This document shows, in pieces, positions 1 to 60,129 of a stretch of 60,129 nt of DNA. Under the pieces are notes generated by a model. It did not search any database. It saw only the letters and a list, made by a program, of their open reading frames with translations, and had not been told where the DNA came from. The number at the start of each line of letters is the position of its first letter. Within the stretch, counting starts at the first letter, position 1. The stretch comes from a virus: positions 1 through 60,129 of the IMG/VR virus record IMGVR_UViG_3300022752_000073; one strand, written 5' to 3'. The position numbers and the translations under genes are program-made.

Positions 1-133
1 CTCAAACCCCGTTGATCAAAAATTGCACGGGGTAGGGGGCGTTTTAGTTTTTTCTTTGTGATCTTTTGAGTGAAATACAGTGCATAGCACTACACACAAC
101 AAGCCGCCAGTTAGTGGGGGGTGGGGTCTAGAT

Positions 134-150
134 TTTCCCACCGTGGGAAA
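134..150. promoter_or_regulatory. 17-bp palindrome, type A (TTTCCCAC-N-GTGGGAAA)
   Basis: Perfect inverted repeat with a single central base, 131 bp upstream of the small regulator gene at 281. The homologous position in copy B (59094-59110) carries a different palindrome of identical length and outer bases. This is a likely operator for the adjacent gene product; the binding protein is inferred. Confidence 0.7.
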
Positions 151-280
151 AGCGAAGCCCTAGGTGTCAATTTGTTGCTATGTCGTGCAATCTATAACAA
201 ACTGTGGTGTAATACATTCATGGATCGGTGATGCGCGACTGATTCATACTTCTTAACCCTGCGCGAACGAAAGGGACATC

Positions 281-793
281 ATGTCCAAAACTCTCTCTTA
301 CGCAAACGAAGCCGCTTTGATCGCAACTGACTTGATTGAGGCAAAAAAGTATGAGGACAAGGCAACGTCATTACGTGATGGCGTCAACAAAAAAATCGTT
401 AAGTTGCACAAAGACAAAGTAGTGATCGGACGCTACAACACGTGCGCCACTGCAACATCTTTTGTTGACACATTGGTGGCGGGTGGCTTAGCTAAAAAGA
501 CTGCTCAGAACTATTTGTCACTGTTCAAGGACGCTGTCAATACTGGTAAACCAGTATTGGACTGGGGCGGCACCAAAGGCGGCAAGTCTCGCAAAGGCGC
601 GAAGGGCACCAAGGTTCAGACAAGTAAGGCATTTGCGGATCTATTTAGACCCGCATTCAACCATGACAAGGGCAAATCATTCATGGCATTGTGCGAAGCC
701 ATCGAGAATCAGTATCAAGCCGATTCGATCAAAACCATGTACGAGGGTTTTGTAGAGTACTTCAAAGCCGAAGGTGATCGGATCGAAGACTGA
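281..793 (+). CDS. Putative DNA-binding regulator, allele A (170 aa)
   Basis: Unrecognised family. About 57% identical by eye to the 174-aa protein at 59242 over residues 7-95, then almost identical over residues 119-165 (the FADL...VEYFK block). Residues 60-86 look like a helix-turn-helix, with a possible recognition helix AKKTAQNYLSLF at 71-82. The other allele has ASGTASNYLSTF there, so changes cluster at the start of the helix. The gene lies between two type A palindromes (134-150 and 1047-1063). The start has a modest AAGGGA ribosome site. Inferred role: it binds the palindromes through its variable N-terminal part and oligomerises or contacts a partner through its fixed C-terminal part. 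It could also be a replication or partition protein. Confidence 0.6.
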   Translation: MSKTLSYANEAALIATDLIEAKKYEDKATSLRDGVNKKIVKLHKDKVVIGRYNTCATATSFVDTLVAGGLAKKTAQNYLSLFKDAVNTGKPVLDWGGTKGGKSRKGAKGTKVQTSKAFADLFRPAFNHDKGKSFMALCEAIENQYQADSIKTMYEGFVEYFKAEGDRIED

Positions 794-804
794 TCAAACC
801 ACTA

Positions 805-832
805 AAAACCCCGCTTCGGCGGGGTTTTTTTT
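805..832 (+). terminator. Intrinsic terminator after regulator A
   Basis: Stem CCCCGC, loop TTCG, stem GCGGGG, followed by eight T. It isolates the regulator gene from everything downstream. The matching position in copy B has a terminator of different sequence. Confidence 0.9.
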
Positions 833-873
833 CGCCCAAAATTCCCCCACACCACAACATCCAGCACCATCAT

Positions 874-893
874 GCTCTTCCACGTGGAAGAGC
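874..893. repeat. 20-bp perfect palindrome GCTCTTCCACGTGGAAGAGC
   Basis: Ten-base arms with no spacer, present unchanged in both end copies (also 59846-59865). Because it stays fixed while the other palindromes switch, it probably binds a different protein (host or phage) or serves as an origin or packaging element. Confidence 0.7.
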
Positions 894-896
894 TTT

Positions 897-922
897 GATA
901 ACTGTTCCCTCAAAGCGGGCCG
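897..922. repeat. Direct repeat GATAACTGTTCCCTC...GCGGGCCG, unit 1
   Basis: A 26-base unit repeated at 1081-1106 with two differences, about 184 bp apart. The same pair occurs in copy B at 59869-59894 and 60013-60038. Iteron-like spacing makes an origin role possible. Confidence 0.6.
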
Positions 923-1046
923 CAAAGCAAGGGTTTACCGCCTGTGGATAATCATCCTACAAAGAAGTTGTCACGTGATTTAAATTATAAAGATGTTGTC
1001 ACAAGAAATCACACTACAAGATGTTGGCAACTTAAAACCTATCTTA

Positions 1047-1063
1047 TTTCCCACAGTGGGAAA
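1047..1063. promoter_or_regulatory. 17-bp palindrome, type A
   Basis: TTTCCCAC-A-GTGGGAAA, downstream of the regulator gene. In copy B the same position (59979-59995) has TTTCATAT-C-ATATGAAA, flanked by recognisably homologous sequence. This is the second site where the operator type differs between the copies. Confidence 0.7.
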
Positions 1064-1080
1064 TCGTACAGAAACATACT

Positions 1081-1106
1081 GATAACTGTTCCCTCGACGC
1101 GGGCCG
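1081..1106. repeat. Direct repeat GATAACTGTTCCCTC...GCGGGCCG, unit 2
   Basis: Second unit of the 26-base repeat begun at 897. It is followed by an imperfect inverted repeat centred on GGGAATTCCC (1119-1128). Confidence 0.6.
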
Positions 1107-1162
1107 TATTGACGCATAGGGAATTCCCCTGCGTAGTGCTACTTCCCACTGGTTGGACAAAA

Positions 1163-1179
1163 CTTCCCACGGTGGGAAA
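1163..1179. promoter_or_regulatory. 17-bp palindrome, type A (first base C)
   Basis: CTTCCCAC-G-GTGGGAAA, with a lone half-site about 20 bp upstream (1142-1150). It is retained unchanged in copy B (60095-60111), so the switch between copies does not reach this site. Confidence 0.65.
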
Positions 1180-1234
1180 TGTCAACTGCGTATAAGGCAG
1201 TGCTGTCTCGCGTTTTATTCAATTATTCCTAAAA

Positions 1235-1252
1235 ATTCTGTGACCACAGAAT
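1235..1252. repeat. Palindrome ATTCTGTG-AC-CACAGAAT
   Basis: Perfect 8-bp arms. It is the first of a cluster with half-sites near 1308-1317 and 1431-1440 and a larger palindrome at 1493-1514. The spacing is irregular. Could be operators or iterons of an origin or centromere. Confidence 0.55.
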
Positions 1253-1492
1253 AATATGAAACCCAGCATCCATGCGGGTTTCCGCAGGGTTTTTCCCCTA
1301 TTATTCTATTATTCTGTAAAAAATATATATGAAGAGACAATTTCAAAAAACTCCAAATTCCCCAGTTTTTGCTTAAATTCGCATGCTTGCTTACGCTCTT
1401 GGCGATGTTTTGTCTCTCTCATCTCAAAACCACAGAATAATGGAAAAATACACCCAAAACCTCTCACAACCCGCATGCCTATTGGCTTTGCT

Positions 1493-1514
1493 TTATTCTG
1501 TGCCCACAGAATAA
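1493..1514. repeat. Palindrome with 10-bp arms TTATTCTGTG, spacer CC
   Basis: Largest member of the ATTCTGTG/CACAGAAT family, about 58 bp upstream of the -35 box of the promoter at 1572. Position and symmetry fit an activator or repressor site. Confidence 0.55.
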
Positions 1515-1571
1515 TACAGAAAAAAAGGAATAATGCGGTTTTATCACCACATAACACTACCTTGTCACAAC

Positions 1572-1600
1572 TTGACATCCAAGACTCTTTGTGGTACAGT
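1572..1600 (+). promoter_or_regulatory. Sigma-70 type promoter P1
   Basis: TTGACA, 17-bp spacer, TACAGT. A near-consensus host promoter with an expected start near 1607. The first gene downstream is at 2234, so its leader is about 620 nt and begins with two small hairpins (1608-1627 with a GAAA loop; 1631-1644), then the boxA element. Confidence 0.75.
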
Positions 1601-1674
1601 AGAGGCTCAACACGTGAAAACATGTTGTAGCGTGAAATATCACGAAGGGGTAAATGGTGATCGTACCTAACCCA

Positions 1675-1700
1675 ATGGGCTTGCCCATGCTCTTTAACAA
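1675..1700 (+). promoter_or_regulatory. Hairpin plus boxA, rRNA-type antitermination site
   Basis: ATGGGC-TT-GCCCAT (1675-1688) is followed at once by TGCTCTTTAACAA (1688-1700), which matches the boxA of E. coli rRNA leaders. The next bases, CTTATCAAAC, also resemble the rRNA leader. Hairpin before boxA is the order found in rrn operons. Sitting about 70 nt into the P1 transcript, ahead of an 18-kb operon, it probably recruits host Nus factors. Confidence 0.7.
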
Positions 1701-1715
1701 CTTATCAAACCGGAT

Positions 1716-1732
1716 TTTCCCACTGTGGGAAA
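1716..1732. promoter_or_regulatory. 17-bp palindrome, type A
   Basis: TTTCCCAC-T-GTGGGAAA, 16 bp after boxA and about 110 nt into the P1 transcript. A bound protein here could act as a roadblock on the elongating polymerase. Confidence 0.65.
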
Positions 1733-2138
1733 TCAAACTAAACCGCCGCTCGGAACTAATGTATACGAGAAGCACATAGGCAGAACGCACGAGAAGAACA
1801 CCACGCCGTGCCATGAACCCTCCCTGTGCGAATAGGCGTACCGTAGTCAGTCGGTGCATTTTGTGGTGTAGGTCAGTAGTGTGCGTCATGTGTGGCACCG
1901 AACACGACCGATAGCAAAGCGCAAGTCAATACAGATACTGCCTAAATGTGTGGGGTGCTCTGCATGGAAACGTGCAACAACCCTAACGAAGAGTATGTAT
2001 GTGAGAGTGAGTGCTGATTTTTTATTTGATAGGCGACAAACCGCTCGCCGCACGGCATGAACCGAACACATACCAACAACTTCTAGGAACACGAACCGCA
2101 AGGGATATGCGTGAACGACAAACACTATCGCAGTTACA

Positions 2139-2162
2139 ACAGACGGGATAACAGACGGGATA
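2139..2162. repeat. 12-bp tandem repeat ACAGACGGGATA x2
   Basis: Two exact units followed by a partial third (ACAG). Just upstream of the hairpin at 2173. Role unknown. Confidence 0.6.
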
Positions 2163-2172
2163 ACAGATTGTC

Positions 2173-2215
2173 CTGTTAGCCTAGTGACAGTAGGCTAACA
2201 GATGCAATCCGCATC
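2173..2215 (+). promoter_or_regulatory. Two adjacent hairpins in the early leader
   Basis: The first has perfect 11-bp arms (CTGTTAGCCTA, loop GTGACAG). The second is GATGC-AATCC-GCATC. No T-tract follows, so this is not a simple terminator. Directly upstream of the first early gene, it may stabilise the mRNA, guide processing or bind a protein. Confidence 0.55.
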
Positions 2216-2233
2216 GTAATTAGGAGCTTAAAA

Positions 2234-2431
2234 ATGAGATACGTAACACTGAAAAAACTTGGCACACCCCAAAATCATGGGGCGTCTATCACCATCCCCT
2301 ACAACGGGGATGAGTTTGAATTTATTGACCCCGAATGGAGGGGTCTGGCGAGGCGCGCAGCCGCCTCCGAGGGAGGGCAAGCCCGAGAGGGCAATCGGGT
2401 TGCGATAATTGATGAACCCGCAATCAGGTAA
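2234..2431 (+). CDS. Hypothetical early protein (65 aa)
   Basis: Not recognised. Starts 7 bp after a TAGGAG ribosome site. The N-terminal half carries a mix of acidic and aromatic residues (NGDEFEFIDPEW, about 24-35); the C-terminal half is rich in Ala, Arg and Gly. First gene after the long structured leader. A weak terminator-like hairpin overlaps and follows its end, so it may be made in greater amount than downstream genes. Confidence 0.55.
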   Translation: MRYVTLKKLGTPQNHGASITIPYNGDEFEFIDPEWRGLARRAAASEGGQAREGNRVAIIDEPAIR

Positions 2432-2452
2432 AAAAGCCCCTGCCTGATTTTT
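2422..2452 (+). terminator. Weak terminator or attenuator
   Basis: AATCAGG pairs with CCTGATT across a 14-nt loop, followed by TTTT. The long loop makes it leaky. Confidence 0.35.
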
Positions 2453-2462
2453 CTGTAACCAA

Positions 2463-2479
2463 CTTCCCACTGTGGGAAA
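2463..2479. promoter_or_regulatory. 17-bp palindrome, type A (first base C)
   Basis: CTTCCCAC-T-GTGGGAAA, 20 bp before the start codon at 2500 and abutting that gene's ribosome site. Binding here could block transcript elongation into the operon. Confidence 0.6.
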
Positions 2480-2499
2480 TCAACCAAAGGAGAGTAATC

Positions 2500-2847
2500 A
2501 TGACGAAAGCAAGAGTGAGTAACCATGCTTCACGTGACTACGTGAAGAAAATGAAGGAGTTCAAAGCCAACAACATTTGGTCTGAGTGGGAGCGTGACGA
2601 GAACACCGACACCGAGGATGCACGTTACGTTGTCTATTCATATGGCAAACACTGGCCGTTGTTCATATACGAGGTCAGGACTGACATGTGGTTTGAGAAC
2701 GCTAGTAAGTACAGCGTGACAACATCAAAGCATAAATCGCAGTGCCATCCATGCACAGATACAACCAAACTGCACGTAGATGACATGATCAAAGTGCGCA
2801 ACAACGGTGTAGTTGGACTGATCGCACCACTGGGAGAAATAGCATGA
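2500..2847 (+). CDS. Hypothetical phage protein (115 aa)
   Basis: Begins after a clear AAAGGAG. It contains the pattern YGKHWPLFIYE...W..N..KYS.TTSKH..Q.HP, which I associate with small phage-encoded proteins of unknown role. It is conserved-looking and soluble, with no membrane segment. Its stop overlaps the start of the next gene (2844), so the two are translationally coupled. Type A palindrome 2463-2479 sits just upstream. Confidence 0.65.
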   Translation: MTKARVSNHASRDYVKKMKEFKANNIWSEWERDENTDTEDARYVVYSYGKHWPLFIYEVRTDMWFENASKYSVTTSKHKSQCHPCTDTTKLHVDDMIKVRNNGVVGLIAPLGEIA

Positions 2848-3059
2848 CAAACAACACATGTGACAAGTGCGCCCACTACACACCTGACCCCAATGGGAGC
2901 AATGAGGGTAGTTGTTCCCTGATGGGTGACATCAACCAAAGAAGCAACCCGATTGACGGTTGCTCCGGTTGGGATGTGGAGGGCTATTGTGCGGGTGTAT
3001 TTGTTGGTCCCAAGTTTGGGTGTATTCACTGGATAAGGAGAGAGCATGCCAACAACTGA
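2844..3059 (+). CDS. Small cysteine-rich protein (71 aa)
   Basis: Starts in an ATGA overlap with the preceding gene. Seven cysteines, including a CDKC pair near the N-terminus, suggest a zinc-binding or disulphide-stabilised fold. There is no signal peptide. Function unknown. Overlaps the next gene by 14 bp. Confidence 0.6.
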   Translation: MTNNTCDKCAHYTPDPNGSNEGSCSLMGDINQRSNPIDGCSGWDVEGYCAGVFVGPKFGCIHWIRREHANN

Positions 3060-3273
3060 CTGCCGCATATGCGGTGACGAGATCGACCCCCCAGCGAGGG
3101 CGCAATTAACAACCCTGTGCGTGGACTGCGGTGAGAAAGCCGCACGTCAGGAACGCAAGAGTTGGACGGTAGTGCAAGAGTACGGCAAGGGCGGGTACAT
3201 GTTCATCACACGTGACTCTGCACATCTGACCCTGAAACAAACAAACCAAAAGATATTGAGAGGTGATATATGA
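3046..3273 (+). CDS. DksA/TraR-type zinc-finger protein (75 aa)
   Basis: Residues 6-31 read CRICGDEIDPPARAQL...CVDCGEK, the layout of the C4 zinc finger of DksA/TraR proteins, with CxxC pairs 19 residues apart. It lacks the coiled-coil tip that full DksA pushes into the RNA polymerase secondary channel, so an effect on host polymerase is only possible, not shown. Coupled to both neighbours by short overlaps. Confidence 0.6.
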   Translation: MPTTDCRICGDEIDPPARAQLTTLCVDCGEKAARQERKSWTVVQEYGKGGYMFITRDSAHLTLKQTNQKILRGDI

Positions 3274-3437
3274 ATCAAGAACGCCAACACGCCATCATGG
3301 CGTGGACATACGTGAGGGAGTGCCTGAAGGCAGACTTCAGCGGCTCTATAAAAAACTTTGAGTTTGTAAAACTTCTGCACGACATGTCACGTGCGTATCC
3401 AAACGAGTTGAAGGAGATATTAGATGAAGCAAGCTGA
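3270..3437 (+). CDS. Small hypothetical protein (55 aa)
   Basis: Read directly from the sequence: it begins MNQERQHAIMAW and ends EILDEAS. Its start overlaps the stop of the gene before, its end overlaps the start at 3424, and GAGAGGTG lies upstream. It looks helical and soluble. Function unknown; support comes from gene packing. Confidence 0.5.
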   Translation: MNQERQHAIMAWTYVRECLKADFSGSIKNFEFVKLLHDMSRAYPNELKEILDEAS

Positions 3438-3630
3438 GGACAACATCACCATAGATATGTGGGAAACGCCACAAGTAGCAACAAGTTATATGTTCTACGT
3501 AGAGACCGATACCGGCGAACGCATAGAGTGGGATGCGCTGACTATCACACGTGCCAAGCGTATGCATGCGGCAACGCAGACCAACACGCCGGTGAATGTA
3601 AAAACTTTTGGATGGGAGCAAGTGAAATGA
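3424..3630 (+). CDS. Hypothetical protein (68 aa)
   Basis: Preceded by AAGGAGATATTAG. No recognised domain. The C-terminal region (ITRAKRMHAATQ) carries basic residues. It overlaps the 55-aa gene by 14 bp and its stop overlaps the next start (ATGA). Confidence 0.55.
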   Translation: MKQAEDNITIDMWETPQVATSYMFYVETDTGERIEWDALTITRAKRMHAATQTNTPVNVKTFGWEQVK

Positions 3631-3728
3631 GTAAAGCCAAAAAGATATGGATAGTCACGTACACATTGACGGCAAGCATCGCCTTGCTGGTCGTGTGCCT
3701 AGATCTGTTCATGTGGAGACCAAATTGA
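3627..3728 (+). CDS. Tiny membrane protein (33 aa)
   Basis: Starts at the ATGA overlap at 3627, although the frame stays open upstream to 3459. The sequence is MSKAKK, then a hydrophobic segment of about 20 residues, then MWRPN. A single-span inner-membrane peptide with a positive N-terminus. Could modulate the host membrane early in infection; role unknown. Confidence 0.5.
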   Translation: MSKAKKIWIVTYTLTASIALLVVCLDLFMWRPN

Positions 3729-3752
3729 CTCTATCTGTCAATCTGTTATAAT
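3725..3752 (+). promoter_or_regulatory. Sigma-70 type promoter P2
   Basis: TTGACT, 16-bp spacer, TATAAT; start expected near 3759. The -35 overlaps the stop codon of the tiny membrane gene. It drives the DUF3150-like/MoxR/VWA block, and a type B palindrome lies about 32-48 bp past the start. Confidence 0.8.
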
Positions 3753-3790
3753 GTAGTTCGTGTTAGTAAGTGTGTTAGTAAACGGTGTAA

Positions 3791-3807
3791 TTTCATATGA
3801 TATGAAA
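3791..3807. promoter_or_regulatory. 17-bp palindrome, type B (TTTCATAT-N-ATATGAAA)
   Basis: Same outer bases and length as the type A sites but a different inner tetranucleotide. It lies between promoter P2 and the gene at 3834, the right place for a roadblock operator. Type B sites otherwise occur only around the copy B regulator (59094, 59979). A degenerate relative may lie at 5846-5862, ahead of the VWA gene. Confidence 0.7.
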
Positions 3808-3833
3808 ACACCACAACCTAAAGGAAAGTAATC

Positions 3834-4736
3834 ATGAGTAACTTTGCAATCGACTTGGGCAACTTCAGCGTGTCCAAACTCTCAAGTTCTGCCCTAATCG
3901 TCAACTTGTCCCTGTCTGTATGGACGGGACGCAAGCTGGACAAGCGCGTATCTGAGGAGGTGGATCAACAGAACAGCACCAAGACCCGTGCTGGTAACTA
4001 CCACAAAAATCTTTTGGCAGGTTCATCCAAGCTGACCGAGATCACCAAGATCGCCAACGCTATACGTTCATGGATGTATGGGGTGACGCAACCTTGGGGC
4101 GACAACGGCGACCGTGTGCTGAACATGGCTCACTTCATGGAGTTCAAGGATCGGCTGACTGATTACGAGCAACAGTTCGGCACTGCTGTCAACAACTTTC
4201 TGAATGATTACGACACGCTAGTGGCGGCTGCCGCTTTCCAACTCGGTGACTTGTTCAACCGTGAGGACTACCCCACACGTGAGCACATTGAATCCAAGTT
4301 CGGCATGCGCTACAGCATGACCCCACTGCCTCAAGCGGGTGACTTCAGGGTGGACATCGGTGAGGAAGGACTCAAAGAGTTGCAGTCGCAGTACGAAGCT
4401 GTGTTGCAACAACGTGTTACAGGAGCAATGACCGAGGCATGGGAGCGACTGCATGACTGCCTGACTCGCATGTCAGAGCGGCTGACTGATGACATCGACA
4501 GCAACGGTGAGAGCAAGCGCAAGATATTCAGGGACTCGCTTGTCGAGAATGCCATCGAGATCTGCGGACTATTGAAGAGTTTCAACATAACCAACGACAC
4601 ACGGTTGGATGAGATGCGCAAGCAACTGGAGGATGCGATGCGCGGTGTGGATGCTGACTCACTACGAGACAGCGACAGTCTGCGTGAGCAGACAAAGCGC
4701 AAGGTGGACAACATCTTGTCTAAGTTCGATATCTAA
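3834..4736 (+). CDS. DUF3150-like protein of a MoxR/VWA cluster (300 aa)
   Basis: First gene after promoter P2, with an AAAGGAAAG ribosome site. Mostly helical by appearance, with charged stretches at 185-215 and 250-300. From memory it resembles DUF3150-type proteins found beside CobS/MoxR ATPase and VWA genes; this was not checked by search. The neighbours support that reading. Possible role: a substrate or adaptor of the AAA+ ATPase that follows after 26 bp. No catalytic motif is evident. Confidence 0.5.
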   Translation: MSNFAIDLGNFSVSKLSSSALIVNLSLSVWTGRKLDKRVSEEVDQQNSTKTRAGNYHKNLLAGSSKLTEITKIANAIRSWMYGVTQPWGDNGDRVLNMAHFMEFKDRLTDYEQQFGTAVNNFLNDYDTLVAAAAFQLGDLFNREDYPTREHIESKFGMRYSMTPLPQAGDFRVDIGEEGLKELQSQYEAVLQQRVTGAMTEAWERLHDCLTRMSERLTDDIDSNGESKRKIFRDSLVENAIEICGLLKSFNITNDTRLDEMRKQLEDAMRGVDADSLRDSDSLREQTKRKVDNILSKFDI

Positions 4737-4762
4737 TTTTTTAACCCAAAGGAGAAAGTAAC

Positions 4763-5845
4763 ATGTACAACGCAATCACACTCAAACAATCTGCTGACCT
4801 GATCGCCGCCGTGGGTGCTCAACAAACTGTCCTAGTGCAGGGCGAGATGGGCATCGGCAAGTCTGCGATCCTCAAGATGCTCAAGTCTTACTCGCAGTTC
4901 AAGGACGCGTACTTCTGCTACGTGGACATCACCACTAAAGATGTTGGTGACTTCATTGTTCCTAAGATCAAGGACATTGACGGTAATGAGGTCTGCTCGT
5001 TCATACCGAACGAAGAGTTCGGCTTTCACTTCAAGGGCAAGAAGGTTGTCATGATGTTGGACGAGATCGGCAAAGCGCGGGGGGGTGTACTCAATGCCTC
5101 ACTGCGGCTGATGAATGAGCGTTCGCTGGGCACCAATCAACTGAGCGAGGGGTCAGTGGTGTTTGGTACAACAAACTTGGCAGTGGAGGGTATCGGTGAC
5201 AACATTCCGCCGCATGCACGTAACCGCATCACTGTGGTGCGTGTTGCCAAGCCTAATGCCAAGACATGGATCGAGGAGTTCGCCATACCTTACGGTATCA
5301 ACCCTGTGATCATTGGTACGGTGGCTGAGTACCCCGAGATGTTTGCATCGTTCGAGGACTACGAGAAGCCCGAGCAGAATACATACATCAATGACCCCCG
5401 CACTGTGCGCAGTTCGTTTGTGACACCACGTTCTATGGAGAGGGCGGCGTATGTCTACGAGAACACTCGCATACTGGGTGATGATGTGATGTGTCATGCA
5501 TTGGCAGGAACGGTGGGTGAGAAAGCAATGCACAACATCTTGACGATGGACAAGCTCGACTCTCAACTTACCCCATGGGATGAGTTGATCAAGTCCCCCG
5601 ATACCGCGACCGTGCCAACATCTGCCGCCGCCGCATGTATGTTGGTTGCCAAAGCGGTGCATCGTATCGAGAACAGCAACATCGTTGCATGGATGAAGTT
5701 CTTGAACCGCATGCCCAAGGAGGCACAAGGTTTGTTTGCACGTAGCGTCATGTCTGACAAATGCCCCAAGCGTGACGTAGCCGCACGTAACACCGAGTTC
5801 GCTGGGTGGGCGGCTTCTAACAACTTCTTGTTCGCCAAGAAGTAA
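4763..5845 (+). CDS. MoxR/CobS-family AAA+ ATPase (360 aa)
   Basis: Walker A GEMGIGKS at residues 27-34 and Walker B VVMMLDEIGK with the acidic pair at 100-101. Sensor-1-like GTTNLA and the arginine-finger region HARNR follow at about 136-150. Strong AAAGGAG before the start. MoxR ATPases act as chaperones that remodel partners together with VWA proteins, and the next gene is such a protein. In phages this pairing is uncommon and its target is unknown. Confidence 0.85.
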   Translation: MYNAITLKQSADLIAAVGAQQTVLVQGEMGIGKSAILKMLKSYSQFKDAYFCYVDITTKDVGDFIVPKIKDIDGNEVCSFIPNEEFGFHFKGKKVVMMLDEIGKARGGVLNASLRLMNERSLGTNQLSEGSVVFGTTNLAVEGIGDNIPPHARNRITVVRVAKPNAKTWIEEFAIPYGINPVIIGTVAEYPEMFASFEDYEKPEQNTYINDPRTVRSSFVTPRSMERAAYVYENTRILGDDVMCHALAGTVGEKAMHNILTMDKLDSQLTPWDELIKSPDTATVPTSAAAACMLVAKAVHRIENSNIVAWMKFLNRMPKEAQGLFARSVMSDKCPKRDVAARNTEFAGWAASNNFLFAKK

Positions 5846-5874
5846 TTTCATACCGTATTAAAAAGGAGAGAGAT

Positions 5875-7065
5875 ATGTCATTCTTAACACAGCTCAACAC
5901 GTTGACGCCAACGCAACGTGTACAACGTGCCCATGTGGAGTTGATGGGGCACCCCGAGACGATGACCTATGCCGGTGTGCTGATGGTCGGCAAGTACACA
6001 GTATCTGACGATGTGCCCACTGCACGTACCAACGGCATCGACTGTGAGTACGGTATCGAGTTCATCAACAAGATATCTGATTCTGATTTGCGCGGTCTCA
6101 TCATGCATGAGAATCTGCACAAGGTGTATCAACACATGTTCCTGTGGCAACATCTTTACAAGGAGGATGGGCGCACTGCCAACATGGCGTGTGACTACGT
6201 GATCAACCTTGAGATAGATGCTATCGGCAAGCGTACCAACGGGTTCATCACATTACCCAAGGGTGGACTACTTGACCACAAGTATGCAGGTATGGACTCG
6301 CAGACTGTGTACAACATGTTGCGAGAAGACAATGACGATGACGGGGCCGGGCACGGTGAAGGTGAGGGTAGTGGTCTTGATGACCACGATTGGGAATCAG
6401 GGCAAAACATGTCTCAAGAAGATATTGAGCAGGTTGCCAAAGATATCAATCAAGCCATTCGTCAGGGTCAGCTCATGGCAGGTAAGCTGGGTGGTAATCA
6501 GTCACGTGAGTTGGGTTCGCTCATCGAGCCCAAGGTTGATTGGCGTGAACAACTACGTGAGTTCGTTTCATCCACTGCTGTAGGTAAGGACATTTCTACG
6601 TGGCAACGTGTTAACCGCAGGTGGTTACAACACGACATGTACATGCCGTCAACCATCACTGAGACGGTGGGGCGTATCGTGGTTGCTGTTGACACATCGG
6701 GTTCTATCGGTGAGGCTGAGTTGTCTAAGTTCCTATCCGAGGTTCAAGGCATCTGCCTCAACGCCATGCCCGAGAGAGTTGATCTTTTGTATTGGGACAC
6801 TGAGGTGGCGTCCCATGAAATCTACACACAGGAAAAACTTTCCACGTTGTCGTCATCTACCAAACCGGCGGGCGGTGGTGGCACTGACGTATCGTGTGTT
6901 TCCAAGTATCTTAAAGACAATCAGATCAAGCCCGAGTGTGTGATCGTGCTGACTGATGGCTACATCTATGGTGATTGGGGTACATGGAATGCCCCAGTGC
7001 TGTGGACTATCGTAGGTGGTAACAAAGTCGTACCCCCCATGGGTACAACTATTCACCTTGACTAA
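5875..7065 (+). CDS. Metallopeptidase-like/VWA protein, DUF2201 type (396 aa)
   Basis: Two parts can be seen. The N-terminal part has an HExxH zinc motif (HENLH, 78-82) followed by NMACDYVINLEID, as in the DUF2201 putative metallopeptidase domain. The C-terminal part has a VWA fold with the MIDAS signature DTSGS at 273-277 and a later LTDGY. An acidic, Gly-rich linker (about 150-180) separates them. Partner of the MoxR ATPase upstream. Together they could unfold or cleave a host or phage protein; the substrate is not known. Confidence 0.8.
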   Translation: MSFLTQLNTLTPTQRVQRAHVELMGHPETMTYAGVLMVGKYTVSDDVPTARTNGIDCEYGIEFINKISDSDLRGLIMHENLHKVYQHMFLWQHLYKEDGRTANMACDYVINLEIDAIGKRTNGFITLPKGGLLDHKYAGMDSQTVYNMLREDNDDDGAGHGEGEGSGLDDHDWESGQNMSQEDIEQVAKDINQAIRQGQLMAGKLGGNQSRELGSLIEPKVDWREQLREFVSSTAVGKDISTWQRVNRRWLQHDMYMPSTITETVGRIVVAVDTSGSIGEAELSKFLSEVQGICLNAMPERVDLLYWDTEVASHEIYTQEKLSTLSSSTKPAGGGGTDVSCVSKYLKDNQIKPECVIVLTDGYIYGDWGTWNAPVLWTIVGGNKVVPPMGTTIHLD

Positions 7066-7097
7066 CTTAACCTTTAACCTTTAATAGAAAGTAAATC

Positions 7098-7997
7098 ATG
7101 CAAACAACTAAAGAAAACTATGTCGGTAAAGTTTCATTCGACCACTTCCAAAGCACCGTAGAGCAAGCACGTGAGAAGAATCATAAGTACTGGATCGTGG
7201 ACATCCCCGTGCGCGAGGACTTGTTTAACTTCTACAAAGTGTTGAAGAACAAACGCTACAACATCGTGCCATGCGTGGATAAAAACAGCCATCAGATTTG
7301 GGTGAAAGATGAAAACGGTGGGGATATTGCGGTGCCCATTTATCTTGAATTGGGTATCACGTACCCTGATGCAACCGACTTTCGTTCGGGCTCGATATAC
7401 GTAGAACAGGAGAACGGTATTACATCGTTTTGTGTAAGGTCTGAGAGGATCGAGAACGAGAAGTTCAACTGCACAAACAAGGGCTACCGCACCCGCCAAT
7501 CCAAGGACATAACTAAGGCGTTGAAACTTGCTACAAAGTTCTTAGCCCCGCTTGGTCATGACGATATCCAAGATATTTGTGTACCGAAGTTGCATTCAGG
7601 TATCAACAATCTACGTGAGCCAGCACGAGACAAGGTGTACAGCAAGATGGGTATTGAGCGTAGCGTCATAGCACAAGAGGTTGCTCACATGATTGCGTCA
7701 GGATACAAACCAAGCACACAAGCATTCGCAAGTGCCATGGACTTGTGGATACAGGAAGGTGCTGAGTTGAAACGCATGCAGGACTACAAACCCCGCGCAT
7801 GTTTTGTATGGGTCAAGCCCAACAGTTTGTCGTACAAGTTTACTGATGACATGCAGATAACTGAATGCACACGTATGGAGGATGTGCCTGAGTTCATACG
7901 CAACAAGTTGGCTGTGTTGCAGATAGCGAACAATGGTGATGCTATTACAGACGTTGGCATTCGTGTATCGGATATCACGTACTGGATATTCGCATGA
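7098..7997 (+). CDS. Hypothetical protein of the MoxR/VWA block (299 aa)
   Basis: No recognised domain. The last 45 residues (VPEFIRNKLAVLQIANNG...VRVSDITYWIF) resemble the end of the next gene's product (WIMDAISMLRITNNN...KVSDTLYYL), so a C-terminal module seems shared. The ribosome site is weak (GAAAG). Its stop overlaps the next start at 7994. Role unknown; gene order links it to the ATPase system. Confidence 0.65.
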   Translation: MQTTKENYVGKVSFDHFQSTVEQAREKNHKYWIVDIPVREDLFNFYKVLKNKRYNIVPCVDKNSHQIWVKDENGGDIAVPIYLELGITYPDATDFRSGSIYVEQENGITSFCVRSERIENEKFNCTNKGYRTRQSKDITKALKLATKFLAPLGHDDIQDICVPKLHSGINNLREPARDKVYSKMGIERSVIAQEVAHMIASGYKPSTQAFASAMDLWIQEGAELKRMQDYKPRACFVWVKPNSLSYKFTDDMQITECTRMEDVPEFIRNKLAVLQIANNGDAITDVGIRVSDITYWIFA

Positions 7998-8257
7998 CAC
8001 CTAAAGATTTAGCCATGCGTGTGGAGGTGAACGAGGATGGCACTATCAACCTATTGGATTTTTCGTTACCGAGCTTTAAAGGCAGGGAGCGTTACAACGT
8101 CCCACAAGATGATGTAGAGAAGTGGATCATGGATGCCATCTCCATGCTACGCATTACAAACAACAACGACTTGGTTCCCAACTTAGGGTTCAAGGTATCT
8201 GACACGTTGTATTACTTATCAAACGAGGAAGGAGATTGTGATGAAGAATGTATATAG
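7994..8257 (+). CDS. Short paralogue of the preceding protein's C-terminus (87 aa)
   Basis: The C-terminal half matches the tail of the 299-aa protein (pattern I...A...L.I.NN.D....LG.KVSD..Y.L). It ends in an acidic, cysteine-containing tail (EEGDCDEEC). Probably arose by partial duplication. Start overlaps the upstream stop (ATGA). Confidence 0.6.
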   Translation: MTPKDLAMRVEVNEDGTINLLDFSLPSFKGRERYNVPQDDVEKWIMDAISMLRITNNNDLVPNLGFKVSDTLYYLSNEEGDCDEECI

Positions 8258-8432
8258 AACACGTACAGGGTTAGAGATCGGTTGCATGTATCAAAGACCC
8301 ATGCGCCAACTTAATTCTGATGAGGAGAGGATTCAACGTGTGTTGTTGAATACATCTGGCCCAGATCGTGTGTCGATGCCGCTGTACAAAATCTTTATGG
8401 TTGCAAAAACATTATTGAGGAAAAAAACATGA
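8241..8432 (+). CDS. Hypothetical basic protein (63 aa)
   Basis: ATG at 8241 is preferred over the in-frame GTG at 8238 because AAGGAG lies six bases before it. Basic at the end (LLRKKT). Overlaps its neighbours at both ends. Not recognised. Confidence 0.5.
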   Translation: MKNVYRTRTGLEIGCMYQRPMRQLNSDEERIQRVLLNTSGPDRVSMPLYKIFMVAKTLLRKKT

Positions 8433-8641
8433 ACGAGCACGAGAGTAACTTATACGATTTGTACACAGGGTTTGCGATGATGGCATTGCTGAACAAAGCT
8501 CCTAAGTCAACAAAACCCGAGGAGATTGCATACGTTGCGCATGAACAGGCAACAGCCATGCTTGAAGAACGCACAAACAGACGCAAAGAAAAAGAAGGTG
8601 GCATTGCCGACATCATTAACAAGTGGCAGGACGAATCATGA
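8429..8641 (+). CDS. Hypothetical helical protein (70 aa)
   Basis: Starts in an ATGA overlap. Two predicted helices with an Ala/Glu-rich centre (about 30-50) and a charged stretch RTNRRKEKEGG. Possibly a small structural or regulatory protein; no family recognised. Its stop overlaps the nuclease gene start. Confidence 0.5.
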   Translation: MNEHESNLYDLYTGFAMMALLNKAPKSTKPEEIAYVAHEQATAMLEERTNRRKEKEGGIADIINKWQDES

Positions 8642-8940
8642 TGACACCTGAGAAGAAGGTTAAGAACGAGGTGGTCAAGGTACTGAAAACTTTTGGTGCG
8701 TACTACTTCTATCCGGTTACCGGAGGGTACGGTGCATCGGGTGTACCTGACATCGTTGGTTGCTACAAAGGCAAGTTCTTTGCCATAGAGTGCAAGGCAG
8801 GGAAAGGCACGACTACTGCACTACAGGAAAGGAACATAGCGCAGATCGTTGCACAGGGTGGCTTGGCTATCGTGGTCAATGAAAACAACATACCGGATGT
8901 TGACAAGCTGATGATTGAAATAGATATGGGAGAGAGATGA
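8638..8940 (+). CDS. VRR-NUC domain nuclease (100 aa)
   Basis: PD-(D/E)XK core: GVPDIVGCYKG at about residues 34-44 and the catalytic IECKAG at 48-53, then a glutamine helix. The length fits stand-alone phage VRR-NUC proteins, which act as Holliday-junction or structure-specific nucleases. ATG 8638 overlaps the upstream stop; an in-frame GTG at 8623 lacks a ribosome site. Its place two genes before the DNA polymerase fits a replication or recombination role. Confidence 0.85.
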   Translation: MMTPEKKVKNEVVKVLKTFGAYYFYPVTGGYGASGVPDIVGCYKGKFFAIECKAGKGTTTALQERNIAQIVAQGGLAIVVNENNIPDVDKLMIEIDMGER

Positions 8941-9179
8941 TGAGTACTAGTCACACACCCCGCATGTTCGGGGAAGTATTTGATGACGGGCAGTTTCGTG
9001 GTGTCTACAAGATTGATGACGTGCCAAGACACGCCGTGGTGATAGGTGACTATTTGCTGTGGACGTTGGATGGTGGTGAAGAGATCGGCATAGGCTTTCG
9101 GGACACGGGTGAGATGGGTATCTTCAAGGTCGCAGACTTTGAGCCACACATCAAAGCATTCTTTGGTTTGAACTTCTGA
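8937..9179 (+). CDS. Hypothetical protein (80 aa)
   Basis: Compact, mixed alpha/beta-looking sequence (GEVFDDGQFRGVYKIDDVPRH at the start). No motif recognised. ATGATGA overlap with the nuclease gene and a one-base stop/start overlap with the polymerase gene make it part of a tightly coupled block. Confidence 0.55.
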   Translation: MMSTSHTPRMFGEVFDDGQFRGVYKIDDVPRHAVVIGDYLLWTLDGGEEIGIGFRDTGEMGIFKVADFEPHIKAFFGLNF

Positions 9180-10999
9180 TGGAACTCATAACACTAGACT
9201 TTGAGACGTACTACACCAGCAAGGACTTGGGGTTCAAGACCCAAACGACCGAGGAGTATGTGCGTGATCCCCGCTTTGAAGTGATCGGGGTGGCGGTCAA
9301 GGTGGGGGGTGGTGAGACTGCATGGTGCACAGGTTCGCACGAGCAGATCAAATCATTCCTCAACACCTTTGATTGGGACAACAGCATGGTGGTTGCACAC
9401 AATGCGTTGTTCGACATGGCGATATTGAATTGGCACTTTGATATCAGACCCAAAGCTATTGCAGATACGTTGAGCATGGCACGAGCCATACATGGGATTG
9501 AGGTAGGCAACAGTCTGAAGAAGTTGTCTGAGCACTATGCGTTGGGAGTCAAGGGTACTGAGGTAGTGGATGCGATTAACTTACGCCGCCAAGACTTCTC
9601 AGAGCAACAGCTTGCACAGTATGGGGCGTACTGTATCAATGACGTCGATCTGACGTATGACTTGTTCCTGATTTTGTTGCCCATGTTTAAAAAGGTTGAG
9701 CTGAAACTTATTGATCTGACGATCCGTATGTTTACAGAGCCGATGCTCGCCCTTGATGAAGATCTCTTGCACCAACATCTTTCAGAAGTGAAGGAACGCA
9801 AGCGCAAGCTGCTGGATGAATGTGGAGCCAACATCGAAGACCTGATGAGCAATCAAAAGTTTGCTGAGTTGTTACGTGGGCTGGGCGTGGAGCCGCCTAC
9901 AAAAATCAGTGCGACTACCGGCAAGGAAGCGTTGGCGTTGGCTAAGTCTGACGAAGGGTTCAAGGCTTTGGCTGAACATCCCGATGAGCGCGTACAAACA
10001 CTTGTTGCCGCAAGACTTGGTAACAAGACTACGTTGGAGGAGACACGCACTGAGCGCCTGATTGGTATCGCGGGAAGAGGCTTGATACCTGTTCCCCTCT
10101 CTTACTACGCCGCACACACGGGGCGGTGGGGTGGGGCAGACAAGATCAATTTCCAAAACTTTCCCTCACGTGGTGAGAACGCAGGGAAGCTCAAGAAAGC
10201 CATCCTTGCACCCAAAGATCACGTGATCATTGACTGTGATTCTGCGCAGATTGAAGCGCGGGTGCTTGCATGGTTTGCACAACAAGACGATTTAGTGGAG
10301 GCATTTAGAAATGGCGAAGATGTATACAAAATCATGGCATCGGCTATCTACTGCAAGGAGCGCGAAGAGGTTACCCCGTCTGAAAGATTTGTTGGCAAAA
10401 CCACCATTCTTGGCGCGGGTTATGGTATGGGCAGTGCGAAGTTCCAAACGCAACTCAAGACTTTCGGTGTGTCGGTCAGTGCAGAGGAGTCTGCACGGAT
10501 CATCGCTACCTACCGTGACACCTATCCTAATATCCCCGCCTTATGGAAGTCCGGTTCCACGGCGATTGATGCTATGAGCAAAAAACGTACATCCAAGTGG
10601 GGCAATGGCTGTATCAGCATCGGTGCAGAAGGCATCCTCATGCCAAACGGTTTGTATCAGAGATACCCCAACTTGAGAAAGATACGAGACAAAGATGGCA
10701 AAGACCAGTATATTTATGATTCGCGCAAAGGTGTAGTGAAGCTATACGGTGGCAAATTGACAGAGAACATTTGTCAGGGATTAGCACGTTGCATCATTGG
10801 CGAACAGCTAATCAAGATCAGTAAGAGATACCGTGTTGTACTCACTGTTCATGATGCTGTGGCGTGTGTCGCACCAAAACAAGAAGCTGAAGAAGCCATG
10901 GCGTATGTGATGGAGTGCATGCGATCTGTGCCGTCATGGGCACAAGGTATTCCATTAGATTGTGAAGCGGGGATTGGAGATAGTTATGGAGATTGTTAA
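9179..10999 (+). CDS. Family A DNA polymerase with 3'-5' exonuclease (606 aa)
   Basis: Exonuclease part: LDFET with D7 and E9, then VAHNALFD, then YCINDVD. Polymerase part: motif A DSAQIEAR with D354 and E359, the O-helix region FVGKTTILGAGYG, and motif C VHDAV with D559. The length fits T7-like and other phage enzymes lacking the 5'-3' nuclease. Motif C has Ala in place of the usual Glu after the catalytic Asp (HDA, not HDE). It is the main replicative polymerase and works with the PrimPol-helicase at 17389. Confidence 0.95.
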   Translation: MELITLDFETYYTSKDLGFKTQTTEEYVRDPRFEVIGVAVKVGGGETAWCTGSHEQIKSFLNTFDWDNSMVVAHNALFDMAILNWHFDIRPKAIADTLSMARAIHGIEVGNSLKKLSEHYALGVKGTEVVDAINLRRQDFSEQQLAQYGAYCINDVDLTYDLFLILLPMFKKVELKLIDLTIRMFTEPMLALDEDLLHQHLSEVKERKRKLLDECGANIEDLMSNQKFAELLRGLGVEPPTKISATTGKEALALAKSDEGFKALAEHPDERVQTLVAARLGNKTTLEETRTERLIGIAGRGLIPVPLSYYAAHTGRWGGADKINFQNFPSRGENAGKLKKAILAPKDHVIIDCDSAQIEARVLAWFAQQDDLVEAFRNGEDVYKIMASAIYCKEREEVTPSERFVGKTTILGAGYGMGSAKFQTQLKTFGVSVSAEESARIIATYRDTYPNIPALWKSGSTAIDAMSKKRTSKWGNGCISIGAEGILMPNGLYQRYPNLRKIRDKDGKDQYIYDSRKGVVKLYGGKLTENICQGLARCIIGEQLIKISKRYRVVLTVHDAVACVAPKQEAEEAMAYVMECMRSVPSWAQGIPLDCEAGIGDSYGDC

Positions 11000-11004
11000 G
11001 TTAA

Positions 11005-11202
11005 ATGACTAATGAAGAAGCAACTTTAAAGGAGAGACAGAGATGCATAGAAATCATATCGAGAGCCATGCCACGAAACCAAACCGTGGCGACGATGGCT
11101 TTGTTGAAAAGGTTAGTAAAAAAAATAAAAAGTCCGAGCAAATCAAATGGAACGAGTGGTGGCCTTTCACACGCGCCACTGGAGACGCACTGCGACAACT
11201 GA
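11005..11202 (+). CDS. Small protein, possible first part of a frameshift pair (65 aa)
   Basis: Residues 1-45 (EEATLKERQRCIEII...ALLKRLVKKIKS) look like a genuine helical phage protein; beyond that the sequence looks random. A run of eight A at 11118-11125, read as GTA AAA AAA ATA, would allow a -1 slip into the frame of the next entry. That would give a fusion of about 83 residues ending at 11252. Confidence 0.45.
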   Translation: MTNEEATLKERQRCIEIISRAMPRNQTVATMALLKRLVKKIKSPSKSNGTSGGLSHAPLETHCDN

Positions 11203-11252
11203 ACCGTAAACAAACTAAGCCACAACTTGATGTACCGGAGGCATTACTATGA
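11043..11252 (+). CDS. Small overlapping protein (69 aa)
   Basis: Has the better ribosome site (AAAGGAGAGACAGAG), and its stop overlaps the next start (ATGA), which favours a real reading frame. The C-terminal half (IKWNEWWPFTRATGDALRQLNR) looks protein-like, while the first 25 residues do not. Either an independent gene or the -1 frame extension of the 11005 gene. Confidence 0.45.
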   Translation: MHRNHIESHATKPNRGDDGFVEKVSKKNKKSEQIKWNEWWPFTRATGDALRQLNRKQTKPQLDVPEALL

Positions 11253-11455
11253 AAACACCTGAAGACGAAGCATTTGAAGAGATAGAGCGCATCCAGCGCA
11301 CCCGCACAAGGTGGGTGCCTGTGAAGAAGTCGGAGCCTGTGCAAGTATCCATAGACGAGTTTTTGATGAGGATCAAACTCAACCCCGACGAAAAGGGTGA
11401 CCCAATCATTTGGACGCAATGGCCTACCAAGGAGCAGAACAATGTTTTACCGTGA
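11249..11455 (+). CDS. Hypothetical acidic protein (68 aa)
   Basis: Starts in an ATGA overlap. Acidic N-terminal helix (PEDEAFEEIERIQ), then VSIDEFLMRIK. No family recognised. Followed by an overlapping zinc-ribbon gene. Confidence 0.55.
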   Translation: MKTPEDEAFEEIERIQRTRTRWVPVKKSEPVQVSIDEFLMRIKLNPDEKGDPIIWTQWPTKEQNNVLP

Positions 11456-11696
11456 ATGCTACAAATGCGGAGAGAGATGGGAACTTGGAACGGCAAGTAC
11501 TTGCAAATGCGAAACCGAAGTGAAATGGGATGCTTCTGCTCCTGTTTTAATTACTTCGCACCCATATTTTTATAAACGCCCTTGGGTAGGGCTGACGGAT
11601 GAGGAGATTGGAGTGGTGTCTGAGCCGATTCAGCCGCATGAGGCGGTGATGTACGCGCGAGTAATCGAGGCGTTATTGAAGGCGAAGAACACATGA
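11442..11696 (+). CDS. Zinc-ribbon early protein (84 aa)
   Basis: ATG 11442 follows AAGGAG by 7 bases; the frame is open further upstream but without a ribosome site. CYKCG near the N-terminus and CKC at about 20-22 suggest a small metal site. It then carries RPWVGLTDEEI, a motif seen in many uncharacterised phage early proteins. Overlaps the genes on both sides. Confidence 0.6.
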   Translation: MFYRECYKCGERWELGTASTCKCETEVKWDASAPVLITSHPYFYKRPWVGLTDEEIGVVSEPIQPHEAVMYARVIEALLKAKNT

Positions 11697-11872
11697 AAAC
11701 CAAACAAGAAATCAAAGAAGAGATCATTGAACTGTATGGGGCTACTCAAGCCTTAAACGAGGCAATGAACTTACTGCATGCACAACGTATGGAGAAAAGC
11801 AAACAGATGATGGCACTGAACCACATGCTCAAAGACATGGATGATGACACCGAGGAGAAGAACAATGCTTGA
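11693..11872 (+). CDS. Small charged helical protein (59 aa)
   Basis: Read directly: begins MKTKQEIKEEIIELYG and ends DDDTEEKNNA. The composition suggests a single amphipathic coiled-coil helix. ATGA overlap with the upstream gene and an 8-bp overlap with the next support it. Function unknown. Confidence 0.5.
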   Translation: MKTKQEIKEEIIELYGATQALNEAMNLLHAQRMEKSKQMMALNHMLKDMDDDTEEKNNA

Positions 11873-11951
11873 AATTTTCTTACTACTGCTACTAGGTGGT
11901 GTGTGCTTGGCGTTGTGTGTTTATGTTTGTTTAAAAATTTTTATGGAGTGA
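11865..11951 (+). CDS. 28-aa membrane peptide
   Basis: Read directly: an N-terminal MLEI, then about 18 hydrophobic residues rich in Leu, Val and Cys, then KIFME. GAGGAGAAGAAC precedes the ATG. One membrane span. Very short, so tentative. Confidence 0.4.
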   Translation: MLEIFLLLLLGGVCLALCVYVCLKIFME

Positions 11952-11960
11952 GGGTAACAA

Positions 11961-12170
11961 ATGGAAGAAACCAAAGGAGAAAAAATCATGATGGTTGATG
12001 AAGACTACCAAGCTGTACGTAAAGTGTTGGTGGATACATTGCAACAGCTTGAAGATAAACGCAACGATACGTTAGAAGAAGTTGCTCAAAAGTTTGATAG
12101 GCTGATCATCGCATTCGGTGAAACTGCCGCATCGTTTGCAAAGTTTGTGAGGGACATGAAAAATGATTAA
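11961..12170 (+). CDS. Coiled-coil hypothetical protein (69 aa)
   Basis: Two starts are possible. ATG 11961 follows AGGG. ATG 11988 follows a better AAGGAG and would give 60 residues. The sequence is a long helix (residues 15-60) with heptad-like Leu/Val spacing. Not recognised. Confidence 0.5.
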   Translation: MEETKGEKIMMVDEDYQAVRKVLVDTLQQLEDKRNDTLEEVAQKFDRLIIAFGETAASFAKFVRDMKND

Positions 12171-12396
12171 GTACGACAACTACGACGAAGCAATCATTGG
12201 CCCTGCAATGATTTGGCGTGACCAACAACGAGTCAATGTCTTAGTCTACGATGCGGAATCAATCAGAGAAATCTTGATGCGTGACGGTCTGAGCTTTGAA
12301 GAAGCCCGTGAGTTCATCGAGTACAACATCGAAGGCGGTTACTTAGGTATCGGCACACCTGTGCTGGTATGGTCTCAAGATGATTGGGACGAATAA
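12163..12396 (+). CDS. Hypothetical phage protein (77 aa)
   Basis: Begins MIKYDNYDEAIIGPA, a pattern I associate with a widespread small phage family of unknown role, and continues FEEAREFIEYNIEGGYLG, which is well conserved-looking. Overlaps the upstream gene by 8 bp. Confidence 0.65.
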   Translation: MIKYDNYDEAIIGPAMIWRDQQRVNVLVYDAESIREILMRDGLSFEEAREFIEYNIEGGYLGIGTPVLVWSQDDWDE

Positions 12397-12398
12397 GC

Positions 12399-13082
12399 AT
12401 GACTAAAGCACCCGCATGGAGCTATTCAAGCATCACGTTGTTTGATCAGTGCCCTAAGAAGTATTACCACTTACGAGTGGCAAAAGATATCAAAGAGCCT
12501 GAGAGTGAAGCGATGATGTATGGCACTGCGGTACATACCGCCGCCGAAGAGTACATGCGGGATGGCACACCGATCCCTGAGCAATACAAGTACATGGAAC
12601 CCATGCTTGAAAAGCTGATGAAGATTGACGGTGAAAAAATTTGTGAGTTGAAGATGGGCATCAAGAAGGTGGACGGTAAGTTCGCACCTTGTGGATTTTT
12701 TGACAAAGATGTTTGGTATAGAGGCATTGCCGACTTGCTGATCATCGACCGTAACAAGAAAGAAGCCCGAGTCATTGACTACAAGACGGGCAAGAGCAGT
12801 CGTTACGCAGACCCAAAACAACTGGCGTTGATGGCGGCATGTGTATTTGTCCATTACCCTGATATTGAGTTCGTTCGTGCAGGACTATTGTTTGTAGTTT
12901 GCAAGGACTTCATACCTGTAGATTTTCCTGTCCACAACAAGTTTGATATCTTTACCAAGCTAGACAGTGTGCTTGTTTCACGAGAAACAGCGTATGCAAC
13001 TGGAGTGTTCAATTCTAAGAAAAACTTCACTTGCAAAGCATGGTGCCCTGTATCAGAATGTAGCCATAACGGAAGGAATTGA
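12399..13082 (+). CDS. Cas4/RecB-type PD-(D/E)XK nuclease (227 aa)
   Basis: Motifs in order: SYSSITLFDQCPKKYY at 8-23, GTAVH (about 44-48), GIADLLIID and VIDYKTGK, the catalytic core of the RecB/Cas4 family. Cys18 with Cys212, Cys216 and Cys221 (CKAWCPVSEC) would bind an iron-sulphur cluster as in Cas4 and AddB. ATG 12399 is chosen over an upstream TTG. In phages such proteins act as DNA end-processing exonucleases in recombination. There are no CRISPR genes nearby. Confidence 0.85.
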   Translation: MTKAPAWSYSSITLFDQCPKKYYHLRVAKDIKEPESEAMMYGTAVHTAAEEYMRDGTPIPEQYKYMEPMLEKLMKIDGEKICELKMGIKKVDGKFAPCGFFDKDVWYRGIADLLIIDRNKKEARVIDYKTGKSSRYADPKQLALMAACVFVHYPDIEFVRAGLLFVVCKDFIPVDFPVHNKFDIFTKLDSVLVSRETAYATGVFNSKKNFTCKAWCPVSECSHNGRN

Positions 13083-13083
13083 C

Positions 13084-13404
13084 ATGCCTTATAAGAACCC
13101 CGCTGACCGCAACGTCAAGCGAGAGTACGAATTAGAGAAGCAACGTGCGGGTGCCCACGAAGCGCGGATGGAGCGACAACGTGCACGACGTAAGTTGGAC
13201 AAAGAAGGTAAAGATGCCAACGGCAATGGCAAGGCTGACATGCGTGAAGGTAAAGATGTTGCCCACATGAAAGCATTGTCCAAAGGCGGCACTAATAAAA
13301 ATGGGGTGCGTGTTGAGAGCGCATCGGCAAACAGATCATTTAAGCGCGGGTCGAACCACAAGGTGGTGTCTGAGGTAAGCACAAGAGAGCGCAAGAAGAA
13401 ATAA
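13084..13404 (+). CDS. Basic HNH-like phage protein (106 aa)
   Basis: Very basic. The segment GKDVAHMKALSKGGTNKNGVRVESASANRSFKRG follows the layout of a degenerate HNH core (D-H...LSKGG.N....L...NRS) common in small phage proteins. AAGGAA lies upstream. Here the first motif reads VAHM instead of the usual VDHI, so activity is uncertain. It could be a nuclease or a DNA-binding relic. Confidence 0.6.
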   Translation: MPYKNPADRNVKREYELEKQRAGAHEARMERQRARRKLDKEGKDANGNGKADMREGKDVAHMKALSKGGTNKNGVRVESASANRSFKRGSNHKVVSEVSTRERKKK

Positions 13405-13594
13405 GTTTCTAAGTAGTCTGCGAGGTTAGGTATGAGTGGTAGCAGACGGGGGTTTTTGAGATTGACCCTATAACCGTACCAATTAGCACTGCACACTTTC
13501 GGCAGGGAACTAATCGGAACCCCCACGTTACGGGGGACTTATAAAAAGAACCTGACGCATACCGTGTTCAGGACGTTTGTCATTGGAGAGAAGA
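13405..13594 (+). promoter_or_regulatory. Structured leader before the helicase gene
   Basis: A 190-bp non-coding gap in an otherwise tightly packed operon. GTCTGC pairs with GCAGAC (about 13413-13446). GGGGGTT (13448-13454) can pair with AACCCCC (13518-13524), but that same C-run can instead pair with GGGGG at 13532-13536. These exclude each other, as in an attenuator or riboswitch. A further CCTGA/TCAGG hairpin is near 13552-13573. No ligand class recognised. Confidence 0.4.
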
Positions 13595-15145
13595 GTGCAA
13601 ATTATTGATAACCGTGCGTTATTGCTCAAGGTACGCAACCCCGACAGGATCACTACAGTGATTCCGAAGAGCAAAGTCTTGTCAGATGATGGGCAAGTTG
13701 CTGAAGTTTTGGTGAACTGGGATTTGGAAGAGTCCATTGTCTTGAAAAATCTCAAGATCAAGGACGTACCTTCGCCTATCAACGCTTCATACAAGTGGCC
13801 CGGAATCTATAAACCTTTCGCACACCAAAAAGTTACAGCGTCTTTTTTAACGATGCACCGCCGGTCGTTCTGTTTTAACGAGCAGGGCACAGGTAAAACT
13901 GGGTCGGTCATTTGGGCATCAGACTACCTACTATCAAAGGGCACCATCAAGCGGGTACTGGTTATTTGTCCACTATCCATCATGGAGTCGGCATGGCGCA
14001 ATGACTTGTTTAAGTTTGCTATGCATCGTAAAGTGGACGTTGCTTACGGCAAGCCCGAGAAGCGCAGAGACATCATTGCAAGTGATGCTGAGTACGTCAT
14101 CATCAACTATGACGGGGTAGAAATTGTTGTCAATGACATATTGAAAGGCGGTTTCGACCTCATCGTCGTTGACGAGGCTAACGCTTATAAAAATCCATCT
14201 ACAAGACGTTGGAAGGTGTTGAACAATTTAATAAAACCACACACTTGGCTGTGGATGTTGACAGGTACACCCGCATCGCAGTCCCCATTGGATGCTTACG
14301 GTATCGCCAAGTTGGTAAACCCCGAAGGGATTCCACGTTTTTATGGTGGATTCCGCGATCAAGTCATGCACAAGATCACGCAGTTCAAGTGGGTGCCCAA
14401 GTTAGATTCTGAGCAAATTGTCCATAAGGCGTTACAACCCGCCATACGTTTTACTAAAGATCAATGTTTGGATTTACCTGACATTACTTATGTAACGCGA
14501 GACGTACCACTTACTGCACAGCAAGAGAAGTACTATGAGCTACTGCGCAAACGTCTTATCGTACAAGCGGCTGGTGAAGAGATCACAACAGTAAACGCTG
14601 CTGCTAACTTAAACAAACTCCTACAACTATCCGGTGGTGCGGTGTATTCCGATACCGGTGAGGTGATTAACTTTGACGCAAGCAATCGACTTGCAGTGTT
14701 ACGTGAAGTAATCGAAGAATCTAGCCACAAAGTATTGGTTTTTGTTCCCTACAGACATGCAATCGAAGTGGTTGCAGAAGATTTACGTAAGCACGGATAC
14801 CCGACTGCCATCATTCACGGCGGTGTGTCGGCGGCGAAACGATCAGAAATTTTTGAGCGTTTCCAAACGAAGGATGACTTACAAGTACTGGTCATCCAAC
14901 CACAAGCGGCATCGCACGGGGTAACTTTGCATGCCGCCAACACCATCGTCTACTGGAGTCCAGTGATGTCAGTCGAGACTTACCTCCAAGCCAATGCACG
15001 TGTTCACCGAGCGGGACAAAAGAATCCCTCAGTGGTGGTGCACTTGCAAGGCAGCGGGGTAGAGCGTCGTATGTACAAGATGCTGGAAAACAAGGTAGAC
15101 ATCCACAACCGAATCATTGACCTATACGGAGAAATACTTACATAA
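13595..15145 (+). CDS. SNF2-family DNA helicase/translocase (516 aa)
   Basis: GTG at 13595 is chosen because GGAG lies seven bases upstream. Walker A NEQGTGKT at 95-102, motif II DEAN at 193-196 (SNF2 usually DEAH or DEAD), motif III LTGTPASQ, motif VI QANARVHRAGQ near the C-terminus. Phage SNF2-type helicases take part in replication or recombination, and the nearby Cas4-like and VRR-NUC nucleases fit that. Confidence 0.9.
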   Translation: MQIIDNRALLLKVRNPDRITTVIPKSKVLSDDGQVAEVLVNWDLEESIVLKNLKIKDVPSPINASYKWPGIYKPFAHQKVTASFLTMHRRSFCFNEQGTGKTGSVIWASDYLLSKGTIKRVLVICPLSIMESAWRNDLFKFAMHRKVDVAYGKPEKRRDIIASDAEYVIINYDGVEIVVNDILKGGFDLIVVDEANAYKNPSTRRWKVLNNLIKPHTWLWMLTGTPASQSPLDAYGIAKLVNPEGIPRFYGGFRDQVMHKITQFKWVPKLDSEQIVHKALQPAIRFTKDQCLDLPDITYVTRDVPLTAQQEKYYELLRKRLIVQAAGEEITTVNAAANLNKLLQLSGGAVYSDTGEVINFDASNRLAVLREVIEESSHKVLVFVPYRHAIEVVAEDLRKHGYPTAIIHGGVSAAKRSEIFERFQTKDDLQVLVIQPQAASHGVTLHAANTIVYWSPVMSVETYLQANARVHRAGQKNPSVVVHLQGSGVERRMYKMLENKVDIHNRIIDLYGEILT

Positions 15146-15151
15146 AAAGAC

Positions 15152-15179
15152 TTGACACTGTTAATTTTTAAGATATTAT
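15152..15179 (+). promoter_or_regulatory. Sigma-70 type promoter P3
   Basis: TTGACA, 16-bp AT-rich spacer, TATTAT; start expected near 15186, only 20 nt before the next gene. It gives the second half of the early operon (SSB-like protein, HTH proteins, PrimPol) its own supply of transcript. Confidence 0.7.
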
Positions 15180-15206
15180 TCAGATACAAATGCAAAGGAG
15201 AGAGAT

Positions 15207-15614
15207 ATGACCGAGACAATATCGGTTGATAAACTCGTCGCCGCTTACATCAAGATGCGCGACAAAAGGGCTGAACTTCTACGTGACTACGAAGAAGCTG
15301 ATGGCTCTGTGAAATCACAGATGGAACTTGTGGAAGCCAAATTATTGGAACTCTGCAAGGAAATCGGTGTTGACCGTCTTGGTAGCACTCACGGTACGGT
15401 AATTCGTTCTGTGAAGACCCGCTATTGGACAAGCGACTGGGAAGCCATGCACAAGTTCATCTTGGAACACAAGATGCCCGAACTGCTTGAACGGCGTATT
15501 AGTCAAACTACCATGAAACAACTGTTAGAGGAGAACCCCGACATCATGCCTACAGGGTTAAACACTGACAGTAAATATGGTGTAACCATAAGGAGAACCC
15601 CAAGTGGATCTTGA
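15207..15614 (+). CDS. Conserved phage protein of unknown role (135 aa)
   Basis: Strong AAAGGAGAGAGAT before the start. A helical N-terminal part (YIKMRDKRAELLRDYEEADG...LVEAKLLELCKEIGVDRLGST.GTV) is followed by DW......LLERRIS and a basic end RRTPSGS. I associate this pattern with a common phage family placed near SSB and replication genes. No catalytic motif. Confidence 0.7.
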   Translation: MTETISVDKLVAAYIKMRDKRAELLRDYEEADGSVKSQMELVEAKLLELCKEIGVDRLGSTHGTVIRSVKTRYWTSDWEAMHKFILEHKMPELLERRISQTTMKQLLEENPDIMPTGLNTDSKYGVTIRRTPSGS

Positions 15615-15795
15615 AGCATCACTGACCGTACAAGAAGTAGCTAAGCTGTTGCGCATGTCACGACAGACTATCTATAACTTGACCCGCGAGGGAACAATCC
15701 CTCATTTCCGCATAGGCAACAAGGTGCGTTACAACCGCGCAGACATTGATGCCCTAATGCAAGCTAAAACCGTAACTACTGGAGAACCCAAATGA
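15604..15795 (+). CDS. Excisionase/MerR-like HTH protein (63 aa)
   Basis: GTG start after AAGGAG. The core LTVQEVAKLLRMSRQTIYNLTREGTIPHFRIGNKVRY at about 7-44 is a typical winged-helix HTH_17 domain, as in Xis/AlpA proteins. No integrase is present in the window, so a regulatory or DNA-bending role is more likely than excision. It overlaps the next gene start. Confidence 0.85.
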   Translation: MDLEASLTVQEVAKLLRMSRQTIYNLTREGTIPHFRIGNKVRYNRADIDALMQAKTVTTGEPK

Positions 15796-16697
15796 GTGAA
15801 ATGACTTTATTTTCTAAAGGTGGTAACACACTACCTGCCCACCTGAAAAACCTTGAACTTGACGCAACTACCAAAGCCCTGATGGGCGGCAGTGGGGGCA
15901 CTGGCGGTAAGCGCATCTCTATTCGAGGCAACGTATTCCGCATGATGGTCGATGGCAAAGAGATCGCCCAAAACGAAGATCGCGCAATGAACATCATTAT
16001 TGCGGCGGCTAACCCTAACGTATCAAGAACTTTTTATGCAGGAACATATCAAGAAGGTCAAGCCATGGCACCCACATGCTGGTCAAATGACGGGATCGCC
16101 CCCGACATCAAAGCTGAGCAACCACAAGCAAGCAAGTGTGCTTCATGCCAACAAAACATCAAAGGCTCAGGTCAAGGTGAATCCCGCGCATGCCGCTTCT
16201 CACAGCGCCTTGCCGTCCTCTTGGAGAACGATATTCGAGGAGACGTTTATCAACTGACCCTCCCTGCGCAATCAATCTTTGGTGCGGCTGAAAATGGGAA
16301 GATGCCCTTGCAGTCATACGCAAAATTCTTGGGAAGCCATGGTTTGCCAGTAACTGCCGTTGTCACCGAGATGCGCTTTGATACTGCAAGCGCAACACCG
16401 CGCCTGACTTTCAAGGCAGTGCGTCCTTTGGAAGCTGAGGAGTTGGAATTGGCTCAAGCAAAAGGTCAATCTTCTGAAGCTAAAGCCGCTATCGCCGCCA
16501 CTTCTGCGCAGATGGATGGTGTACGCACCATGGGTGAATTGACTAAGGAAGAGGATGCCCCTGCGTATGAAAAGATTGCTACCAAAGCAGTCAAGGTAGA
16601 GGCTGAGGCTGTTGAACAGACAGCAGAACCCACCAAGCGCACTAAAAAAGCAGCACCAAAAGATGTTGCCGATATCTTGGATGACTGGGCTGAGTAA
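15792..16697 (+). CDS. SSB-like protein with acidic tail (301 aa)
   Basis: The N-terminal half holds RISIRGNVFRMMVDGKEI and a four-Cys region (CASC...C at about 115-137) followed by FSQRLAVLLE. The middle is beta-rich. The C-terminus is a long linker ending DVADILDDWAE, an acidic-aromatic tail like those that SSB and T7 gp2.5 use to bind partners. From this I infer a single-strand DNA-binding role. The family assignment is from memory. Confidence 0.6.
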   Translation: MSEMTLFSKGGNTLPAHLKNLELDATTKALMGGSGGTGGKRISIRGNVFRMMVDGKEIAQNEDRAMNIIIAAANPNVSRTFYAGTYQEGQAMAPTCWSNDGIAPDIKAEQPQASKCASCQQNIKGSGQGESRACRFSQRLAVLLENDIRGDVYQLTLPAQSIFGAAENGKMPLQSYAKFLGSHGLPVTAVVTEMRFDTASATPRLTFKAVRPLEAEELELAQAKGQSSEAKAAIAATSAQMDGVRTMGELTKEEDAPAYEKIATKAVKVEAEAVEQTAEPTKRTKKAAPKDVADILDDWAE

Positions 16698-16703
16698 GTA
16701 AAC

Positions 16704-16726
16704 GGGGGCGGGGAAACCCGCTCCCC
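16704..16726 (+). promoter_or_regulatory. Stable GC hairpin between genes
   Basis: A nine-pair stem capped by a GAAA tetraloop, with no T-tract after it. It lies between the SSB-like gene and the next start, so it more likely protects the upstream mRNA or shapes the ribosome site (AAAGGGG) than ends transcription. Confidence 0.5.
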
Positions 16727-16739
16727 AAAGGGGAACCTC

Positions 16740-17102
16740 ATGGACATACTGGAACTTGCGGAAGAACACGAAGAGTTGTTTAGCAAAGAGTTTTTGAAAT
16801 GGTTACCTAACAACTTACATGTCTGGGCAGCGTTTTGCGATCAGGCGTTTAAGATCAGATCAAGCGGTTTCAAACACTACTCTGCTCGTACCATCGTGCA
16901 CTATCTGCGCCACCATTCCGCAGTTACTGAATCTGCTGGGCCTTGGAAGATCAACAACAATTTCAGTCCGTATCTTGCACGACTATTTGACAAACGATTC
17001 CCAAATCTTGCTGGTCTTTGGGAATACAGAGAAACAAAACGTGCCAAGTTAGACCATACCCCACTATTTACTAACAATGAACAACAGAGGTTATTCCCGT
17101 AA
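16740..17102 (+). CDS. Conserved phage protein (120 aa)
   Basis: Contains KHYSARTIVHYLRHHSAV (about 46-63), then WKINNNFSPYLARLF and WEYRETKR, a pattern I have seen in unannotated phage and prophage proteins near replication genes. Basic, probably DNA-associated. It overlaps the next HTH gene by 26 bp. Confidence 0.6.
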   Translation: MDILELAEEHEELFSKEFLKWLPNNLHVWAAFCDQAFKIRSSGFKHYSARTIVHYLRHHSAVTESAGPWKINNNFSPYLARLFDKRFPNLAGLWEYRETKRAKLDHTPLFTNNEQQRLFP

Positions 17103-17325
17103 ATTTGTAGATGCGAACAATAAAGCAGACCCATTTCATGTTGGTGTTCAACTTGGTCGCATTTGCATTGAACGGGACATTCCAGTACAGGATGTTGCAG
17201 AACATCTTGGTGTATCACGGCAAGCCATATACATGTGGTTCTTGGGAAAAGCAATACCCCACCCGAGAAAACGCAAAGTATTATGGGAACTGCTTAGTCG
17301 TTTAACGACCAACGCCGCAACTTAA
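17077..17325 (+). CDS. HTH DNA-binding protein, Cro/CI-like (82 aa)
   Basis: HTH at about residues 37-56: VQDVAEHLGVSRQAIYMWFLG. The rest is short, with no oligomerisation domain visible, as in small Cro-like proteins. It could regulate the early-to-late switch. Starts inside the end of the preceding gene. Confidence 0.75.
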   Translation: MNNRGYSRKFVDANNKADPFHVGVQLGRICIERDIPVQDVAEHLGVSRQAIYMWFLGKAIPHPRKRKVLWELLSRLTTNAAT

Positions 17326-17388
17326 TCCCCCCGCCCAAGGTTTATCGCCAGTAGACCTGAAGGCATTTTTGTCTGTAAAGAGCGAACA

Positions 17389-20232
17389 ATGACAATACGG
17401 AATACCTTTCTCAACGCTGTACTTGCCTCCGAAGGTTTGTACTGTGTGGTTGGACTGAAGAAGGGTGCGCCGAGGCAAACTTTTGTAGAAACGATTGATG
17501 AGATTGATGGAGTCGTAGATGGACTTATTTCTCAGGGATATGACGCATACTTTGGATGCGCCAAATATCTTTTGGAGACTGAAGGTCGAACAGCAAAAAA
17601 CGCAAAGTGGTTCAAGGCTTTTTGGCTTGATCTAGATTGTGGAGAAAACAAACCATACGAAACACAAGCATTCGCACTGAATGCGCTCAGACTATTTGTT
17701 AAAGCAACAGGACTACCCCGACCCACTATCGTTAATTCAGGACGTGGCATACACGTTTACTGGACACTGACGGAGACCATCGGATACAACGATTGGAAAC
17801 CAACAGCCGAAGCACTTAAAAAATTCTGTGCTTCATACAATCTGTCCGCTGACCCTGCGGTCACAGCAGATGCGGCTCGAATTCTACGTGTGCCTGACAC
17901 ACTGAGCTTTAAAGATAACCCACCAAAACAAGTAGCTGTATTGGTTGAGTCGCAGCCCGTAGAGTTCTCACGCTTCAAAACGTTGATAGGTATGGAAGAA
18001 GAGGATGACGAACCTAAAGGTTTGTTTGGCTCTGACGCTCCACCACGCCGCCCAATAGATGCAACCACCCGCGCTTTGATGGGCAACAGCGTATCCCGTT
18101 TTGCAACGATTATGCGCAAAAGCGCCGAGGGCGAGGGATGTGCGCAACTGCTACGTATCTATAAAGAACAAGAGACCGTTGAAGAACCGTTGTGGAGAGC
18201 AGGGTTGTCTATTGCAGTCAACTGCGAAGACGGTGAGAAAGCAATCCATAAGATTAGCAATCAACATCCTGAATACGATCCTCAAGAAACGTTCAACAAG
18301 GCGCATGCTTTATTAGAAAAGCCCTACAAGTGCAATACGTTCTCAAGCATTAACTCCGCGCCATGCCAAGACTGTCCGAATAAAGGCAAGATTACTTCAC
18401 CGATTCAGATTGGCTCACGCATTGCAGAGGCTAAGGCAGAAGACAACATCGTTGTTATGCACAACGCTGTGCTGGAAGAAGAAGTCACGGTTGAAATCCC
18501 CGAGTACCCATACCCATATTTTCGTGGAAAAAACGGCGGGGTCTACAAACGAGGTTGGGGCAAAGACGAGAAAGGTGAAGATGAGAAAGATGAGTTGATC
18601 TACGAGTACGACTTCTACGTCGTCAAGCGATTGAATGATCCGGACACGGGAGAATCTTTGTGGATGAGACTACATATGCCCAAAGATGGAATCCGCGAAT
18701 TCTCCGCACCGCTATCCAGCGTTTTATCAAAAGACAAGTTGCGTGAAGTCTTGGCGTATCAGGGCGTAACCGCATACAACAAAAGATTGGATTTACTTAT
18801 GGGATACATCACTAAGTGGGTGCAAGAACTTCAGCACCTGTCAGAAGCAGAAAAAGCACGTCAGCAGTTTGGTTGGCATGAGGAAGACACCAAGTTCATC
18901 GTGGGCAACCGTGAGATCACAGCATCGGGCGTGAACTACAGCCCATCATCAAACGCCACTGCGGAGACCGCTAGTTTCTATACCAAGAAAGGCTCAGTTG
19001 CTGAATGGAAAAAGGTTGCCAACATCTACGCCACTGCCGGAAATGAAGTCCGTGCGTTCACACTTTTTGCAGGGTTTGGCTCAGCGTTGTACAAGTTCAC
19101 CAAACTTAACGGCTCTATCATTCACCTGACCAACAACGGCTCCGGTGTAGGTAAGACAACTATTCAGTTGTTGGTCAACAGCATTTGGGGTAGGCCAGTT
19201 GAACCCTTGATGAATCAAGAAGACAAGTACTTGGCACGTATGCACCGTATCTCAGTGCTGGGCAATATACCCCCTACTATTGATGAGTTGACCAACATGG
19301 CTGACGAGGAAGTCAGTGCGATGGCTTACGCTATCACGCACGGGCGCGGTCGTAACCGTATGCAGTCACAGTCAAATGCGGAACGTAGCAATTCATTGCG
19401 CTGGTATTTGATTGCGATTACATCAGGCAACAAAAGTTTGTACGATCAGTTGTACAACCTCAAAGATTTTCCGGAGGGCGAACTGATGCGGGTACTGGAG
19501 TTTGCGGTTGCCAAAAACGACAACTTGAGCAAAGCTGAATCTGACGCGATGTTCAACCCCATGTACGAGAACTACGGTGTAGCTGGCGAGATCTTCATTC
19601 GATATGTGATTGCCAATCTACCGGAAGTTCAACGTCTGCTGAATGCAATTCAGCGCAAGTTTGACAAAGCCGCAGGGTTTACCCAACGTGAACGGTTTTG
19701 GTCAGCAACAGCGGCATGTGCTCTTACATCCGGCATCATCGCCAAGAAGTTAGGCTTACATGATATTGACGTATCGGCAGTCTATAAATGGGCGGTTGAA
19801 ACTTTAAGCCGTATGCGGGTTGAAGTGCGCTCTGATGGCATGACTCCTTTGAGCCGTATCGGTATGTTCTTGAACGAAAAGAACAACAACATGTTGATCA
19901 TCAACAGCACAGTGGATAAGCGTTCAGGATTACACGAAGCGCCAATACGTGAACCCCGTGGGGAGCTGATGACGCGCTTTGAACCTGACAAGAAGCTGCT
20001 CTTTATATCTACCAAAGCCCTGCGGGAGTGGTGTAGTGAGAACCAAATTTCTTACAAAATGTTGTGTGAAGACTTGCAGAAGAACCGAATTACTACGGGT
20101 GTGATTAAAAAGAGTCTGTCCAAAGGCTCGGACATTACGACCCCCTCAGTGTTTTCACTGGTGATTGACTGCTCTGTTGCTACTGAACTTGATCCGGAAG
20201 TAGAGATTACTACCGATGACAATAACGGCTGA
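17389..20232 (+). CDS. PrimPol-helicase replication protein (947 aa)
   Basis: N-terminal archaeo-eukaryotic-type primase: FWLDLDCG with D81 and D83, then SGRGIHVYW, then ADAARILRVPDT. A Cys cluster (CNTFSSINSAPCQDC, near 313-327) probably binds zinc. The helicase part has Walker A GSGVGKTT at 584-591 and an acidic PTIDELTN segment as Walker B, resembling DUF927/D5-type helicases. It would prime and unwind DNA for the family A polymerase, which makes it the likely initiator of the replisome. No separate Rep or DnaB-like protein is seen. Confidence 0.85.
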   Translation: MTIRNTFLNAVLASEGLYCVVGLKKGAPRQTFVETIDEIDGVVDGLISQGYDAYFGCAKYLLETEGRTAKNAKWFKAFWLDLDCGENKPYETQAFALNALRLFVKATGLPRPTIVNSGRGIHVYWTLTETIGYNDWKPTAEALKKFCASYNLSADPAVTADAARILRVPDTLSFKDNPPKQVAVLVESQPVEFSRFKTLIGMEEEDDEPKGLFGSDAPPRRPIDATTRALMGNSVSRFATIMRKSAEGEGCAQLLRIYKEQETVEEPLWRAGLSIAVNCEDGEKAIHKISNQHPEYDPQETFNKAHALLEKPYKCNTFSSINSAPCQDCPNKGKITSPIQIGSRIAEAKAEDNIVVMHNAVLEEEVTVEIPEYPYPYFRGKNGGVYKRGWGKDEKGEDEKDELIYEYDFYVVKRLNDPDTGESLWMRLHMPKDGIREFSAPLSSVLSKDKLREVLAYQGVTAYNKRLDLLMGYITKWVQELQHLSEAEKARQQFGWHEEDTKFIVGNREITASGVNYSPSSNATAETASFYTKKGSVAEWKKVANIYATAGNEVRAFTLFAGFGSALYKFTKLNGSIIHLTNNGSGVGKTTIQLLVNSIWGRPVEPLMNQEDKYLARMHRISVLGNIPPTIDELTNMADEEVSAMAYAITHGRGRNRMQSQSNAERSNSLRWYLIAITSGNKSLYDQLYNLKDFPEGELMRVLEFAVAKNDNLSKAESDAMFNPMYENYGVAGEIFIRYVIANLPEVQRLLNAIQRKFDKAAGFTQRERFWSATAACALTSGIIAKKLGLHDIDVSAVYKWAVETLSRMRVEVRSDGMTPLSRIGMFLNEKNNNMLIINSTVDKRSGLHEAPIREPRGELMTRFEPDKKLLFISTKALREWCSENQISYKMLCEDLQKNRITTGVIKKSLSKGSDITTPSVFSLVIDCSVATELDPEVEITTDDNNG

Positions 20233-20419
20233 TACTGTACCAGTTGCTATAGAATGGCACAAATTTGTAGTGGGTAGTTCCTTCTATATACCGTGCTTGG
20301 ATCGTCAAGGTATTTCTAATCAAGTTGTTGCCTACGCTAAAGATCGAGGCATGAAAATTAAATTCCGTTTTGTTTTGGAAAGAGGCACCCAAGGAGTGAG
20401 ATTCTGGCGGATCACTTAA
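20216..20419 (+). CDS. Small phage protein with FWRI tail (67 aa)
   Basis: Overlaps the end of the PrimPol gene by 17 bp. The pattern FYIPCLDR...A...G..IK.RFV.E.GTQGVRFWR matches a small phage family of unknown function that often closes replication modules. Last gene of the early operon. Confidence 0.65.
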   Translation: MTITADTVPVAIEWHKFVVGSSFYIPCLDRQGISNQVVAYAKDRGMKIKFRFVLERGTQGVRFWRIT

Positions 20420-20424
20420 CATTG

Positions 20425-20444
20425 TGCTAGAGTTCGCCCTAGCA
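20425..20444. other. Hairpin between convergent operons
   Basis: TGCTAG pairs with CTAGCA around an 8-nt loop. Together with the terminator that follows it separates the early and late transcripts. No T-tract on either strand. Confidence 0.4.
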
Positions 20445-20483
20445 ACTTTGTTACTCTCTCCTTTGGGTTGCTATCTCCTTGAA

Positions 20484-20511
20484 CCCCGACTTCGGTCGGG
20501 GTCTTTTTTTT
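20484..20511 (+). terminator. Strong terminator of the early operon
   Basis: Stem CCCCGAC, loop TTCG, stem GTCGGGG, then TCTTTTTTTT. It points with the plus strand and overlaps the stop codon of the last late gene. The minus strand has only a poor T-tract here. Confidence 0.9.
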
Positions 20512-23500
20512 AATCACCGTATGCTTCAGCGGCAGCTTGCTTCAAGTAAGGTGCCAGTTTGCGGTCAAGCTGTACACCATGGTGCATCTCATTCGTAATA
20601 CGATCTCTCGCTTTTACTGACTGAGTGATTGTGTTTTCACTGATCTTCAGTTCAGGATACTTAGCACCAAGCTCAAACAACTTCTCACGTGCCTCCATCA
20701 TGCCGTCGATGTCACCTTCACGCATCGCCGCATAGTATTTCTTCAGTGCGTTCTTCTCGATAGACTTGATCGCTTTACCTTTCTCGGTCATGTACGCATT
20801 TTCTTCGTACTGTTTCATCAGGTCAGCAGGAGCAAAGCCAAGCACTTGCATCGCGGCGTTGTAGCCGTTCACATCCCCAACCGTATCACCACGTAGAGTG
20901 TTAGCGCCTTCAACTGCATAACGACCACCCTTCAAGATGTTGCGCAACCCCACGGGTAGCATGGCTTCGATGCCACGTTCCATCTGACCTTCGGCAATCA
21001 GATCTTTTGCACGGAACAAGCTGTCAACAATTGAGTATGGAGCACCCAGTGCGCTTTCAAGAATTTGAGCTAAAGCACTAGCATCAGCCTTACTACCTTT
21101 TTGCTCACGCCACAACAAGTCAGTCCAGCCCACACGATCCGCTATGCTCAGATTGGTGAAGTAGTTGACTGGGCCTTTGTAAAAGAAATCCCCAAGGAAT
21201 TCACGCATGACAGTATCAAAGTCATCGTCGTCTTTATCTTGGAACATGTTGTATGCCAACTCAGCAATCCAATACAAGGGCAAACCCTTAGCGCCAGCAA
21301 AGAGCGCAGACATGCCGTATATGCCAACAAGTTGTCTACGTGCCGCTTTGATTGCTTCAAGCTGTTCACCCGTTGCACCTTTGACGGGAAGTGAGCGCAT
21401 CATGGTGTCAAACAACATGTAGTACATGCTGAATGCGAAACGCTTAAACACCATCAAAACTTTTCCTATGTCACTCTGTCCAAGGCTTGGCCCGGCGAGC
21501 GTACTACCTGCACCGTGTGCGTACTCTACAAGAGAAAGGGCTTTTTCAATCGCTTTGGTTTGCTTTTCAGCTTCGCTCATCTTGGAGTTTTTGAGCTTAG
21601 TCATTTCCAAATCGTAAGCGGCAACGGCGGTGATTTCACGGTTCATGCGCTCAGCATGATGGAACATGAAAGAGCCTACCAAAGTTGTGTAACGCACTAG
21701 CTTGTTTGTACTGCCGTAGCCTGATGAATCGTTATTTTCAGAACGTAGCGCATCCCGTGCAGTAGAAGTTTGCAAAAGCCCACGAGCTTTCATAGTCTCA
21801 ATAAGTTCTTTGTACTGAGGAGCTTTTCCGCTGTTGACCAAGTTCTCAATAGAAGTCATGGCTTTCTGATCGCTAGACTCACCTGTCAGCTCGGCAACTT
21901 TACGAGAGAACCCGCTACCCATATAGAGCTTACGGGCGTTGTTCAGTGCTACACCCGCATTTTTAAACCCATACTCACCACCCAGTTGCGGAAAGACAAC
22001 CAACGGAGTTTGCAATACGTTAATTGCCGCAGAAGATACGTTACCTGCGAGGTTGTAGTAGAACGCGCCGGAGCTTGCGTACTGTGACCAGCTTGACAGC
22101 GTAGGTTTCATCGCAAAGTTGCGACGACCTTCAAATTCCTCTATGAGCTCACTACCATAAGTATTGACATCCCCCCGTGAGGAGTTAACTGTCTTTTCCA
22201 TCTCCCCCACAATACGTTGCAGTTCAGGGCCATACTGCATGCGTGCCAACTGACGTGCGGTGTTACTGCTCACACGGTCGAACACATAAGCGGCGTTGTC
22301 TATGTAACCACCGATACCGGTACGTTTTTGACGGCTCTTCAAAATGCTGGCTTCAGGCATAGCCTTGACAACAAGTTGTATCAAGTCGTTAATAGCGTCC
22401 TCTCCTGCACCGTTGTCCTTCATGATTTTCATGATGTCGGCAAGCATGGTGCCTGACGGTACGGTCTTGGTAGTTAGTTGGTCAGCACGAGAGTAGACAT
22501 CAATGTTTTTAGCACCATTGGCTTCCAGTTGTTTACGTGCAAAGTCACGTTCAGCCTCGGAGTCAAAAGTCTGTTTATTAGTTTCGCCATTGAGGTCGTA
22601 CTGCAACCAGAACTGGCCTTCGCGGAACAAAGGCGCATAGTGGTCAATACGTACATCAGCGAGTTCTCGCAAAATCTTTTGGTATGCAGATGCGGCTTTA
22701 TCCTTGCCATCCACCGTAGCCTCGATGTTGCGCTCCAGCGACTTCAAGAACTCCGCATCAAGAGCTTTGTAGGTGGCAAATAGATCGTGGTACAACTTCT
22801 GGCCAGTTGGTGTAAGTTTCTTAAACCGCGCATTGAGCTGTCTCCACTCGGCTTCTTTCTCAGGACTGCCTTTGTATTTGCTTAAGTCTGCTTCAGGGTT
22901 TACATCTACACGGGTAGAGTCATTCACCAAAGTAGACCATGTTTGATATTCCTCAGATTGACGGAACTTGGTCAAACGGTCGTGCAGCGGGTGCATAGCC
23001 TCAAGAAGTTTTTCTTGGTAACCCGCCATTTCTTCTACGGTATTTGCAAATCGTTTCGCACTTTCACCTAAATATCTGCTACCAACATCGCCCAAAGCAG
23101 ACAAATTCAACGACTTGTACATCAATTGGCGACCAGTCGTGCCAATTTTTTCTGCGGCTTTCCAAAACCCAACAGCACGTTCAGTGTTCATGACGGGCTG
23201 CTTGCGTATTATTTTGTTCATCTTTGTGAACATCTCTTGCACCACGTTGGGGTTGTGTAAGGATTGCGCGTACAAAGTTTCACCCGTGCGTTCGGCGGGA
23301 GGTGGGCTGATGATGTCATTGAGCATGCGGTCAATCGCATCTAATGCAGTCTCATGTTTGGGAGGCAAACGAAGCAACTGACGCACGGCGTTGACTAAAC
23401 GCTCCCAACCAGTCAGCTTCTCACCAGTAGGCTTGAACTCTTTCAAGCGGTTGCGGAACGCATCATTGCTCCACGCCTCGGCAGCGAACTCTTGTATATC

Positions 23501-26500
23501 TTGCGCACCATAAGTTCCTTCAGTGCCTTTCTTCATTTGATTGAAGAGGGTTGTGACCTGACGGGTTACGGGGTGTGACGGGTTGTCCAAAGTGTGGGAC
23601 ATGGTTGCATGTGAAGACTCATGCAGAATTTCGTACTCGGTAGCACCGTCACGCAAATAGATTGTGTTGGTTGCAGGGTCGTACCTAGAAACATCAGCGC
23701 CATACACAAGGTTCACATTGCCAACCAACTTGGACAACTGCTGTGCAAAAAGTTCTGCTGTTTTAGACGAGCCACTGTCCGCCAGTGCTTGTAACGCACC
23801 TACCAAGTTATTGTTCTCTAACTGATTTAAGGCTACCGGGTGCGCTTGCGTATGTAATGCGGCGAGGTCTGCATCGGCAAACAAGTCCGTGGTGTCAGTG
23901 TCAGCTATGTCATCCAGATCGCCCAGATCGGATTCCAACTCACGTGCAAGACGTTGTAGGTCTTTCTTACGTTTGCCTGCCAAAGTCTTCGTACCTTTGG
24001 CTTCTGCAATTTCTTCCAGTGTGGGTGCGTATTCGCCCTCTGCCTCGGCAGCGGCAGCTTCTTCAGCAACCTGCACCTTAGTAGCTTTACGCACACTTGT
24101 TTGTGCTTCTTGGCGGCGTCGAACAGCGTCAGACCTTTGCTTTTCCTTTTGGTACTGGGCAACCTTCTGATCCATAAATGCAACTGCTTCGGGGGACAAG
24201 TTGGCACGTGCCCATGCTTCGGCGTTCTTAGCGTGAATACCGCCTTGACCTTTAAAAAATGCGGCTTCTTCTTTGGTGCCAAACATTGGCTCGTTCAAAG
24301 ACTTCATCACCGAATTACGATACGCCTCGGGTTGATACACCAAGTCGTTTGCAATTGAATCAAGCGCAAGCTCAGGGACTACCTTGCCAAAGTAGGCTTT
24401 TGCATCTTTAGCTTGTTGGTCGAGCTTGACCCCACGCTGGCCTAACTTTTGATTTATAACAGGCAGTTCTGCGGACAGATTAGGACGGCTCGATGTGCCA
24501 CGGGTGGGGGTTACTGCTTTGGCTGCTGTCGTTTGTCTTTGCGTTTTTGCTTGCTTGGTTTGTGTTTCTTTGATCCCGTTTTTAGCAAGCCGTTCCATTA
24601 CCCGAGAACGGATTTCCGCATCGGTACCCACGAGCATTTCTGCGTCAATAGGCGCACCCTTTGAAAACACCATACCAGCTTCATTGGTAGCCGCATATTT
24701 CACATACCAATTACCGCTGTACGGGTTTATAGGCTCCAGCGTGAACCCACCAATTTCTTTTGGTAAAATCCGTTCCAGTATGGCCTGTTGTTCAGCAATT
24801 TCAGGGCGCACTTCAGTTTTCGCGGTAAGCGCCGGAGCTTTTTTGGTTTGCTTGGTTTTAGAGGTCGTAGTGCCACTTGGAGTTCCTTGTTGACGTTTAG
24901 CTAATTCTGCCTGTACGAGCGCATACTCGGGATCGTTGAGGTAGATATTGTTGAGTTCAACATTTAGCTGCTCATCAGACAGTTTGCTAACTGCTTCCGG
25001 TGTAACCGCTCCGCGAGTCAACTTAAATGGACTGGGCTGTTCGGTTTGTTTTTGTCCTTGCGTTTCTGTTTGGACGGTTTCAAGGGTCGTAGTGCCACTT
25101 GGGGTTCCTTTGTCAAATTGAGTATCAATAGAGCCCATAGACGGGGCCGCACGAACTACAGCGTCACGTAATCTTGCAATTGTTTCTTCAGGTTTTGCTG
25201 ACTTCTTAACTTCAAGACCAAGATCTCTAGCAATTGCGTTAATTTTGCTTGGATTTAATGGAATGCCACCTTTATCTATTGCGTCTAATAAATCTTTGGC
25301 TGACTGTACTTCTGGGGGCAATGTCAGTGCACTGGGCTGTTGTCCTTCTCCTCCAGTAGCACTTCCAGCATCCTGCTCAGTAAGAACATCTCCATCTCGT
25401 TGAGTTGTTTTAGAGGTTGTGGCAGTTCCAGCGGCAGTGGACTCGCTAACCACGCCAGTGCTTCCTCCACTTGGGGTGGTGTCAGATCTTGTAACATCAG
25501 GGGCTCCAAATGCAAAGTTTCGTGTTTGCTCTTGCTGTTTCTGTTTGGTAGGGGAAAGCGTTTCAGCTTGCATTTCAGCACGTGCAGCTTTGACTTCTTG
25601 CGGATCAAAGGTACTGATCAAATCATCGTAGGCAGCTTCATCAATCGTGCCCTTGAAGCTGGGGTTCTCTAAAGTCTGGATGAGCTTGCGGCGACCATCA
25701 ACCGTATCAAGATCAACGCCAAGCAAACTCCGGCCAAGTTCGGATCGGTGAGACACCTTAAGATTTTTTAAGGTGTCAACTGTAACTAAATCTCCGAGAG
25801 TGTTTGTAGCTACAGGGCCAAACGCAAAGTCACGTGTGGCTTGTTGCTGAGCAGCACGCTGTTGCTCCAACTCAGGTTTGAACATATCACCAGTAGTAGG
25901 CGGCACGATACTAAACGGGGCACCACGTTCACCATACCGCGCTTCGATCTTTTTGGCATCTTCGGCAGCTTGTGCGGCTTGAGCAGCGGCTACTTCCTCT
26001 TGCGCTTTGATAACTTGTTCTTGCAGGTCAGCGTAAGCAGGGGAGTCAGGACGCATCTGATCCATCCGTGCTTGGAGAGCTTTGAGGTTTTCTGCACGCT
26101 GGGTGTAGTCGGGTAGCCCTGCGAATGTTTCGCCAAGTTCAGCTTCACGTTGTTTACGTGCGTTTTCAAACGCGATGTCGTACTCAGCTTTTTTCTCTGG
26201 TGTCAGAGTGCCCGCTTTTCTTTCAGCTTCATACTGAGCCTTGAGGGCCGCTTCGGCTTCTTTGGTATCTTTAAACTCTTTACGGGCAGTCAAGCCTTGG
26301 CTTGTACCGCTGACAGTGCCAAACGCACCACCACCGATTGCACCTTTGACAAACGACTCTTTGAAACGCTGGATGTTCTCTGGGCCAAACATGTCTTTAG
26401 TGCTACCTGCAACTTGTTCTGCGGCGGCATTGATAGACTCTTGTGCGGCTTCAGTCAAACCTTCAGCCCCTGCGGTTTTAGCGGCTTCTTTGCCAATATA

Positions 26501-27280
26501 CTTCCACACTTTAGGTGCAGCACCGGAATCTTTAGCCATCTTCTCGATGACTTTTAGTTTGCCGTAACCACCCAACTCACCCAGCAGTTTGCCGGGAACA
26601 ATAGATTCCAATACAGAAGATAGACCACCGGCGAGTGCAGAAATCCCCGGCTCCATCTTGTCAGTTTCTTGATAGATGCTTTCAAATACTTCAGGTGCGT
26701 TTTGTGCAAACGAGCCAAGGTACACACCACCATACATTGCACGTTTACCAGCAGCTTCAGCGGTTTTTTCAACGGCAGCTAGACCTGCGCGGGAAACTGG
26801 GCCAGCAGCTTGAGCGGCGCGAAGGGCGCTTTGTCCGGCAAGCCTACTACCCACGGCTCCAGCACCCACACCGGGGATAAGTGCAGTCAGCGCAGTGGGG
26901 CCAAGTTCACCCAAAGTTTCTGCACCGTATTGCAGGGCTTCGTAAGGGCTTTCAATTTCAGTGTACGACTTGAACTGTGTGGGGTACTTGGCTTCTAACG
27001 CTTGACGTGAAGCAGCGGCTTCATCCATTTGGCGTTGGGCATACTCATCAAAGCCAAGCGCAGAACCAATCATAGCGGGGAGCGTGTCCCCTAAAGCGAT
27101 ACCTGTTTCCCCTAAGCCACGCATGAAACCGCGCTTGAGGAGGGTGCCAATCCCTACTTCAGGTTTTGGCAGTTTAAAATCGTACTTTTGTTGAAGCGCA
27201 GCAAGTTGCGCTTGAAACTGCTCAGGTGTTAGATCATCCCGAAAATTGACGGGGCCAAGTTTGGGCAGATTGAGGATCAT
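20510..27280 (-). CDS. Giant internal virion protein with HExxH motif (2256 aa)
   Basis: Last and largest late gene. The N-terminal 330 residues hold several Gly/Ala-rich hydrophobic segments (for example 128-150), typical of proteins ejected into the cell envelope. A central Thr/Ser/Gln linker with repeated GTPSGTTT follows. A zinc-peptidase-like site EILHESSHATMSH has H1220 and H1224. A long C-terminal helical region contains AGNVSSAAINVLQT, as in other phage internal proteins. Probable role: forms or enters the DNA-ejection conduit, possibly with protease activity. Confidence 0.7.
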   Translation of the reverse strand: MILNLPKLGPVNFRDDLTPEQFQAQLAALQQKYDFKLPKPEVGIGTLLKRGFMRGLGETGIALGDTLPAMIGSALGFDEYAQRQMDEAAASRQALEAKYPTQFKSYTEIESPYEALQYGAETLGELGPTALTALIPGVGAGAVGSRLAGQSALRAAQAAGPVSRAGLAAVEKTAEAAGKRAMYGGVYLGSFAQNAPEVFESIYQETDKMEPGISALAGGLSSVLESIVPGKLLGELGGYGKLKVIEKMAKDSGAAPKVWKYIGKEAAKTAGAEGLTEAAQESINAAAEQVAGSTKDMFGPENIQRFKESFVKGAIGGGAFGTVSGTSQGLTARKEFKDTKEAEAALKAQYEAERKAGTLTPEKKAEYDIAFENARKQREAELGETFAGLPDYTQRAENLKALQARMDQMRPDSPAYADLQEQVIKAQEEVAAAQAAQAAEDAKKIEARYGERGAPFSIVPPTTGDMFKPELEQQRAAQQQATRDFAFGPVATNTLGDLVTVDTLKNLKVSHRSELGRSLLGVDLDTVDGRRKLIQTLENPSFKGTIDEAAYDDLISTFDPQEVKAARAEMQAETLSPTKQKQQEQTRNFAFGAPDVTRSDTTPSGGSTGVVSESTAAGTATTSKTTQRDGDVLTEQDAGSATGGEGQQPSALTLPPEVQSAKDLLDAIDKGGIPLNPSKINAIARDLGLEVKKSAKPEETIARLRDAVVRAAPSMGSIDTQFDKGTPSGTTTLETVQTETQGQKQTEQPSPFKLTRGAVTPEAVSKLSDEQLNVELNNIYLNDPEYALVQAELAKRQQGTPSGTTTSKTKQTKKAPALTAKTEVRPEIAEQQAILERILPKEIGGFTLEPINPYSGNWYVKYAATNEAGMVFSKGAPIDAEMLVGTDAEIRSRVMERLAKNGIKETQTKQAKTQRQTTAAKAVTPTRGTSSRPNLSAELPVINQKLGQRGVKLDQQAKDAKAYFGKVVPELALDSIANDLVYQPEAYRNSVMKSLNEPMFGTKEEAAFFKGQGGIHAKNAEAWARANLSPEAVAFMDQKVAQYQKEKQRSDAVRRRQEAQTSVRKATKVQVAEEAAAAEAEGEYAPTLEEIAEAKGTKTLAGKRKKDLQRLARELESDLGDLDDIADTDTTDLFADADLAALHTQAHPVALNQLENNNLVGALQALADSGSSKTAELFAQQLSKLVGNVNLVYGADVSRYDPATNTIYLRDGATEYEILHESSHATMSHTLDNPSHPVTRQVTTLFNQMKKGTEGTYGAQDIQEFAAEAWSNDAFRNRLKEFKPTGEKLTGWERLVNAVRQLLRLPPKHETALDAIDRMLNDIISPPPAERTGETLYAQSLHNPNVVQEMFTKMNKIIRKQPVMNTERAVGFWKAAEKIGTTGRQLMYKSLNLSALGDVGSRYLGESAKRFANTVEEMAGYQEKLLEAMHPLHDRLTKFRQSEEYQTWSTLVNDSTRVDVNPEADLSKYKGSPEKEAEWRQLNARFKKLTPTGQKLYHDLFATYKALDAEFLKSLERNIEATVDGKDKAASAYQKILRELADVRIDHYAPLFREGQFWLQYDLNGETNKQTFDSEAERDFARKQLEANGAKNIDVYSRADQLTTKTVPSGTMLADIMKIMKDNGAGEDAINDLIQLVVKAMPEASILKSRQKRTGIGGYIDNAAYVFDRVSSNTARQLARMQYGPELQRIVGEMEKTVNSSRGDVNTYGSELIEEFEGRRNFAMKPTLSSWSQYASSGAFYYNLAGNVSSAAINVLQTPLVVFPQLGGEYGFKNAGVALNNARKLYMGSGFSRKVAELTGESSDQKAMTSIENLVNSGKAPQYKELIETMKARGLLQTSTARDALRSENNDSSGYGSTNKLVRYTTLVGSFMFHHAERMNREITAVAAYDLEMTKLKNSKMSEAEKQTKAIEKALSLVEYAHGAGSTLAGPSLGQSDIGKVLMVFKRFAFSMYYMLFDTMMRSLPVKGATGEQLEAIKAARRQLVGIYGMSALFAGAKGLPLYWIAELAYNMFQDKDDDDFDTVMREFLGDFFYKGPVNYFTNLSIADRVGWTDLLWREQKGSKADASALAQILESALGAPYSIVDSLFRAKDLIAEGQMERGIEAMLPVGLRNILKGGRYAVEGANTLRGDTVGDVNGYNAAMQVLGFAPADLMKQYEENAYMTEKGKAIKSIEKNALKKYYAAMREGDIDGMMEAREKLFELGAKYPELKISENTITQSVKARDRITNEMHHGVQLDRKLAPYLKQAAAEAYGD

Positions 27281-27282
27281 AT

Positions 27283-29202
27283 TTATTGGCTCAAAAGAAG
27301 ATCATCTGCTTGACGTGCATCTTTCATGGTTTCATATTGACCAAGAGCATCCATTATGTAAGCATTCTGCGCTTGTTTAAATTTCATTTGGGCTTCAAGA
27401 CTGCGTGGATCTCCGCCAGTACGCCAATTAGGGCCGTACTCTTTAATAAACTGGGCATTTAGTTGAGGGGCTGTATTCTCCATAAACTTAGCCATAGCCC
27501 CCGCACGGACTTGCAAGATACGGGCTCTAGACGCATTGTCCATAGCAGCATAACGTTTCTCCATGTTTTCAAGCTGTTTGTTTTGGAACGCACTAGTCTG
27601 AGCAAGTTGTTGCTGTTGCAAATTTAAACCTGCGAGACCCAGCGCACTACGGTTGGCTGAATCAATAGCCGCTGCTCGTAGATTTTCACCCTGATTTGCT
27701 ACATTTGCAGCACCAATGTCCCTTTGGCTAAGGGCACTAAACATGTTGATAGCCTGAGCGTTACCCGCTTGAGCACCTTGCAACGAAAGTGAAGTAGCAG
27801 CCCGCAAATCGTTGGCTGCATCTCTACCCGCCACTTGAGCAGCTTGGTAGTTGCCTTTCTTGGCCGCAATTTTTTGCTGTTCAAAGTTATCACGTGCGTC
27901 TTCCAGCCTATCCTTGGCAGCGCGGTTTGCAGCTTCACCTCTAATTAAGTCAGCAATACCTTGACGACCTTCATTTCCCAAAGCACCTGCAAGAGTACGC
28001 TCTTTGCTACCCGCAATACCAAAACCAAGACTCATTAAGTTTAAAGCGCGACCGATTGCTGAGTCTTTCTCTTGAGCCAATTCACGTTGTTTCAAACGAC
28101 CTTCACGGGTCTCAAAACCGGGGCTGTCCATTGCTTCCAGATCTGTTTTAGTGGCAGTAACAGCGTTTTCAAATGCTGTTTTGGTTTTTGCGGGCATATC
28201 CTTAGTGATTGCATCGAGATCAACTAAGTCTCCCATGGTGCGTTCTGGCAAAGTCGCAACCTTTGGCGTGTACGTCTGCAAAATAGGCATTTTTATATCG
28301 GGAATTACGGGAGCGGCGGGGGACGCAGGTGCCGTAGAGGGTTGTGTTTGCTCCGGATACATCGAACGGCGCGTTGCTGTCGTTGGATCGTAAGGAGTTT
28401 TAATTGTGGGGGCTGCGGCTGGTGTGCTATCGGAATTTAGTAGGCGAGTAAGGCCATAACCTTTAGGAGAATCTGCATCTCCCGTGGCACCAATTACTGA
28501 TTTGGGGAAAAACGAAAGAGCTTTAAAAATTTGGTCTCCGGAACCCATTGTGGGTTTTTCCATGTTAGGCGCATTTTGAATTGCAGCGGCTATGCCTGTA
28601 TCTCCAGACATTGCGCTAAGCATTGGGTTAGAGTACATACCCCTTCGTTGTTCAGGTGACATTGCTCCGGTAATTCCAGCGGCAAACTCAGAAGCAGCAG
28701 CTCCACCTCCGCCTACAGTCGCTGGCACAGCACCAACACGTGCGGCAGCCTCAATCCCCGCTAAAATACGCTGCCCTACAGGCCCAGCACGCAAAGCGGC
28801 TTCTTTTGCTAATTGGGGGTCGGTTGCGTAAAGTCTTGAAAGTTGTTCATAACTCAATGGGGGCACGGAGCTTGTCAAACTAGGCCCGACACCGGCATAC
28901 CGTTTAACTTCACCGCCTTCATCAAACGCGATGATGCCGCCACCCGCATATTCTTGTGGCAAGTTACTAGAAAGAGCTGGTACACCCGCAGACTGGGCTT
29001 CTTGCATGATCTGCTCTGCAACGGGGCGTTGCTGCTGTTGCCCCATGGCCATAACCTGAGCTTCTTTCTGCTCTTTTATTTTTTCTTGGATCAAGGGGAT
29101 GCCAACATATGCGGGGATGACACCGTTCTGCACGCCTTGTGTAAGCTGCTCTATTGAGTATTTGGCTGGGTTGGCCAAGATCTTTTGTGCAATGCCTTGC
29201 AT
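27283..29202 (-). CDS. Internal virion/tail protein (639 aa)
   Basis: GAGGA before ATG. The N-terminal region holds QEYAGGGIIAFDEGGEVKRYAG (about 83-104), a Gly-rich motif seen in phage virion proteins. The C-terminal 300 residues are Ala/Gln-rich and helical, probably coiled coil. Two bases separate it from the giant gene's start, so the two are made together and probably form one ejection complex. Confidence 0.6.
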   Translation of the reverse strand: MQGIAQKILANPAKYSIEQLTQGVQNGVIPAYVGIPLIQEKIKEQKEAQVMAMGQQQQRPVAEQIMQEAQSAGVPALSSNLPQEYAGGGIIAFDEGGEVKRYAGVGPSLTSSVPPLSYEQLSRLYATDPQLAKEAALRAGPVGQRILAGIEAAARVGAVPATVGGGGAAASEFAAGITGAMSPEQRRGMYSNPMLSAMSGDTGIAAAIQNAPNMEKPTMGSGDQIFKALSFFPKSVIGATGDADSPKGYGLTRLLNSDSTPAAAPTIKTPYDPTTATRRSMYPEQTQPSTAPASPAAPVIPDIKMPILQTYTPKVATLPERTMGDLVDLDAITKDMPAKTKTAFENAVTATKTDLEAMDSPGFETREGRLKQRELAQEKDSAIGRALNLMSLGFGIAGSKERTLAGALGNEGRQGIADLIRGEAANRAAKDRLEDARDNFEQQKIAAKKGNYQAAQVAGRDAANDLRAATSLSLQGAQAGNAQAINMFSALSQRDIGAANVANQGENLRAAAIDSANRSALGLAGLNLQQQQLAQTSAFQNKQLENMEKRYAAMDNASRARILQVRAGAMAKFMENTAPQLNAQFIKEYGPNWRTGGDPRSLEAQMKFKQAQNAYIMDALGQYETMKDARQADDLLLSQ

Positions 29203-29215
29203 AGTCTGTCCTCTA

Positions 29216-31129
29216 TTATTTCATTGCGTTGTATAAACCCAATCCTGCAATACCTGCTGTTCCTAAACCAGCAATTTGATTAATTGTGGTAGGTGGTGCT
29301 TGATAAATCGCAGAGGTGGACTGCTGGCCCAAAGGCAAACCACGAATCATGTCGGACATAAATCCAAGTTGTTTGTATGGGTAGTTCTGTTGATTCAAGA
29401 AGTTTTGGTAAGCAAGGTCGTTTGCTTGTTGCTGTTGAGCTTGCTGCTGCGCTCCGTACTGAGCCTGCAACTGATTAATACCCAATTGTTGGCCGAATTG
29501 AGTCTGACCGAGTTGCCCTAACTGACCCGCAGCTTGCAGACCCGTTTGAAGACCCTGCATGCCCAAATTAGCGCCAAATTGATTGGACTGCTCGCCAAGT
29601 TGTTGAGCAGCCTGACCGTATTGAGCACCGAGACTTGCAGCTTGTAATCCTTGACCTGCGCCAAACTGACGGGATTGTTCCCCTGCTGTTTGAGCTTGTT
29701 GGAATGCCTGTTGATTAGCCAACTGCGCTTGGAGGTTTTGTCCTGCGCCCAATTGCTGAATGCCCAATGCAGCCTGAAGGTTCTGCCCGCCAACTTGTAA
29801 ACCAGCTTGTTGGTTAGCTAATGCTGCTTGCATGGCTTGTTGGGCATTCATGCCCTGAGTTTGCAACTGCGCGGCTTGATTCTGTACATTGGCCTGCTGG
29901 GCAGAACTGAGGTTTGCCAGACTTGTTTGCAAACCGGTTTGTGTTCCAAGTTGCTGAGCAGCCTGTTGAGCAGCCAGATTTTGCTGTCCGACTTGTAACC
30001 CAGCTTGCTGGTTGGCCAACGCAGCTTGCATTGCTTGTTGGGCATTTAAGCCCTGAGCTTGAAGCTGAGCAGCCTGATTTTGTACGTTCGCTTGTTGAGC
30101 AGAACTGAGGTTTGCCAGACTTGTTTGCAAACCAGTTTGTGTACCCAACTGCTGAACTCCGAGGGCAGCTTGTAAGTTTTGACCGCCAACCTGAAGGCCA
30201 GCCTGTTGATTTGCAAGCTGTGCCTGCAACCTAGCTTGTTGTTCGGCATTAAATTGCTGTTGTGCTTGCTGGAATGCAGATTGCAGCCCCGCAGCTTGGA
30301 TGTCACCTTTCTGTGTAGCCAGATTACGCGCAGCTTCTGCGTTCTCAATAGCCTGTCTAGAACCCCCAAATGCACCAGATTGTGTCGCCCGTGCAGCTCT
30401 TTGAGTACCCGCAATGTCTGCTTGGCGCTGAGCTTCACGTTGCTGAGCCTCCACCACATTCTGCATGTACGGGGACATATACGCGCTTGCGGAATATGGA
30501 TTAGCAAAAGACTGAGTCCTGACTCGCTCGGCAGGCCCCATTTGGAATGTCTGTAAATCTGGACGATACGCAGTCTGAGCCGCATCCATTAAGGGCGTTC
30601 CAACTTGCTGGGCGGATATTCTTTCCGCAGGCCCCATCTGGAACGCTTGTATATTGGGGTTGTAATTAGTCTGCGCCGCAGACATGGTGGGCGCGCCCTG
30701 TTGTTGGGCAAAAACTCTCTCGGCTGGCCCCATCTGATAGGACTGCAAATTAGGGGCTTGTGCACTCAACATGCCAAACTGACTTGGCTGATAAGCTTGC
30801 GGAGCTTGGAATTGATTGGTAAATTGACCCGGTTGGTACTGCGCAGTTAGCGCACCAAGCCCTGCCTGTGCCGCAAGATTAGTCCCCATACCCAGTTGGG
30901 CAGAAGGCTGCATGTTTTGGGCTTGTTGTTGAGCCTGTTGTTGCATGGGGGTGAACCCAGCAATCCGATCAGCACCGTATGTTTGATACGGATTTTTGTT
31001 GATGTCGGTTAAAGCGGCACCTTTAGCAAGAGTTTCCTTGGCATACGGACGTGCCCACTCTGGCAGCTCTGCCGTTTGAGTTTGGGAAGTTACCGGGGAA
31101 GGGGCCGGTGGGGGAGATGGTGAGCACAT
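29216..31129 (-). CDS. Gln-rich repetitive virion protein (637 aa)
   Basis: After a Pro-rich start comes a three-fold repeat of about 30 residues (FQMGPAERV.AQQ...P.M.AAQT.Y.P, 134-215). From about 260 to 560 there are Gln/Ala coiled-coil repeats, including two near-identical blocks starting LGTQTGLQTSLANLSSAQQ. Likely an elongated internal virion or tail needle-like protein. Start after GAGGT. Confidence 0.6.
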   Translation of the reverse strand: MCSPSPPPAPSPVTSQTQTAELPEWARPYAKETLAKGAALTDINKNPYQTYGADRIAGFTPMQQQAQQQAQNMQPSAQLGMGTNLAAQAGLGALTAQYQPGQFTNQFQAPQAYQPSQFGMLSAQAPNLQSYQMGPAERVFAQQQGAPTMSAAQTNYNPNIQAFQMGPAERISAQQVGTPLMDAAQTAYRPDLQTFQMGPAERVRTQSFANPYSASAYMSPYMQNVVEAQQREAQRQADIAGTQRAARATQSGAFGGSRQAIENAEAARNLATQKGDIQAAGLQSAFQQAQQQFNAEQQARLQAQLANQQAGLQVGGQNLQAALGVQQLGTQTGLQTSLANLSSAQQANVQNQAAQLQAQGLNAQQAMQAALANQQAGLQVGQQNLAAQQAAQQLGTQTGLQTSLANLSSAQQANVQNQAAQLQTQGMNAQQAMQAALANQQAGLQVGGQNLQAALGIQQLGAGQNLQAQLANQQAFQQAQTAGEQSRQFGAGQGLQAASLGAQYGQAAQQLGEQSNQFGANLGMQGLQTGLQAAGQLGQLGQTQFGQQLGINQLQAQYGAQQQAQQQQANDLAYQNFLNQQNYPYKQLGFMSDMIRGLPLGQQSTSAIYQAPPTTINQIAGLGTAGIAGLGLYNAMK

Positions 31130-31139
31130 AATTTACCTC

Positions 31140-31601
31140 TCAGAATTCATATATCATTTGTGTTGCAGCTTCTCTGAAGCCCATTCGCCCCCAAAGTTTA
31201 GCTACACGCAAGTCGGTCATTGCTGAAACAAGAAGCCGTTTAACGTCACGGCGTTTTAACTCCTCAAGAGCAAATCGAACTAACTTCTTACCCACACCGT
31301 TACGGTGTGCTTTTTGCACAAAAATTGTGTCCTCTTGTGCTATCAAATCTTGATTGTGCATGTCCTTCACAACATACATATTAACGTACCCACATGCAAC
31401 CCCTTCTTGTCTAAGCACGATGGTGATTAAACTTCCGTTTTCGCAAGCTGCTCCATACTCATGCAGCCTAGGGTTGTACGGAGAATACGTAAAACCTTGA
31501 CCCTCTAATCTTTCAACCATTTCGGCATAGTGTTCACGGTATAGAGGCTCAAGCTCTAAATACGTATCCGTAAACTTTTCTATGGTCATCACATAACTCA
31601 T
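31140..31601 (-). CDS. GNAT-family N-acetyltransferase (153 aa)
   Basis: The GNAT core is clear: a YVNMYVV strand, then EDTIFVQKAHRNGVGKKLVRFALEEL with the acetyl-CoA loop HRNGVGK at about 101-107, then AKLWGRMGF near the end. Normal length for the family. It lies between virion genes and overlaps the upstream stop (ATGA), so it is expressed late. Possible target: a virion or host protein. Confidence 0.85.
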   Translation of the reverse strand: MSYVMTIEKFTDTYLELEPLYREHYAEMVERLEGQGFTYSPYNPRLHEYGAACENGSLITIVLRQEGVACGYVNMYVVKDMHNQDLIAQEDTIFVQKAHRNGVGKKLVRFALEELKRRDVKRLLVSAMTDLRVAKLWGRMGFREAATQMIYEF

Positions 31602-33091
31602 GCTGGCAAATACTTAGCGGCGTTAGAGTTCTTAGCAACTTTTCCTTCTCCAACGGTTTTGCTTCTAGCCTTCTGTACTCTGTCCATCATGGCGTACAAC
31701 TTACGGGCACCAGCTTCAGTTGAGCCATTACCCAACTCAGACACGATACGGGCGGGCACCACAAACTCGCCATCGGCCAAACGAGCAGGTTGCTTATTTG
31801 CTATGGTTGCAGGAATAGAGTCGGATACCCCATCACCGGGGCCACGAAGCAGTTGGCCACCATCAGAGTAACCGCCTAGGTTGTAACGAAGATCGGAGAT
31901 TCCGCCCGACGCCATTGGGGTAGTTGTGGCGGTAGCCGGTGGTACTTGCGCAGTAAACTGTTGGCTCTGGGTGTCGTAGTTGTAACTGCGCGGGGCCTCT
32001 GACGGCGTACCCATACCGTTTTCAAGGTATCTTTGATTCTGTTGGTCGTATATGTATTTCTTTAGCGGGGCATTAGCATCAAGCCCCATAAGCTGTCGGA
32101 ATCTCGGGTCTTGTTGCAACATATTATTTACTGCATCGACGACAAATCCGCCCATATCGTATTTAGGCTCGCCACCACCCGCCATTTTTATGACAGACTC
32201 ACCTGCGGGCCAACCCATCATGCCACCACCAGCGGCAGTAGTAGTTCTTGGTCTGAAATAGCCCGAATAATAGGTTTTCTCTCTGCCATACGGGTCAGCA
32301 GAGGGAGTCGGCAAAGCTATACCGGGATAATAGTCATACTGTTGGCCGGGGTCTCTATCTACGGGCACGGTTGGAACTTCGGGGGATGTTTGTGAAGCCA
32401 ATAAAGGCCCAGCCACCATACCAGCAGACATAATCTTGTTTTCATTGGCAAAGTTAGCCAAGTTCTTCCCGGTAAAGCCTTCCGCCATAGCACCAGCACG
32501 CCCCGCCGAACTCATGTTGGAAAGAGTTTCTCTAGCCATATCGTTTGTCATGCCAGTCGGCGTACCAAGTGGGGTTGCACCTTTAGGTAATTGATTAAAC
32601 AAAGAAAGCCCTTCGTTGGCGGGCAAACCACCCCTAACTGCTTCAAAAGGCTGGTTCATTATGGATGCGGATGGAGTTGCTGCGGCTCCTGTTTTTGCGG
32701 CTTCGGCTGCTGCGGCACTTGATTTAACGCCCTCCATAGCCAAAGATTGGCCAAGAGTTGCCCCGCCATATGCGCTAAGTCCAGTCATCAGGCCCTTACC
32801 CAAGCTTTGGTTGGGATTAAGCACCATACTTCCACCACCCACAATAGCTGCTGCCAGAAGGGGGTTGGGAACACCCATAGCCATTAACCCAGCGCCAGCC
32901 ACCATAGGGAGGATAGACGACAAAAATCCCGCTTCGGGCATTCCAGTTTGGGGGTTGATGGTCAACGATCCGCCATGCGCTTTAGCAATATCTTGCAGGC
33001 TTTTAACTTCCCCTTCAGTCATGTGGACGAGGGTAGTGTCTGGGCCTCGACCTTTGGCGGCCAAGTGACGGGCGATATCGTGTAGGCTCAT
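31598..33091 (-). CDS. Virion protein with Gly-rich membrane-like segment (497 aa)
   Basis: Hydrophobic Gly/Ala segments at 55-115 suggest membrane insertion on DNA ejection. The C-terminus has DGVSDSIPATI.NKQPARLADGEFVVPARIVSELGNGSTEAGA, a motif I recall from podovirus virion proteins of unknown exact role. Probably part of the ejectosome with the three genes downstream. Confidence 0.6.
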   Translation of the reverse strand: MSLHDIARHLAAKGRGPDTTLVHMTEGEVKSLQDIAKAHGGSLTINPQTGMPEAGFLSSILPMVAGAGLMAMGVPNPLLAAAIVGGGSMVLNPNQSLGKGLMTGLSAYGGATLGQSLAMEGVKSSAAAAEAAKTGAAATPSASIMNQPFEAVRGGLPANEGLSLFNQLPKGATPLGTPTGMTNDMARETLSNMSSAGRAGAMAEGFTGKNLANFANENKIMSAGMVAGPLLASQTSPEVPTVPVDRDPGQQYDYYPGIALPTPSADPYGREKTYYSGYFRPRTTTAAGGGMMGWPAGESVIKMAGGGEPKYDMGGFVVDAVNNMLQQDPRFRQLMGLDANAPLKKYIYDQQNQRYLENGMGTPSEAPRSYNYDTQSQQFTAQVPPATATTTPMASGGISDLRYNLGGYSDGGQLLRGPGDGVSDSIPATIANKQPARLADGEFVVPARIVSELGNGSTEAGARKLYAMMDRVQKARSKTVGEGKVAKNSNAAKYLPA

Positions 33092-33140
33092 TTTTACCTC
33101 TTGAAATAGGGGTTAATAGATGTTATCAGTTTAAGTTCAA

Positions 33141-33485
33141 TTAACCAACTTTCCAATTGGTTCCGTCTGAATACACGGGTACTTTAACTGCTCCGCCGCC
33201 CACCACTGCTGAACCAAACGTAGGGCCACTTGCATCAGACACAAACGCTAACGTTCCCGCACCCGAAGTTACTGCGCTAGGAAGAGTACTTACCGTATAA
33301 ACATTGAGTTTTATGTTGGACGCCGCTTGTAGCTGCCGAAGGGTATTGTCAAGTTGGTTGAAGTAAAAACGCAAAATATTGTTTAAACTGTCCAAGTACC
33401 TTTGTTCGTACTCCGTTGGGGCGTTGGGTAAACGTGGGGCGGCAATAGGATTTATAAGGTTTTCTGATGTGATTACGTATGTCAT
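33141..33485 (-). CDS. Small tail-associated protein (114 aa)
   Basis: A helical N-terminal half (YEQRYLDSLNNILRFYFNQLDN), then a beta segment VYTVSTLPSAVTSGAGTLAFVSDA and VPVYSDGTNWKVG. This C-terminal part is common in phage fibre or tail proteins. Start overlaps the tail-hub gene stop (TAATG). Confidence 0.65.
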   Translation of the reverse strand: MTYVITSENLINPIAAPRLPNAPTEYEQRYLDSLNNILRFYFNQLDNTLRQLQAASNIKLNVYTVSTLPSAVTSGAGTLAFVSDASGPTFGSAVVGGGAVKVPVYSDGTNWKVG

Positions 33486-35587
33486 TAACTACCTCGTCTG
33501 CCGTCTGGTCGAATGTCAATCCTAGGTGCGCCCAACTGCCAAGCTGTACCTATCTGGTCAGACTCTACTTTAAAAGACATTTGTCTGCCCCGAACTCGGG
33601 TATTGATCTGCCCGGTAAATTGTTCAACGGTGTATGTTCCAATCCTAGCCACAGTGCCGTAGTCCACGCCGCCCACAGAAGGGGGCACGTTGTACCCTGA
33701 ACCTGAGTTTTGCAGTGGCAGCAGCGTCATAGTGACCTGCGGAGTTGGAGAAGTCTCCGAACCCCTGAATGTGATGTCGGGCAGCATCCTCCACACAAAC
33801 CCAAAGTTGTGCCCGTCCCCAATATCAAACTCGGATGATGTGATGTAGGCGTTGATAGGCAGCTCTGTGCCCGTTTCGTTGTCGTTTACACCAGACTCCT
33901 GATTGACTATGTTGTACGTATAAGTAGCGGCAATTGGATATTGCCTCAGTCCAGAGTCCAGCCAAGCCGTTCTAGCCATGGTGCCGTAGTACCAAGCATC
34001 TTCTAAATAGTTATAAATCACGTATTTATCTATGGTGTTAGAGTCGGCTGAACAATAAAACCACCAGACTTCGTTAAAGCCTTCATTGGTGCTGGCAAAT
34101 ATTTGGTCAGATTGGGCTACGTTAATGTTTTGGAAAATGTACTGCCTCAAATCACAGCGCAGGGTGTTGGTGCGTCCGTCGTATTTGTAGAACTTGTCAA
34201 TACCCATCCAGTACACCACGCCAGAAGCAATCGCGGAAGCATTAGGCCCTGCTATTGACACGTTATCCGCCAAAAGCTGATGACCCCATACATAGGGTGG
34301 GCCCAAATACTGCAACGAATAAAGGGATGAATCTGTCCAAATCAAAATCTCTTGACGAGACTGCATGGCCGTCACAATTTTGGAACCGTGAGAAAGCCGG
34401 AGGCTACCCGCCTGATTGGTCACTGCGGGTGTCCAGTTGGTTACGGATTCTTGGTCTGACCAGCGCACCAACATGGGGTCAAAAGTGGTTGATAAATAGT
34501 CGTTCGTACCAAAACAAATCGTAAATCGGCTGGCGTCTGACACCAAGAAGTAGTTTTGCGAAAGCGGTACATCTGATGCCCCGGTCAAACTCGATACGGG
34601 AACACCTCTAGGAGAAATGCTGTGGGTTGGTGATTGTGTTCCGGTGGTATTGATCAACGCACCCGATGGTGTTGCCGATAAATTGAACGTCGTGCCCGAT
34701 ACGTTACGAGCGTAGTACACAGTACCTACAACCAAGCCCGTAGGCAAGGCTCCTGTGGTGGTAAATGTAAACGCATCGCCTTCCGACAGATTGATTGTGG
34801 CTGTTACAACCGCAGGAGTTGCAATTGTTACGGTAAACGTGGAGCCGGTAAGACCTATATTGGCATTCCAGTAATAGAGAGGGCCACCGCGTGGGCCGTA
34901 GATCAGGTCTTCACCAAAGTTGTTTTGGTTCCATATCCGCAAAGCATCTGTAGAAGTGGAGCCAATACCCCAAGTTCCAGAACTCCAAGCACCTGCGCCC
35001 CAGCCAGTTAATGGTTGTGCGATTGCCGGGCCATTATTGACTTGATACACTGCATAAACAGTGCCGCCGCCCGTCGTGCTGGAAGAAGCAGTGCCCGATA
35101 CAAGGATGGTATAGGTTGTACCACTGACATAAGTAAGTTGGTATTCACCATTAACCGTAACGCCACCAACAGCCGACGCCCCATAAAAAGTAACGTAGGC
35201 TCCGTTTGTGTACCCGCCCGCTGCGTCGGTTACTGTGACGGTAGTAAAGCCGCCAGAATTGGTAGTAGTATCGGTTGCGAATGGATTGGTTAATGTAACT
35301 TCCGCTCTAACGGGCGTGATATCGTAATAAACCCCACCGTTTTCAATATAAAACTTTTGATTAGTCCCAACCCCGAGCAAATTTTGAAACCCTAACGTGA
35401 CCCAATTCCACAAAGATCGGCATACCCCGATAAAAGTAGAAGAAGAAATACGTTGCCACCCACCAATTTTTTCTGGTGTGCCTTGTCTAAACCGCACCTT
35501 GTCGCAGTCATACCACCCACCCTCGGTGGTATAGCGGGTGTTTTCTCTATTGACCCCCGGTTTGAACAGGATTTTTTGTAACGGCAT
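33485..35587 (-). CDS. P22 gp10-like tail/DNA-stabilisation protein (700 aa)
   Basis: Begins MPLQKILFKPGVNRENTRYTTEG followed by DKVRFRQGTPEKIGGW, the usual N-terminus of gp10-like packaged-DNA stabilisation proteins of short-tailed phages. The remainder is beta-rich with many aromatic and Gly residues. Expected to plug the portal and form the tail hub where fibres attach. The length is above P22 gp10 (472 aa), with an added domain at about 120-280. Confidence 0.75.
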   Translation of the reverse strand: MPLQKILFKPGVNRENTRYTTEGGWYDCDKVRFRQGTPEKIGGWQRISSSTFIGVCRSLWNWVTLGFQNLLGVGTNQKFYIENGGVYYDITPVRAEVTLTNPFATDTTTNSGGFTTVTVTDAAGGYTNGAYVTFYGASAVGGVTVNGEYQLTYVSGTTYTILVSGTASSSTTGGGTVYAVYQVNNGPAIAQPLTGWGAGAWSSGTWGIGSTSTDALRIWNQNNFGEDLIYGPRGGPLYYWNANIGLTGSTFTVTIATPAVVTATINLSEGDAFTFTTTGALPTGLVVGTVYYARNVSGTTFNLSATPSGALINTTGTQSPTHSISPRGVPVSSLTGASDVPLSQNYFLVSDASRFTICFGTNDYLSTTFDPMLVRWSDQESVTNWTPAVTNQAGSLRLSHGSKIVTAMQSRQEILIWTDSSLYSLQYLGPPYVWGHQLLADNVSIAGPNASAIASGVVYWMGIDKFYKYDGRTNTLRCDLRQYIFQNINVAQSDQIFASTNEGFNEVWWFYCSADSNTIDKYVIYNYLEDAWYYGTMARTAWLDSGLRQYPIAATYTYNIVNQESGVNDNETGTELPINAYITSSEFDIGDGHNFGFVWRMLPDITFRGSETSPTPQVTMTLLPLQNSGSGYNVPPSVGGVDYGTVARIGTYTVEQFTGQINTRVRGRQMSFKVESDQIGTAWQLGAPRIDIRPDGRRGS

Positions 35588-35595
35588 GGCGCATC

Positions 35596-36072
35596 CTAAG
35601 ACAAAAACAAGGCACGCTCGTCTATTCTGCGATTTTGTAGCCCTTTAAGGATTTTGCCACCTGCTAGGCAATACTTCAAGAACTCTTCCGCAGCGCCTTC
35701 CATATCGCCCCTAAGAGCCTTTTGACGGAGGGTGCTTCGCTGTAGTGTGCCCAGACCAACATTAAAGCTAAAGCTAACAAGAGCATCGAACTGCCCTTGG
35801 GTAAGGACAACGGGGACAAACTTTGCAACACCCCGTTCAAAGCGATCCAAGTCTGCACGTAGTATTCCATCTACCTCTTCCATCGTAAATTTGCGATCAT
35901 CCTCTGGGCGCAGGGGGAAGCCATCGCGGTCGTCTATCTTGAGCTTGCCCTGCTCAGGGTACAAAACGTGGCCCACACCAATCGTCCAAAGCCGCGCCGG
36001 GCAGCGGTATGGCTTCTGTCTTACACCTTCATGGTGTTTGATCATGCCTATGGCTTTGGGGCTGACGTTCAT
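35596..36072 (-). CDS. Endolysin, GH24 lysozyme (158 aa)
   Basis: Catalytic region HHEGVRQKPYRCPARLWTIGVGH: E15, C24 and T30 have the same spacing as Glu11, Asp20 and Thr26 of T4 lysozyme, with Cys in the Asp position as in several phage lysozymes. No signal peptide, so it needs the holin encoded next door (4-bp overlap at 36069-36072). Cleaves peptidoglycan at the end of infection. Confidence 0.9.
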   Translation of the reverse strand: MNVSPKAIGMIKHHEGVRQKPYRCPARLWTIGVGHVLYPEQGKLKIDDRDGFPLRPEDDRKFTMEEVDGILRADLDRFERGVAKFVPVVLTQGQFDALVSFSFNVGLGTLQRSTLRQKALRGDMEGAAEEFLKYCLAGGKILKGLQNRRIDERALFLS

Positions 36073-36584
36073 TTACCAAAAGCCCGACCACCAAAATGAA
36101 ACGCTATTATTGAAGCAAACAGGGTTTGGGTTTCATTGTCCCAAAGTTGATCAGCTAACTTCTCAAAAGACACGCCAGAAGCAATACCATGCCATGCGAG
36201 GGTCAGGTCGATTACTACAAGCAGAAAAAAGAAGCCGTAGGTAATAACGGGCCTTACTGAAGCGCGTAAGTTGTGCATCCATTGGCTAGTCCCTTCGTTC
36301 AGGCTCATGTCATGAGCGTAGATAGCTTGCATCTCTGCTTGCTGCGCCCCAATTAGAGCTACCTTTTCTGACGATTTTGTTTCAATTTCAAGCTGTTCAG
36401 ACTTAATGTGTTCTATACGTTCTTGCGCCTCAAAACCCAATTTGCGTAATTCCATCTCCCTTTGAATTTGCATCTGCGCCAAAGCAAGCTCATGCTTTTT
36501 GTCGGCACGATCCTGAAAGAAGTCCAACAATTTGGGCAAGCCGCCCATTAGGAATGACACAATAGTTGAAAGTAGAGTAATCAT
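36069..36584 (-). CDS. Holin, three-TM type (171 aa)
   Basis: An N-terminal hydrophobic segment (2-18), a long charged coiled coil (24-90), then two membrane spans around VRPVITYGFFFLLVVIDLTLAW and the C-terminal TLFASIIAFHFGGRAFGK. This is the pattern of the holin_3TMs family. Immediately upstream of the endolysin. Would open the inner membrane at lysis. Confidence 0.75.
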   Translation of the reverse strand: MITLLSTIVSFLMGGLPKLLDFFQDRADKKHELALAQMQIQREMELRKLGFEAQERIEHIKSEQLEIETKSSEKVALIGAQQAEMQAIYAHDMSLNEGTSQWMHNLRASVRPVITYGFFFLLVVIDLTLAWHGIASGVSFEKLADQLWDNETQTLFASIIAFHFGGRAFGK

Positions 36585-37033
36585 TTTTTGACCTCAAAAT
36601 TAAGATTTGGATGCCGTGGGTACTGCACAATTCGTTCACCTTCGGGGCATTTGTATTTGATTTGCGCAAGAAGTGTGGCTTGACCTGCTGCTATTTTTTC
36701 TTTTTTGGAAATGGTTAGCTCATAAGTAAAAGTGTCAATCTCAGGGCCAGCGGGGCCGCTGAACTTGCTTGCGGTAGTGCTTACCTCATGGATCATGCCC
36801 AATGCATCTCGTATGTTGGGCGTAAAACTTTCAACAGAACAATCATCCCGTTTTTTGACTCTTGCTACTGTGACGCTGATCGGCTGATTGTGTTCAGCCA
36901 CAATCTTAAAATGTTCAGGGTGCCATTCAATTATGGCGCGGTCAAAAAAGCCGAACTTGTCGGCTAAGGTATAGCTTCCACCAAGCGCAGCAACGCTTGC
37001 TGCAACTGCGCTAATGGTTTTGGCTACGTCCAC
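36581..37033 (-). CDS. Membrane-anchored lysis-cassette protein (150 aa)
   Basis: GTG at 37033 is chosen because it follows the preceding stop by one base. The frame is open to 37099, but that would overlap the upstream gene. N-terminal anchor AKTISAVAASVAALGGSYTLA, then a soluble domain of about 120 residues ending basic. Could be an inner-membrane spanin or lysis regulator; no family recognised. Confidence 0.5.
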   Translation of the reverse strand: MDVAKTISAVAASVAALGGSYTLADKFGFFDRAIIEWHPEHFKIVAEHNQPISVTVARVKKRDDCSVESFTPNIRDALGMIHEVSTTASKFSGPAGPEIDTFTYELTISKKEKIAAGQATLLAQIKYKCPEGERIVQYPRHPNLNFEVKK

Positions 37034-37034
37034 T

Positions 37035-37250
37035 TTATATTCCAAGCAGCTTCTTGACAAACTCCGCAGCCACGCCGGGGCCGAGCAGCACCACAGCAAT
37101 CACTACATAAAGCAGGTACTCAATCTTGGCCATGCGCTTAGAGCCTTGGGCAAAGCTCTCTTGTATGCCTTGGTATCTTTGGGCGCAGACGGCCTCATGG
37201 ATAGACAGTCGTTTGTCGGTTTCAGTGGCAAGTTCGTGTATCGTTTCCAT
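37035..37250 (-). CDS. XhlA-like small membrane protein (71 aa)
   Basis: N-terminal amphipathic helix (ETDKRLSIHEAVCAQRYQGIQESF) and one C-terminal span (YLLYVVIAVVLLGPGVAAEF), as in XhlA/hemolysin-type lysis proteins. Position in the lysis block supports a holin-accessory role. Confidence 0.65.
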   Translation of the reverse strand: METIHELATETDKRLSIHEAVCAQRYQGIQESFAQGSKRMAKIEYLLYVVIAVVLLGPGVAAEFVKKLLGI

Positions 37251-37262
37251 GAGGCTGTTTCT

Positions 37263-37493
37263 TTAGTTTGCTTTTACTGCGGCTTCAGCAGGTTGGTCTT
37301 TCAATGCTTCTTTCAGCATCTTTAAAAACGCATCCTTACCTACCACCAATTGATGAAGTTGAAATTGGGTTGAACCAATCTTTCGGTCTAAATCTACACA
37401 ATGGTTGAATAGTGCAACTTGATTCTCCGTGAAGTTGTTTGCATCGTATTCAACGTCATCTATTGTCACGATTTGGGGTTGTTTGTTTGCCAT
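37263..37493 (-). CDS. Hypothetical phage protein (76 aa)
   Basis: MANKQPQIVTIDDVEYDANNFT...Q..L.NHC.DLDRKIGSTQFQLHQL resembles a small phage family found near tail fibre genes. Probably helical after residue 20. Role unknown. A GC-rich hairpin sits just upstream at 37514-37535. Confidence 0.65.
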   Translation of the reverse strand: MANKQPQIVTIDDVEYDANNFTENQVALFNHCVDLDRKIGSTQFQLHQLVVGKDAFLKMLKEALKDQPAEAAVKAN

Positions 37494-37513
37494 ATCGTAT
37501 TTCCTTTCAATGT

Positions 37514-37535
37514 GCCGCCAAGAACGGGTGGCGGC
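37514..37535. other. GC hairpin (GCCGCC/GGCGGC)
   Basis: Perfect 6-bp arms with a 10-nt loop in the gap between the genes at 37542 and 37493. No T-tract. Likely an mRNA-stability or processing element in the late transcript. Confidence 0.4.
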
Positions 37536-37541
37536 TTCCCG

Positions 37542-37856
37542 TTATGCTGCCCAAGGAAGGGGCGTATTTTCTGGGCTGACAGGAGGTGTTATCTGACTGT
37601 CAATCTGACCCTGCACACACTGCTGTGCGCTGGTGATTTGTGATTCAGGAATCCAGCCAATCACAATAGCTTCTGTCAGTTGGTCATAGGGAATGAACGT
37701 GCTTGACTGGTTGCTGTCAAACATGGTGTTGCCGTCTATAGAACCTGTGTATTGTCCGTCTGCGCCTGTGACCGTCCACAACACGTTGACCACGTAATCG
37801 GGGTCAGGTGTCTGCAAGGTATACATCGCATTGATGGTGGTGGTGAATGTGGTCAT
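37542..37856 (-). CDS. Phage protein of fibre region (104 aa)
   Basis: TTINAMYTLQTPDPDYVVNVLWTVTGADGQYTGSIDGNTMF (6-46) is a pattern I recall from DUF7936-like phage proteins near tail genes. Ends with Pro-rich NTPLPWAA. Possibly a fibre assembly factor. Confidence 0.6.
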   Translation of the reverse strand: MTTFTTTINAMYTLQTPDPDYVVNVLWTVTGADGQYTGSIDGNTMFDSNQSSTFIPYDQLTEAIVIGWIPESQITSAQQCVQGQIDSQITPPVSPENTPLPWAA

Positions 37857-37858
37857 GA

Positions 37859-38098
37859 TTAAGCTCCTTGTTGTGCTTGATAAGCCGCAATGATTTCAGG
37901 TGTCCAAGCCACATTGCAGATAGCCACGACATTTTCAGGTTGACTTGTGAGGTCTTGACCCGGTGTCAGGCTTGTGCGGTGGTAGGTTTGGCTCAGTTGC
38001 TGACCGTCTTCCATGATGCGAGTTGCCTCACGATAGAGAACGATGCCGTTCTCAGTCACGGTGATTTGGTCGATTACTTTTTCTTTCGTGATTGCCAT
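37859..38098 (-). CDS. Small phage protein of fibre region (79 aa)
   Basis: EKVIDQITVTENGIVLYREATRIMEDGQ...YHRTSLTPGQDL.....V..ICN.AWT is a recurrent small phage protein, perhaps a fibre chaperone or attachment factor. Two bases from the next gene. Confidence 0.6.
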   Translation of the reverse strand: MAITKEKVIDQITVTENGIVLYREATRIMEDGQQLSQTYHRTSLTPGQDLTSQPENVVAICNVAWTPEIIAAYQAQQGA

Positions 38099-38130
38099 TT
38101 TGGTTTCTCCTTAAAGTTGGCGTTGTGTCC

Positions 38131-38153
38131 AGCCTGACAAATCCAATCAGGCT
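38131..38153. other. Hairpin after the tail fibre gene
   Basis: AGCCTGA pairs with TCAGGCT around a 9-nt loop, 15 bp past the end of the fibre gene on the minus strand. No T-tract, so a 3'-end stabiliser or weak attenuator. Confidence 0.4.
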
Positions 38154-38167
38154 AATGAACTTCGTGG

Positions 38168-41100
38168 TTATACAAAATATGTGCCCGAGCAAGCAATCGT
38201 TCCAGCGTTAGCTAGGCTACCACTACTTATATCGCCTGATTGCTGTGCCAAATTTAAAATTGATTGATTTGCGTCTAAGTTGTAAAACAAAGCAGATGTA
38301 GTTGTTATAGTTCCAGCAGAACAAGTTGCCAGCAATCCCACAGTTCCACCACCTTCTTTTACAAAAGGTAATCCTGTAATATAAACACGTCCACTACCTG
38401 ATTTTGACCCCCATGTAATGCTCATGTTGATACTTACTGACCTGCCAATTTTTACATAAGTAGCATTGGATAGCGTAAGTGTTTGCGTGTTTGCATCAAA
38501 TTGTAAAACAGGTGTCCAAGTACCCTCCTCATAATCGTCTAGCGTATTTGCGTTTGACGCTGCGGATTGTGTTGCGGGAAAAGTGATGCCTGTTCCAGTT
38601 TGTGGGACTGCACCATTAAGCGCAACAGACCTTGTGCTGTTAGTTGAAATAAGTGGATTCCCATCCCCATCAGACAGCACGATGTAGTTACTTGCAGTGC
38701 GAATGTCTAAGCCGCCTTGGTTGCCGTTGAAGCCGCCAAGGATGGTGTTCTTGGAACCTGTGGTAATTAATTCGCCAGCAGACCCACTTGCACCCGAACC
38801 AACAAAGGTGTTTGACCCACCAGTAGTCAACACATTACCAGCGCCATAACCCACAATTGTGTTGAAGCCACCAGTTGTAACAGCGTTACCAGCAGATTTG
38901 CCAATAAACGTATTCTGTGTACCCGTAGTATTACTATACCCAGCCTGATAACCAACAGCAGTGTTGTTGCTTGCTGTGGTGTTGTTGAACAAAGCAGAAT
39001 CGCCAATAGCGGTGTTGTAATTGCCCGTGGTGGTATAGTACAAAGCAAAATTACCAACAGCCGAGTTGCTTGTGCCAGTTGTATTATTTCCGGCAGAGTT
39101 CGTACCAATTGCAGTATTGTTTGTTCCTGTAGTGGTTAAGAACAGAGAATATGAACCAACACCTGTATTTCCAGCGCCAGTAGAAACAGACAAAGCATTT
39201 GCGCCAAACGCAGTGCTATCTGACGCAGTTGTGTTGGCTCTAAGGGCGTTTATGCCTGTTGCCGTATTGCGAGTACCAGTCGTGTTGCTGTACATCGCCT
39301 GATACCCAACAGCAGTGTTGTTAGATGCTGTGGTGTTAAAGTTTAGGGCTTGCGTCCCTATTGCTGTGTTGTTTGAGCCAGTGGTGTTTAAAACATTAGC
39401 GTTAAAACCATATGCAGAGTTATTTGACCCAGACGATAAGTACGCCAAAGTGCCTTGACCAAAAGCACAGTTATAGCTACCAGTTGATGTGGTAGCGGTA
39501 TTTGAACCAAGATTAGTATCGCCAACGGCTGTATTAAAAGTACCTGTGTTAGTTCTACCCGAATTGTACCCAACTAGTGTGTTGTAATCTCCTGTGGAGG
39601 CATATCCTGCACCAGCGCCAATAGCGGTTAAACGAACACCAGTAGTATTACTATACCCCGCCTGATAACCGACAGCAGTGTTGTTAGAGGCGGTGGTGTT
39701 AAGAGCCAATGCGCCAACCCCCAACCCTGTGTTGTACGACCCTGTGGTGTTGGAGTACAAAGGCCCAGTAGCAGTACCGGGATAATCAGAACCAATCGCA
39801 GTGTTTGCCGAGCCTGTGGTGTTGCTGTACAAAGCCAAGCGACCCATAGCAACTAGTGCTGTACCAGTCGTGTTTGTGTATGCGGCTTGATAACCCACAG
39901 CAGTATTGTTAGATGCTGTGGTGTTGGAGGCAAGTGCTTGACGACCGACGGCTACATTTTTTATGCCAGTTGTATTTGCGGCAAGCGGAGCATAACTACC
40001 AACAGCAGTGTTGTCGTCTCCTGTTGTGTTTGCTACAAGTGCATTTGAACCAACAGCCAAATTAGAGCCGGTAGTAGCGACAAGCAAAGCGTTATATCCA
40101 AACGCAGTTGTATTGTTATTTGATGCAGTACCAGCCGCCAAAGCACTAGCACCCACCGCAGTATTGGTAGACACAGCACCTGCACCACGTCCTACTGTGA
40201 TGCCGTAAATGAGAGCATCTGAGTTTGCTACTTCTAGTTTCTTGGAAGGCGAAGTAGTACCAATACCCAGCCCTGTGCTGGTAAACCTTGCAAACTCAGG
40301 GGCGCCATACTGACCAAACGCCATGTTGTTGCCGTAACTAGCAATATATGGGGCAGTAGTTGTAGTTGGGTCGGAAATTAGAATTAACGCATTAGAGCCA
40401 CCGCTTCTTGCAAAACGAGAAACTACTTCAGCGGATGAAGAGACATCAAGTTTGTAAGAAGGCGAAGTAGTCCCAATACCCAGCCCTGTGCTGTTTAGGC
40501 GCATTTGTTCTGCATTAGATGTGTAAAAAGTTAGCGCATTAGATGATGCGTTATTTAAACGAACCTCTGAAGCACTAGCCAAAACGCCTCCATATTCAGT
40601 TGCGCCATCGTTAGATAAAAAAGCAATCTTTGAAATGTTGTCTGTAGAACGACCTTTAACTAACAAACCATTCGCGGTGGCAGTTGCAGAAACAAAAGTT
40701 CCTGTTCCAGTTGTGGCAAAGTTAGTCCCATCAAACGTCAGCGCAGACCCGCTGGTAACGACTTTAGAGCCGTTGAGGTAGGTCACGCCGTTGGCTGTGC
40801 CGCCTGAGAGGGTGACAGAGCCTGCAACCACTTCGTTTCCCGCAAGATACAGGTTGCGAGGACGAGTTGCGCCAGAAGCACCAATGTCGTAGGTGTTGTC
40901 CGTAAAAATCAGGTTGCTGGTGATTGTGCCGTTGACGGTCACGGTATCGGCAGAGGCGTCTCCAAGGATGGTGTTTCCTGTGACTGTCAGGTTGGTAAAT
41001 GTGCCTGAACCGCTGGTATTACTGACTTTGATGAAGTCTGAGCCGTTCCACGCGCAAACTGCTGATTCACCCTTAACAATCGTCACGCCCGTGGTTGGGC

Positions 41101-41422
41101 CTACCCCACGAAGCACAATGGACTGAGTGCCGCCCGAAGCGTTGATAACGGTGTAGACCTTAGATTGAGCAGGGGCAGTGATGTTGCGGGTTGTGGTGCC
41201 CGAGGCCGGGTTCCAAAGAATGATGGCCTGCCGTGCTTGGTTGGACGCGCCGGTGGTGGTTGTCAGCGTGATATCTGCATCGGTTGTGATGCTGGTCGTG
41301 CCCGCTACCGCTGTATCGAGCAATGATGTGATAGCGTTGTTGACCGTATCACCCCAACTACCTGATAGCTCTCCAGTAACTGGAAGTGCCAGACCAAGGA
41401 GGGATGTATATGCTGTTGTCAT
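38168..41422 (-). CDS. Tail fibre with YadA-type repeats (1084 aa)
   Basis: N-terminal attachment part starts TTAYTSLLGLALPVTGELSGSWGDTVN. Repeats of the NNTAVGYQAGYSNTTG type fill about 400-860 and belong to the YadA head motif, which builds trimeric beta-rolls. The C-terminal 120 residues (DDYEEGTWTPVLQF...) look like a small receptor-binding or carbohydrate-like tip. This is the main host-recognition fibre. The repeat DNA is a good substrate for recombination and copy-number change. Confidence 0.85.
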   Translation of the reverse strand: MTTAYTSLLGLALPVTGELSGSWGDTVNNAITSLLDTAVAGTTSITTDADITLTTTTGASNQARQAIILWNPASGTTTRNITAPAQSKVYTVINASGGTQSIVLRGVGPTTGVTIVKGESAVCAWNGSDFIKVSNTSGSGTFTNLTVTGNTILGDASADTVTVNGTITSNLIFTDNTYDIGASGATRPRNLYLAGNEVVAGSVTLSGGTANGVTYLNGSKVVTSGSALTFDGTNFATTGTGTFVSATATANGLLVKGRSTDNISKIAFLSNDGATEYGGVLASASEVRLNNASSNALTFYTSNAEQMRLNSTGLGIGTTSPSYKLDVSSSAEVVSRFARSGGSNALILISDPTTTTAPYIASYGNNMAFGQYGAPEFARFTSTGLGIGTTSPSKKLEVANSDALIYGITVGRGAGAVSTNTAVGASALAAGTASNNNTTAFGYNALLVATTGSNLAVGSNALVANTTGDDNTAVGSYAPLAANTTGIKNVAVGRQALASNTTASNNTAVGYQAAYTNTTGTALVAMGRLALYSNTTGSANTAIGSDYPGTATGPLYSNTTGSYNTGLGVGALALNTTASNNTAVGYQAGYSNTTGVRLTAIGAGAGYASTGDYNTLVGYNSGRTNTGTFNTAVGDTNLGSNTATTSTGSYNCAFGQGTLAYLSSGSNNSAYGFNANVLNTTGSNNTAIGTQALNFNTTASNNTAVGYQAMYSNTTGTRNTATGINALRANTTASDSTAFGANALSVSTGAGNTGVGSYSLFLTTTGTNNTAIGTNSAGNNTTGTSNSAVGNFALYYTTTGNYNTAIGDSALFNNTTASNNTAVGYQAGYSNTTGTQNTFIGKSAGNAVTTGGFNTIVGYGAGNVLTTGGSNTFVGSGASGSAGELITTGSKNTILGGFNGNQGGLDIRTASNYIVLSDGDGNPLISTNSTRSVALNGAVPQTGTGITFPATQSAASNANTLDDYEEGTWTPVLQFDANTQTLTLSNATYVKIGRSVSINMSITWGSKSGSGRVYITGLPFVKEGGGTVGLLATCSAGTITTTSALFYNLDANQSILNLAQQSGDISSGSLANAGTIACSGTYFV

Positions 41423-41432
41423 GTGTTTGACC

Positions 41433-42380
41433 TCATGTTACGACTTCTTGCCAGTTGGCGGTTTCATCTGTATCTACAAGTGCCCAAGCAGGAGTTTGCC
41501 CATTGTTTAGATTTTGCCACGAAGCAGTTTGGCTGTCATCAATCAACTGCCAATATACTGCAATTACTTCACCCGTAAAACCGCTTGCCAAGTTGCCCGT
41601 TAAAGAAAGAGAACGAGGGGCCACGGCAACCGTCCCCACACTGCCCGCCGCGCTTACGCCTGTAAGAGCTATATTTTTTCCAGCGGTTACGGTTCCTACT
41701 TCACCTGTTGCCGTAAGCGGACTTAAGGGGACAATAACTTGAGAAACGTCGCCTTGTGCATAAACGCCCGCTAAAGTTACAGACGCCGACTGAACTACGG
41801 TTCCTACAAAACCTTCCGCTGAAACACCTGTTAAGGCTTTGTTTTTGTCAGGGCTTACTGTCCCAACTTCTCCACTGGCAACGTTTCCAGTCAAAGCCAA
41901 AGAACGTGCGCCTAGTGCTACGTTACCTACTTCGCCCGCAGCTTGATTACCCGTTAAAGCAGCTTCTTTGCTGTGCGTTACGGTTCCTGCAAAGCCTTCA
42001 CCAGCCACGCCCGTGAGGGCAACGGTAAGCGCAACCCCCAAATCACCAACGTAACCGTAGGCTACATCTCCGTCTTCAGCTTCAGAAGTGCTGGGTGTTA
42101 CTGTGCCAACTTCGCCCGCAGCGGATACGCCCGTAAGCGCAAGAGATGTAGCCCCACGGGAAACTGTACCAACCGCCCCATCAGCGGATACACCAGTAAG
42201 GGCAACCGTAATAGTGGGCGTAACGGTTCCCACGGCTCCTGAAGCCGAGTTTCCCGTGATGGCAATGGATATAGACGGGGTTACGGTTCCTACGGAACCT
42301 GCTGCCGCATCTCCGGTGAGGATGGTTTCGCCATTGCCCCAAGTGCCGTAGCCCCAAGCGCCAACGCCCCACCCTGCCAT
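41433..42380 (-). CDS. Repetitive structural protein (315 aa)
   Basis: N-terminus GWGVGAWGYGTWGNGE, then about eleven imperfect repeats of some 24 residues with the core ALTGVSAAGEVGTVTP, and a Trp-rich end (WQLIDDSQTASWQNL...WALVDTDETANWQEV). Beta-solenoid or Ig-like stack is plausible. Lies directly before the fibre gene, so probably a tail appendage. Confidence 0.6.
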   Translation of the reverse strand: MAGWGVGAWGYGTWGNGETILTGDAAAGSVGTVTPSISIAITGNSASGAVGTVTPTITVALTGVSADGAVGTVSRGATSLALTGVSAAGEVGTVTPSTSEAEDGDVAYGYVGDLGVALTVALTGVAGEGFAGTVTHSKEAALTGNQAAGEVGNVALGARSLALTGNVASGEVGTVSPDKNKALTGVSAEGFVGTVVQSASVTLAGVYAQGDVSQVIVPLSPLTATGEVGTVTAGKNIALTGVSAAGSVGTVAVAPRSLSLTGNLASGFTGEVIAVYWQLIDDSQTASWQNLNNGQTPAWALVDTDETANWQEVVT

Positions 42381-42391
42381 GATCTACCCCT

Positions 42392-42868
42392 TTATGTGGT
42401 AGCTAAGCGCAGCAGAGCAGTTGACGTGGTATTGGAAGGCATAGTCAGTGTGAACGTACCAGCAGTAATGGTTTGAGAACCAAAGGTATGAACAGAAACA
42501 GCCTTATTACTCTGAGTAGAGTTATAAATTAACACGCAGTCAAACGCTGTAGAAAGCGTCACAGTGGTGTAAGTGATGGAAGCAGAGGGCGTCCAGTACC
42601 CCACGCCAGCCGTTGCCGAAGTGTTGGTAGAAGCTGGAGCACTTGCGTTCGTCACAGTTACCCCGCCAGCGGTGTACCCTGTACCCGATACTTCATTGGT
42701 TGCACTGTAGGCAGTAGTGGCTGCATTGACTGTTGCAGTTGTAACGTACAGCGCGGCTTTGAACGTATCGGCTGTAGAAGCCGCACGAATAGGCGAAGTT
42801 CCGAAATTGTGCGTGGCAGTCATCAGTTCACCGAGGAACGAGGTACACATGCTTTGAGTATTGGCCAT
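42392..42868 (-). CDS. Minor virion protein, paralogue of 43080 gene (158 aa)
   Basis: Shares with the 141-aa protein the order DTFK.ALY...AT.......Y....EV..TGYTAGG......W..A........LIY....V.V..FG...T..TFT. Beta-rich. Probably two related tail or head decoration proteins arisen by duplication. Confidence 0.6.
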   Translation of the reverse strand: MANTQSMCTSFLGELMTATHNFGTSPIRAASTADTFKAALYVTTATVNAATTAYSATNEVSGTGYTAGGVTVTNASAPASTNTSATAGVGYWTPSASITYTTVTLSTAFDCVLIYNSTQSNKAVSVHTFGSQTITAGTFTLTMPSNTTSTALLRLATT

Positions 42869-42877
42869 GATATTTCC

Positions 42878-43069
42878 TTAAAAAGAAGCGGCTTCACCGC
42901 CACAAAAAACAGGCATTTTCTTCAAGGTAACGTGTGCAGAACGGTGAACCAATTCGCCATCCAACCAGTACTCCACCCATGAAGTTGATTCGTTGTCATT
43001 GTCGATGGAACCTTCGCGTTTTTCAAGCAAAGAATCGTCCATTTCACCTTTTGTAGTGGTTACGATCAA
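42878..43069 (-). CDS. Small phage protein with TTG start (63 aa)
   Basis: No ATG or GTG fits, but TTG at 43069 is preceded by AAGGAG at the right distance. Product: IVTTTKGEMDDSLLEKREGS..ND.E...WVEYWLDGELVHRSAHVTLKK, a pattern known from other phages between structural genes. Role unknown. Confidence 0.65.
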   Translation of the reverse strand: MIVTTTKGEMDDSLLEKREGSIDNDNESTSWVEYWLDGELVHRSAHVTLKKMPVFCGGEAASF

Positions 43070-43079
43070 TTTGAACTCC

Positions 43080-43505
43080 TTATGCGATACGTATAATTGC
43101 TGAAGTATTGGTAACAGCGGGAAACTGCACCGTGAAGGTAGTGGTAGAGGTTTTGTCGTTACCAAAGTCTAAAACACAAACCGTTGGGTTGCCGCCGCCG
43201 CTCTTATAAATCAAAGCCCCGCGAGCGGTTAAAGCAGCCGACCATACTGCATTAGCAAACGACAAATAAGCAATATCCCCGGAACTTCCCGTTGTAGGGG
43301 TTTGGCTTACCGTAAGAGTGTATCCCCCAGCGGTGTACCCAGTAGCTACAACCTCCCCAACGGATGTGTAAACATTCGTTGTCTGATCCAATGTAGCTGC
43401 ATTGGTATACAAAGCTATCTTGAATGTGTCAGACGTAAAGTTGTATTGACCATTTGCAAGACCTGTTTTAAAAACATTACACGTCCAATTTCCAGTAAAC
43501 GCCAT
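43080..43505 (-). CDS. Minor virion protein (141 aa)
   Basis: Beta-rich; paralogue of the 158-aa protein downstream. Contains YNFTSDTFKIALYTNAATLDQTTNVYT and GYTAGGYTLT. This type is frequent in phage structural modules. Start overlaps the adaptor gene stop by one base. Confidence 0.6.
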   Translation of the reverse strand: MAFTGNWTCNVFKTGLANGQYNFTSDTFKIALYTNAATLDQTTNVYTSVGEVVATGYTAGGYTLTVSQTPTTGSSGDIAYLSFANAVWSAALTARGALIYKSGGGNPTVCVLDFGNDKTSTTTFTVQFPAVTNTSAIIRIA

Positions 43506-44161
43506 TACGTCACCGCCTGTCTAAACTGACCAGAACGATAAGCATCTTGACGCTCCATGCCGTCGCCAAGGCGTTTTGCAAGGGCAAGGGCTTCATTGTA
43601 TTTTGTGTTGTACAAAGTAACCATATCAGCCTCACCCTTCATGTAAGTGATGGCCTCTACCAAAGTACCGTACAACAAAACACTGTCGAAATTGTCGCCA
43701 AGCCACGTAGTGCTTGCAGTGACTATGGATTCTGGATAATAGTAATAATGAAGTTCTACGGTATAGGTTGCGTCAGGAGTTGGGCCTAGGATAAACGAAA
43801 GTTCGTTTGTTATTACATTGGACACCACTGTCGGGCCAAACAAGGCGTAGTACTTTGGTATGGCTGTGTCTGTCGGGCTTGGATAAGACTGGCGTATAAA
43901 ATTAACGTCCTTGTTCAACAAATACTCATATTCACCACCACTGATTACAGCCAATGAATAAACCGCCAAGAAATCATTTGGGGCTGATAGGTATTTGTTA
44001 CCTGATGTAATTGTCCCCGTCATATTTTTACGTATAGACGGAAACTGAACGGAGTTGTAAATGCGCTGCTCCGCCTGCTCAATGAACGTATTCATATCCG
44101 CAGTGGGGAACGTGTTCTCTGTGTAATCAGAGACGGCAGTTACAAGAGCCGTATAGTTCAC
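43505..44161 (-). CDS. Head-tail adaptor protein (218 aa)
   Basis: MNYTALVTAVSDYTENTFPTADMNTFIEQAEQRIYNSVQFP is the usual N-terminus of podovirus adaptor proteins below the portal. A helical C-terminal half (LVEAITYMKGEADMV..YN.KYNEALALAKRLG) fits this. Overlaps the gene upstream by 4 bp. Confidence 0.7.
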   Translation of the reverse strand: MNYTALVTAVSDYTENTFPTADMNTFIEQAEQRIYNSVQFPSIRKNMTGTITSGNKYLSAPNDFLAVYSLAVISGGEYEYLLNKDVNFIRQSYPSPTDTAIPKYYALFGPTVVSNVITNELSFILGPTPDATYTVELHYYYYPESIVTASTTWLGDNFDSVLLYGTLVEAITYMKGEADMVTLYNTKYNEALALAKRLGDGMERQDAYRSGQFRQAVT

Positions 44162-44424
44162 GCCATCGGCCCCCGAGCCATCACGCCTTTAGTGGCTGCA
44201 CCAGTACCACGGATTTTGATCCCAGAAGTTTTAGGCTCCTTGTAAGGATCGCGGCTGATATTGCCAACAGACATGTTGACATCATTAGCAGTCATTCGGT
44301 TGCCACCTTGATACCCACTGTTCTTGATGTCCACACCAGACTTACCGTCCATGGTATGGGGTTCAGCATAGACTTCAGCTTGGCCGACTTCTTTGCCGCC
44401 AACCTTGTTGCTAAATTTAGCCAT
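44158..44424 (-). CDS. Small basic protein (88 aa)
   Basis: ATG 44424 after GGAGG. Gly/Lys-rich, low complexity, with GGKEVGQAEVYAEPHTMDGKSGVD. One of a series of small basic proteins between 44158 and 48160. Role unknown, possibly DNA or capsid-inner-surface binding. Confidence 0.55.
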   Translation of the reverse strand: MAKFSNKVGGKEVGQAEVYAEPHTMDGKSGVDIKNSGYQGGNRMTANDVNMSVGNISRDPYKEPKTSGIKIRGTGAATKGVMARGPMA

Positions 44425-44425
44425 A

Positions 44426-44629
44426 TTAGCCTCCGCGCTTGTAAGTGAAGGACGACTTTTTCTGATTGGCCACTTTGGCCAAACCACGACCCAACTGCTT
44501 CATTTGCAAATTGGTCTTGCCGCCTTTAGCCAGCTTAGTCATAGGCTTGCCGGGATGCATGTGTTTTTCGTGCTTATGCACGGCACCAGCAATCATTTTC
44601 TTGTCTTGCTTTAAATCTTTTTTGTCCAT
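44426..44629 (-). CDS. Small basic protein (67 aa)
   Basis: MDKKDLKQDKKMIAGAVHKHEKHMHPGKPMTKLAKGG: Lys/His-rich start, a motif frequent in phage structural regions. The C-terminus is also basic (YKRGG). Likely binds nucleic acid or the virion interior. Confidence 0.6.
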   Translation of the reverse strand: MDKKDLKQDKKMIAGAVHKHEKHMHPGKPMTKLAKGGKTNLQMKQLGRGLAKVANQKKSSFTYKRGG

Positions 44630-44638
44630 ATTAGACTC

Positions 44639-45067
44639 CTAAGTTACGCTTACCGTTACTGTACCAAGTTCTACAGCCAACACCAAGTTATTTGGCGTAA
44701 GAGCAGCATCAAAATTTCGGGCCCCCCCTACTGGGTTCCAACCCCACTGAAACACTCGACTACCTGCTTCTGGGTAACCAAACCCGTCTACGGCTACACT
44801 GTTTGTCAACAAAATCTGCAATCCGTTTTGTCCTGAAACTTTATAGCTCACATCCGGACGCGGTTCACGCACTGCTTGCGGATCATCAACTGGATACATA
44901 CCAAGTTGTAATTGCGGATGGTCAGGATCCCAGCATTCGTGGCACACCTTAATTTTGAACGGCCTTGTCTTGACCGTCTGGGTACGCAACTCTTTAAGCA
45001 TATACCTCTGCGCACAACGATCACACTCCGCAATCGCATATTTGCCTGAAGCAAACCGATTAGGCAT
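44639..45067 (-). CDS. Zinc-ribbon virion-region protein (142 aa)
   Basis: ATG 45067 overlaps the upstream stop (ATGCCTAA). CDRC at about 15-18 and CHEC at about 43-46, followed by DPDHPQLQ, form a four-Cys zinc site. The C-terminal part is beta-rich. I recall this layout from phage proteins near tail adaptor genes. Function unknown. Confidence 0.65.
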   Translation of the reverse strand: MPNRFASGKYAIAECDRCAQRYMLKELRTQTVKTRPFKIKVCHECWDPDHPQLQLGMYPVDDPQAVREPRPDVSYKVSGQNGLQILLTNSVAVDGFGYPEAGSRVFQWGWNPVGGARNFDAALTPNNLVLAVELGTVTVSVT

Positions 45068-45992
45068 AGAACATGTTCCTTGGCACAAACCGCAAAGGAG
45101 ATGTATCTCGGTCTTCCGCAGCGGCCAAATCCCACTGCTGCTCATATTCCATCTTCAACCCAATAACTCGCTGTTGGTCTACTCCGGGCAACTTTGTGCT
45201 CAACTGATAAGCCAGCCCAGCCACCATACAAGGGATAAAGCGGAATGGGATGTCTTGAACCTTCACGCCGGAACCAGCATCCTGAATACGCCGCATACGG
45301 TAGTACACAAACATGTACTGATCACCCGGTGCATTTGGCGTTGGCCAAACGTTAATTGCCGGAAGGTTTTGAACTGTGATAGCCGCACCAGAAGTGTGCG
45401 CTGCTGCCGTCGTGTTATTTTGCCCGCGAGCGCAGTTAAGCAACTGGTTGTTTACAGGGTCTACGTTAGGGTAGCTGATGGTTTCGCTACCAATTTTGAT
45501 AAAACCGGCAGTTGTCAGATTGGCCACCGACGACACTGTAATTGTGGTGTCAGTACTGGTAATGGTTGCAGCCAATGTGGCTGTGCTTAGATTTTCTTGT
45601 CCAGATTGGCGATTGAACCAAACCTGAATAGGACGGCCTTGCGCTAATTTGTTTGGCAAGCTCATGTAGGTGGGTTCTGAAATCCGACTGATGTTGATAT
45701 CAATCTGATTGCTTGTAGCATTGTTCTGACGGATCACAGTGTCCAACAGATCAATCGTATCTACGGGTACTGGATAGATGGCTTGCCCAGTCACCATGGG
45801 GATCTGACCTTGCTCAACCGTCCAGAAATTAATGCCTCGGTTGGCCCACTCGATGGTCAAGATGTTTAAAGACCTGCGGGCCGTGCGAAAGTTATAGCCT
45901 GTACGCAATTCCTGACCGCAACGCTCAAACGCCTCCTCAATGAGGTCGTTCATGTCGAGATTAAAGACTGAGGTTCCGGTAGTCGTGGCCAT
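45060..45992 (-). CDS. Tail tubular/adaptor protein (310 aa)
   Basis: N-terminus FNLDMNDLIEEAFERCGQELRTGYNFRTARRSLNILTIEWANRG is typical of a podovirus stem or tail-tube protein family. A beta domain with TLAATITSTDTTITVSS and a C-terminal helical part (YQLSTKLPGVDQQRV..LK.EYE.QW..A) follow. Expected to join the portal ring to the hub. Confidence 0.7.
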   Translation of the reverse strand: MATTTGTSVFNLDMNDLIEEAFERCGQELRTGYNFRTARRSLNILTIEWANRGINFWTVEQGQIPMVTGQAIYPVPVDTIDLLDTVIRQNNATSNQIDINISRISEPTYMSLPNKLAQGRPIQVWFNRQSGQENLSTATLAATITSTDTTITVSSVANLTTAGFIKIGSETISYPNVDPVNNQLLNCARGQNNTTAAAHTSGAAITVQNLPAINVWPTPNAPGDQYMFVYYRMRRIQDAGSGVKVQDIPFRFIPCMVAGLAYQLSTKLPGVDQQRVIGLKMEYEQQWDLAAAEDRDTSPLRFVPRNMFYA

Positions 45993-45994
45993 GA

Positions 45995-46261
45995 TTACTT
46001 CATTTTCTTAAGTGTTTGCGCCAGACGAGCACGTTGTCCTACTTTACCGGACTTTTTTGCAGCCGCAGCAAGTTTTTTTGCGGGGATCTTTTCACCAGCT
46101 TTAACACCCAATTCTTTTTTTAAAGCACCGGGTTTTTTAATAGCACTGGCAATCCAATTCTTAGCAGAGCCGCCTTTTTTCATGGTTTCTACGCCACGAC
46201 CTTTAAGGATGTCCGCTTGGGTAACTTTGCCATCACCCGTTAAATCAGGAAACTTTGCCAT
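45995..46261 (-). CDS. Small basic protein with EF-hand-like loop (88 aa)
   Basis: DLTGDGKVTQAD at 6-17 has the spacing of a dockerin/EF-hand calcium loop. Then comes IKKPGALKKELGVKAGEKIPAKKLAAAAKKSGKVGQRARLAQTL, a motif widespread in phage structural modules. Probably a virion-associated protein; calcium binding is only predicted. Confidence 0.6.
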   Translation of the reverse strand: MAKFPDLTGDGKVTQADILKGRGVETMKKGGSAKNWIASAIKKPGALKKELGVKAGEKIPAKKLAAAAKKSGKVGQRARLAQTLKKMK

Positions 46262-46599
46262 TATCGGAACCTCGCTGTTTTCTGAGCTATGCTCTTGGGT
46301 TGCGCTACAAATTGTTTGCCGGTTTTCTTACCAGCCCGCTTTGCCCGTGTGGTAGCAGCGTACTCAGAAGGACTGAGACTTTTGATCGCAGCTTCCGGCA
46401 AGTAACGTTCGCCTGTTTTGCTAGACGGTTTTCCACTTTTGGTACGCCATTTCTGATCGCCCCAATCTTTGAGAGATTTTTGAGGGGCTGCTAATCCACC
46501 ACCAGCTTTTTTCTTTACGCTTGCACAATGGGCTTTTTGTGAAAACCCTTTCGGATGTTCACAGTCAATAGAGTCCTTGTACTTTTTTGACCAAGTCAT
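46261..46599 (-). CDS. Small basic protein (112 aa)
   Basis: ATG 46599 in an ATGA overlap with the gene upstream. Begins MTWSKKYKDSIDCEHPKGFSQKAHC with two Cys and His. Lys-rich throughout. Member of the small basic series. Confidence 0.6.
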   Translation of the reverse strand: MTWSKKYKDSIDCEHPKGFSQKAHCASVKKKAGGGLAAPQKSLKDWGDQKWRTKSGKPSSKTGERYLPEAAIKSLSPSEYAATTRAKRAGKKTGKQFVAQPKSIAQKTARFR

Positions 46600-46868
46600 T
46601 TGTACCCACCGCCAGCCGCCTTGTACCTCTTGGCAACAAGTTGCGCTTTTCTGGCCGACCATTGACCTGCACCGGTGCCTTGAGTCGCCGCTGCTTTTAC
46701 TTGAGCAACGATGCGTTTGCGCAGACTGGGTTTGGTGTAGTTACCAGCAGCATTTACCTCGCCGCCCTCTTTGTACTGGGTGAAATCAGTGTCATCCCGA
46801 CGAGGCTTCTTAGCCCCGCTCGGCATTTTGCTGGCGCGGATTGCGCCCATACCACGGGATGCCATCAT
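46596..46868 (-). CDS. Small basic protein (90 aa)
   Basis: Starts MMASRGMGAIRASKMPSGAKKP; C-terminal half AAATQGTGAGQWSARKAQLVAKRYKAAGGGY is helical and basic. The typical GMGAI...K pattern occurs in phage structural regions. Coupled to the gene after it. Confidence 0.6.
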   Translation of the reverse strand: MMASRGMGAIRASKMPSGAKKPRRDDTDFTQYKEGGEVNAAGNYTKPSLRKRIVAQVKAAATQGTGAGQWSARKAQLVAKRYKAAGGGYK

Positions 46869-46871
46869 AAT

Positions 46872-47378
46872 TTAACGGGCGTAACCGCCGCCTTTCATGG
46901 TAATCATAGTACCTTTAGTCTTGCCTTTGGTGGCGCAACCGTCAGCACGTTTGGAAGCGGAAGAAACGGAGCCGCCCTTTTTGTAACCCTCGTCTTTTAA
47001 CCCCTGCCTTACACCTTTTTTAAAGTTAGCGCGGTCGGTCATACCCATTTTTTCTGATAAGTAAGCATCAGCATCGTCAAACTTATCTCCGATGTATTGA
47101 CCTGCCCTTTCAAGATACGCCGCAGGGGTGCCCAATACGCCACTGCGAGTTGCGGCTTTTTGTTGGCGGTTATAACCTTCTTGCCTTCCTTGATCCCGCG
47201 CTGCTTTCGCCATATCTGCCCGATCAGCGCGTCTTTGCTCTAAATACTTTTCCTCGTTAGTAGGCCCAAACTTGGGGGCAAACTCAGTATTCGTTAAAGA
47301 CTGGTTGTAGGCTTTTTCCGCCTTCATGCGTTCTTTTTCATCCCGCGCTTCTTGAAGCATTTGTTCTTTAGTAGCCAT
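46872..47378 (-). CDS. Small basic protein with KGKTKG motif (168 aa)
   Basis: A highly charged helical first half (QEARDEKERMKAEKAYNQSL), then KKGGSVSSASKRADGCATKGKTKGTMITMKGGG at the end. The DG.ATKGKTKG element recurs in the next gene's product, so the two share a C-terminal module. Confidence 0.6.
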   Translation of the reverse strand: MATKEQMLQEARDEKERMKAEKAYNQSLTNTEFAPKFGPTNEEKYLEQRRADRADMAKAARDQGRQEGYNRQQKAATRSGVLGTPAAYLERAGQYIGDKFDDADAYLSEKMGMTDRANFKKGVRQGLKDEGYKKGGSVSSASKRADGCATKGKTKGTMITMKGGGYAR

Positions 47379-47393
47379 GATGGACTCCTTAAA

Positions 47394-47897
47394 TTAGCAC
47401 TTGCCGCCGTAGTTCATCTTTTTGGCCATTCCGCCTTTTTTCATCACACGGGAACCGATGCCGTTAGGCACACCGGATCCGGCCATCTTGACTTGCATAC
47501 CTTTGGTTTTACCCTTGGTTGCAACGCCATCACGGCTAGGAGCTGCTGTCTTGACTTTGCCCATTGAAGAAGCCGCCATGCCGCCAGAAGCCATTTTCTT
47601 GGACATGCCGCCTTTGTTCATTGTCAATTCGCCAATAACACGTTTCTTTTCCGCCATCAAATTGCGTTTGCCTTTAGCGGTCGATGCTTTTTCAGCATTA
47701 ACACGGCCAAGCTCTTCGAGACGATTCATGCGAGATGTATTTGCCATAGTATCACCACCTTTTGAAAATTTGCGGCCTTTGTCCGCGTTAGAAAACTCTT
47801 TGCCCACGGACTGTGGGACGCCTACTTTCTTCGCAAAAGCTGGACTATGTGCCACAGCCTCCATGAAATTATGTTGCTTTTTACTTGTGCTGGGCAT
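47394..47897 (-). CDS. Small basic protein with KGKTKG motif (167 aa)
   Basis: N-terminus SKKQHNFMEAVAHSPAFAKKVGVPQSVGKEFSNADKG is a known phage-protein pattern. Met/Gly/Lys-rich repeats (KKGGMAKKM, SGGMAASSMG) lead to SRDGVATKGKTKG, shared with the gene at 46872. Could coat DNA or the capsid interior. Confidence 0.6.
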   Translation of the reverse strand: MPSTSKKQHNFMEAVAHSPAFAKKVGVPQSVGKEFSNADKGRKFSKGGDTMANTSRMNRLEELGRVNAEKASTAKGKRNLMAEKKRVIGELTMNKGGMSKKMASGGMAASSMGKVKTAAPSRDGVATKGKTKGMQVKMAGSGVPNGIGSRVMKKGGMAKKMNYGGKC

Positions 47898-47905
47898 GAT
47901 CTACC

Positions 47906-48160
47906 TCAACAGTTCCAAGCTCTAAGACTTTTATTGATCCGTGAATTGGGATCGTTTGCGGTTTTGGCGCTGGTCAACTTTTTCTTCATACCAGTCATCC
48001 TTGCACAGAAAGAGTCGCGCCGTGAGCCGCCTTCGGGTTGAGGACGTTTTAACCCCGGCTTCCCCGGATTCGCTGCATTGTAGGACGCACGTCCCTTGGC
48101 GTTCAAGCCGCCTTTGGGGTTCTTGCCTTCTTTGCGCGTCCATGCGGGCGTCTTAGCCAT
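47906..48160 (-). CDS. DUF6321-like basic protein (84 aa)
   Basis: MAKTPAWTRKEGKNPKGGLNAKGR...PG.LK.P...GGSRR.SFCARM.GMK....S...ANDP.SRIN is a phage family I recall as DUF6321. ATG 48160 overlaps the upstream gene by 8 bp. Strongly conserved-looking; role unknown. Confidence 0.7.
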   Translation of the reverse strand: MAKTPAWTRKEGKNPKGGLNAKGRASYNAANPGKPGLKRPQPEGGSRRDSFCARMTGMKKKLTSAKTANDPNSRINKSLRAWNC

Positions 48161-48446
48161 AAAAGATCGTGATTCCAGTAACAGAACCAACGCTAAGAGT
48201 TAAATACAATCCAGAACTTGCCAAAATACCTTCGCCGGGAACTTGAATATAAAAAGTATTTGGTGTACCCAAACTTGCTATATCCATGGTGTATAAAACA
48301 TCGGCAGTAGCACTGCCATTACGAATTTCAAAAGTTGCGGCAGTGCTGGCTTTTGGGGATACAACTAACCCCTTTAGCCTTGAACGACTGCCATAATAAG
48401 AACCAGCCGCACTAAGGTGCGCTGATAAAACATCGGTTTGCATCAT
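48153..48446 (-). CDS. Minor structural protein (97 aa)
   Basis: Beta-rich: SRLKGLVVSPKASTAATFEIRNGSATADVLYTMDI resembles small phage virion proteins of the decoration type. Coupled to its neighbour by overlap. Confidence 0.55.
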   Translation of the reverse strand: MMQTDVLSAHLSAAGSYYGSRSRLKGLVVSPKASTAATFEIRNGSATADVLYTMDIASLGTPNTFYIQVPGEGILASSGLYLTLSVGSVTGITIFYG

Positions 48447-48461
48447 GATGCGATGCTCCTA

Positions 48462-48998
48462 TTAAGCGATACGGCTAAATACGTATGCAGTTGCGCTGGA
48501 GAACATGATTCTGAAACAAGCCAGACCGGTTACACCGGAGGGCACGGTCAACAGACCTGCGCCTGCACCAGAGCCAGCAGCGGCGGCGGCAGACAAAATA
48601 CCGTTAGTTGCCACAGCAATAGTCACAGTGTTTGCGCCAGCGGTGTTGTCAATATACAAGTCCATCACAGTACCAGCAGTTGCACCAAGTGCGGCACCAA
48701 GCAAAGTGCCGGTAGGCAAAGTAATGGTAGTAGCTGCGGCTGAGGTAGAAGTGATATAGCCTGTAGCAACTTGTGCTGCGGTGGCTGTAGCCGTTGCATT
48801 GATAGCAGCGGTGCTTGGGTGATTCTGGTCAGTAAAAACCAGATTGGTAGCCGTTACTGTAGTAGCGGCCAAAGTGGTCACACTAGTGGCTGTGCCAAGA
48901 GTGGAGGTTGTAGTAACTGCGCCGGTGTTGGCGTCAATAGAAATAGTTTGAAAGCCGTTCTGCGAGCGAACTGGGCCGTTGAATGTGGTATTTGCCAT
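48462..48998 (-). CDS. Structural protein, possible decoration (178 aa)
   Basis: MANTTFNGPVRSQNGFQTIS, then Thr/Ala-rich beta repeats and a C-terminal GVTGLACFRIMFSSATAYVFSRIA. Typical composition of capsid decoration or fibre-base proteins. Preceded by a 100-bp non-coding gap with an inverted repeat. Confidence 0.6.
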   Translation of the reverse strand: MANTTFNGPVRSQNGFQTISIDANTGAVTTTSTLGTATSVTTLAATTVTATNLVFTDQNHPSTAAINATATATAAQVATGYITSTSAAATTITLPTGTLLGAALGATAGTVMDLYIDNTAGANTVTIAVATNGILSAAAAAGSGAGAGLLTVPSGVTGLACFRIMFSSATAYVFSRIA

Positions 48999-49022
48999 GA
49001 TGATTCCTTACATACAAGTTAG

Positions 49023-49061
49023 GCGCATCAATCTGTATGTCGTCAGCCGGGGCTGTTTGAT
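49023..49061. other. Inverted repeat in the leader of the 48998 gene
   Basis: GCATCAA pairs with TTGATGC, and within it CAGCC pairs with GGCTG. The two together form a long hairpin just before the ribosome site on the minus strand. May limit read-through from the HNH gene or control translation. Confidence 0.45.
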
Positions 49062-49101
49062 GCACCGGAAAGCCCGGATTAGCGTAGTTGTATCACGGTT
49101 C

Positions 49102-49695
49102 TTAAGTAGGGTCAACGAGTTTGTTAGATTTTGCTAAGTTTTCTTCTTGAGTAATAACCCGTAAGTTCCATGGAACGTGCAGGCCACATACCTCGTCAGA
49201 GCGTAGTGGAACGATATGGTCAACCACGTATTGCTCTCCAGTTGTCTTGGTCATTGTGATGGCAATTTGGTAAAGCTGTCGAATCTCGGACTTTTGTTTG
49301 CGTGTTAGCCACGGCGGTGTAGCATCCCGATGCTTCCGCCTGCGAACTTTGTTGTCTGCCAACACCTGTACTTTATTGTTGGTTTTCCACGTATTACGGT
49401 ACTCCCGCAATACATGCGCAGGACGTGTAGAAGCAGCGGCTATAACCTTTTCTCTATTATTCTCGTACCACTTATTCTTACGGTCTTTTACATCTTCACG
49501 CTTGTTGTACTGACGGAAGTAATTAACCCGAGTCTCTGCGGCGTGCTGCCACTCAACTCTAAGACATTCAACGCAAGCACCTTTGGTTTTGCGCGGCGCA
49601 ATGTGGCCGTGCTTGCAAGGCTCTCCAGTGAAGTAGTACTTAGCACCCGATGCCTTAGCTTCTGCTCGGGTTTTTGGTAAGTTTGTGGTGTCCAT
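49102..49695 (-). CDS. Free-standing HNH homing-type endonuclease (197 aa)
   Basis: N-terminal GEPCKHGHIAPR....GACVEC is a zinc-like site. A basic middle region follows. The HNH core is YVVDHIVPLRSDEVCGLHVPWNLRVITQEENLAKSNK at about 155-192. It interrupts the head operon between the capsid gene and the decoration gene, and has its own promoter (49723-49750) behind the capsid terminator. It has the look of an inserted mobile gene. Confidence 0.9.
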   Translation of the reverse strand: MDTTNLPKTRAEAKASGAKYYFTGEPCKHGHIAPRKTKGACVECLRVEWQHAAETRVNYFRQYNKREDVKDRKNKWYENNREKVIAAASTRPAHVLREYRNTWKTNNKVQVLADNKVRRRKHRDATPPWLTRKQKSEIRQLYQIAITMTKTTGEQYVVDHIVPLRSDEVCGLHVPWNLRVITQEENLAKSNKLVDPT

Positions 49696-49722
49696 AAATG
49701 CTCCTGCGACTTAGTTACAGGT

Positions 49723-49750
49723 AATGTACACGCTCTAAAATAAAAGTCAA
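49723..49750 (-). promoter_or_regulatory. Promoter of the HNH gene
   Basis: On the minus strand: TTGACT, 16-bp spacer, TACATT, about 28 bp before the ATG at 49695, with GCAGGAGC as ribosome site. Lies just past the capsid terminator. Confidence 0.55.
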
Positions 49751-49756
49751 ATGGGC

Positions 49757-49784
49757 AATAAAAAAGGCCCCGAAGGGCCTTTTC
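49757..49784 (-). terminator. Terminator after the capsid gene
   Basis: On the minus strand AAGGCCC, loop TTCG, GGGCCTT, then TTTTATT. A strong intrinsic terminator inside the late operon, probably lowering expression of tail genes relative to capsid. Confidence 0.85.
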
Positions 49785-49798
49785 TAGATACCAAAGTA

Positions 49799-50707
49799 TC
49801 AAGCTCCAGCGGAACCGTACATGCCCAGAGGGTCAGACCAGCCGAAGCTGTAACGCTCACGAGACTTGTAACGGACGTTGCCGGTATCGAAATCACCGTC
49901 CATTGACTGTTGCAACGGTGTACGCACGAAATGCTTCATGCCGTTTGGAACGTCTGTGGTCAGGAACCAAGCGTTTGTATCGGTCAAGAAGTGATTAATG
50001 GTGTAACCATCAGGGATGGAACCATTGTTCTTCAATGCGTTGATGTCGTTGTCAGCAGTAGACACACGCAATTCAGTTTCCAGCAAACGAGTTGCCGTGA
50101 ACTGCAAAGCGGGAGGAACCACCAGCTTTTTAGGCTTAGCAGCGATCAACAGGCCACGCTCGTCTGTCCACAAGCTGATTTGAATCACAGCGTTTTCCAA
50201 CGATGTTTCATTCAAGTCGGCAGGGGTAGATGGAATGTTGCTGTTGGTGCCACCAGAGATCAAAGGATGTGCTGACGAGAACAACGGTACGCCGTCACCA
50301 CCAACGTAACCGCTGTTGAAACCGTTGTTCAAAACGGAAGCAGCTTTTACTTGCTTGGTGTATGCCATAGCGCGAGCCAAAGCTTTGGTGTAACGAGCGG
50401 ACAACGAGTCATACAAGTTGTCTTCGATAGCCTCTTCAGTCAAGCTGAAGCCCAAAGCAATGGTTTCGTGGTTGTATCGAGCAGTCCATGCTTCCTGCGC
50501 ATTGTCATAAGCAATCGCAGAGCCCTCGTTCTTCACCGGAGCGGCGGAGAATCCAGACAGCTTGGTTTCCTCTTCAAAACTACGCTCCGAAGTTTCGGTT
50601 TCGTAGATCTCTTTGTGCTCTTCGCCGTACTTAGCGTATTCCAGACCAAACAAAGCGTTCAGGCCGGGGAGCAGCTCTTTCAATAGTTGTGCGCGTGAAA
50701 TTGCCAT
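49799..50707 (-). CDS. Major capsid protein, Mu gpT-like (302 aa)
   Basis: N-terminus AQLLKELLPGLNALFGLEYAKYGEEHKEIYET; centre VPLFSSAHPLISGGTNSN and LVVPPALQFTATRLLETE, as in Mu-like major head subunits (HK97 fold). Lies between decoration and scaffold genes and just before a strong terminator, as expected for the most abundant virion protein. No separate protease is seen. Confidence 0.85.
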   Translation of the reverse strand: MAISRAQLLKELLPGLNALFGLEYAKYGEEHKEIYETETSERSFEEETKLSGFSAAPVKNEGSAIAYDNAQEAWTARYNHETIALGFSLTEEAIEDNLYDSLSARYTKALARAMAYTKQVKAASVLNNGFNSGYVGGDGVPLFSSAHPLISGGTNSNIPSTPADLNETSLENAVIQISLWTDERGLLIAAKPKKLVVPPALQFTATRLLETELRVSTADNDINALKNNGSIPDGYTINHFLTDTNAWFLTTDVPNGMKHFVRTPLQQSMDGDFDTGNVRYKSRERYSFGWSDPLGMYGSAGA

Positions 50708-50718
50708 GATTTAGCTCC

Positions 50719-51600
50719 TTATACGCCGGTTGTGTTGTTATAGCTATGGAAGTTTCCATTCCAAGCCACCAAGACTTCTGGAAAGCCTACAAACGATAAA
50801 GCTGAACCGGCTGCCAGAGTAACTGCGGCATCCAAGGTCAGTGTGGTGGTAGCCACATTAATAACGGTTGCATATTGGCCAGCCAAAGTGCCAGTACCAG
50901 TAGGGCAAATAAGTTGCATACCGGGAACCAAGCCAGTTACAGCAGCGGTCAAAGTCACAGTTGCGCTGGAACCAGAGGTGCTACCAGTACCGGTCAAGGT
51001 AACAGCAGTCTCAGGAACAACGCCAACCATGCGCCATGGCAGAGCAGTAGTAGCACGATCACCAGCACCAGAAGTGCCAGAAGTAACGACAGCACCGGAA
51101 ACCGACTGAGCGGAATTACCGGTAGTTGTGCTGCCAGAAACACCACCAGCACCACCAATCATGTACAGATTGGAGCCGACATAGTAGGGATTCAGATAGC
51201 CAACAGTGGTGCTGGTATTAGCCAAAGAAGTACCTTGGACGGTAACCACGGCTTTAAACAAAGCGCGAGGATCGTCAACAACAATAGCTTCGATGTCGTT
51301 AGCAGCGGTACTAGCGGGGTAGTACTGAGCAAACAATTTTTGGCCAGTTGTGGGGCTAGTGTAAGAACAGCCCATGAAAATGCCGAGCGTACCAGCAACG
51401 GGGGTGCCGGGAGACGAAGCGGCGCTCATAGCTGAGCGAACAATAGTTCCACCAGAGATTTGAACTACGTCGCCGTAGAACAAGTTTTGAGCATAAGCAT
51501 ACTCAATCGGTACTTTACGGGTAGCGCCGGCATAGGGCAGTCCGTCCAGACGGTTGAGCGGCTTAAACCCATAGGGTGCCGATACAGTTGGATAAGCCAT
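50719..51600 (-). CDS. Head protein, decoration type (293 aa)
   Basis: Starts PYGFKPLNRLDGLPYAGATRKVPIEYAYAQNLFYGDVV, the common N-terminus of a head-associated family next to capsid genes in short-tailed phages. A Ser/Thr/Gly-rich beta domain (140-260) follows. Eleven bases from the capsid gene. Confidence 0.7.
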   Translation of the reverse strand: MAYPTVSAPYGFKPLNRLDGLPYAGATRKVPIEYAYAQNLFYGDVVQISGGTIVRSAMSAASSPGTPVAGTLGIFMGCSYTSPTTGQKLFAQYYPASTAANDIEAIVVDDPRALFKAVVTVQGTSLANTSTTVGYLNPYYVGSNLYMIGGAGGVSGSTTTGNSAQSVSGAVVTSGTSGAGDRATTALPWRMVGVVPETAVTLTGTGSTSGSSATVTLTAAVTGLVPGMQLICPTGTGTLAGQYATVINVATTTLTLDAAVTLAAGSALSFVGFPEVLVAWNGNFHSYNNTTGV

Positions 51601-51620
51601 TTAAGACTCCTTAAAAAAGA

Positions 51621-52070
51621 TTAAGTACCTTTGCCAAAGCTACTTGAAGATTTACGCTCTCTAAAGAGCGGCATCCGCGCATCGCTTTGACGCATGAAAC
51701 TATTATCTACAGCGTCCGTCTGAGCTTGGGTTTGTTTAGCGAAATAATCGTTTCGCTGATCCACAAAATCAGAAGGTGTCTTGCAAAGTAATAGCCCGCC
51801 AATCTCAATGTTGTCTTTATAACGACTATTGGGATCAGCTAACAGTCGGAATTTGGGTTGTTCTTCGACGGAAACGGGCTCCCAACCTTCACGGAGTTTG
51901 GCCGATAGGTTACGGGGATCTGCCATGTTATTCGTCGAAACACGAATCCAGCGATATCTATACCCAGCCTGTTTGTCTGGCTCAGGTAACAATTCAGGTT
52001 GCATCCACTGCTTAGGACGCTCCACTATCGCACGTGTTTCAAGTTCTCTTGCGAGTCTATTTTCAGCCAT
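51621..52070 (-). CDS. Head-region structural protein (149 aa)
   Basis: The core YRYRWIRVSTNNMADPRNLSAKLREGWEPVSVEE and IGGLLLCKTPSDFVDQRNDYF is shared with many phage head modules (from memory). Basic Ser-rich end. Overlaps the scaffold gene by 8 bp. Confidence 0.65.
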   Translation of the reverse strand: MAENRLARELETRAIVERPKQWMQPELLPEPDKQAGYRYRWIRVSTNNMADPRNLSAKLREGWEPVSVEEQPKFRLLADPNSRYKDNIEIGGLLLCKTPSDFVDQRNDYFAKQTQAQTDAVDNSFMRQSDARMPLFRERKSSSSFGKGT

Positions 52071-53025
52071 TTTGGGCCTCCACTTTAAGGAATTCCTTCA
52101 CATACTGCTCAGGAGTAATTCCAAGTTTTTTGATCGTATTCATCTGACTTTGCTTTAGTCTGACTTTGTTGGAAGCCGTACTGCGCGTTGCCGGAGCCAC
52201 AACAGTCGCGGGTTTTGCCCGTGGCTGTTCACGACCTTGTTCCACTTCCTCAATGCCAAAAGCATCAGGGAACCGTTTGCGCATCGTTTTGTCCAGTGCG
52301 CCGTAATACTCATCAGAACCAATTAAAACCCCATTTTCTTTAAGTTCTTCGTGTAAACCTAAAGCAAAAGCGGTCATTCCTTTATTTCTACCAAACCAAC
52401 TGTTACGTTCTTGCCACGCTTCAGCTTTAGCATCTGGTTTAGGAACGGATTGATACTGCTGTTGTTGCGGTTGTACTTCATATCGTTCCTCCTGTAAAGG
52501 GGTCAATTTAAAGTTTTTTGCCTGAATAAGTCTTAAATTGGCTTCCTGCATCGCCTGCTGGGCTTCAACCAACTTATCTGAATCCCCGGCATCATAGGCT
52601 TCTTTATAGGCCCGCTTAGCCATATCCAATTCCATGGACGCATTACTTTGCACCGTGCTGGCAAATTCTTTTTCACCATTGGTCAGAATCTGTTTAATGC
52701 GTTGATTTTCTTGGAGTAGCCTTTGCGCTACAGAAATAGCTTCTTGGTGTTCCCGTAAAGCCGCTTCTTTCTCGCGCCGTTCATCGTGCCAAACCTTACG
52801 CATCTGTTTAAGTTTGTTCTTAACATTGTCGTCGTATTGGTCTAGCTCGTCTTTTTCCAAGTCCTCAACCAAAGGTTTTGGTAATGGCTGACGGCCACGA
52901 TCCTCTGGAGGCGTGTCATCTTCAATCTCTATTTCAATTTCGGGATCCGTTTTTTCTACGGGTTTTCCCTTACTTTCCTGCTCTACTTCGTCAGGAAATT
53001 TAAATTCGTCTTGTTCTAAAGGCAT
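52063..53025 (-). CDS. Scaffolding protein (320 aa)
   Basis: Acidic N-terminal stretch (PEIEIEIEDDTPPEDRG), a long coiled coil (75-175) and a basic C-terminal end (NKVRLKQSQMNTIKKLGITPEQYVKEFLK). Composition and place between portal and capsid genes are those of a phage scaffold. Confidence 0.75.
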   Translation of the reverse strand: MPLEQDEFKFPDEVEQESKGKPVEKTDPEIEIEIEDDTPPEDRGRQPLPKPLVEDLEKDELDQYDDNVKNKLKQMRKVWHDERREKEAALREHQEAISVAQRLLQENQRIKQILTNGEKEFASTVQSNASMELDMAKRAYKEAYDAGDSDKLVEAQQAMQEANLRLIQAKNFKLTPLQEERYEVQPQQQQYQSVPKPDAKAEAWQERNSWFGRNKGMTAFALGLHEELKENGVLIGSDEYYGALDKTMRKRFPDAFGIEEVEQGREQPRAKPATVVAPATRSTASNKVRLKQSQMNTIKKLGITPEQYVKEFLKVEAQNG

Positions 53026-53036
53026 TTTGTGCTCCT

Positions 53037-53465
53037 CTATTTACGTTTAATACCACGGGGATCATCCACTACTGCCTCAACAGAATCGTCATTGATGATT
53101 CTGAATTCGCGGCCATGAATAACCAGACGCGAACCCGCATGGGGGCGCACAAGGACAAAATCACCCTTTTTGCACCACGGCCCTGTTGGGAACCGTTTCT
53201 CGTCTTTGTAGCAATCTGGCCCCATATCTACAACAAACAAGACTGTTGTAAGAGTCTCTTCGTTGCGCATAGTTTCGTCTGCTTTAACCAATCCAACTTC
53301 ACTATCTTCAAATTGCTTTTCCGCTTCCGGAATAGCACAAAGAATGCGATAGCCTGACGGTTTGGGTAGTTGTTTGCCTTTTTCCTCTGCGGTGGCAGTG
53401 AAGTTGTAGGCTCCCACAACTTGGGGGTTGTTGGCGTCTGTAGCCAACAAAATGGATTCAGTCAT
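53037..53465 (-). CDS. GroES-like co-chaperonin protein (142 aa)
   Basis: PKPSGYRILCAIPE at about 34-47, then VGLVKADET, then VLFVVDMGPDCYKD, then CKKGDFVLVRPHAGSRLVIHGREFRIINDDSVEAVVDDP follow the GroES layout (dome strand, mobile-loop area, final beta strands). About 45 residues longer than GroES. As with T4 gp31, it could team with host GroEL to fold the capsid protein encoded nearby. Confidence 0.75.
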   Translation of the reverse strand: MTESILLATDANNPQVVGAYNFTATAEEKGKQLPKPSGYRILCAIPEAEKQFEDSEVGLVKADETMRNEETLTTVLFVVDMGPDCYKDEKRFPTGPWCKKGDFVLVRPHAGSRLVIHGREFRIINDDSVEAVVDDPRGIKRK

Positions 53466-53646
53466 CCGAGTTCTCCATGGTTTGTTTCAGGTCTAGTATG
53501 TAACCCCGCATAATGAGTAGACCGCGAACCTCACCACACAGTTTCTTGTACTCTTCAAAAGAATCCGCTTTGCCGTCTGCCAGCCAATCCTTTATCTGAG
53601 TTACTTTTTCATCCGCTTGTTGAACTAGAACATCAAGTGCGTTCAT
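53458..53646 (-). CDS. Small helical protein (62 aa)
   Basis: A single helical bundle (VLVQQADEKVTQIKDWLADGKADSFEEYKKLCGEVRGLL). Such proteins often lie between portal and head genes; role unknown. Overlaps both neighbours. Confidence 0.6.
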   Translation of the reverse strand: MNALDVLVQQADEKVTQIKDWLADGKADSFEEYKKLCGEVRGLLIMRGYILDLKQTMENSDD

Positions 53647-56101
53647 TATTGATCCTCAAATTTTTAAGAGCATCCGCTCTAAGATCTATTATTTGCTTCT
53701 CGCGGTCTTCTTCCATTTGAGCAGCGACTTTTAATGCATCAATTGAAATTCGCTTGAATTCGGTTTCCTGCTGTTTAGCAATCCGCTCACGTTCAATCTC
53801 TAACTGGTCGGCTTTAGCAAAGGCATCAATCTGCTGTTTCTGTTGTTTCAACTGGACTTCTTGCGCCTTAAGTTGCAGCTCTTGTTGTTGCATTTGGATC
53901 AATGGATCCTGAGCCTGTTGCTGGGCTTGCTGTTGCGCCACTTGCTGCTGGTTGTTTTGCAGTAGTTGCTGAGCCGCTTGAGCCAACAATGGAGACAGAC
54001 GCGCTTCGATCTCTGGACTCATGTGCATCTCTTCGCCAGCTTCATCTTTCTGTGGTGGTAAGGGCATGCCAAGCTGCATCTCAATTTGACGTCTGTACTC
54101 AAATCCCAAGTGCTCATTGATGTGCGCCATCATGGCCTGCTGCATAGCCTGCGCCATCGGGTTGTTTTGGAGCAACTGAATAATCTTTGGATCTTTCATT
54201 GCTGCCATATGAACCGTGATGTGTGCCTGATGATCTTGATACAAGAAGGCTTTGACAGGTTTGCCCATCAGCACGTTCTGGTTCTCGGTCACCGGATCGG
54301 TAGGTTTCTGATCATCTTCCATCGGAACCAACTTGTTTGCGTCCTTGATTCCCAACACGCTTAGCATTTGACGATGCAGGAGTGGTAAGTTGTATAACTG
54401 AGGGGATGCCTGAGCCAACTGCATGACCGCCTGATACTGAACAATCTTTTGCGCCATGGTGGACGCATTAGGATCGCTGACGGGAATCACATCCACGTCG
54501 TCATAGTCAGATTTCTTGGCCTTGCGACTTCCTTCAACGGGCTGGTAGTCGTAATCTTCTGGGGTGTAGTCCGCAATAATCTTCTTAAGAAGACCCAGCT
54601 CCTGCTTCATGCTGTAGTGGACACGCGCCTGAATAGCAGACATGTTCTTCAGTGTGCGCTCAAGGATTGCCAGTGTGGTGCCCACGGGTGAGTTAGCACT
54701 CATGTCGCTGATCTGCATATCCGCAGTGTTGGCAAAGCGACGGCCTTCCTCAACAACCTTGTCCATCAACATAGCAAGAACTTGTGAGGGCTCTTTATAT
54801 GGCAGTGGTAACAAGTTATCTCTTAGCGTACCGCTGGCAACGTCCGCATCGCGCCACTCACCGGGGGCAATCGGCGTGTCGTCACCCTTGACGCGCATAC
54901 CGCGAGTCTTGAAACCACCGGGCAAGTTGCTCAGCGTACCCGCATCAATAAGCTGACGCATGGTGCTTGTGGCAGATTTGGCAAATGCACCAATCAGGTG
55001 AATCAAACCAAAACAGTAAAAGCCAAAGCCCGGTACATAGCCGTAATGCACAAAGTGCTGACGCTTGGCGTATGTCTCGTCGTCGGGCTCCCAGTTACGG
55101 CGAATTGCCAAAACACTGCCAGAGCCTTTTTCTATAGTCACCACATAAGGTAGGGCAATTCCAGTCTCTTCCCCGTTCTTGTCTTTGTGCTCGTAGCCTT
55201 CAAGATCAAGATCAACGTTCATTTCCAAGACTTTAAAGCGATCATCGGCGGTAGCTCTAAAGCCCATCTTCTCCGCGATCTTCTTCTCGACTTCATCAAG
55301 CACGTTCTCTGGAGTGCCTAGATCAACGTCCCTATAGAACCCGGCAACTTGCAACTTACGCAACTCGTTCTCGGTCTTACGCATGACGTGAGTCACCCGT
55401 GGAGAAGAGTCCAAATTAGACGCGCCATACGGCACTACAATATCTTCCGCAGGTACAAAGTACGACACTTGCCTGTCAATTGACGGGTCAAAATACACTT
55501 TCTTGAACGCATTTCCTGCCAGACCCAAACCCCACAGCATGCGCTCATGCTCGGGACGGTACTCTTTCATTACATCCGTCAACTGATAATTCATGTCGTC
55601 TGCGACACGCTGAGCGGATTCTTTTTTGGCCGGTGTTTCTCTGCCAATAATCTGAGTCTTCACAGGGCCAGAGGCCGGAAACGTTGCCATCATGGTTTCA
55701 GACTGGAACTTCACCAAAGCTTCAGACAGCATCGGGTGATATACACCACACGCGCCTTCCCAAGGTTCGGTGCGATCTTCAAGTTTCATACCCAGCAATT
55801 CCAAGCCGTCTACATAAGTCTGCATCCAATCCTTGCGGCTGGCCACATCTTCGTCGTAGTCACTGATCAGTTCAGAGGCAAGGTTCTGTAAAACCTCTTC
55901 GCTAATGTGCTCAGCCAGATTGGCGCTGAAGTCTTCATCCGATTCTTCACCGGGCTCCATATGGATACTTAGATCACCTATATTTATATCCACAGATTCA
56001 GGATTTTCAATCTCAATCTCTATCTGAGGAGACGCTGCATCCTGTGCTATTAGCTCCTCAATCCCTTGAGGCGCTGCGTAAAGTGACTTCTCGATTGCCA
56101 T
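53633..56101 (-). CDS. Portal protein, P22-type (822 aa)
   Basis: Residues 80-260 show the portal core (RKDWMQTYVDGLELLGMK....TEPWEGACGVYHPMLSEALVKFQSE.M...FP..G) and later GLGLAGNAFKKVYFDP. The C-terminal 250 residues are Gln-rich coiled coil (QQLLQNNQQQVAQQQAQQQA), forming a barrel as in P22. Length fits long portal proteins. It docks terminase and the tail. Confidence 0.9.
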   Translation of the reverse strand: MAIEKSLYAAPQGIEELIAQDAASPQIEIEIENPESVDINIGDLSIHMEPGEESDEDFSANLAEHISEEVLQNLASELISDYDEDVASRKDWMQTYVDGLELLGMKLEDRTEPWEGACGVYHPMLSEALVKFQSETMMATFPASGPVKTQIIGRETPAKKESAQRVADDMNYQLTDVMKEYRPEHERMLWGLGLAGNAFKKVYFDPSIDRQVSYFVPAEDIVVPYGASNLDSSPRVTHVMRKTENELRKLQVAGFYRDVDLGTPENVLDEVEKKIAEKMGFRATADDRFKVLEMNVDLDLEGYEHKDKNGEETGIALPYVVTIEKGSGSVLAIRRNWEPDDETYAKRQHFVHYGYVPGFGFYCFGLIHLIGAFAKSATSTMRQLIDAGTLSNLPGGFKTRGMRVKGDDTPIAPGEWRDADVASGTLRDNLLPLPYKEPSQVLAMLMDKVVEEGRRFANTADMQISDMSANSPVGTTLAILERTLKNMSAIQARVHYSMKQELGLLKKIIADYTPEDYDYQPVEGSRKAKKSDYDDVDVIPVSDPNASTMAQKIVQYQAVMQLAQASPQLYNLPLLHRQMLSVLGIKDANKLVPMEDDQKPTDPVTENQNVLMGKPVKAFLYQDHQAHITVHMAAMKDPKIIQLLQNNPMAQAMQQAMMAHINEHLGFEYRRQIEMQLGMPLPPQKDEAGEEMHMSPEIEARLSPLLAQAAQQLLQNNQQQVAQQQAQQQAQDPLIQMQQQELQLKAQEVQLKQQKQQIDAFAKADQLEIERERIAKQQETEFKRISIDALKVAAQMEEDREKQIIDLRADALKNLRINNERT

Positions 56102-56109
56102 GTTGTGTC

Positions 56110-56658
56110 CTATCTAAATGCTGGGCCAAGTGCCCAAGTGACCGCCGAATACCTTACGCCCTTAGTGACAGGTGTAACCCTATGCTCCATAAAAGAAGGA
56201 AACACAACAATACTGCCACGCTTAGTCAGTGTGTTATTACTGTCCACATATTTAAGCTGCAACTCGCCACCCTCGAACTCCGATGGATCGTTTAGTAAAA
56301 TACTAACAGACAGCTTGCGCTGCATGCCGTTTTCTGGTTCTGCGCCATCTAGATGCCAACCATAATGGCCACCATCTTCTGCGGCATACCTACCTATCTG
56401 TACTTGTTCTAGCGTGCTAAGCAAAAAATTCCACTCCGCTTTTACATTAGACTCCGCAATGTAAGTTTGTGCCACGCAGCCAATTGGAGTGCTTGGCTCC
56501 TGCCACACCACATCGGTGATTCTTTTCTCAAAGTTTTTCAACTTATTTGGAGTCACCAACCCAGTTTCCGCATGGCTCCAGTCTACGCTGTTTAAAACGT
56601 AATCACAAAAGCCATTAGACAGCACTGATTCATACAAAAAAAGTTTGTTCTTAACCAT
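56110..56658 (-). CDS. 2OG-Fe(II) dioxygenase, prolyl-hydroxylase type (182 aa)
   Basis: ATG 56658 lies after the terminase stop; the frame is open further upstream but would overlap terminase. Iron site H102-x-D104 (GWHLDG) and H159, cosubstrate R169 (HRVTPVTKGVRYSAVTW). Normal size for P4H-like phage enzymes. Set between terminase and portal, so made late. May hydroxylate a virion or host protein; substrate unknown. Confidence 0.85.
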   Translation of the reverse strand: MVKNKLFLYESVLSNGFCDYVLNSVDWSHAETGLVTPNKLKNFEKRITDVVWQEPSTPIGCVAQTYIAESNVKAEWNFLLSTLEQVQIGRYAAEDGGHYGWHLDGAEPENGMQRKLSVSILLNDPSEFEGGELQLKYVDSNNTLTKRGSIVVFPSFMEHRVTPVTKGVRYSAVTWALGPAFR

Positions 56659-56674
56659 GTTTACACCGTATAAC

Positions 56675-58234
56675 TTAGTAGTACGGCTCTTTCCTGCGGA
56701 AAGCCCGTGGTTCATCTTCTTCGTCAGACGCCAGTTGAATAAAGCCGCCACGTCTGTAACGTAGCAATGCCTGACTCATCGAGTCCACCATGTCGTCATG
56801 CTCGCCTGACGGGAAACTTGCAACTTCTTCAATCAATTCTTCTGCCCAATGTGTATTAGGCACCCAAACATGGCCGGATGCAAACATATCAGCCACGGCA
56901 TTCAGACGGGCTATTTTGTCATTTCCTTTGCTTGGTGTGAACTCTTGCACGGGGATTCCCATCGCCCGAAGCTCAAAAATCAGTGGGCTACCCGCTGCTT
57001 TTGCTTCCACAATCAACGAGTCAACTTCCCACTCTTTAAATTCTTGGTACGCCCGTGCCTTTAATTCAGGAAACTCCATCCGCTTTTTAAACGCATTCAG
57101 CAAAATGATATTAGCCCGTGGAATGCCCCGGTCGTCGTCCTGATAAAACACCCCCCACGTCGTGCATGCCGAGTAGTCCGCCCGCTCGGTTTTAAGAAAC
57201 GCCGTGTCCCAAGACTGAATGATAAATTCGCATGCGGGGGGACTGTCCTGCTCCCAAATTTGCCACCACTCCCGCTTGATGATGGCTGACACGTCAGAAG
57301 TTGGCTGCTGCATGTACTGCGCCTGCCATTTGGCATTGGGCAGTTCTTCTTTTAAGGCTTGCAGCTCGCCAAGTGACCAAAACTCAGGCCATAGGGGTTT
57401 ACCCGAAGGCAGGATTGCCGGAAACTCAATGACTTCCCACTCTTCACCCGATCTTTGCGCTGCCGCTTTCAACACTTGGCCGGTCAAATCTCTCTTAGAC
57501 CAGCGTGTCATCACTATAACAATAGAGCCGCCCGGCTGGAGACGCTGACGTGGGCCGGATGTGTACCACTCGTATGTTTTGTCGTAAATTTCTGGGTTAG
57601 TCTGCGCCATCGCAGCCTCTTGTTCCGAGTGCGGGTCGTCAATAATCAGGATATCCGCGCCTTTACCGGTCACGGCACCCCCAATACCGATAGCAAAATA
57701 CTCCCCGCCGAAGTTTGTGTTCCATCGACCCGCCGCTTTTGAGTCAGATTGCAGGTCTAAGGCCGGAAATATCCGCTTATAGTTAGGTGAATCCACCAAA
57801 TTACGCACTTTTCGACCAAAACCTACCGCTAATTCAGCAGTGTGGCTGGTTTGAATGACTTTTTTGCCCGGAAATTTGCCAAAAAACCAAGCTGGCAGCA
57901 GGTAAGACGCAAATTCTGACTTGGTATGCCGTGGCGGCATGTTGATGATGAGCCTTTTACACTCGCCTCGTGCTACCCGCTCAAACGCCTGAGCCATTTT
58001 GGCATGGTGCCGACCGTGGATGAAGTTAGGCCACATCTCCTGCACAAACACCATGAAATCATCAGCCGCTTTTTCCCTAAGTTTTCTTGTATTGAGCTCA
58101 TCCAGAATTTCTGCGATGGCTTCTTGCTCATCCTTGGGGAACTTTTTGATCAGCATCTGCTGCTGACTGTACGGCAGCGTCTGGAGTTTTTCCAGCACCA
58201 GCTCAAGTTTTGTCTTCTCAACGACTTCAGTCAT
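56675..58234 (-). CDS. Terminase large subunit (519 aa)
   Basis: ATPase: Walker A-like MPPRHTKS at 99-106 and Walker B ILIIDDPHS (acidic pair 199-200), then VMTRWSKRDL. Nuclease domain begins at QSWDTAFLKTERADYS, with LIVEAKAAGSPLI and a late HDDMVDSMSQAL. ATG 58234 overlaps the small-subunit stop by 8 bp. It packages DNA by a motor on the portal; a P22-like headful mode is likely from the portal and tail genes. Confidence 0.95.
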   Translation of the reverse strand: MTEVVEKTKLELVLEKLQTLPYSQQQMLIKKFPKDEQEAIAEILDELNTRKLREKAADDFMVFVQEMWPNFIHGRHHAKMAQAFERVARGECKRLIINMPPRHTKSEFASYLLPAWFFGKFPGKKVIQTSHTAELAVGFGRKVRNLVDSPNYKRIFPALDLQSDSKAAGRWNTNFGGEYFAIGIGGAVTGKGADILIIDDPHSEQEAAMAQTNPEIYDKTYEWYTSGPRQRLQPGGSIVIVMTRWSKRDLTGQVLKAAAQRSGEEWEVIEFPAILPSGKPLWPEFWSLGELQALKEELPNAKWQAQYMQQPTSDVSAIIKREWWQIWEQDSPPACEFIIQSWDTAFLKTERADYSACTTWGVFYQDDDRGIPRANIILLNAFKKRMEFPELKARAYQEFKEWEVDSLIVEAKAAGSPLIFELRAMGIPVQEFTPSKGNDKIARLNAVADMFASGHVWVPNTHWAEELIEEVASFPSGEHDDMVDSMSQALLRYRRGGFIQLASDEEDEPRAFRRKEPYY

Positions 58235-58847
58235 CAAGTTCTTCCAACTCTTTGCCAGTGAGCCCTAACTCCTCGTCCAAATCAATCACTTGCACAGCAG
58301 GTGCGTCGTTCAAATATCTTTCTTGCGGAATTTCAATAGCCTTAGCCTCTACATCAATGATGCCCTCCATATAAGAAGACAACTTGTTGGCCAACTCTGC
58401 TTGCAATTCTTCAGTAGTACGGTGCGTGACATTGATCTCCATGCGTTCCGTGAACGCACCCACGTCACTCATCTTGCCCAGAAGTTCTAGCGCCTTCAAC
58501 TGGGTTGACTCTTTATTAGAGCCTGTCAACATCATGAGACGCATCTTGACGTAATTTCTAACTTGCGCCGCATTACGCACGACTTCAACGTCGTACTCAT
58601 TCAGCATAGCCTTGAGCATTATGGCAGTTGCCGAACTGATCTCTTTGTTTGCAGTGGGTGTCTCAAAGAATTGCTCACGCGCTTCTTTTTTATCTGCATC
58701 AGTCACTGCGGGGAGTTGCATCCCGTTGGCCGTTAAGAACTCAACCGTATTGAACGCAGCTTGTGCACGGGCGTGCAAATCTTTAGCTTCTTGCGGTGTA
58801 AGCGAAAAAGGTACGGGTACGTCTAATTCAGGTGTAACGAGAATCAT
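58227..58847 (-). CDS. Terminase small subunit (206 aa)
   Basis: ATG 58847 (MILVTPELDVPVPFSLTPQEAKDL) is preferred to an upstream GTG at 58925 in the same frame. Central helices with ATAIMLKAMLNEYDVEVVRNAAQVRNYVKMRLM look like a DNA-recognition and oligomerisation part. Acidic C-terminus (DLDEELGLTGKELEELDD) would contact the large subunit. First gene of the late operon; its pac site may lie in or near it. Confidence 0.75.
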   Translation of the reverse strand: MILVTPELDVPVPFSLTPQEAKDLHARAQAAFNTVEFLTANGMQLPAVTDADKKEAREQFFETPTANKEISSATAIMLKAMLNEYDVEVVRNAAQVRNYVKMRLMMLTGSNKESTQLKALELLGKMSDVGAFTERMEINVTHRTTEELQAELANKLSSYMEGIIDVEAKAIEIPQERYLNDAPAVQVIDLDEELGLTGKELEELDD

Positions 58848-58906
58848 GGTGCGGTTTGTAGCTCCAATTTGTGCGAAGTGTACACGCTTTTTTAAAAAAT
58901 TATATA

Positions 58907-58918
58907 GGGGGGTGGGGT
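58907..58918. repeat. G-rich repeat GGGGGGTGGGGT
   Basis: The 12-base block recurs at 59076-59087 and 116-127. On the minus strand the first copy sits directly upstream of TATATAAT. Could serve as a protein site or fold as a G-quadruplex. Confidence 0.5.
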
Positions 58919-59093
58919 ATTTCACATAGAAACATCTTGGGGGGTGTTATCTATAGGTAGCTCAAACCCCGTTGATCAAAAATTGCACGGGGTAGGGGGC
59001 GTTTTAGTTTTTTCTTTGTGATCTTTTGAGTGAAATACAGTGCATAGCACTACACACAACAAGCCGCCAGTTAGTGGGGGGTGGGGTGTCGAT

Positions 59094-59110
59094 TTTCATA
59101 TGATATGAAA
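59094..59110. promoter_or_regulatory. 17-bp palindrome, type B
   Basis: TTTCATAT-G-ATATGAAA, at the position where copy A has a type A site (134-150). Flanking bases remain alignable, so the site core itself has been exchanged. Confidence 0.7.
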
Positions 59111-59241
59111 TTCAAAGCCCTAGGTGTCAACTTGTTGCTATCCCGTGCAATCTATGACGTTTTGAGGTGTAATACATTCATGGATCGGCGAGGTGCGGTC
59201 GATTCATAACACTCTTAACCATCTGCACATTAGGAGGTCAT

Positions 59242-59766
59242 ATGACCAAAACTCTCTCTTACACTGCCATTGCGGCAGCGGTGGCAACTTCTTTGGTATC
59301 TGCAAAGTCTTATGAGGACAAAGCAGTTTCTCTAAAAGAAGATGCAAACAAGCAAATCCTTGTTTTGCACAAAGCAAAAGTTGTTATAGGGCGCAAGGGT
59401 AAATGCTCTGTTGCAACAGCGTTTTATGATGGGCTCATTTCAGGCGGTTGGGCATCGGGCACGGCGTCAAACTACCTTTCAACCTTTCGGGAAGCAGTGG
59501 CTACCGGTAAACCGGTGCGGGAATGGAATCCCGCACAATCAAAAAACAAAGGTGCAAGCCCATCGGGGGCAAGGGCGGGTAGCACTGCTACCGGTAGCAA
59601 GCCCTTTGCAGATTTGTTGAGACCCGCATTCAACCATGACAAGGGAAAATCATTCATGGCATTGTGCGAAGCCATCGAGAATCAGTATCAAGCCGATTCG
59701 ATCAAAACCATGTACGAAGGTTTTGTAGAGTACTTTAAATCTGAAGGGGATGAAATAGAAGAGTAA
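59242..59766 (+). CDS. Putative DNA-binding regulator, allele B (174 aa)
   Basis: Begins after a strong TAGGAGG. The first six residues after Met, and from about residue 123 onward, are almost the same as in the 170-aa allele A. Between these it is only about half identical. The candidate recognition helix reads ASGTASNYLSTF where allele A reads AKKTAQNYLSLF, and the linker (about 96-118) is unrelated. The gene lies between two type B palindromes. It is probably the cognate protein for type B sites, including the one at 3791. The stronger ribosome site suggests higher expression than allele A. Confidence 0.6.
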   Translation: MTKTLSYTAIAAAVATSLVSAKSYEDKAVSLKEDANKQILVLHKAKVVIGRKGKCSVATAFYDGLISGGWASGTASNYLSTFREAVATGKPVREWNPAQSKNKGASPSGARAGSTATGSKPFADLLRPAFNHDKGKSFMALCEAIENQYQADSIKTMYEGFVEYFKSEGDEIEE

Positions 59767-59776
59767 ACCCCTACAA

Positions 59777-59804
59777 CCCCCCGAGAAATCGGGGGGTTTT
59801 TTTT
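59777..59804 (+). terminator. Intrinsic terminator after regulator B
   Basis: Stem CCCCCCGA, loop GAAA, stem TCGGGGGG, then eight T. Same place as the copy A terminator but a different sequence; the bases after it are again shared. Confidence 0.9.
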
Positions 59805-59845
59805 CGCCCAAAATTCCCCCACACCACAACATCCAGCACCGTCAT

Positions 59846-59865
59846 GCTCTTCCACGTGGAAGAGC
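59846..59865. repeat. 20-bp perfect palindrome, second copy
   Basis: Identical to 874-893. It did not change with the A/B switch. Confidence 0.7.
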
Positions 59866-59868
59866 TTT

Positions 59869-59894
59869 GATAACTGTTCCCTCAAAGCGGGCCG
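59869..59894. repeat. Direct repeat GATAACTGTTCCCTC unit (copy B)
   Basis: Matches 897-922 exactly. Its partner unit is at 60013-60038. Confidence 0.6.
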
Positions 59895-59978
59895 CAAGAC
59901 ATCGAAAAGAATCATCCTACAAAGAAGTTGTAGTGTGTTATCACGTGACAAGATGTTGGCAACTTAAAATCTAAGTAA

Positions 59979-59995
59979 TTTCATATCATATGAAA
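59979..59995. promoter_or_regulatory. 17-bp palindrome, type B
   Basis: TTTCATAT-C-ATATGAAA, replacing the type A site of copy A (1047-1063). Confidence 0.7.
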
Positions 59996-60012
59996 TCACA
60001 ACAACTTATACC

Positions 60013-60038
60013 GATAACTGTTCCCTCGATGCGGGCCG
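60013..60038. repeat. Direct repeat GATAACTGTTCCCTC unit 2 (copy B)
   Basis: Matches 1081-1106 with a single base change (60030). Confidence 0.6.
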
Positions 60039-60094
60039 TATTGACGCATAGGGAATTCCCCTGCGTAGTGCTACTTCCCACTGGTTGGACAAAA

Positions 60095-60111
60095 CTTCCC
60101 ACGGTGGGAAA
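60095..60111. promoter_or_regulatory. 17-bp palindrome, type A (first base C)
   Basis: Same sequence as 1163-1179. It shows that a type A site remains downstream of the type B regulator. Confidence 0.65.
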
Positions 60112-60129
60112 TGTCAACTGCGTATAAGG

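Follow-up and report, generated by a model that had tools for sequence, protein, structure and literature searches.

Regulator genes and palindromic sites at the contig ends

The window analysed here is a single viral contig of 60,129 bp whose two ends, 1-1197 and 58961-60129, are two versions (A and B) of one stretch. Each end stretch holds one gene for a protein of 170-174 aa, together with flanking 17-bp dyads. The regulator gene of allele A (281..793, + strand) was recognised as an ORF and through the family alignment. It encodes 170 aa with the helix GLAKKTAQNYLSLF, the HTH being placed via an AlphaFold2 (AF2) model of homologue B. The gene of allele B (59242..59766, + strand) was recognised as an ORF and modelled with AF2, and it encodes 174 aa with the helix GWASGTASNYLSTF. 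The first two-thirds of the two proteins have diverged and the last 55 residues contain 5 differences, in agreement with the first-pass annotation, which had described a nearly unchanged C-terminus behind a diverged N-terminal part. In the AF2 model of allele B, two N-terminal helices (7-23 and 25-44) precede an HTH formed by helices 56-67 and 72-88, with a block pLDDT of ~89-93. The linker is low-confidence or disordered, and the C-terminal part is small, helical and less certain.

The A-type sites S1 to S5 lie in the left part of the window. S1 (TTTCCCAC-C-GTGGGAAA, 134..150; neither this nor any other site is assigned a strand) is located upstream of regulator A at a position conserved in relatives, and S2 (TTTCCCAC-N-GTGGGAAA, 1047..1063, palindrome scan) downstream of it. 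S3 (CTTCCCAC-G-GTGGGAAA, 1163..1179) was retrieved by a mismatch-tolerant scan and from relatives, S4 (1716..1732) by the palindrome scan and from relatives, and S5 (2463..2479), 20 bp ahead of the ORF 2500 start codon, by the mismatch-tolerant scan. The palindrome scan also returned S6 (3791..3807), which is of the B-type, TTTCATAT-G-ATATGAAA, and precedes the DUF3150-like ORF 3834 by 26 bp. A degenerate site, TTTCATACCGTATTAAA (5846..5862), stands before the VWA/DUF2201 ORF at 5875 and is intact in the relative L082. At the other end, the palindrome scan gave a B-type S1 (TTTCATAT-G-ATATGAAA, 59094..59110) upstream of regulator B and a B-type S2 (TTTCATAT-C-ATATGAAA, 59979..59995), and the tail of copy B carries an A-type S3 (60095..60111) inside the last 99 bp, which are identical to copy A. 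The palindromes that the first-pass annotation had placed around the two genes, A-type at 134 and 1047 and B-type at 59094 and 59979, are thus present exactly as claimed, at 17 bp; the sites at 1163, 1716, 2463, 3791 and 60095 are additional to that annotation. The pattern TTTC-N9-GAAA occurs at 6 sites in the window against 1.5 expected from shuffles. With up to 2 mismatches the A-type has 6 sites (0.24 expected), and with up to 3 mismatches the B-type has 4 (0.26 expected).

Besides the regulator, the contig encodes a terminase large subunit, portal, capsid, a family A DNA polymerase (PolA) and a DUF927 primase/helicase-like protein. The nearest terminases among catalogued phages, at 54-57% identity (HTVC027P, DSL-LC04), belong to podoviruses of 57-65 kb, HTVC023P-type and related. 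A second small HTH protein, HTH_3/Cro-like and 82 aa long, is encoded at 17077-17325 in the early region. About 700 bp with small early ORFs and S5 (window 2141-2843) are missing from L082 and present in L081. The Rfam scan of positions 1-6000 gave no match at gathering level.

Placement of the sites and what it implies for function

The sites occupy three kinds of position: ahead of the regulator gene, within the leader, and in front of successive early genes, 11-71 bp from the start codon. The most regular placement is 24-27 bp before the DUF3150-like gene, seen in most relatives, and the AAA ATPase and VWA/DUF2201 genes are also preceded by sites. The two best sigma70-like promoters were assigned on the + strand by consensus match only, TTGACA-17-TACAGT (1572..1600) upstream of S4, with flanking DNA conserved in L006, and TTGACT-16-TATAAT (3725..3752) upstream of S6. 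The promoter positions are weak, since the consensus scan gave fewer matches than shuffles did.

Other elements share this region. A boxA-like TGCTCTTTAACAA at 1688-1700, which resembles the antitermination element of rRNA leaders, follows a small hairpin, CCCAATGGGCTTGCCCATG, and lies just before S4 and downstream of the best promoter. A 26-bp repeat, GATAACTGTTCCCTCRAMGCGGGCCG, is present downstream of the regulator at 897-922 and 1081-1106 (also from 59869 onward); it is nearly invariant and occurs twice in almost all aligned relatives and three times in L107. A second palindrome pair, ATTCTGTG-N2-CACAGAAT, at 1235-1252 and 1493-1514, is kept in many relatives, does not switch with the regulator type and possibly represents the sites of another regulator.

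The placement bears on what the protein may do at the sites. It could bind them and activate, or antiterminate, early transcription, as the position of sites downstream of the two promoters and in untranslated leaders and the boxA-like element ahead of S4 would allow. We regard this as unlikely, because perfect dyads around one central base suit a DNA-binding protein rather than an RNA nut site, and sites ahead of successive start codons fit roadblocks better. We give somewhat less credence to the dyads being origin or centromere-like partition sites, with the protein as a replication initiator or segregation protein and the alleles as incompatibility types. Several sites do cluster in the non-coding leader by the gene, together with other repeats. 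However, about half of the sites precede successive genes, with 11-71 bp between site and start codon, PolA and the DUF927 primase/helicase-like protein are encoded by the phage itself elsewhere, and we found neither a ParA-type ATPase nor a match of the regulator to ParB or replication-initiator families.

The distance of 11-30 nt between many of the sites and the start codons that follow would also suit RNA hairpins near ribosome-binding sites, with the protein as a translational repressor. This is very improbable: the complementarity extends to the two bases that flank the one in the centre, a pairing impossible in an RNA hairpin, and these two bases also change symmetrically, from C-G to T-A. 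Moreover, S1-S4 are distant from start codons, and the covarying protein residues fall in the predicted HTH. The complementarity up to the free central base, the symmetric changes and the covariation with the predicted HTH instead point to sites bound by a DNA-binding homodimer.

A regulator family in viral contigs

Searches with each of the two proteins and with the alignment collected a family of 35 viral contigs, and DNA scans added three more members (L163, L228 and L312), giving 38 contigs beyond the window. We detected no homologue in the GTDB set of one genome per bacterial and archaeal species. The HTVC023P-type podoviruses (Pelagibacter phage HTVC027P, phage DSL-LC04) are similar in genome size to the window phage but lack a homologue of the regulator, as do all 50,697 catalogued phage records (isolated phages). 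The comparison of 27 members with Pfam, NCBIfam and PHROGs resulted in chance-level matches and no repressor family, and the regulator did not match HTH_3/XRE families either. The PDB contained no sequence match, Foldseek returned no usable structural relative, and literature searches for the palindrome motif gave irrelevant matches. The family seems to consist of DNA-binding regulators not described before, occurring in several specificities. One further candidate, L405 (1-600), with a seemingly truncated gene, was left out of the counts; its gene is cut at the HTH and continues into its own upstream region in reverse-complement form, and this inverted-repeat contig is a probable assembly fold-back.

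In five phage records we found no match to PF00589 (integrase) or PF00239 (serine recombinase, resolvase), although the controls matched. Lysogenic immunity of the classical kind is unsupported, since no integrase, serine recombinase or ParA was recovered and no homologue turned up in either the GTDB genomes or the isolated phages.

Regulator type and site type are coupled across relatives

The dyads around the gene were catalogued contig by contig, with the protein sequence left out of account. All 189 of the 189 perfect TTC-N9-GAA dyads near the gene, in 38 contigs, match the single type of their own contig, and the number expected by chance, from resampled non-redundant regions, is 0.05. 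Where enough flank is present, a phage typically has 5-10 sites, of one type per contig. In the near-complete relatives these are CCAC- or ATAC-type sites, 6-8 each, clustered around the gene within ~7 kb. The first-pass annotation had seen an exchangeable cassette here. Any such cassette is dispersed over 5-10 sites and ~5 kb and does not consist of two sites around one gene.

The inner half-sites fall into four types, or six when the outer base is included, and each goes with particular sequences of the second HTH helix. CCAC sites are accompanied by AKKTAQ, ATAT sites by ASGTAS and GKGTAA, ATAC sites by AAGTSA, KGTSA and some AKGTAA, and CTAC sites by AKTAS, AKTSS and PKTAN, with VSTAN in L312. 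Among 28 distinct proteins, G or K at residue 73 separates A from C at site base 5 perfectly, and Q at residue 76 separates C at site base 6; the exception to the rule for K at residue 73 is L312, which has S73 with CTAC sites. The C-terminal residues are not top-ranked for site type, and the C-terminal type is not predictive of the site. When the HTH columns are left out of the tree, at least 7 changes of site type have to be placed on it. The supported branches offer only 3 phylogenetically independent contrasts, all concordant (3/3, p = 0.25), and given this small number a single-residue code is a suggestive lead.

Palindrome scans of the viral collection with DNA alone recovered L163, L228 and L312, which the protein searches had missed and whose helices are as expected from their dyads, except for residue 73 of L312. 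Contigs with several sites and no gene were either pieces of members already known or contigs of same-group phages that break off ahead of the gene, the exceptions being L143 and L154. These two were rejected as family phages; they are GC-rich, unrelated and without the regulator family despite many TTCCCAC-N-GTGGGAA dyads (6 and 10, respectively), which perhaps belong to a separate dispersed-operator system. They must use the dyad differently. When TTTCATAT-N-ATATGAAA was scanned alone in the viral collection, it gave 63 scattered single matches and none in the family.

As far as sequence comparison goes, the coupling of regulator and sites is firm. The earlier proposal that regulator and operators had switched specificity together is borne out in so far as the type goes with the HTH rather than with the C-terminus and DNA scans recover matching members. 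The check it had suggested, whether the N-terminal type predicts the palindrome type in homologues, came out positive in the 38 contigs (189/189 sites).

Switches on near-identical backgrounds

The proteins of L092 (ATAC) and L097 (CCAC) are nearly identical outside residues ~62-104, so that the pair differs mainly in the HTH and linker. All 5 of the 5 alignable sites are switched between these two phages, with 4 of the 8 inner bases changed in each and the outer TTC/GAA kept. The flanks of S1 differ at 5 of 80 bases, and a control pair of the same type showed 0/40 inner changes. Similarly, comparison of window copy A with L006 (ATAC) revealed symmetric core changes at S1, S3 and S4 and three changes at S2, while the blocks between the sites are 97-100% identical.

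Protein and sites are physically linked, and the site region is a fine recombining mosaic among relatives, so one might argue that they are merely co-inherited by linkage without any interaction. We consider this hardly credible, as the cores switch while the flanks stay nearly constant (at S1 of L092/L097, 4/8 inner bases against 5/80 in the flank), the intervening blocks remain 97-100% identical, and none of the 189 sites is mismatched. The mosaic rather indicates that recombination supplies the HTH and site blocks, and the absence of surviving mismatched sites is best explained by selection for matching. The protein and its many scattered sites thus appear to have undergone several joint changes.

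The two end copies are most likely strain alleles

The first-pass annotation had spoken of two end copies. Copies A and B share an identical prefix of exactly 127 bp at the left and an identical suffix of exactly 99 bp at the contig end, and 127 and 99 are both standard k values in the JGI metaSPAdes series (33, 55, 77, 99, 127). Overlaps equal to k values point to graph ends. Furthermore, 6 of the 6 related records examined, four of which are 60-63 kb long, have one copy of the regulator gene, and no contig other than the window mixes site types. Given overlaps of this length and a single gene copy in the near-complete relatives, we read A and B as most likely alleles of one locus, from two co-occurring strains that were assembled together, placed at the ends of a circular assembly.

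In principle, a tandem duplication followed by divergence could have placed both genes in one genome, each gene controlling a separate regulon, and the window does hold A-type sites (134-2479) plus B-type sites (3791, 59094 and 59979). Such a duplication seems fairly unlikely, since it fits neither the single copy in the relatives, nor the lack of other mixed contigs, nor overlaps of assembler k length, nor the presence of an A-type site in the final 99 bp of the B tail. If A and B are alleles, chimeric joins or natural recombination would account for the A-type site at 60095 and the B-type site at 3791. The allele reading corrects the picture of two end copies, and it does not weaken the coupling of regulator and sites.

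Proposed mode of action

We think it likely that the regulator is a dimeric, autoregulated HTH repressor or roadblock of the early genes, acting in a stoperator-like manner, that its sites switch with its HTH, and that the end copies are strain alleles. The small HTH protein, presumably as a dimer, would bind 17-bp dyads with a single central base: a dyad upstream of its own gene, several more within the untranslated leader, and another ahead of each successive early start codon. It would repress its own gene and keep early transcription low by obstructing initiation or elongation wherever a site occurs. Specificity would reside in and around the second HTH helix, and when this segment changes, all sites would change, which may result in discrete specificity groups among closely related phages. 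Binding, dimerisation, repression, roadblock and the immunity effect with its groups are all inferred, and by analogy the types may be heteroimmune. The network may serve lysogeny, superinfection control or timing.

We lean slightly towards a broader reading, in which recombination has repeatedly swapped the HTH, 5-10 symmetric operators have been re-specified in step, and near-identical, co-occurring phages have split into mutually ignoring groups. As part of this reading, a stoperator-like network with symmetric sites would operate in phages that lack any known system for integration.

An old question is how the specificity of a regulator with numerous operators can change without a broken intermediate state. 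Here the switches can be seen on nearly identical backgrounds, in closely related phages and with a short list of candidate helix residues, which makes the family a natural data set for the protein-DNA recognition code and for the origin of phage specificity groups. The results suggest a repressor-like network in phages without a known integrase, and they bear on whether such phages can keep related phages out of a cell they occupy or tolerate them there.

Comparison with known systems

Two features expected of a generic homodimeric HTH regulator are seen here, a predicted HTH (AF2 helices 56-67 and 72-88) and helix residues that covary with operator bases, the latter with few independent contrasts. 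The lambdoid CI/Cro regulators (lambda, 434, P22) use 17-bp dyad operators with one central base, and changes of the recognition helix re-specify these operators, as in the classic 434/P22 helix swap. The present system shares the dyad architecture and the helix changes that accompany operator changes. However, its regulator has no HTH_3/XRE match, its sites are spread before several genes rather than clustered in overlapping promoters, and, unlike temperate phages of the lambda CI/XRE type with their integrase, the five records searched have no PF00589/PF00239 match. ParB/Noc proteins with parS/NBS also have palindromic sites near the gene and a co-evolving specificity, as in our case, but the present system has no ParB-family match or ParA, and its sites precede coding genes singly.

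The nearest working analogue is the repressor/stoperator system of Cluster A mycobacteriophages (L5, Bxb1), in which one repressor has many dispersed cognate operators or stoperators (PMC6550527, PMC9283540). The site consensus varies there with the repressor between related phages and correlates with immunity groups (PMC6550527, PMC9283540). The present system is not a member of this group, as it has another protein family, unrelated to Rep, symmetric 17-bp sites, fewer sites and no integration module, with no integrase or partition gene found. Cluster A phages are temperate, and their repressor binds as a two-domain monomer to asymmetric 13-bp sites that are oriented with transcription and number up to ~30 per genome, whereas each site described here is a perfect 17-bp dyad in which the central base is free. 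The likeness lies in the overall design, one regulator with many dispersed cognate sites, here 5-10 and of one type per contig.
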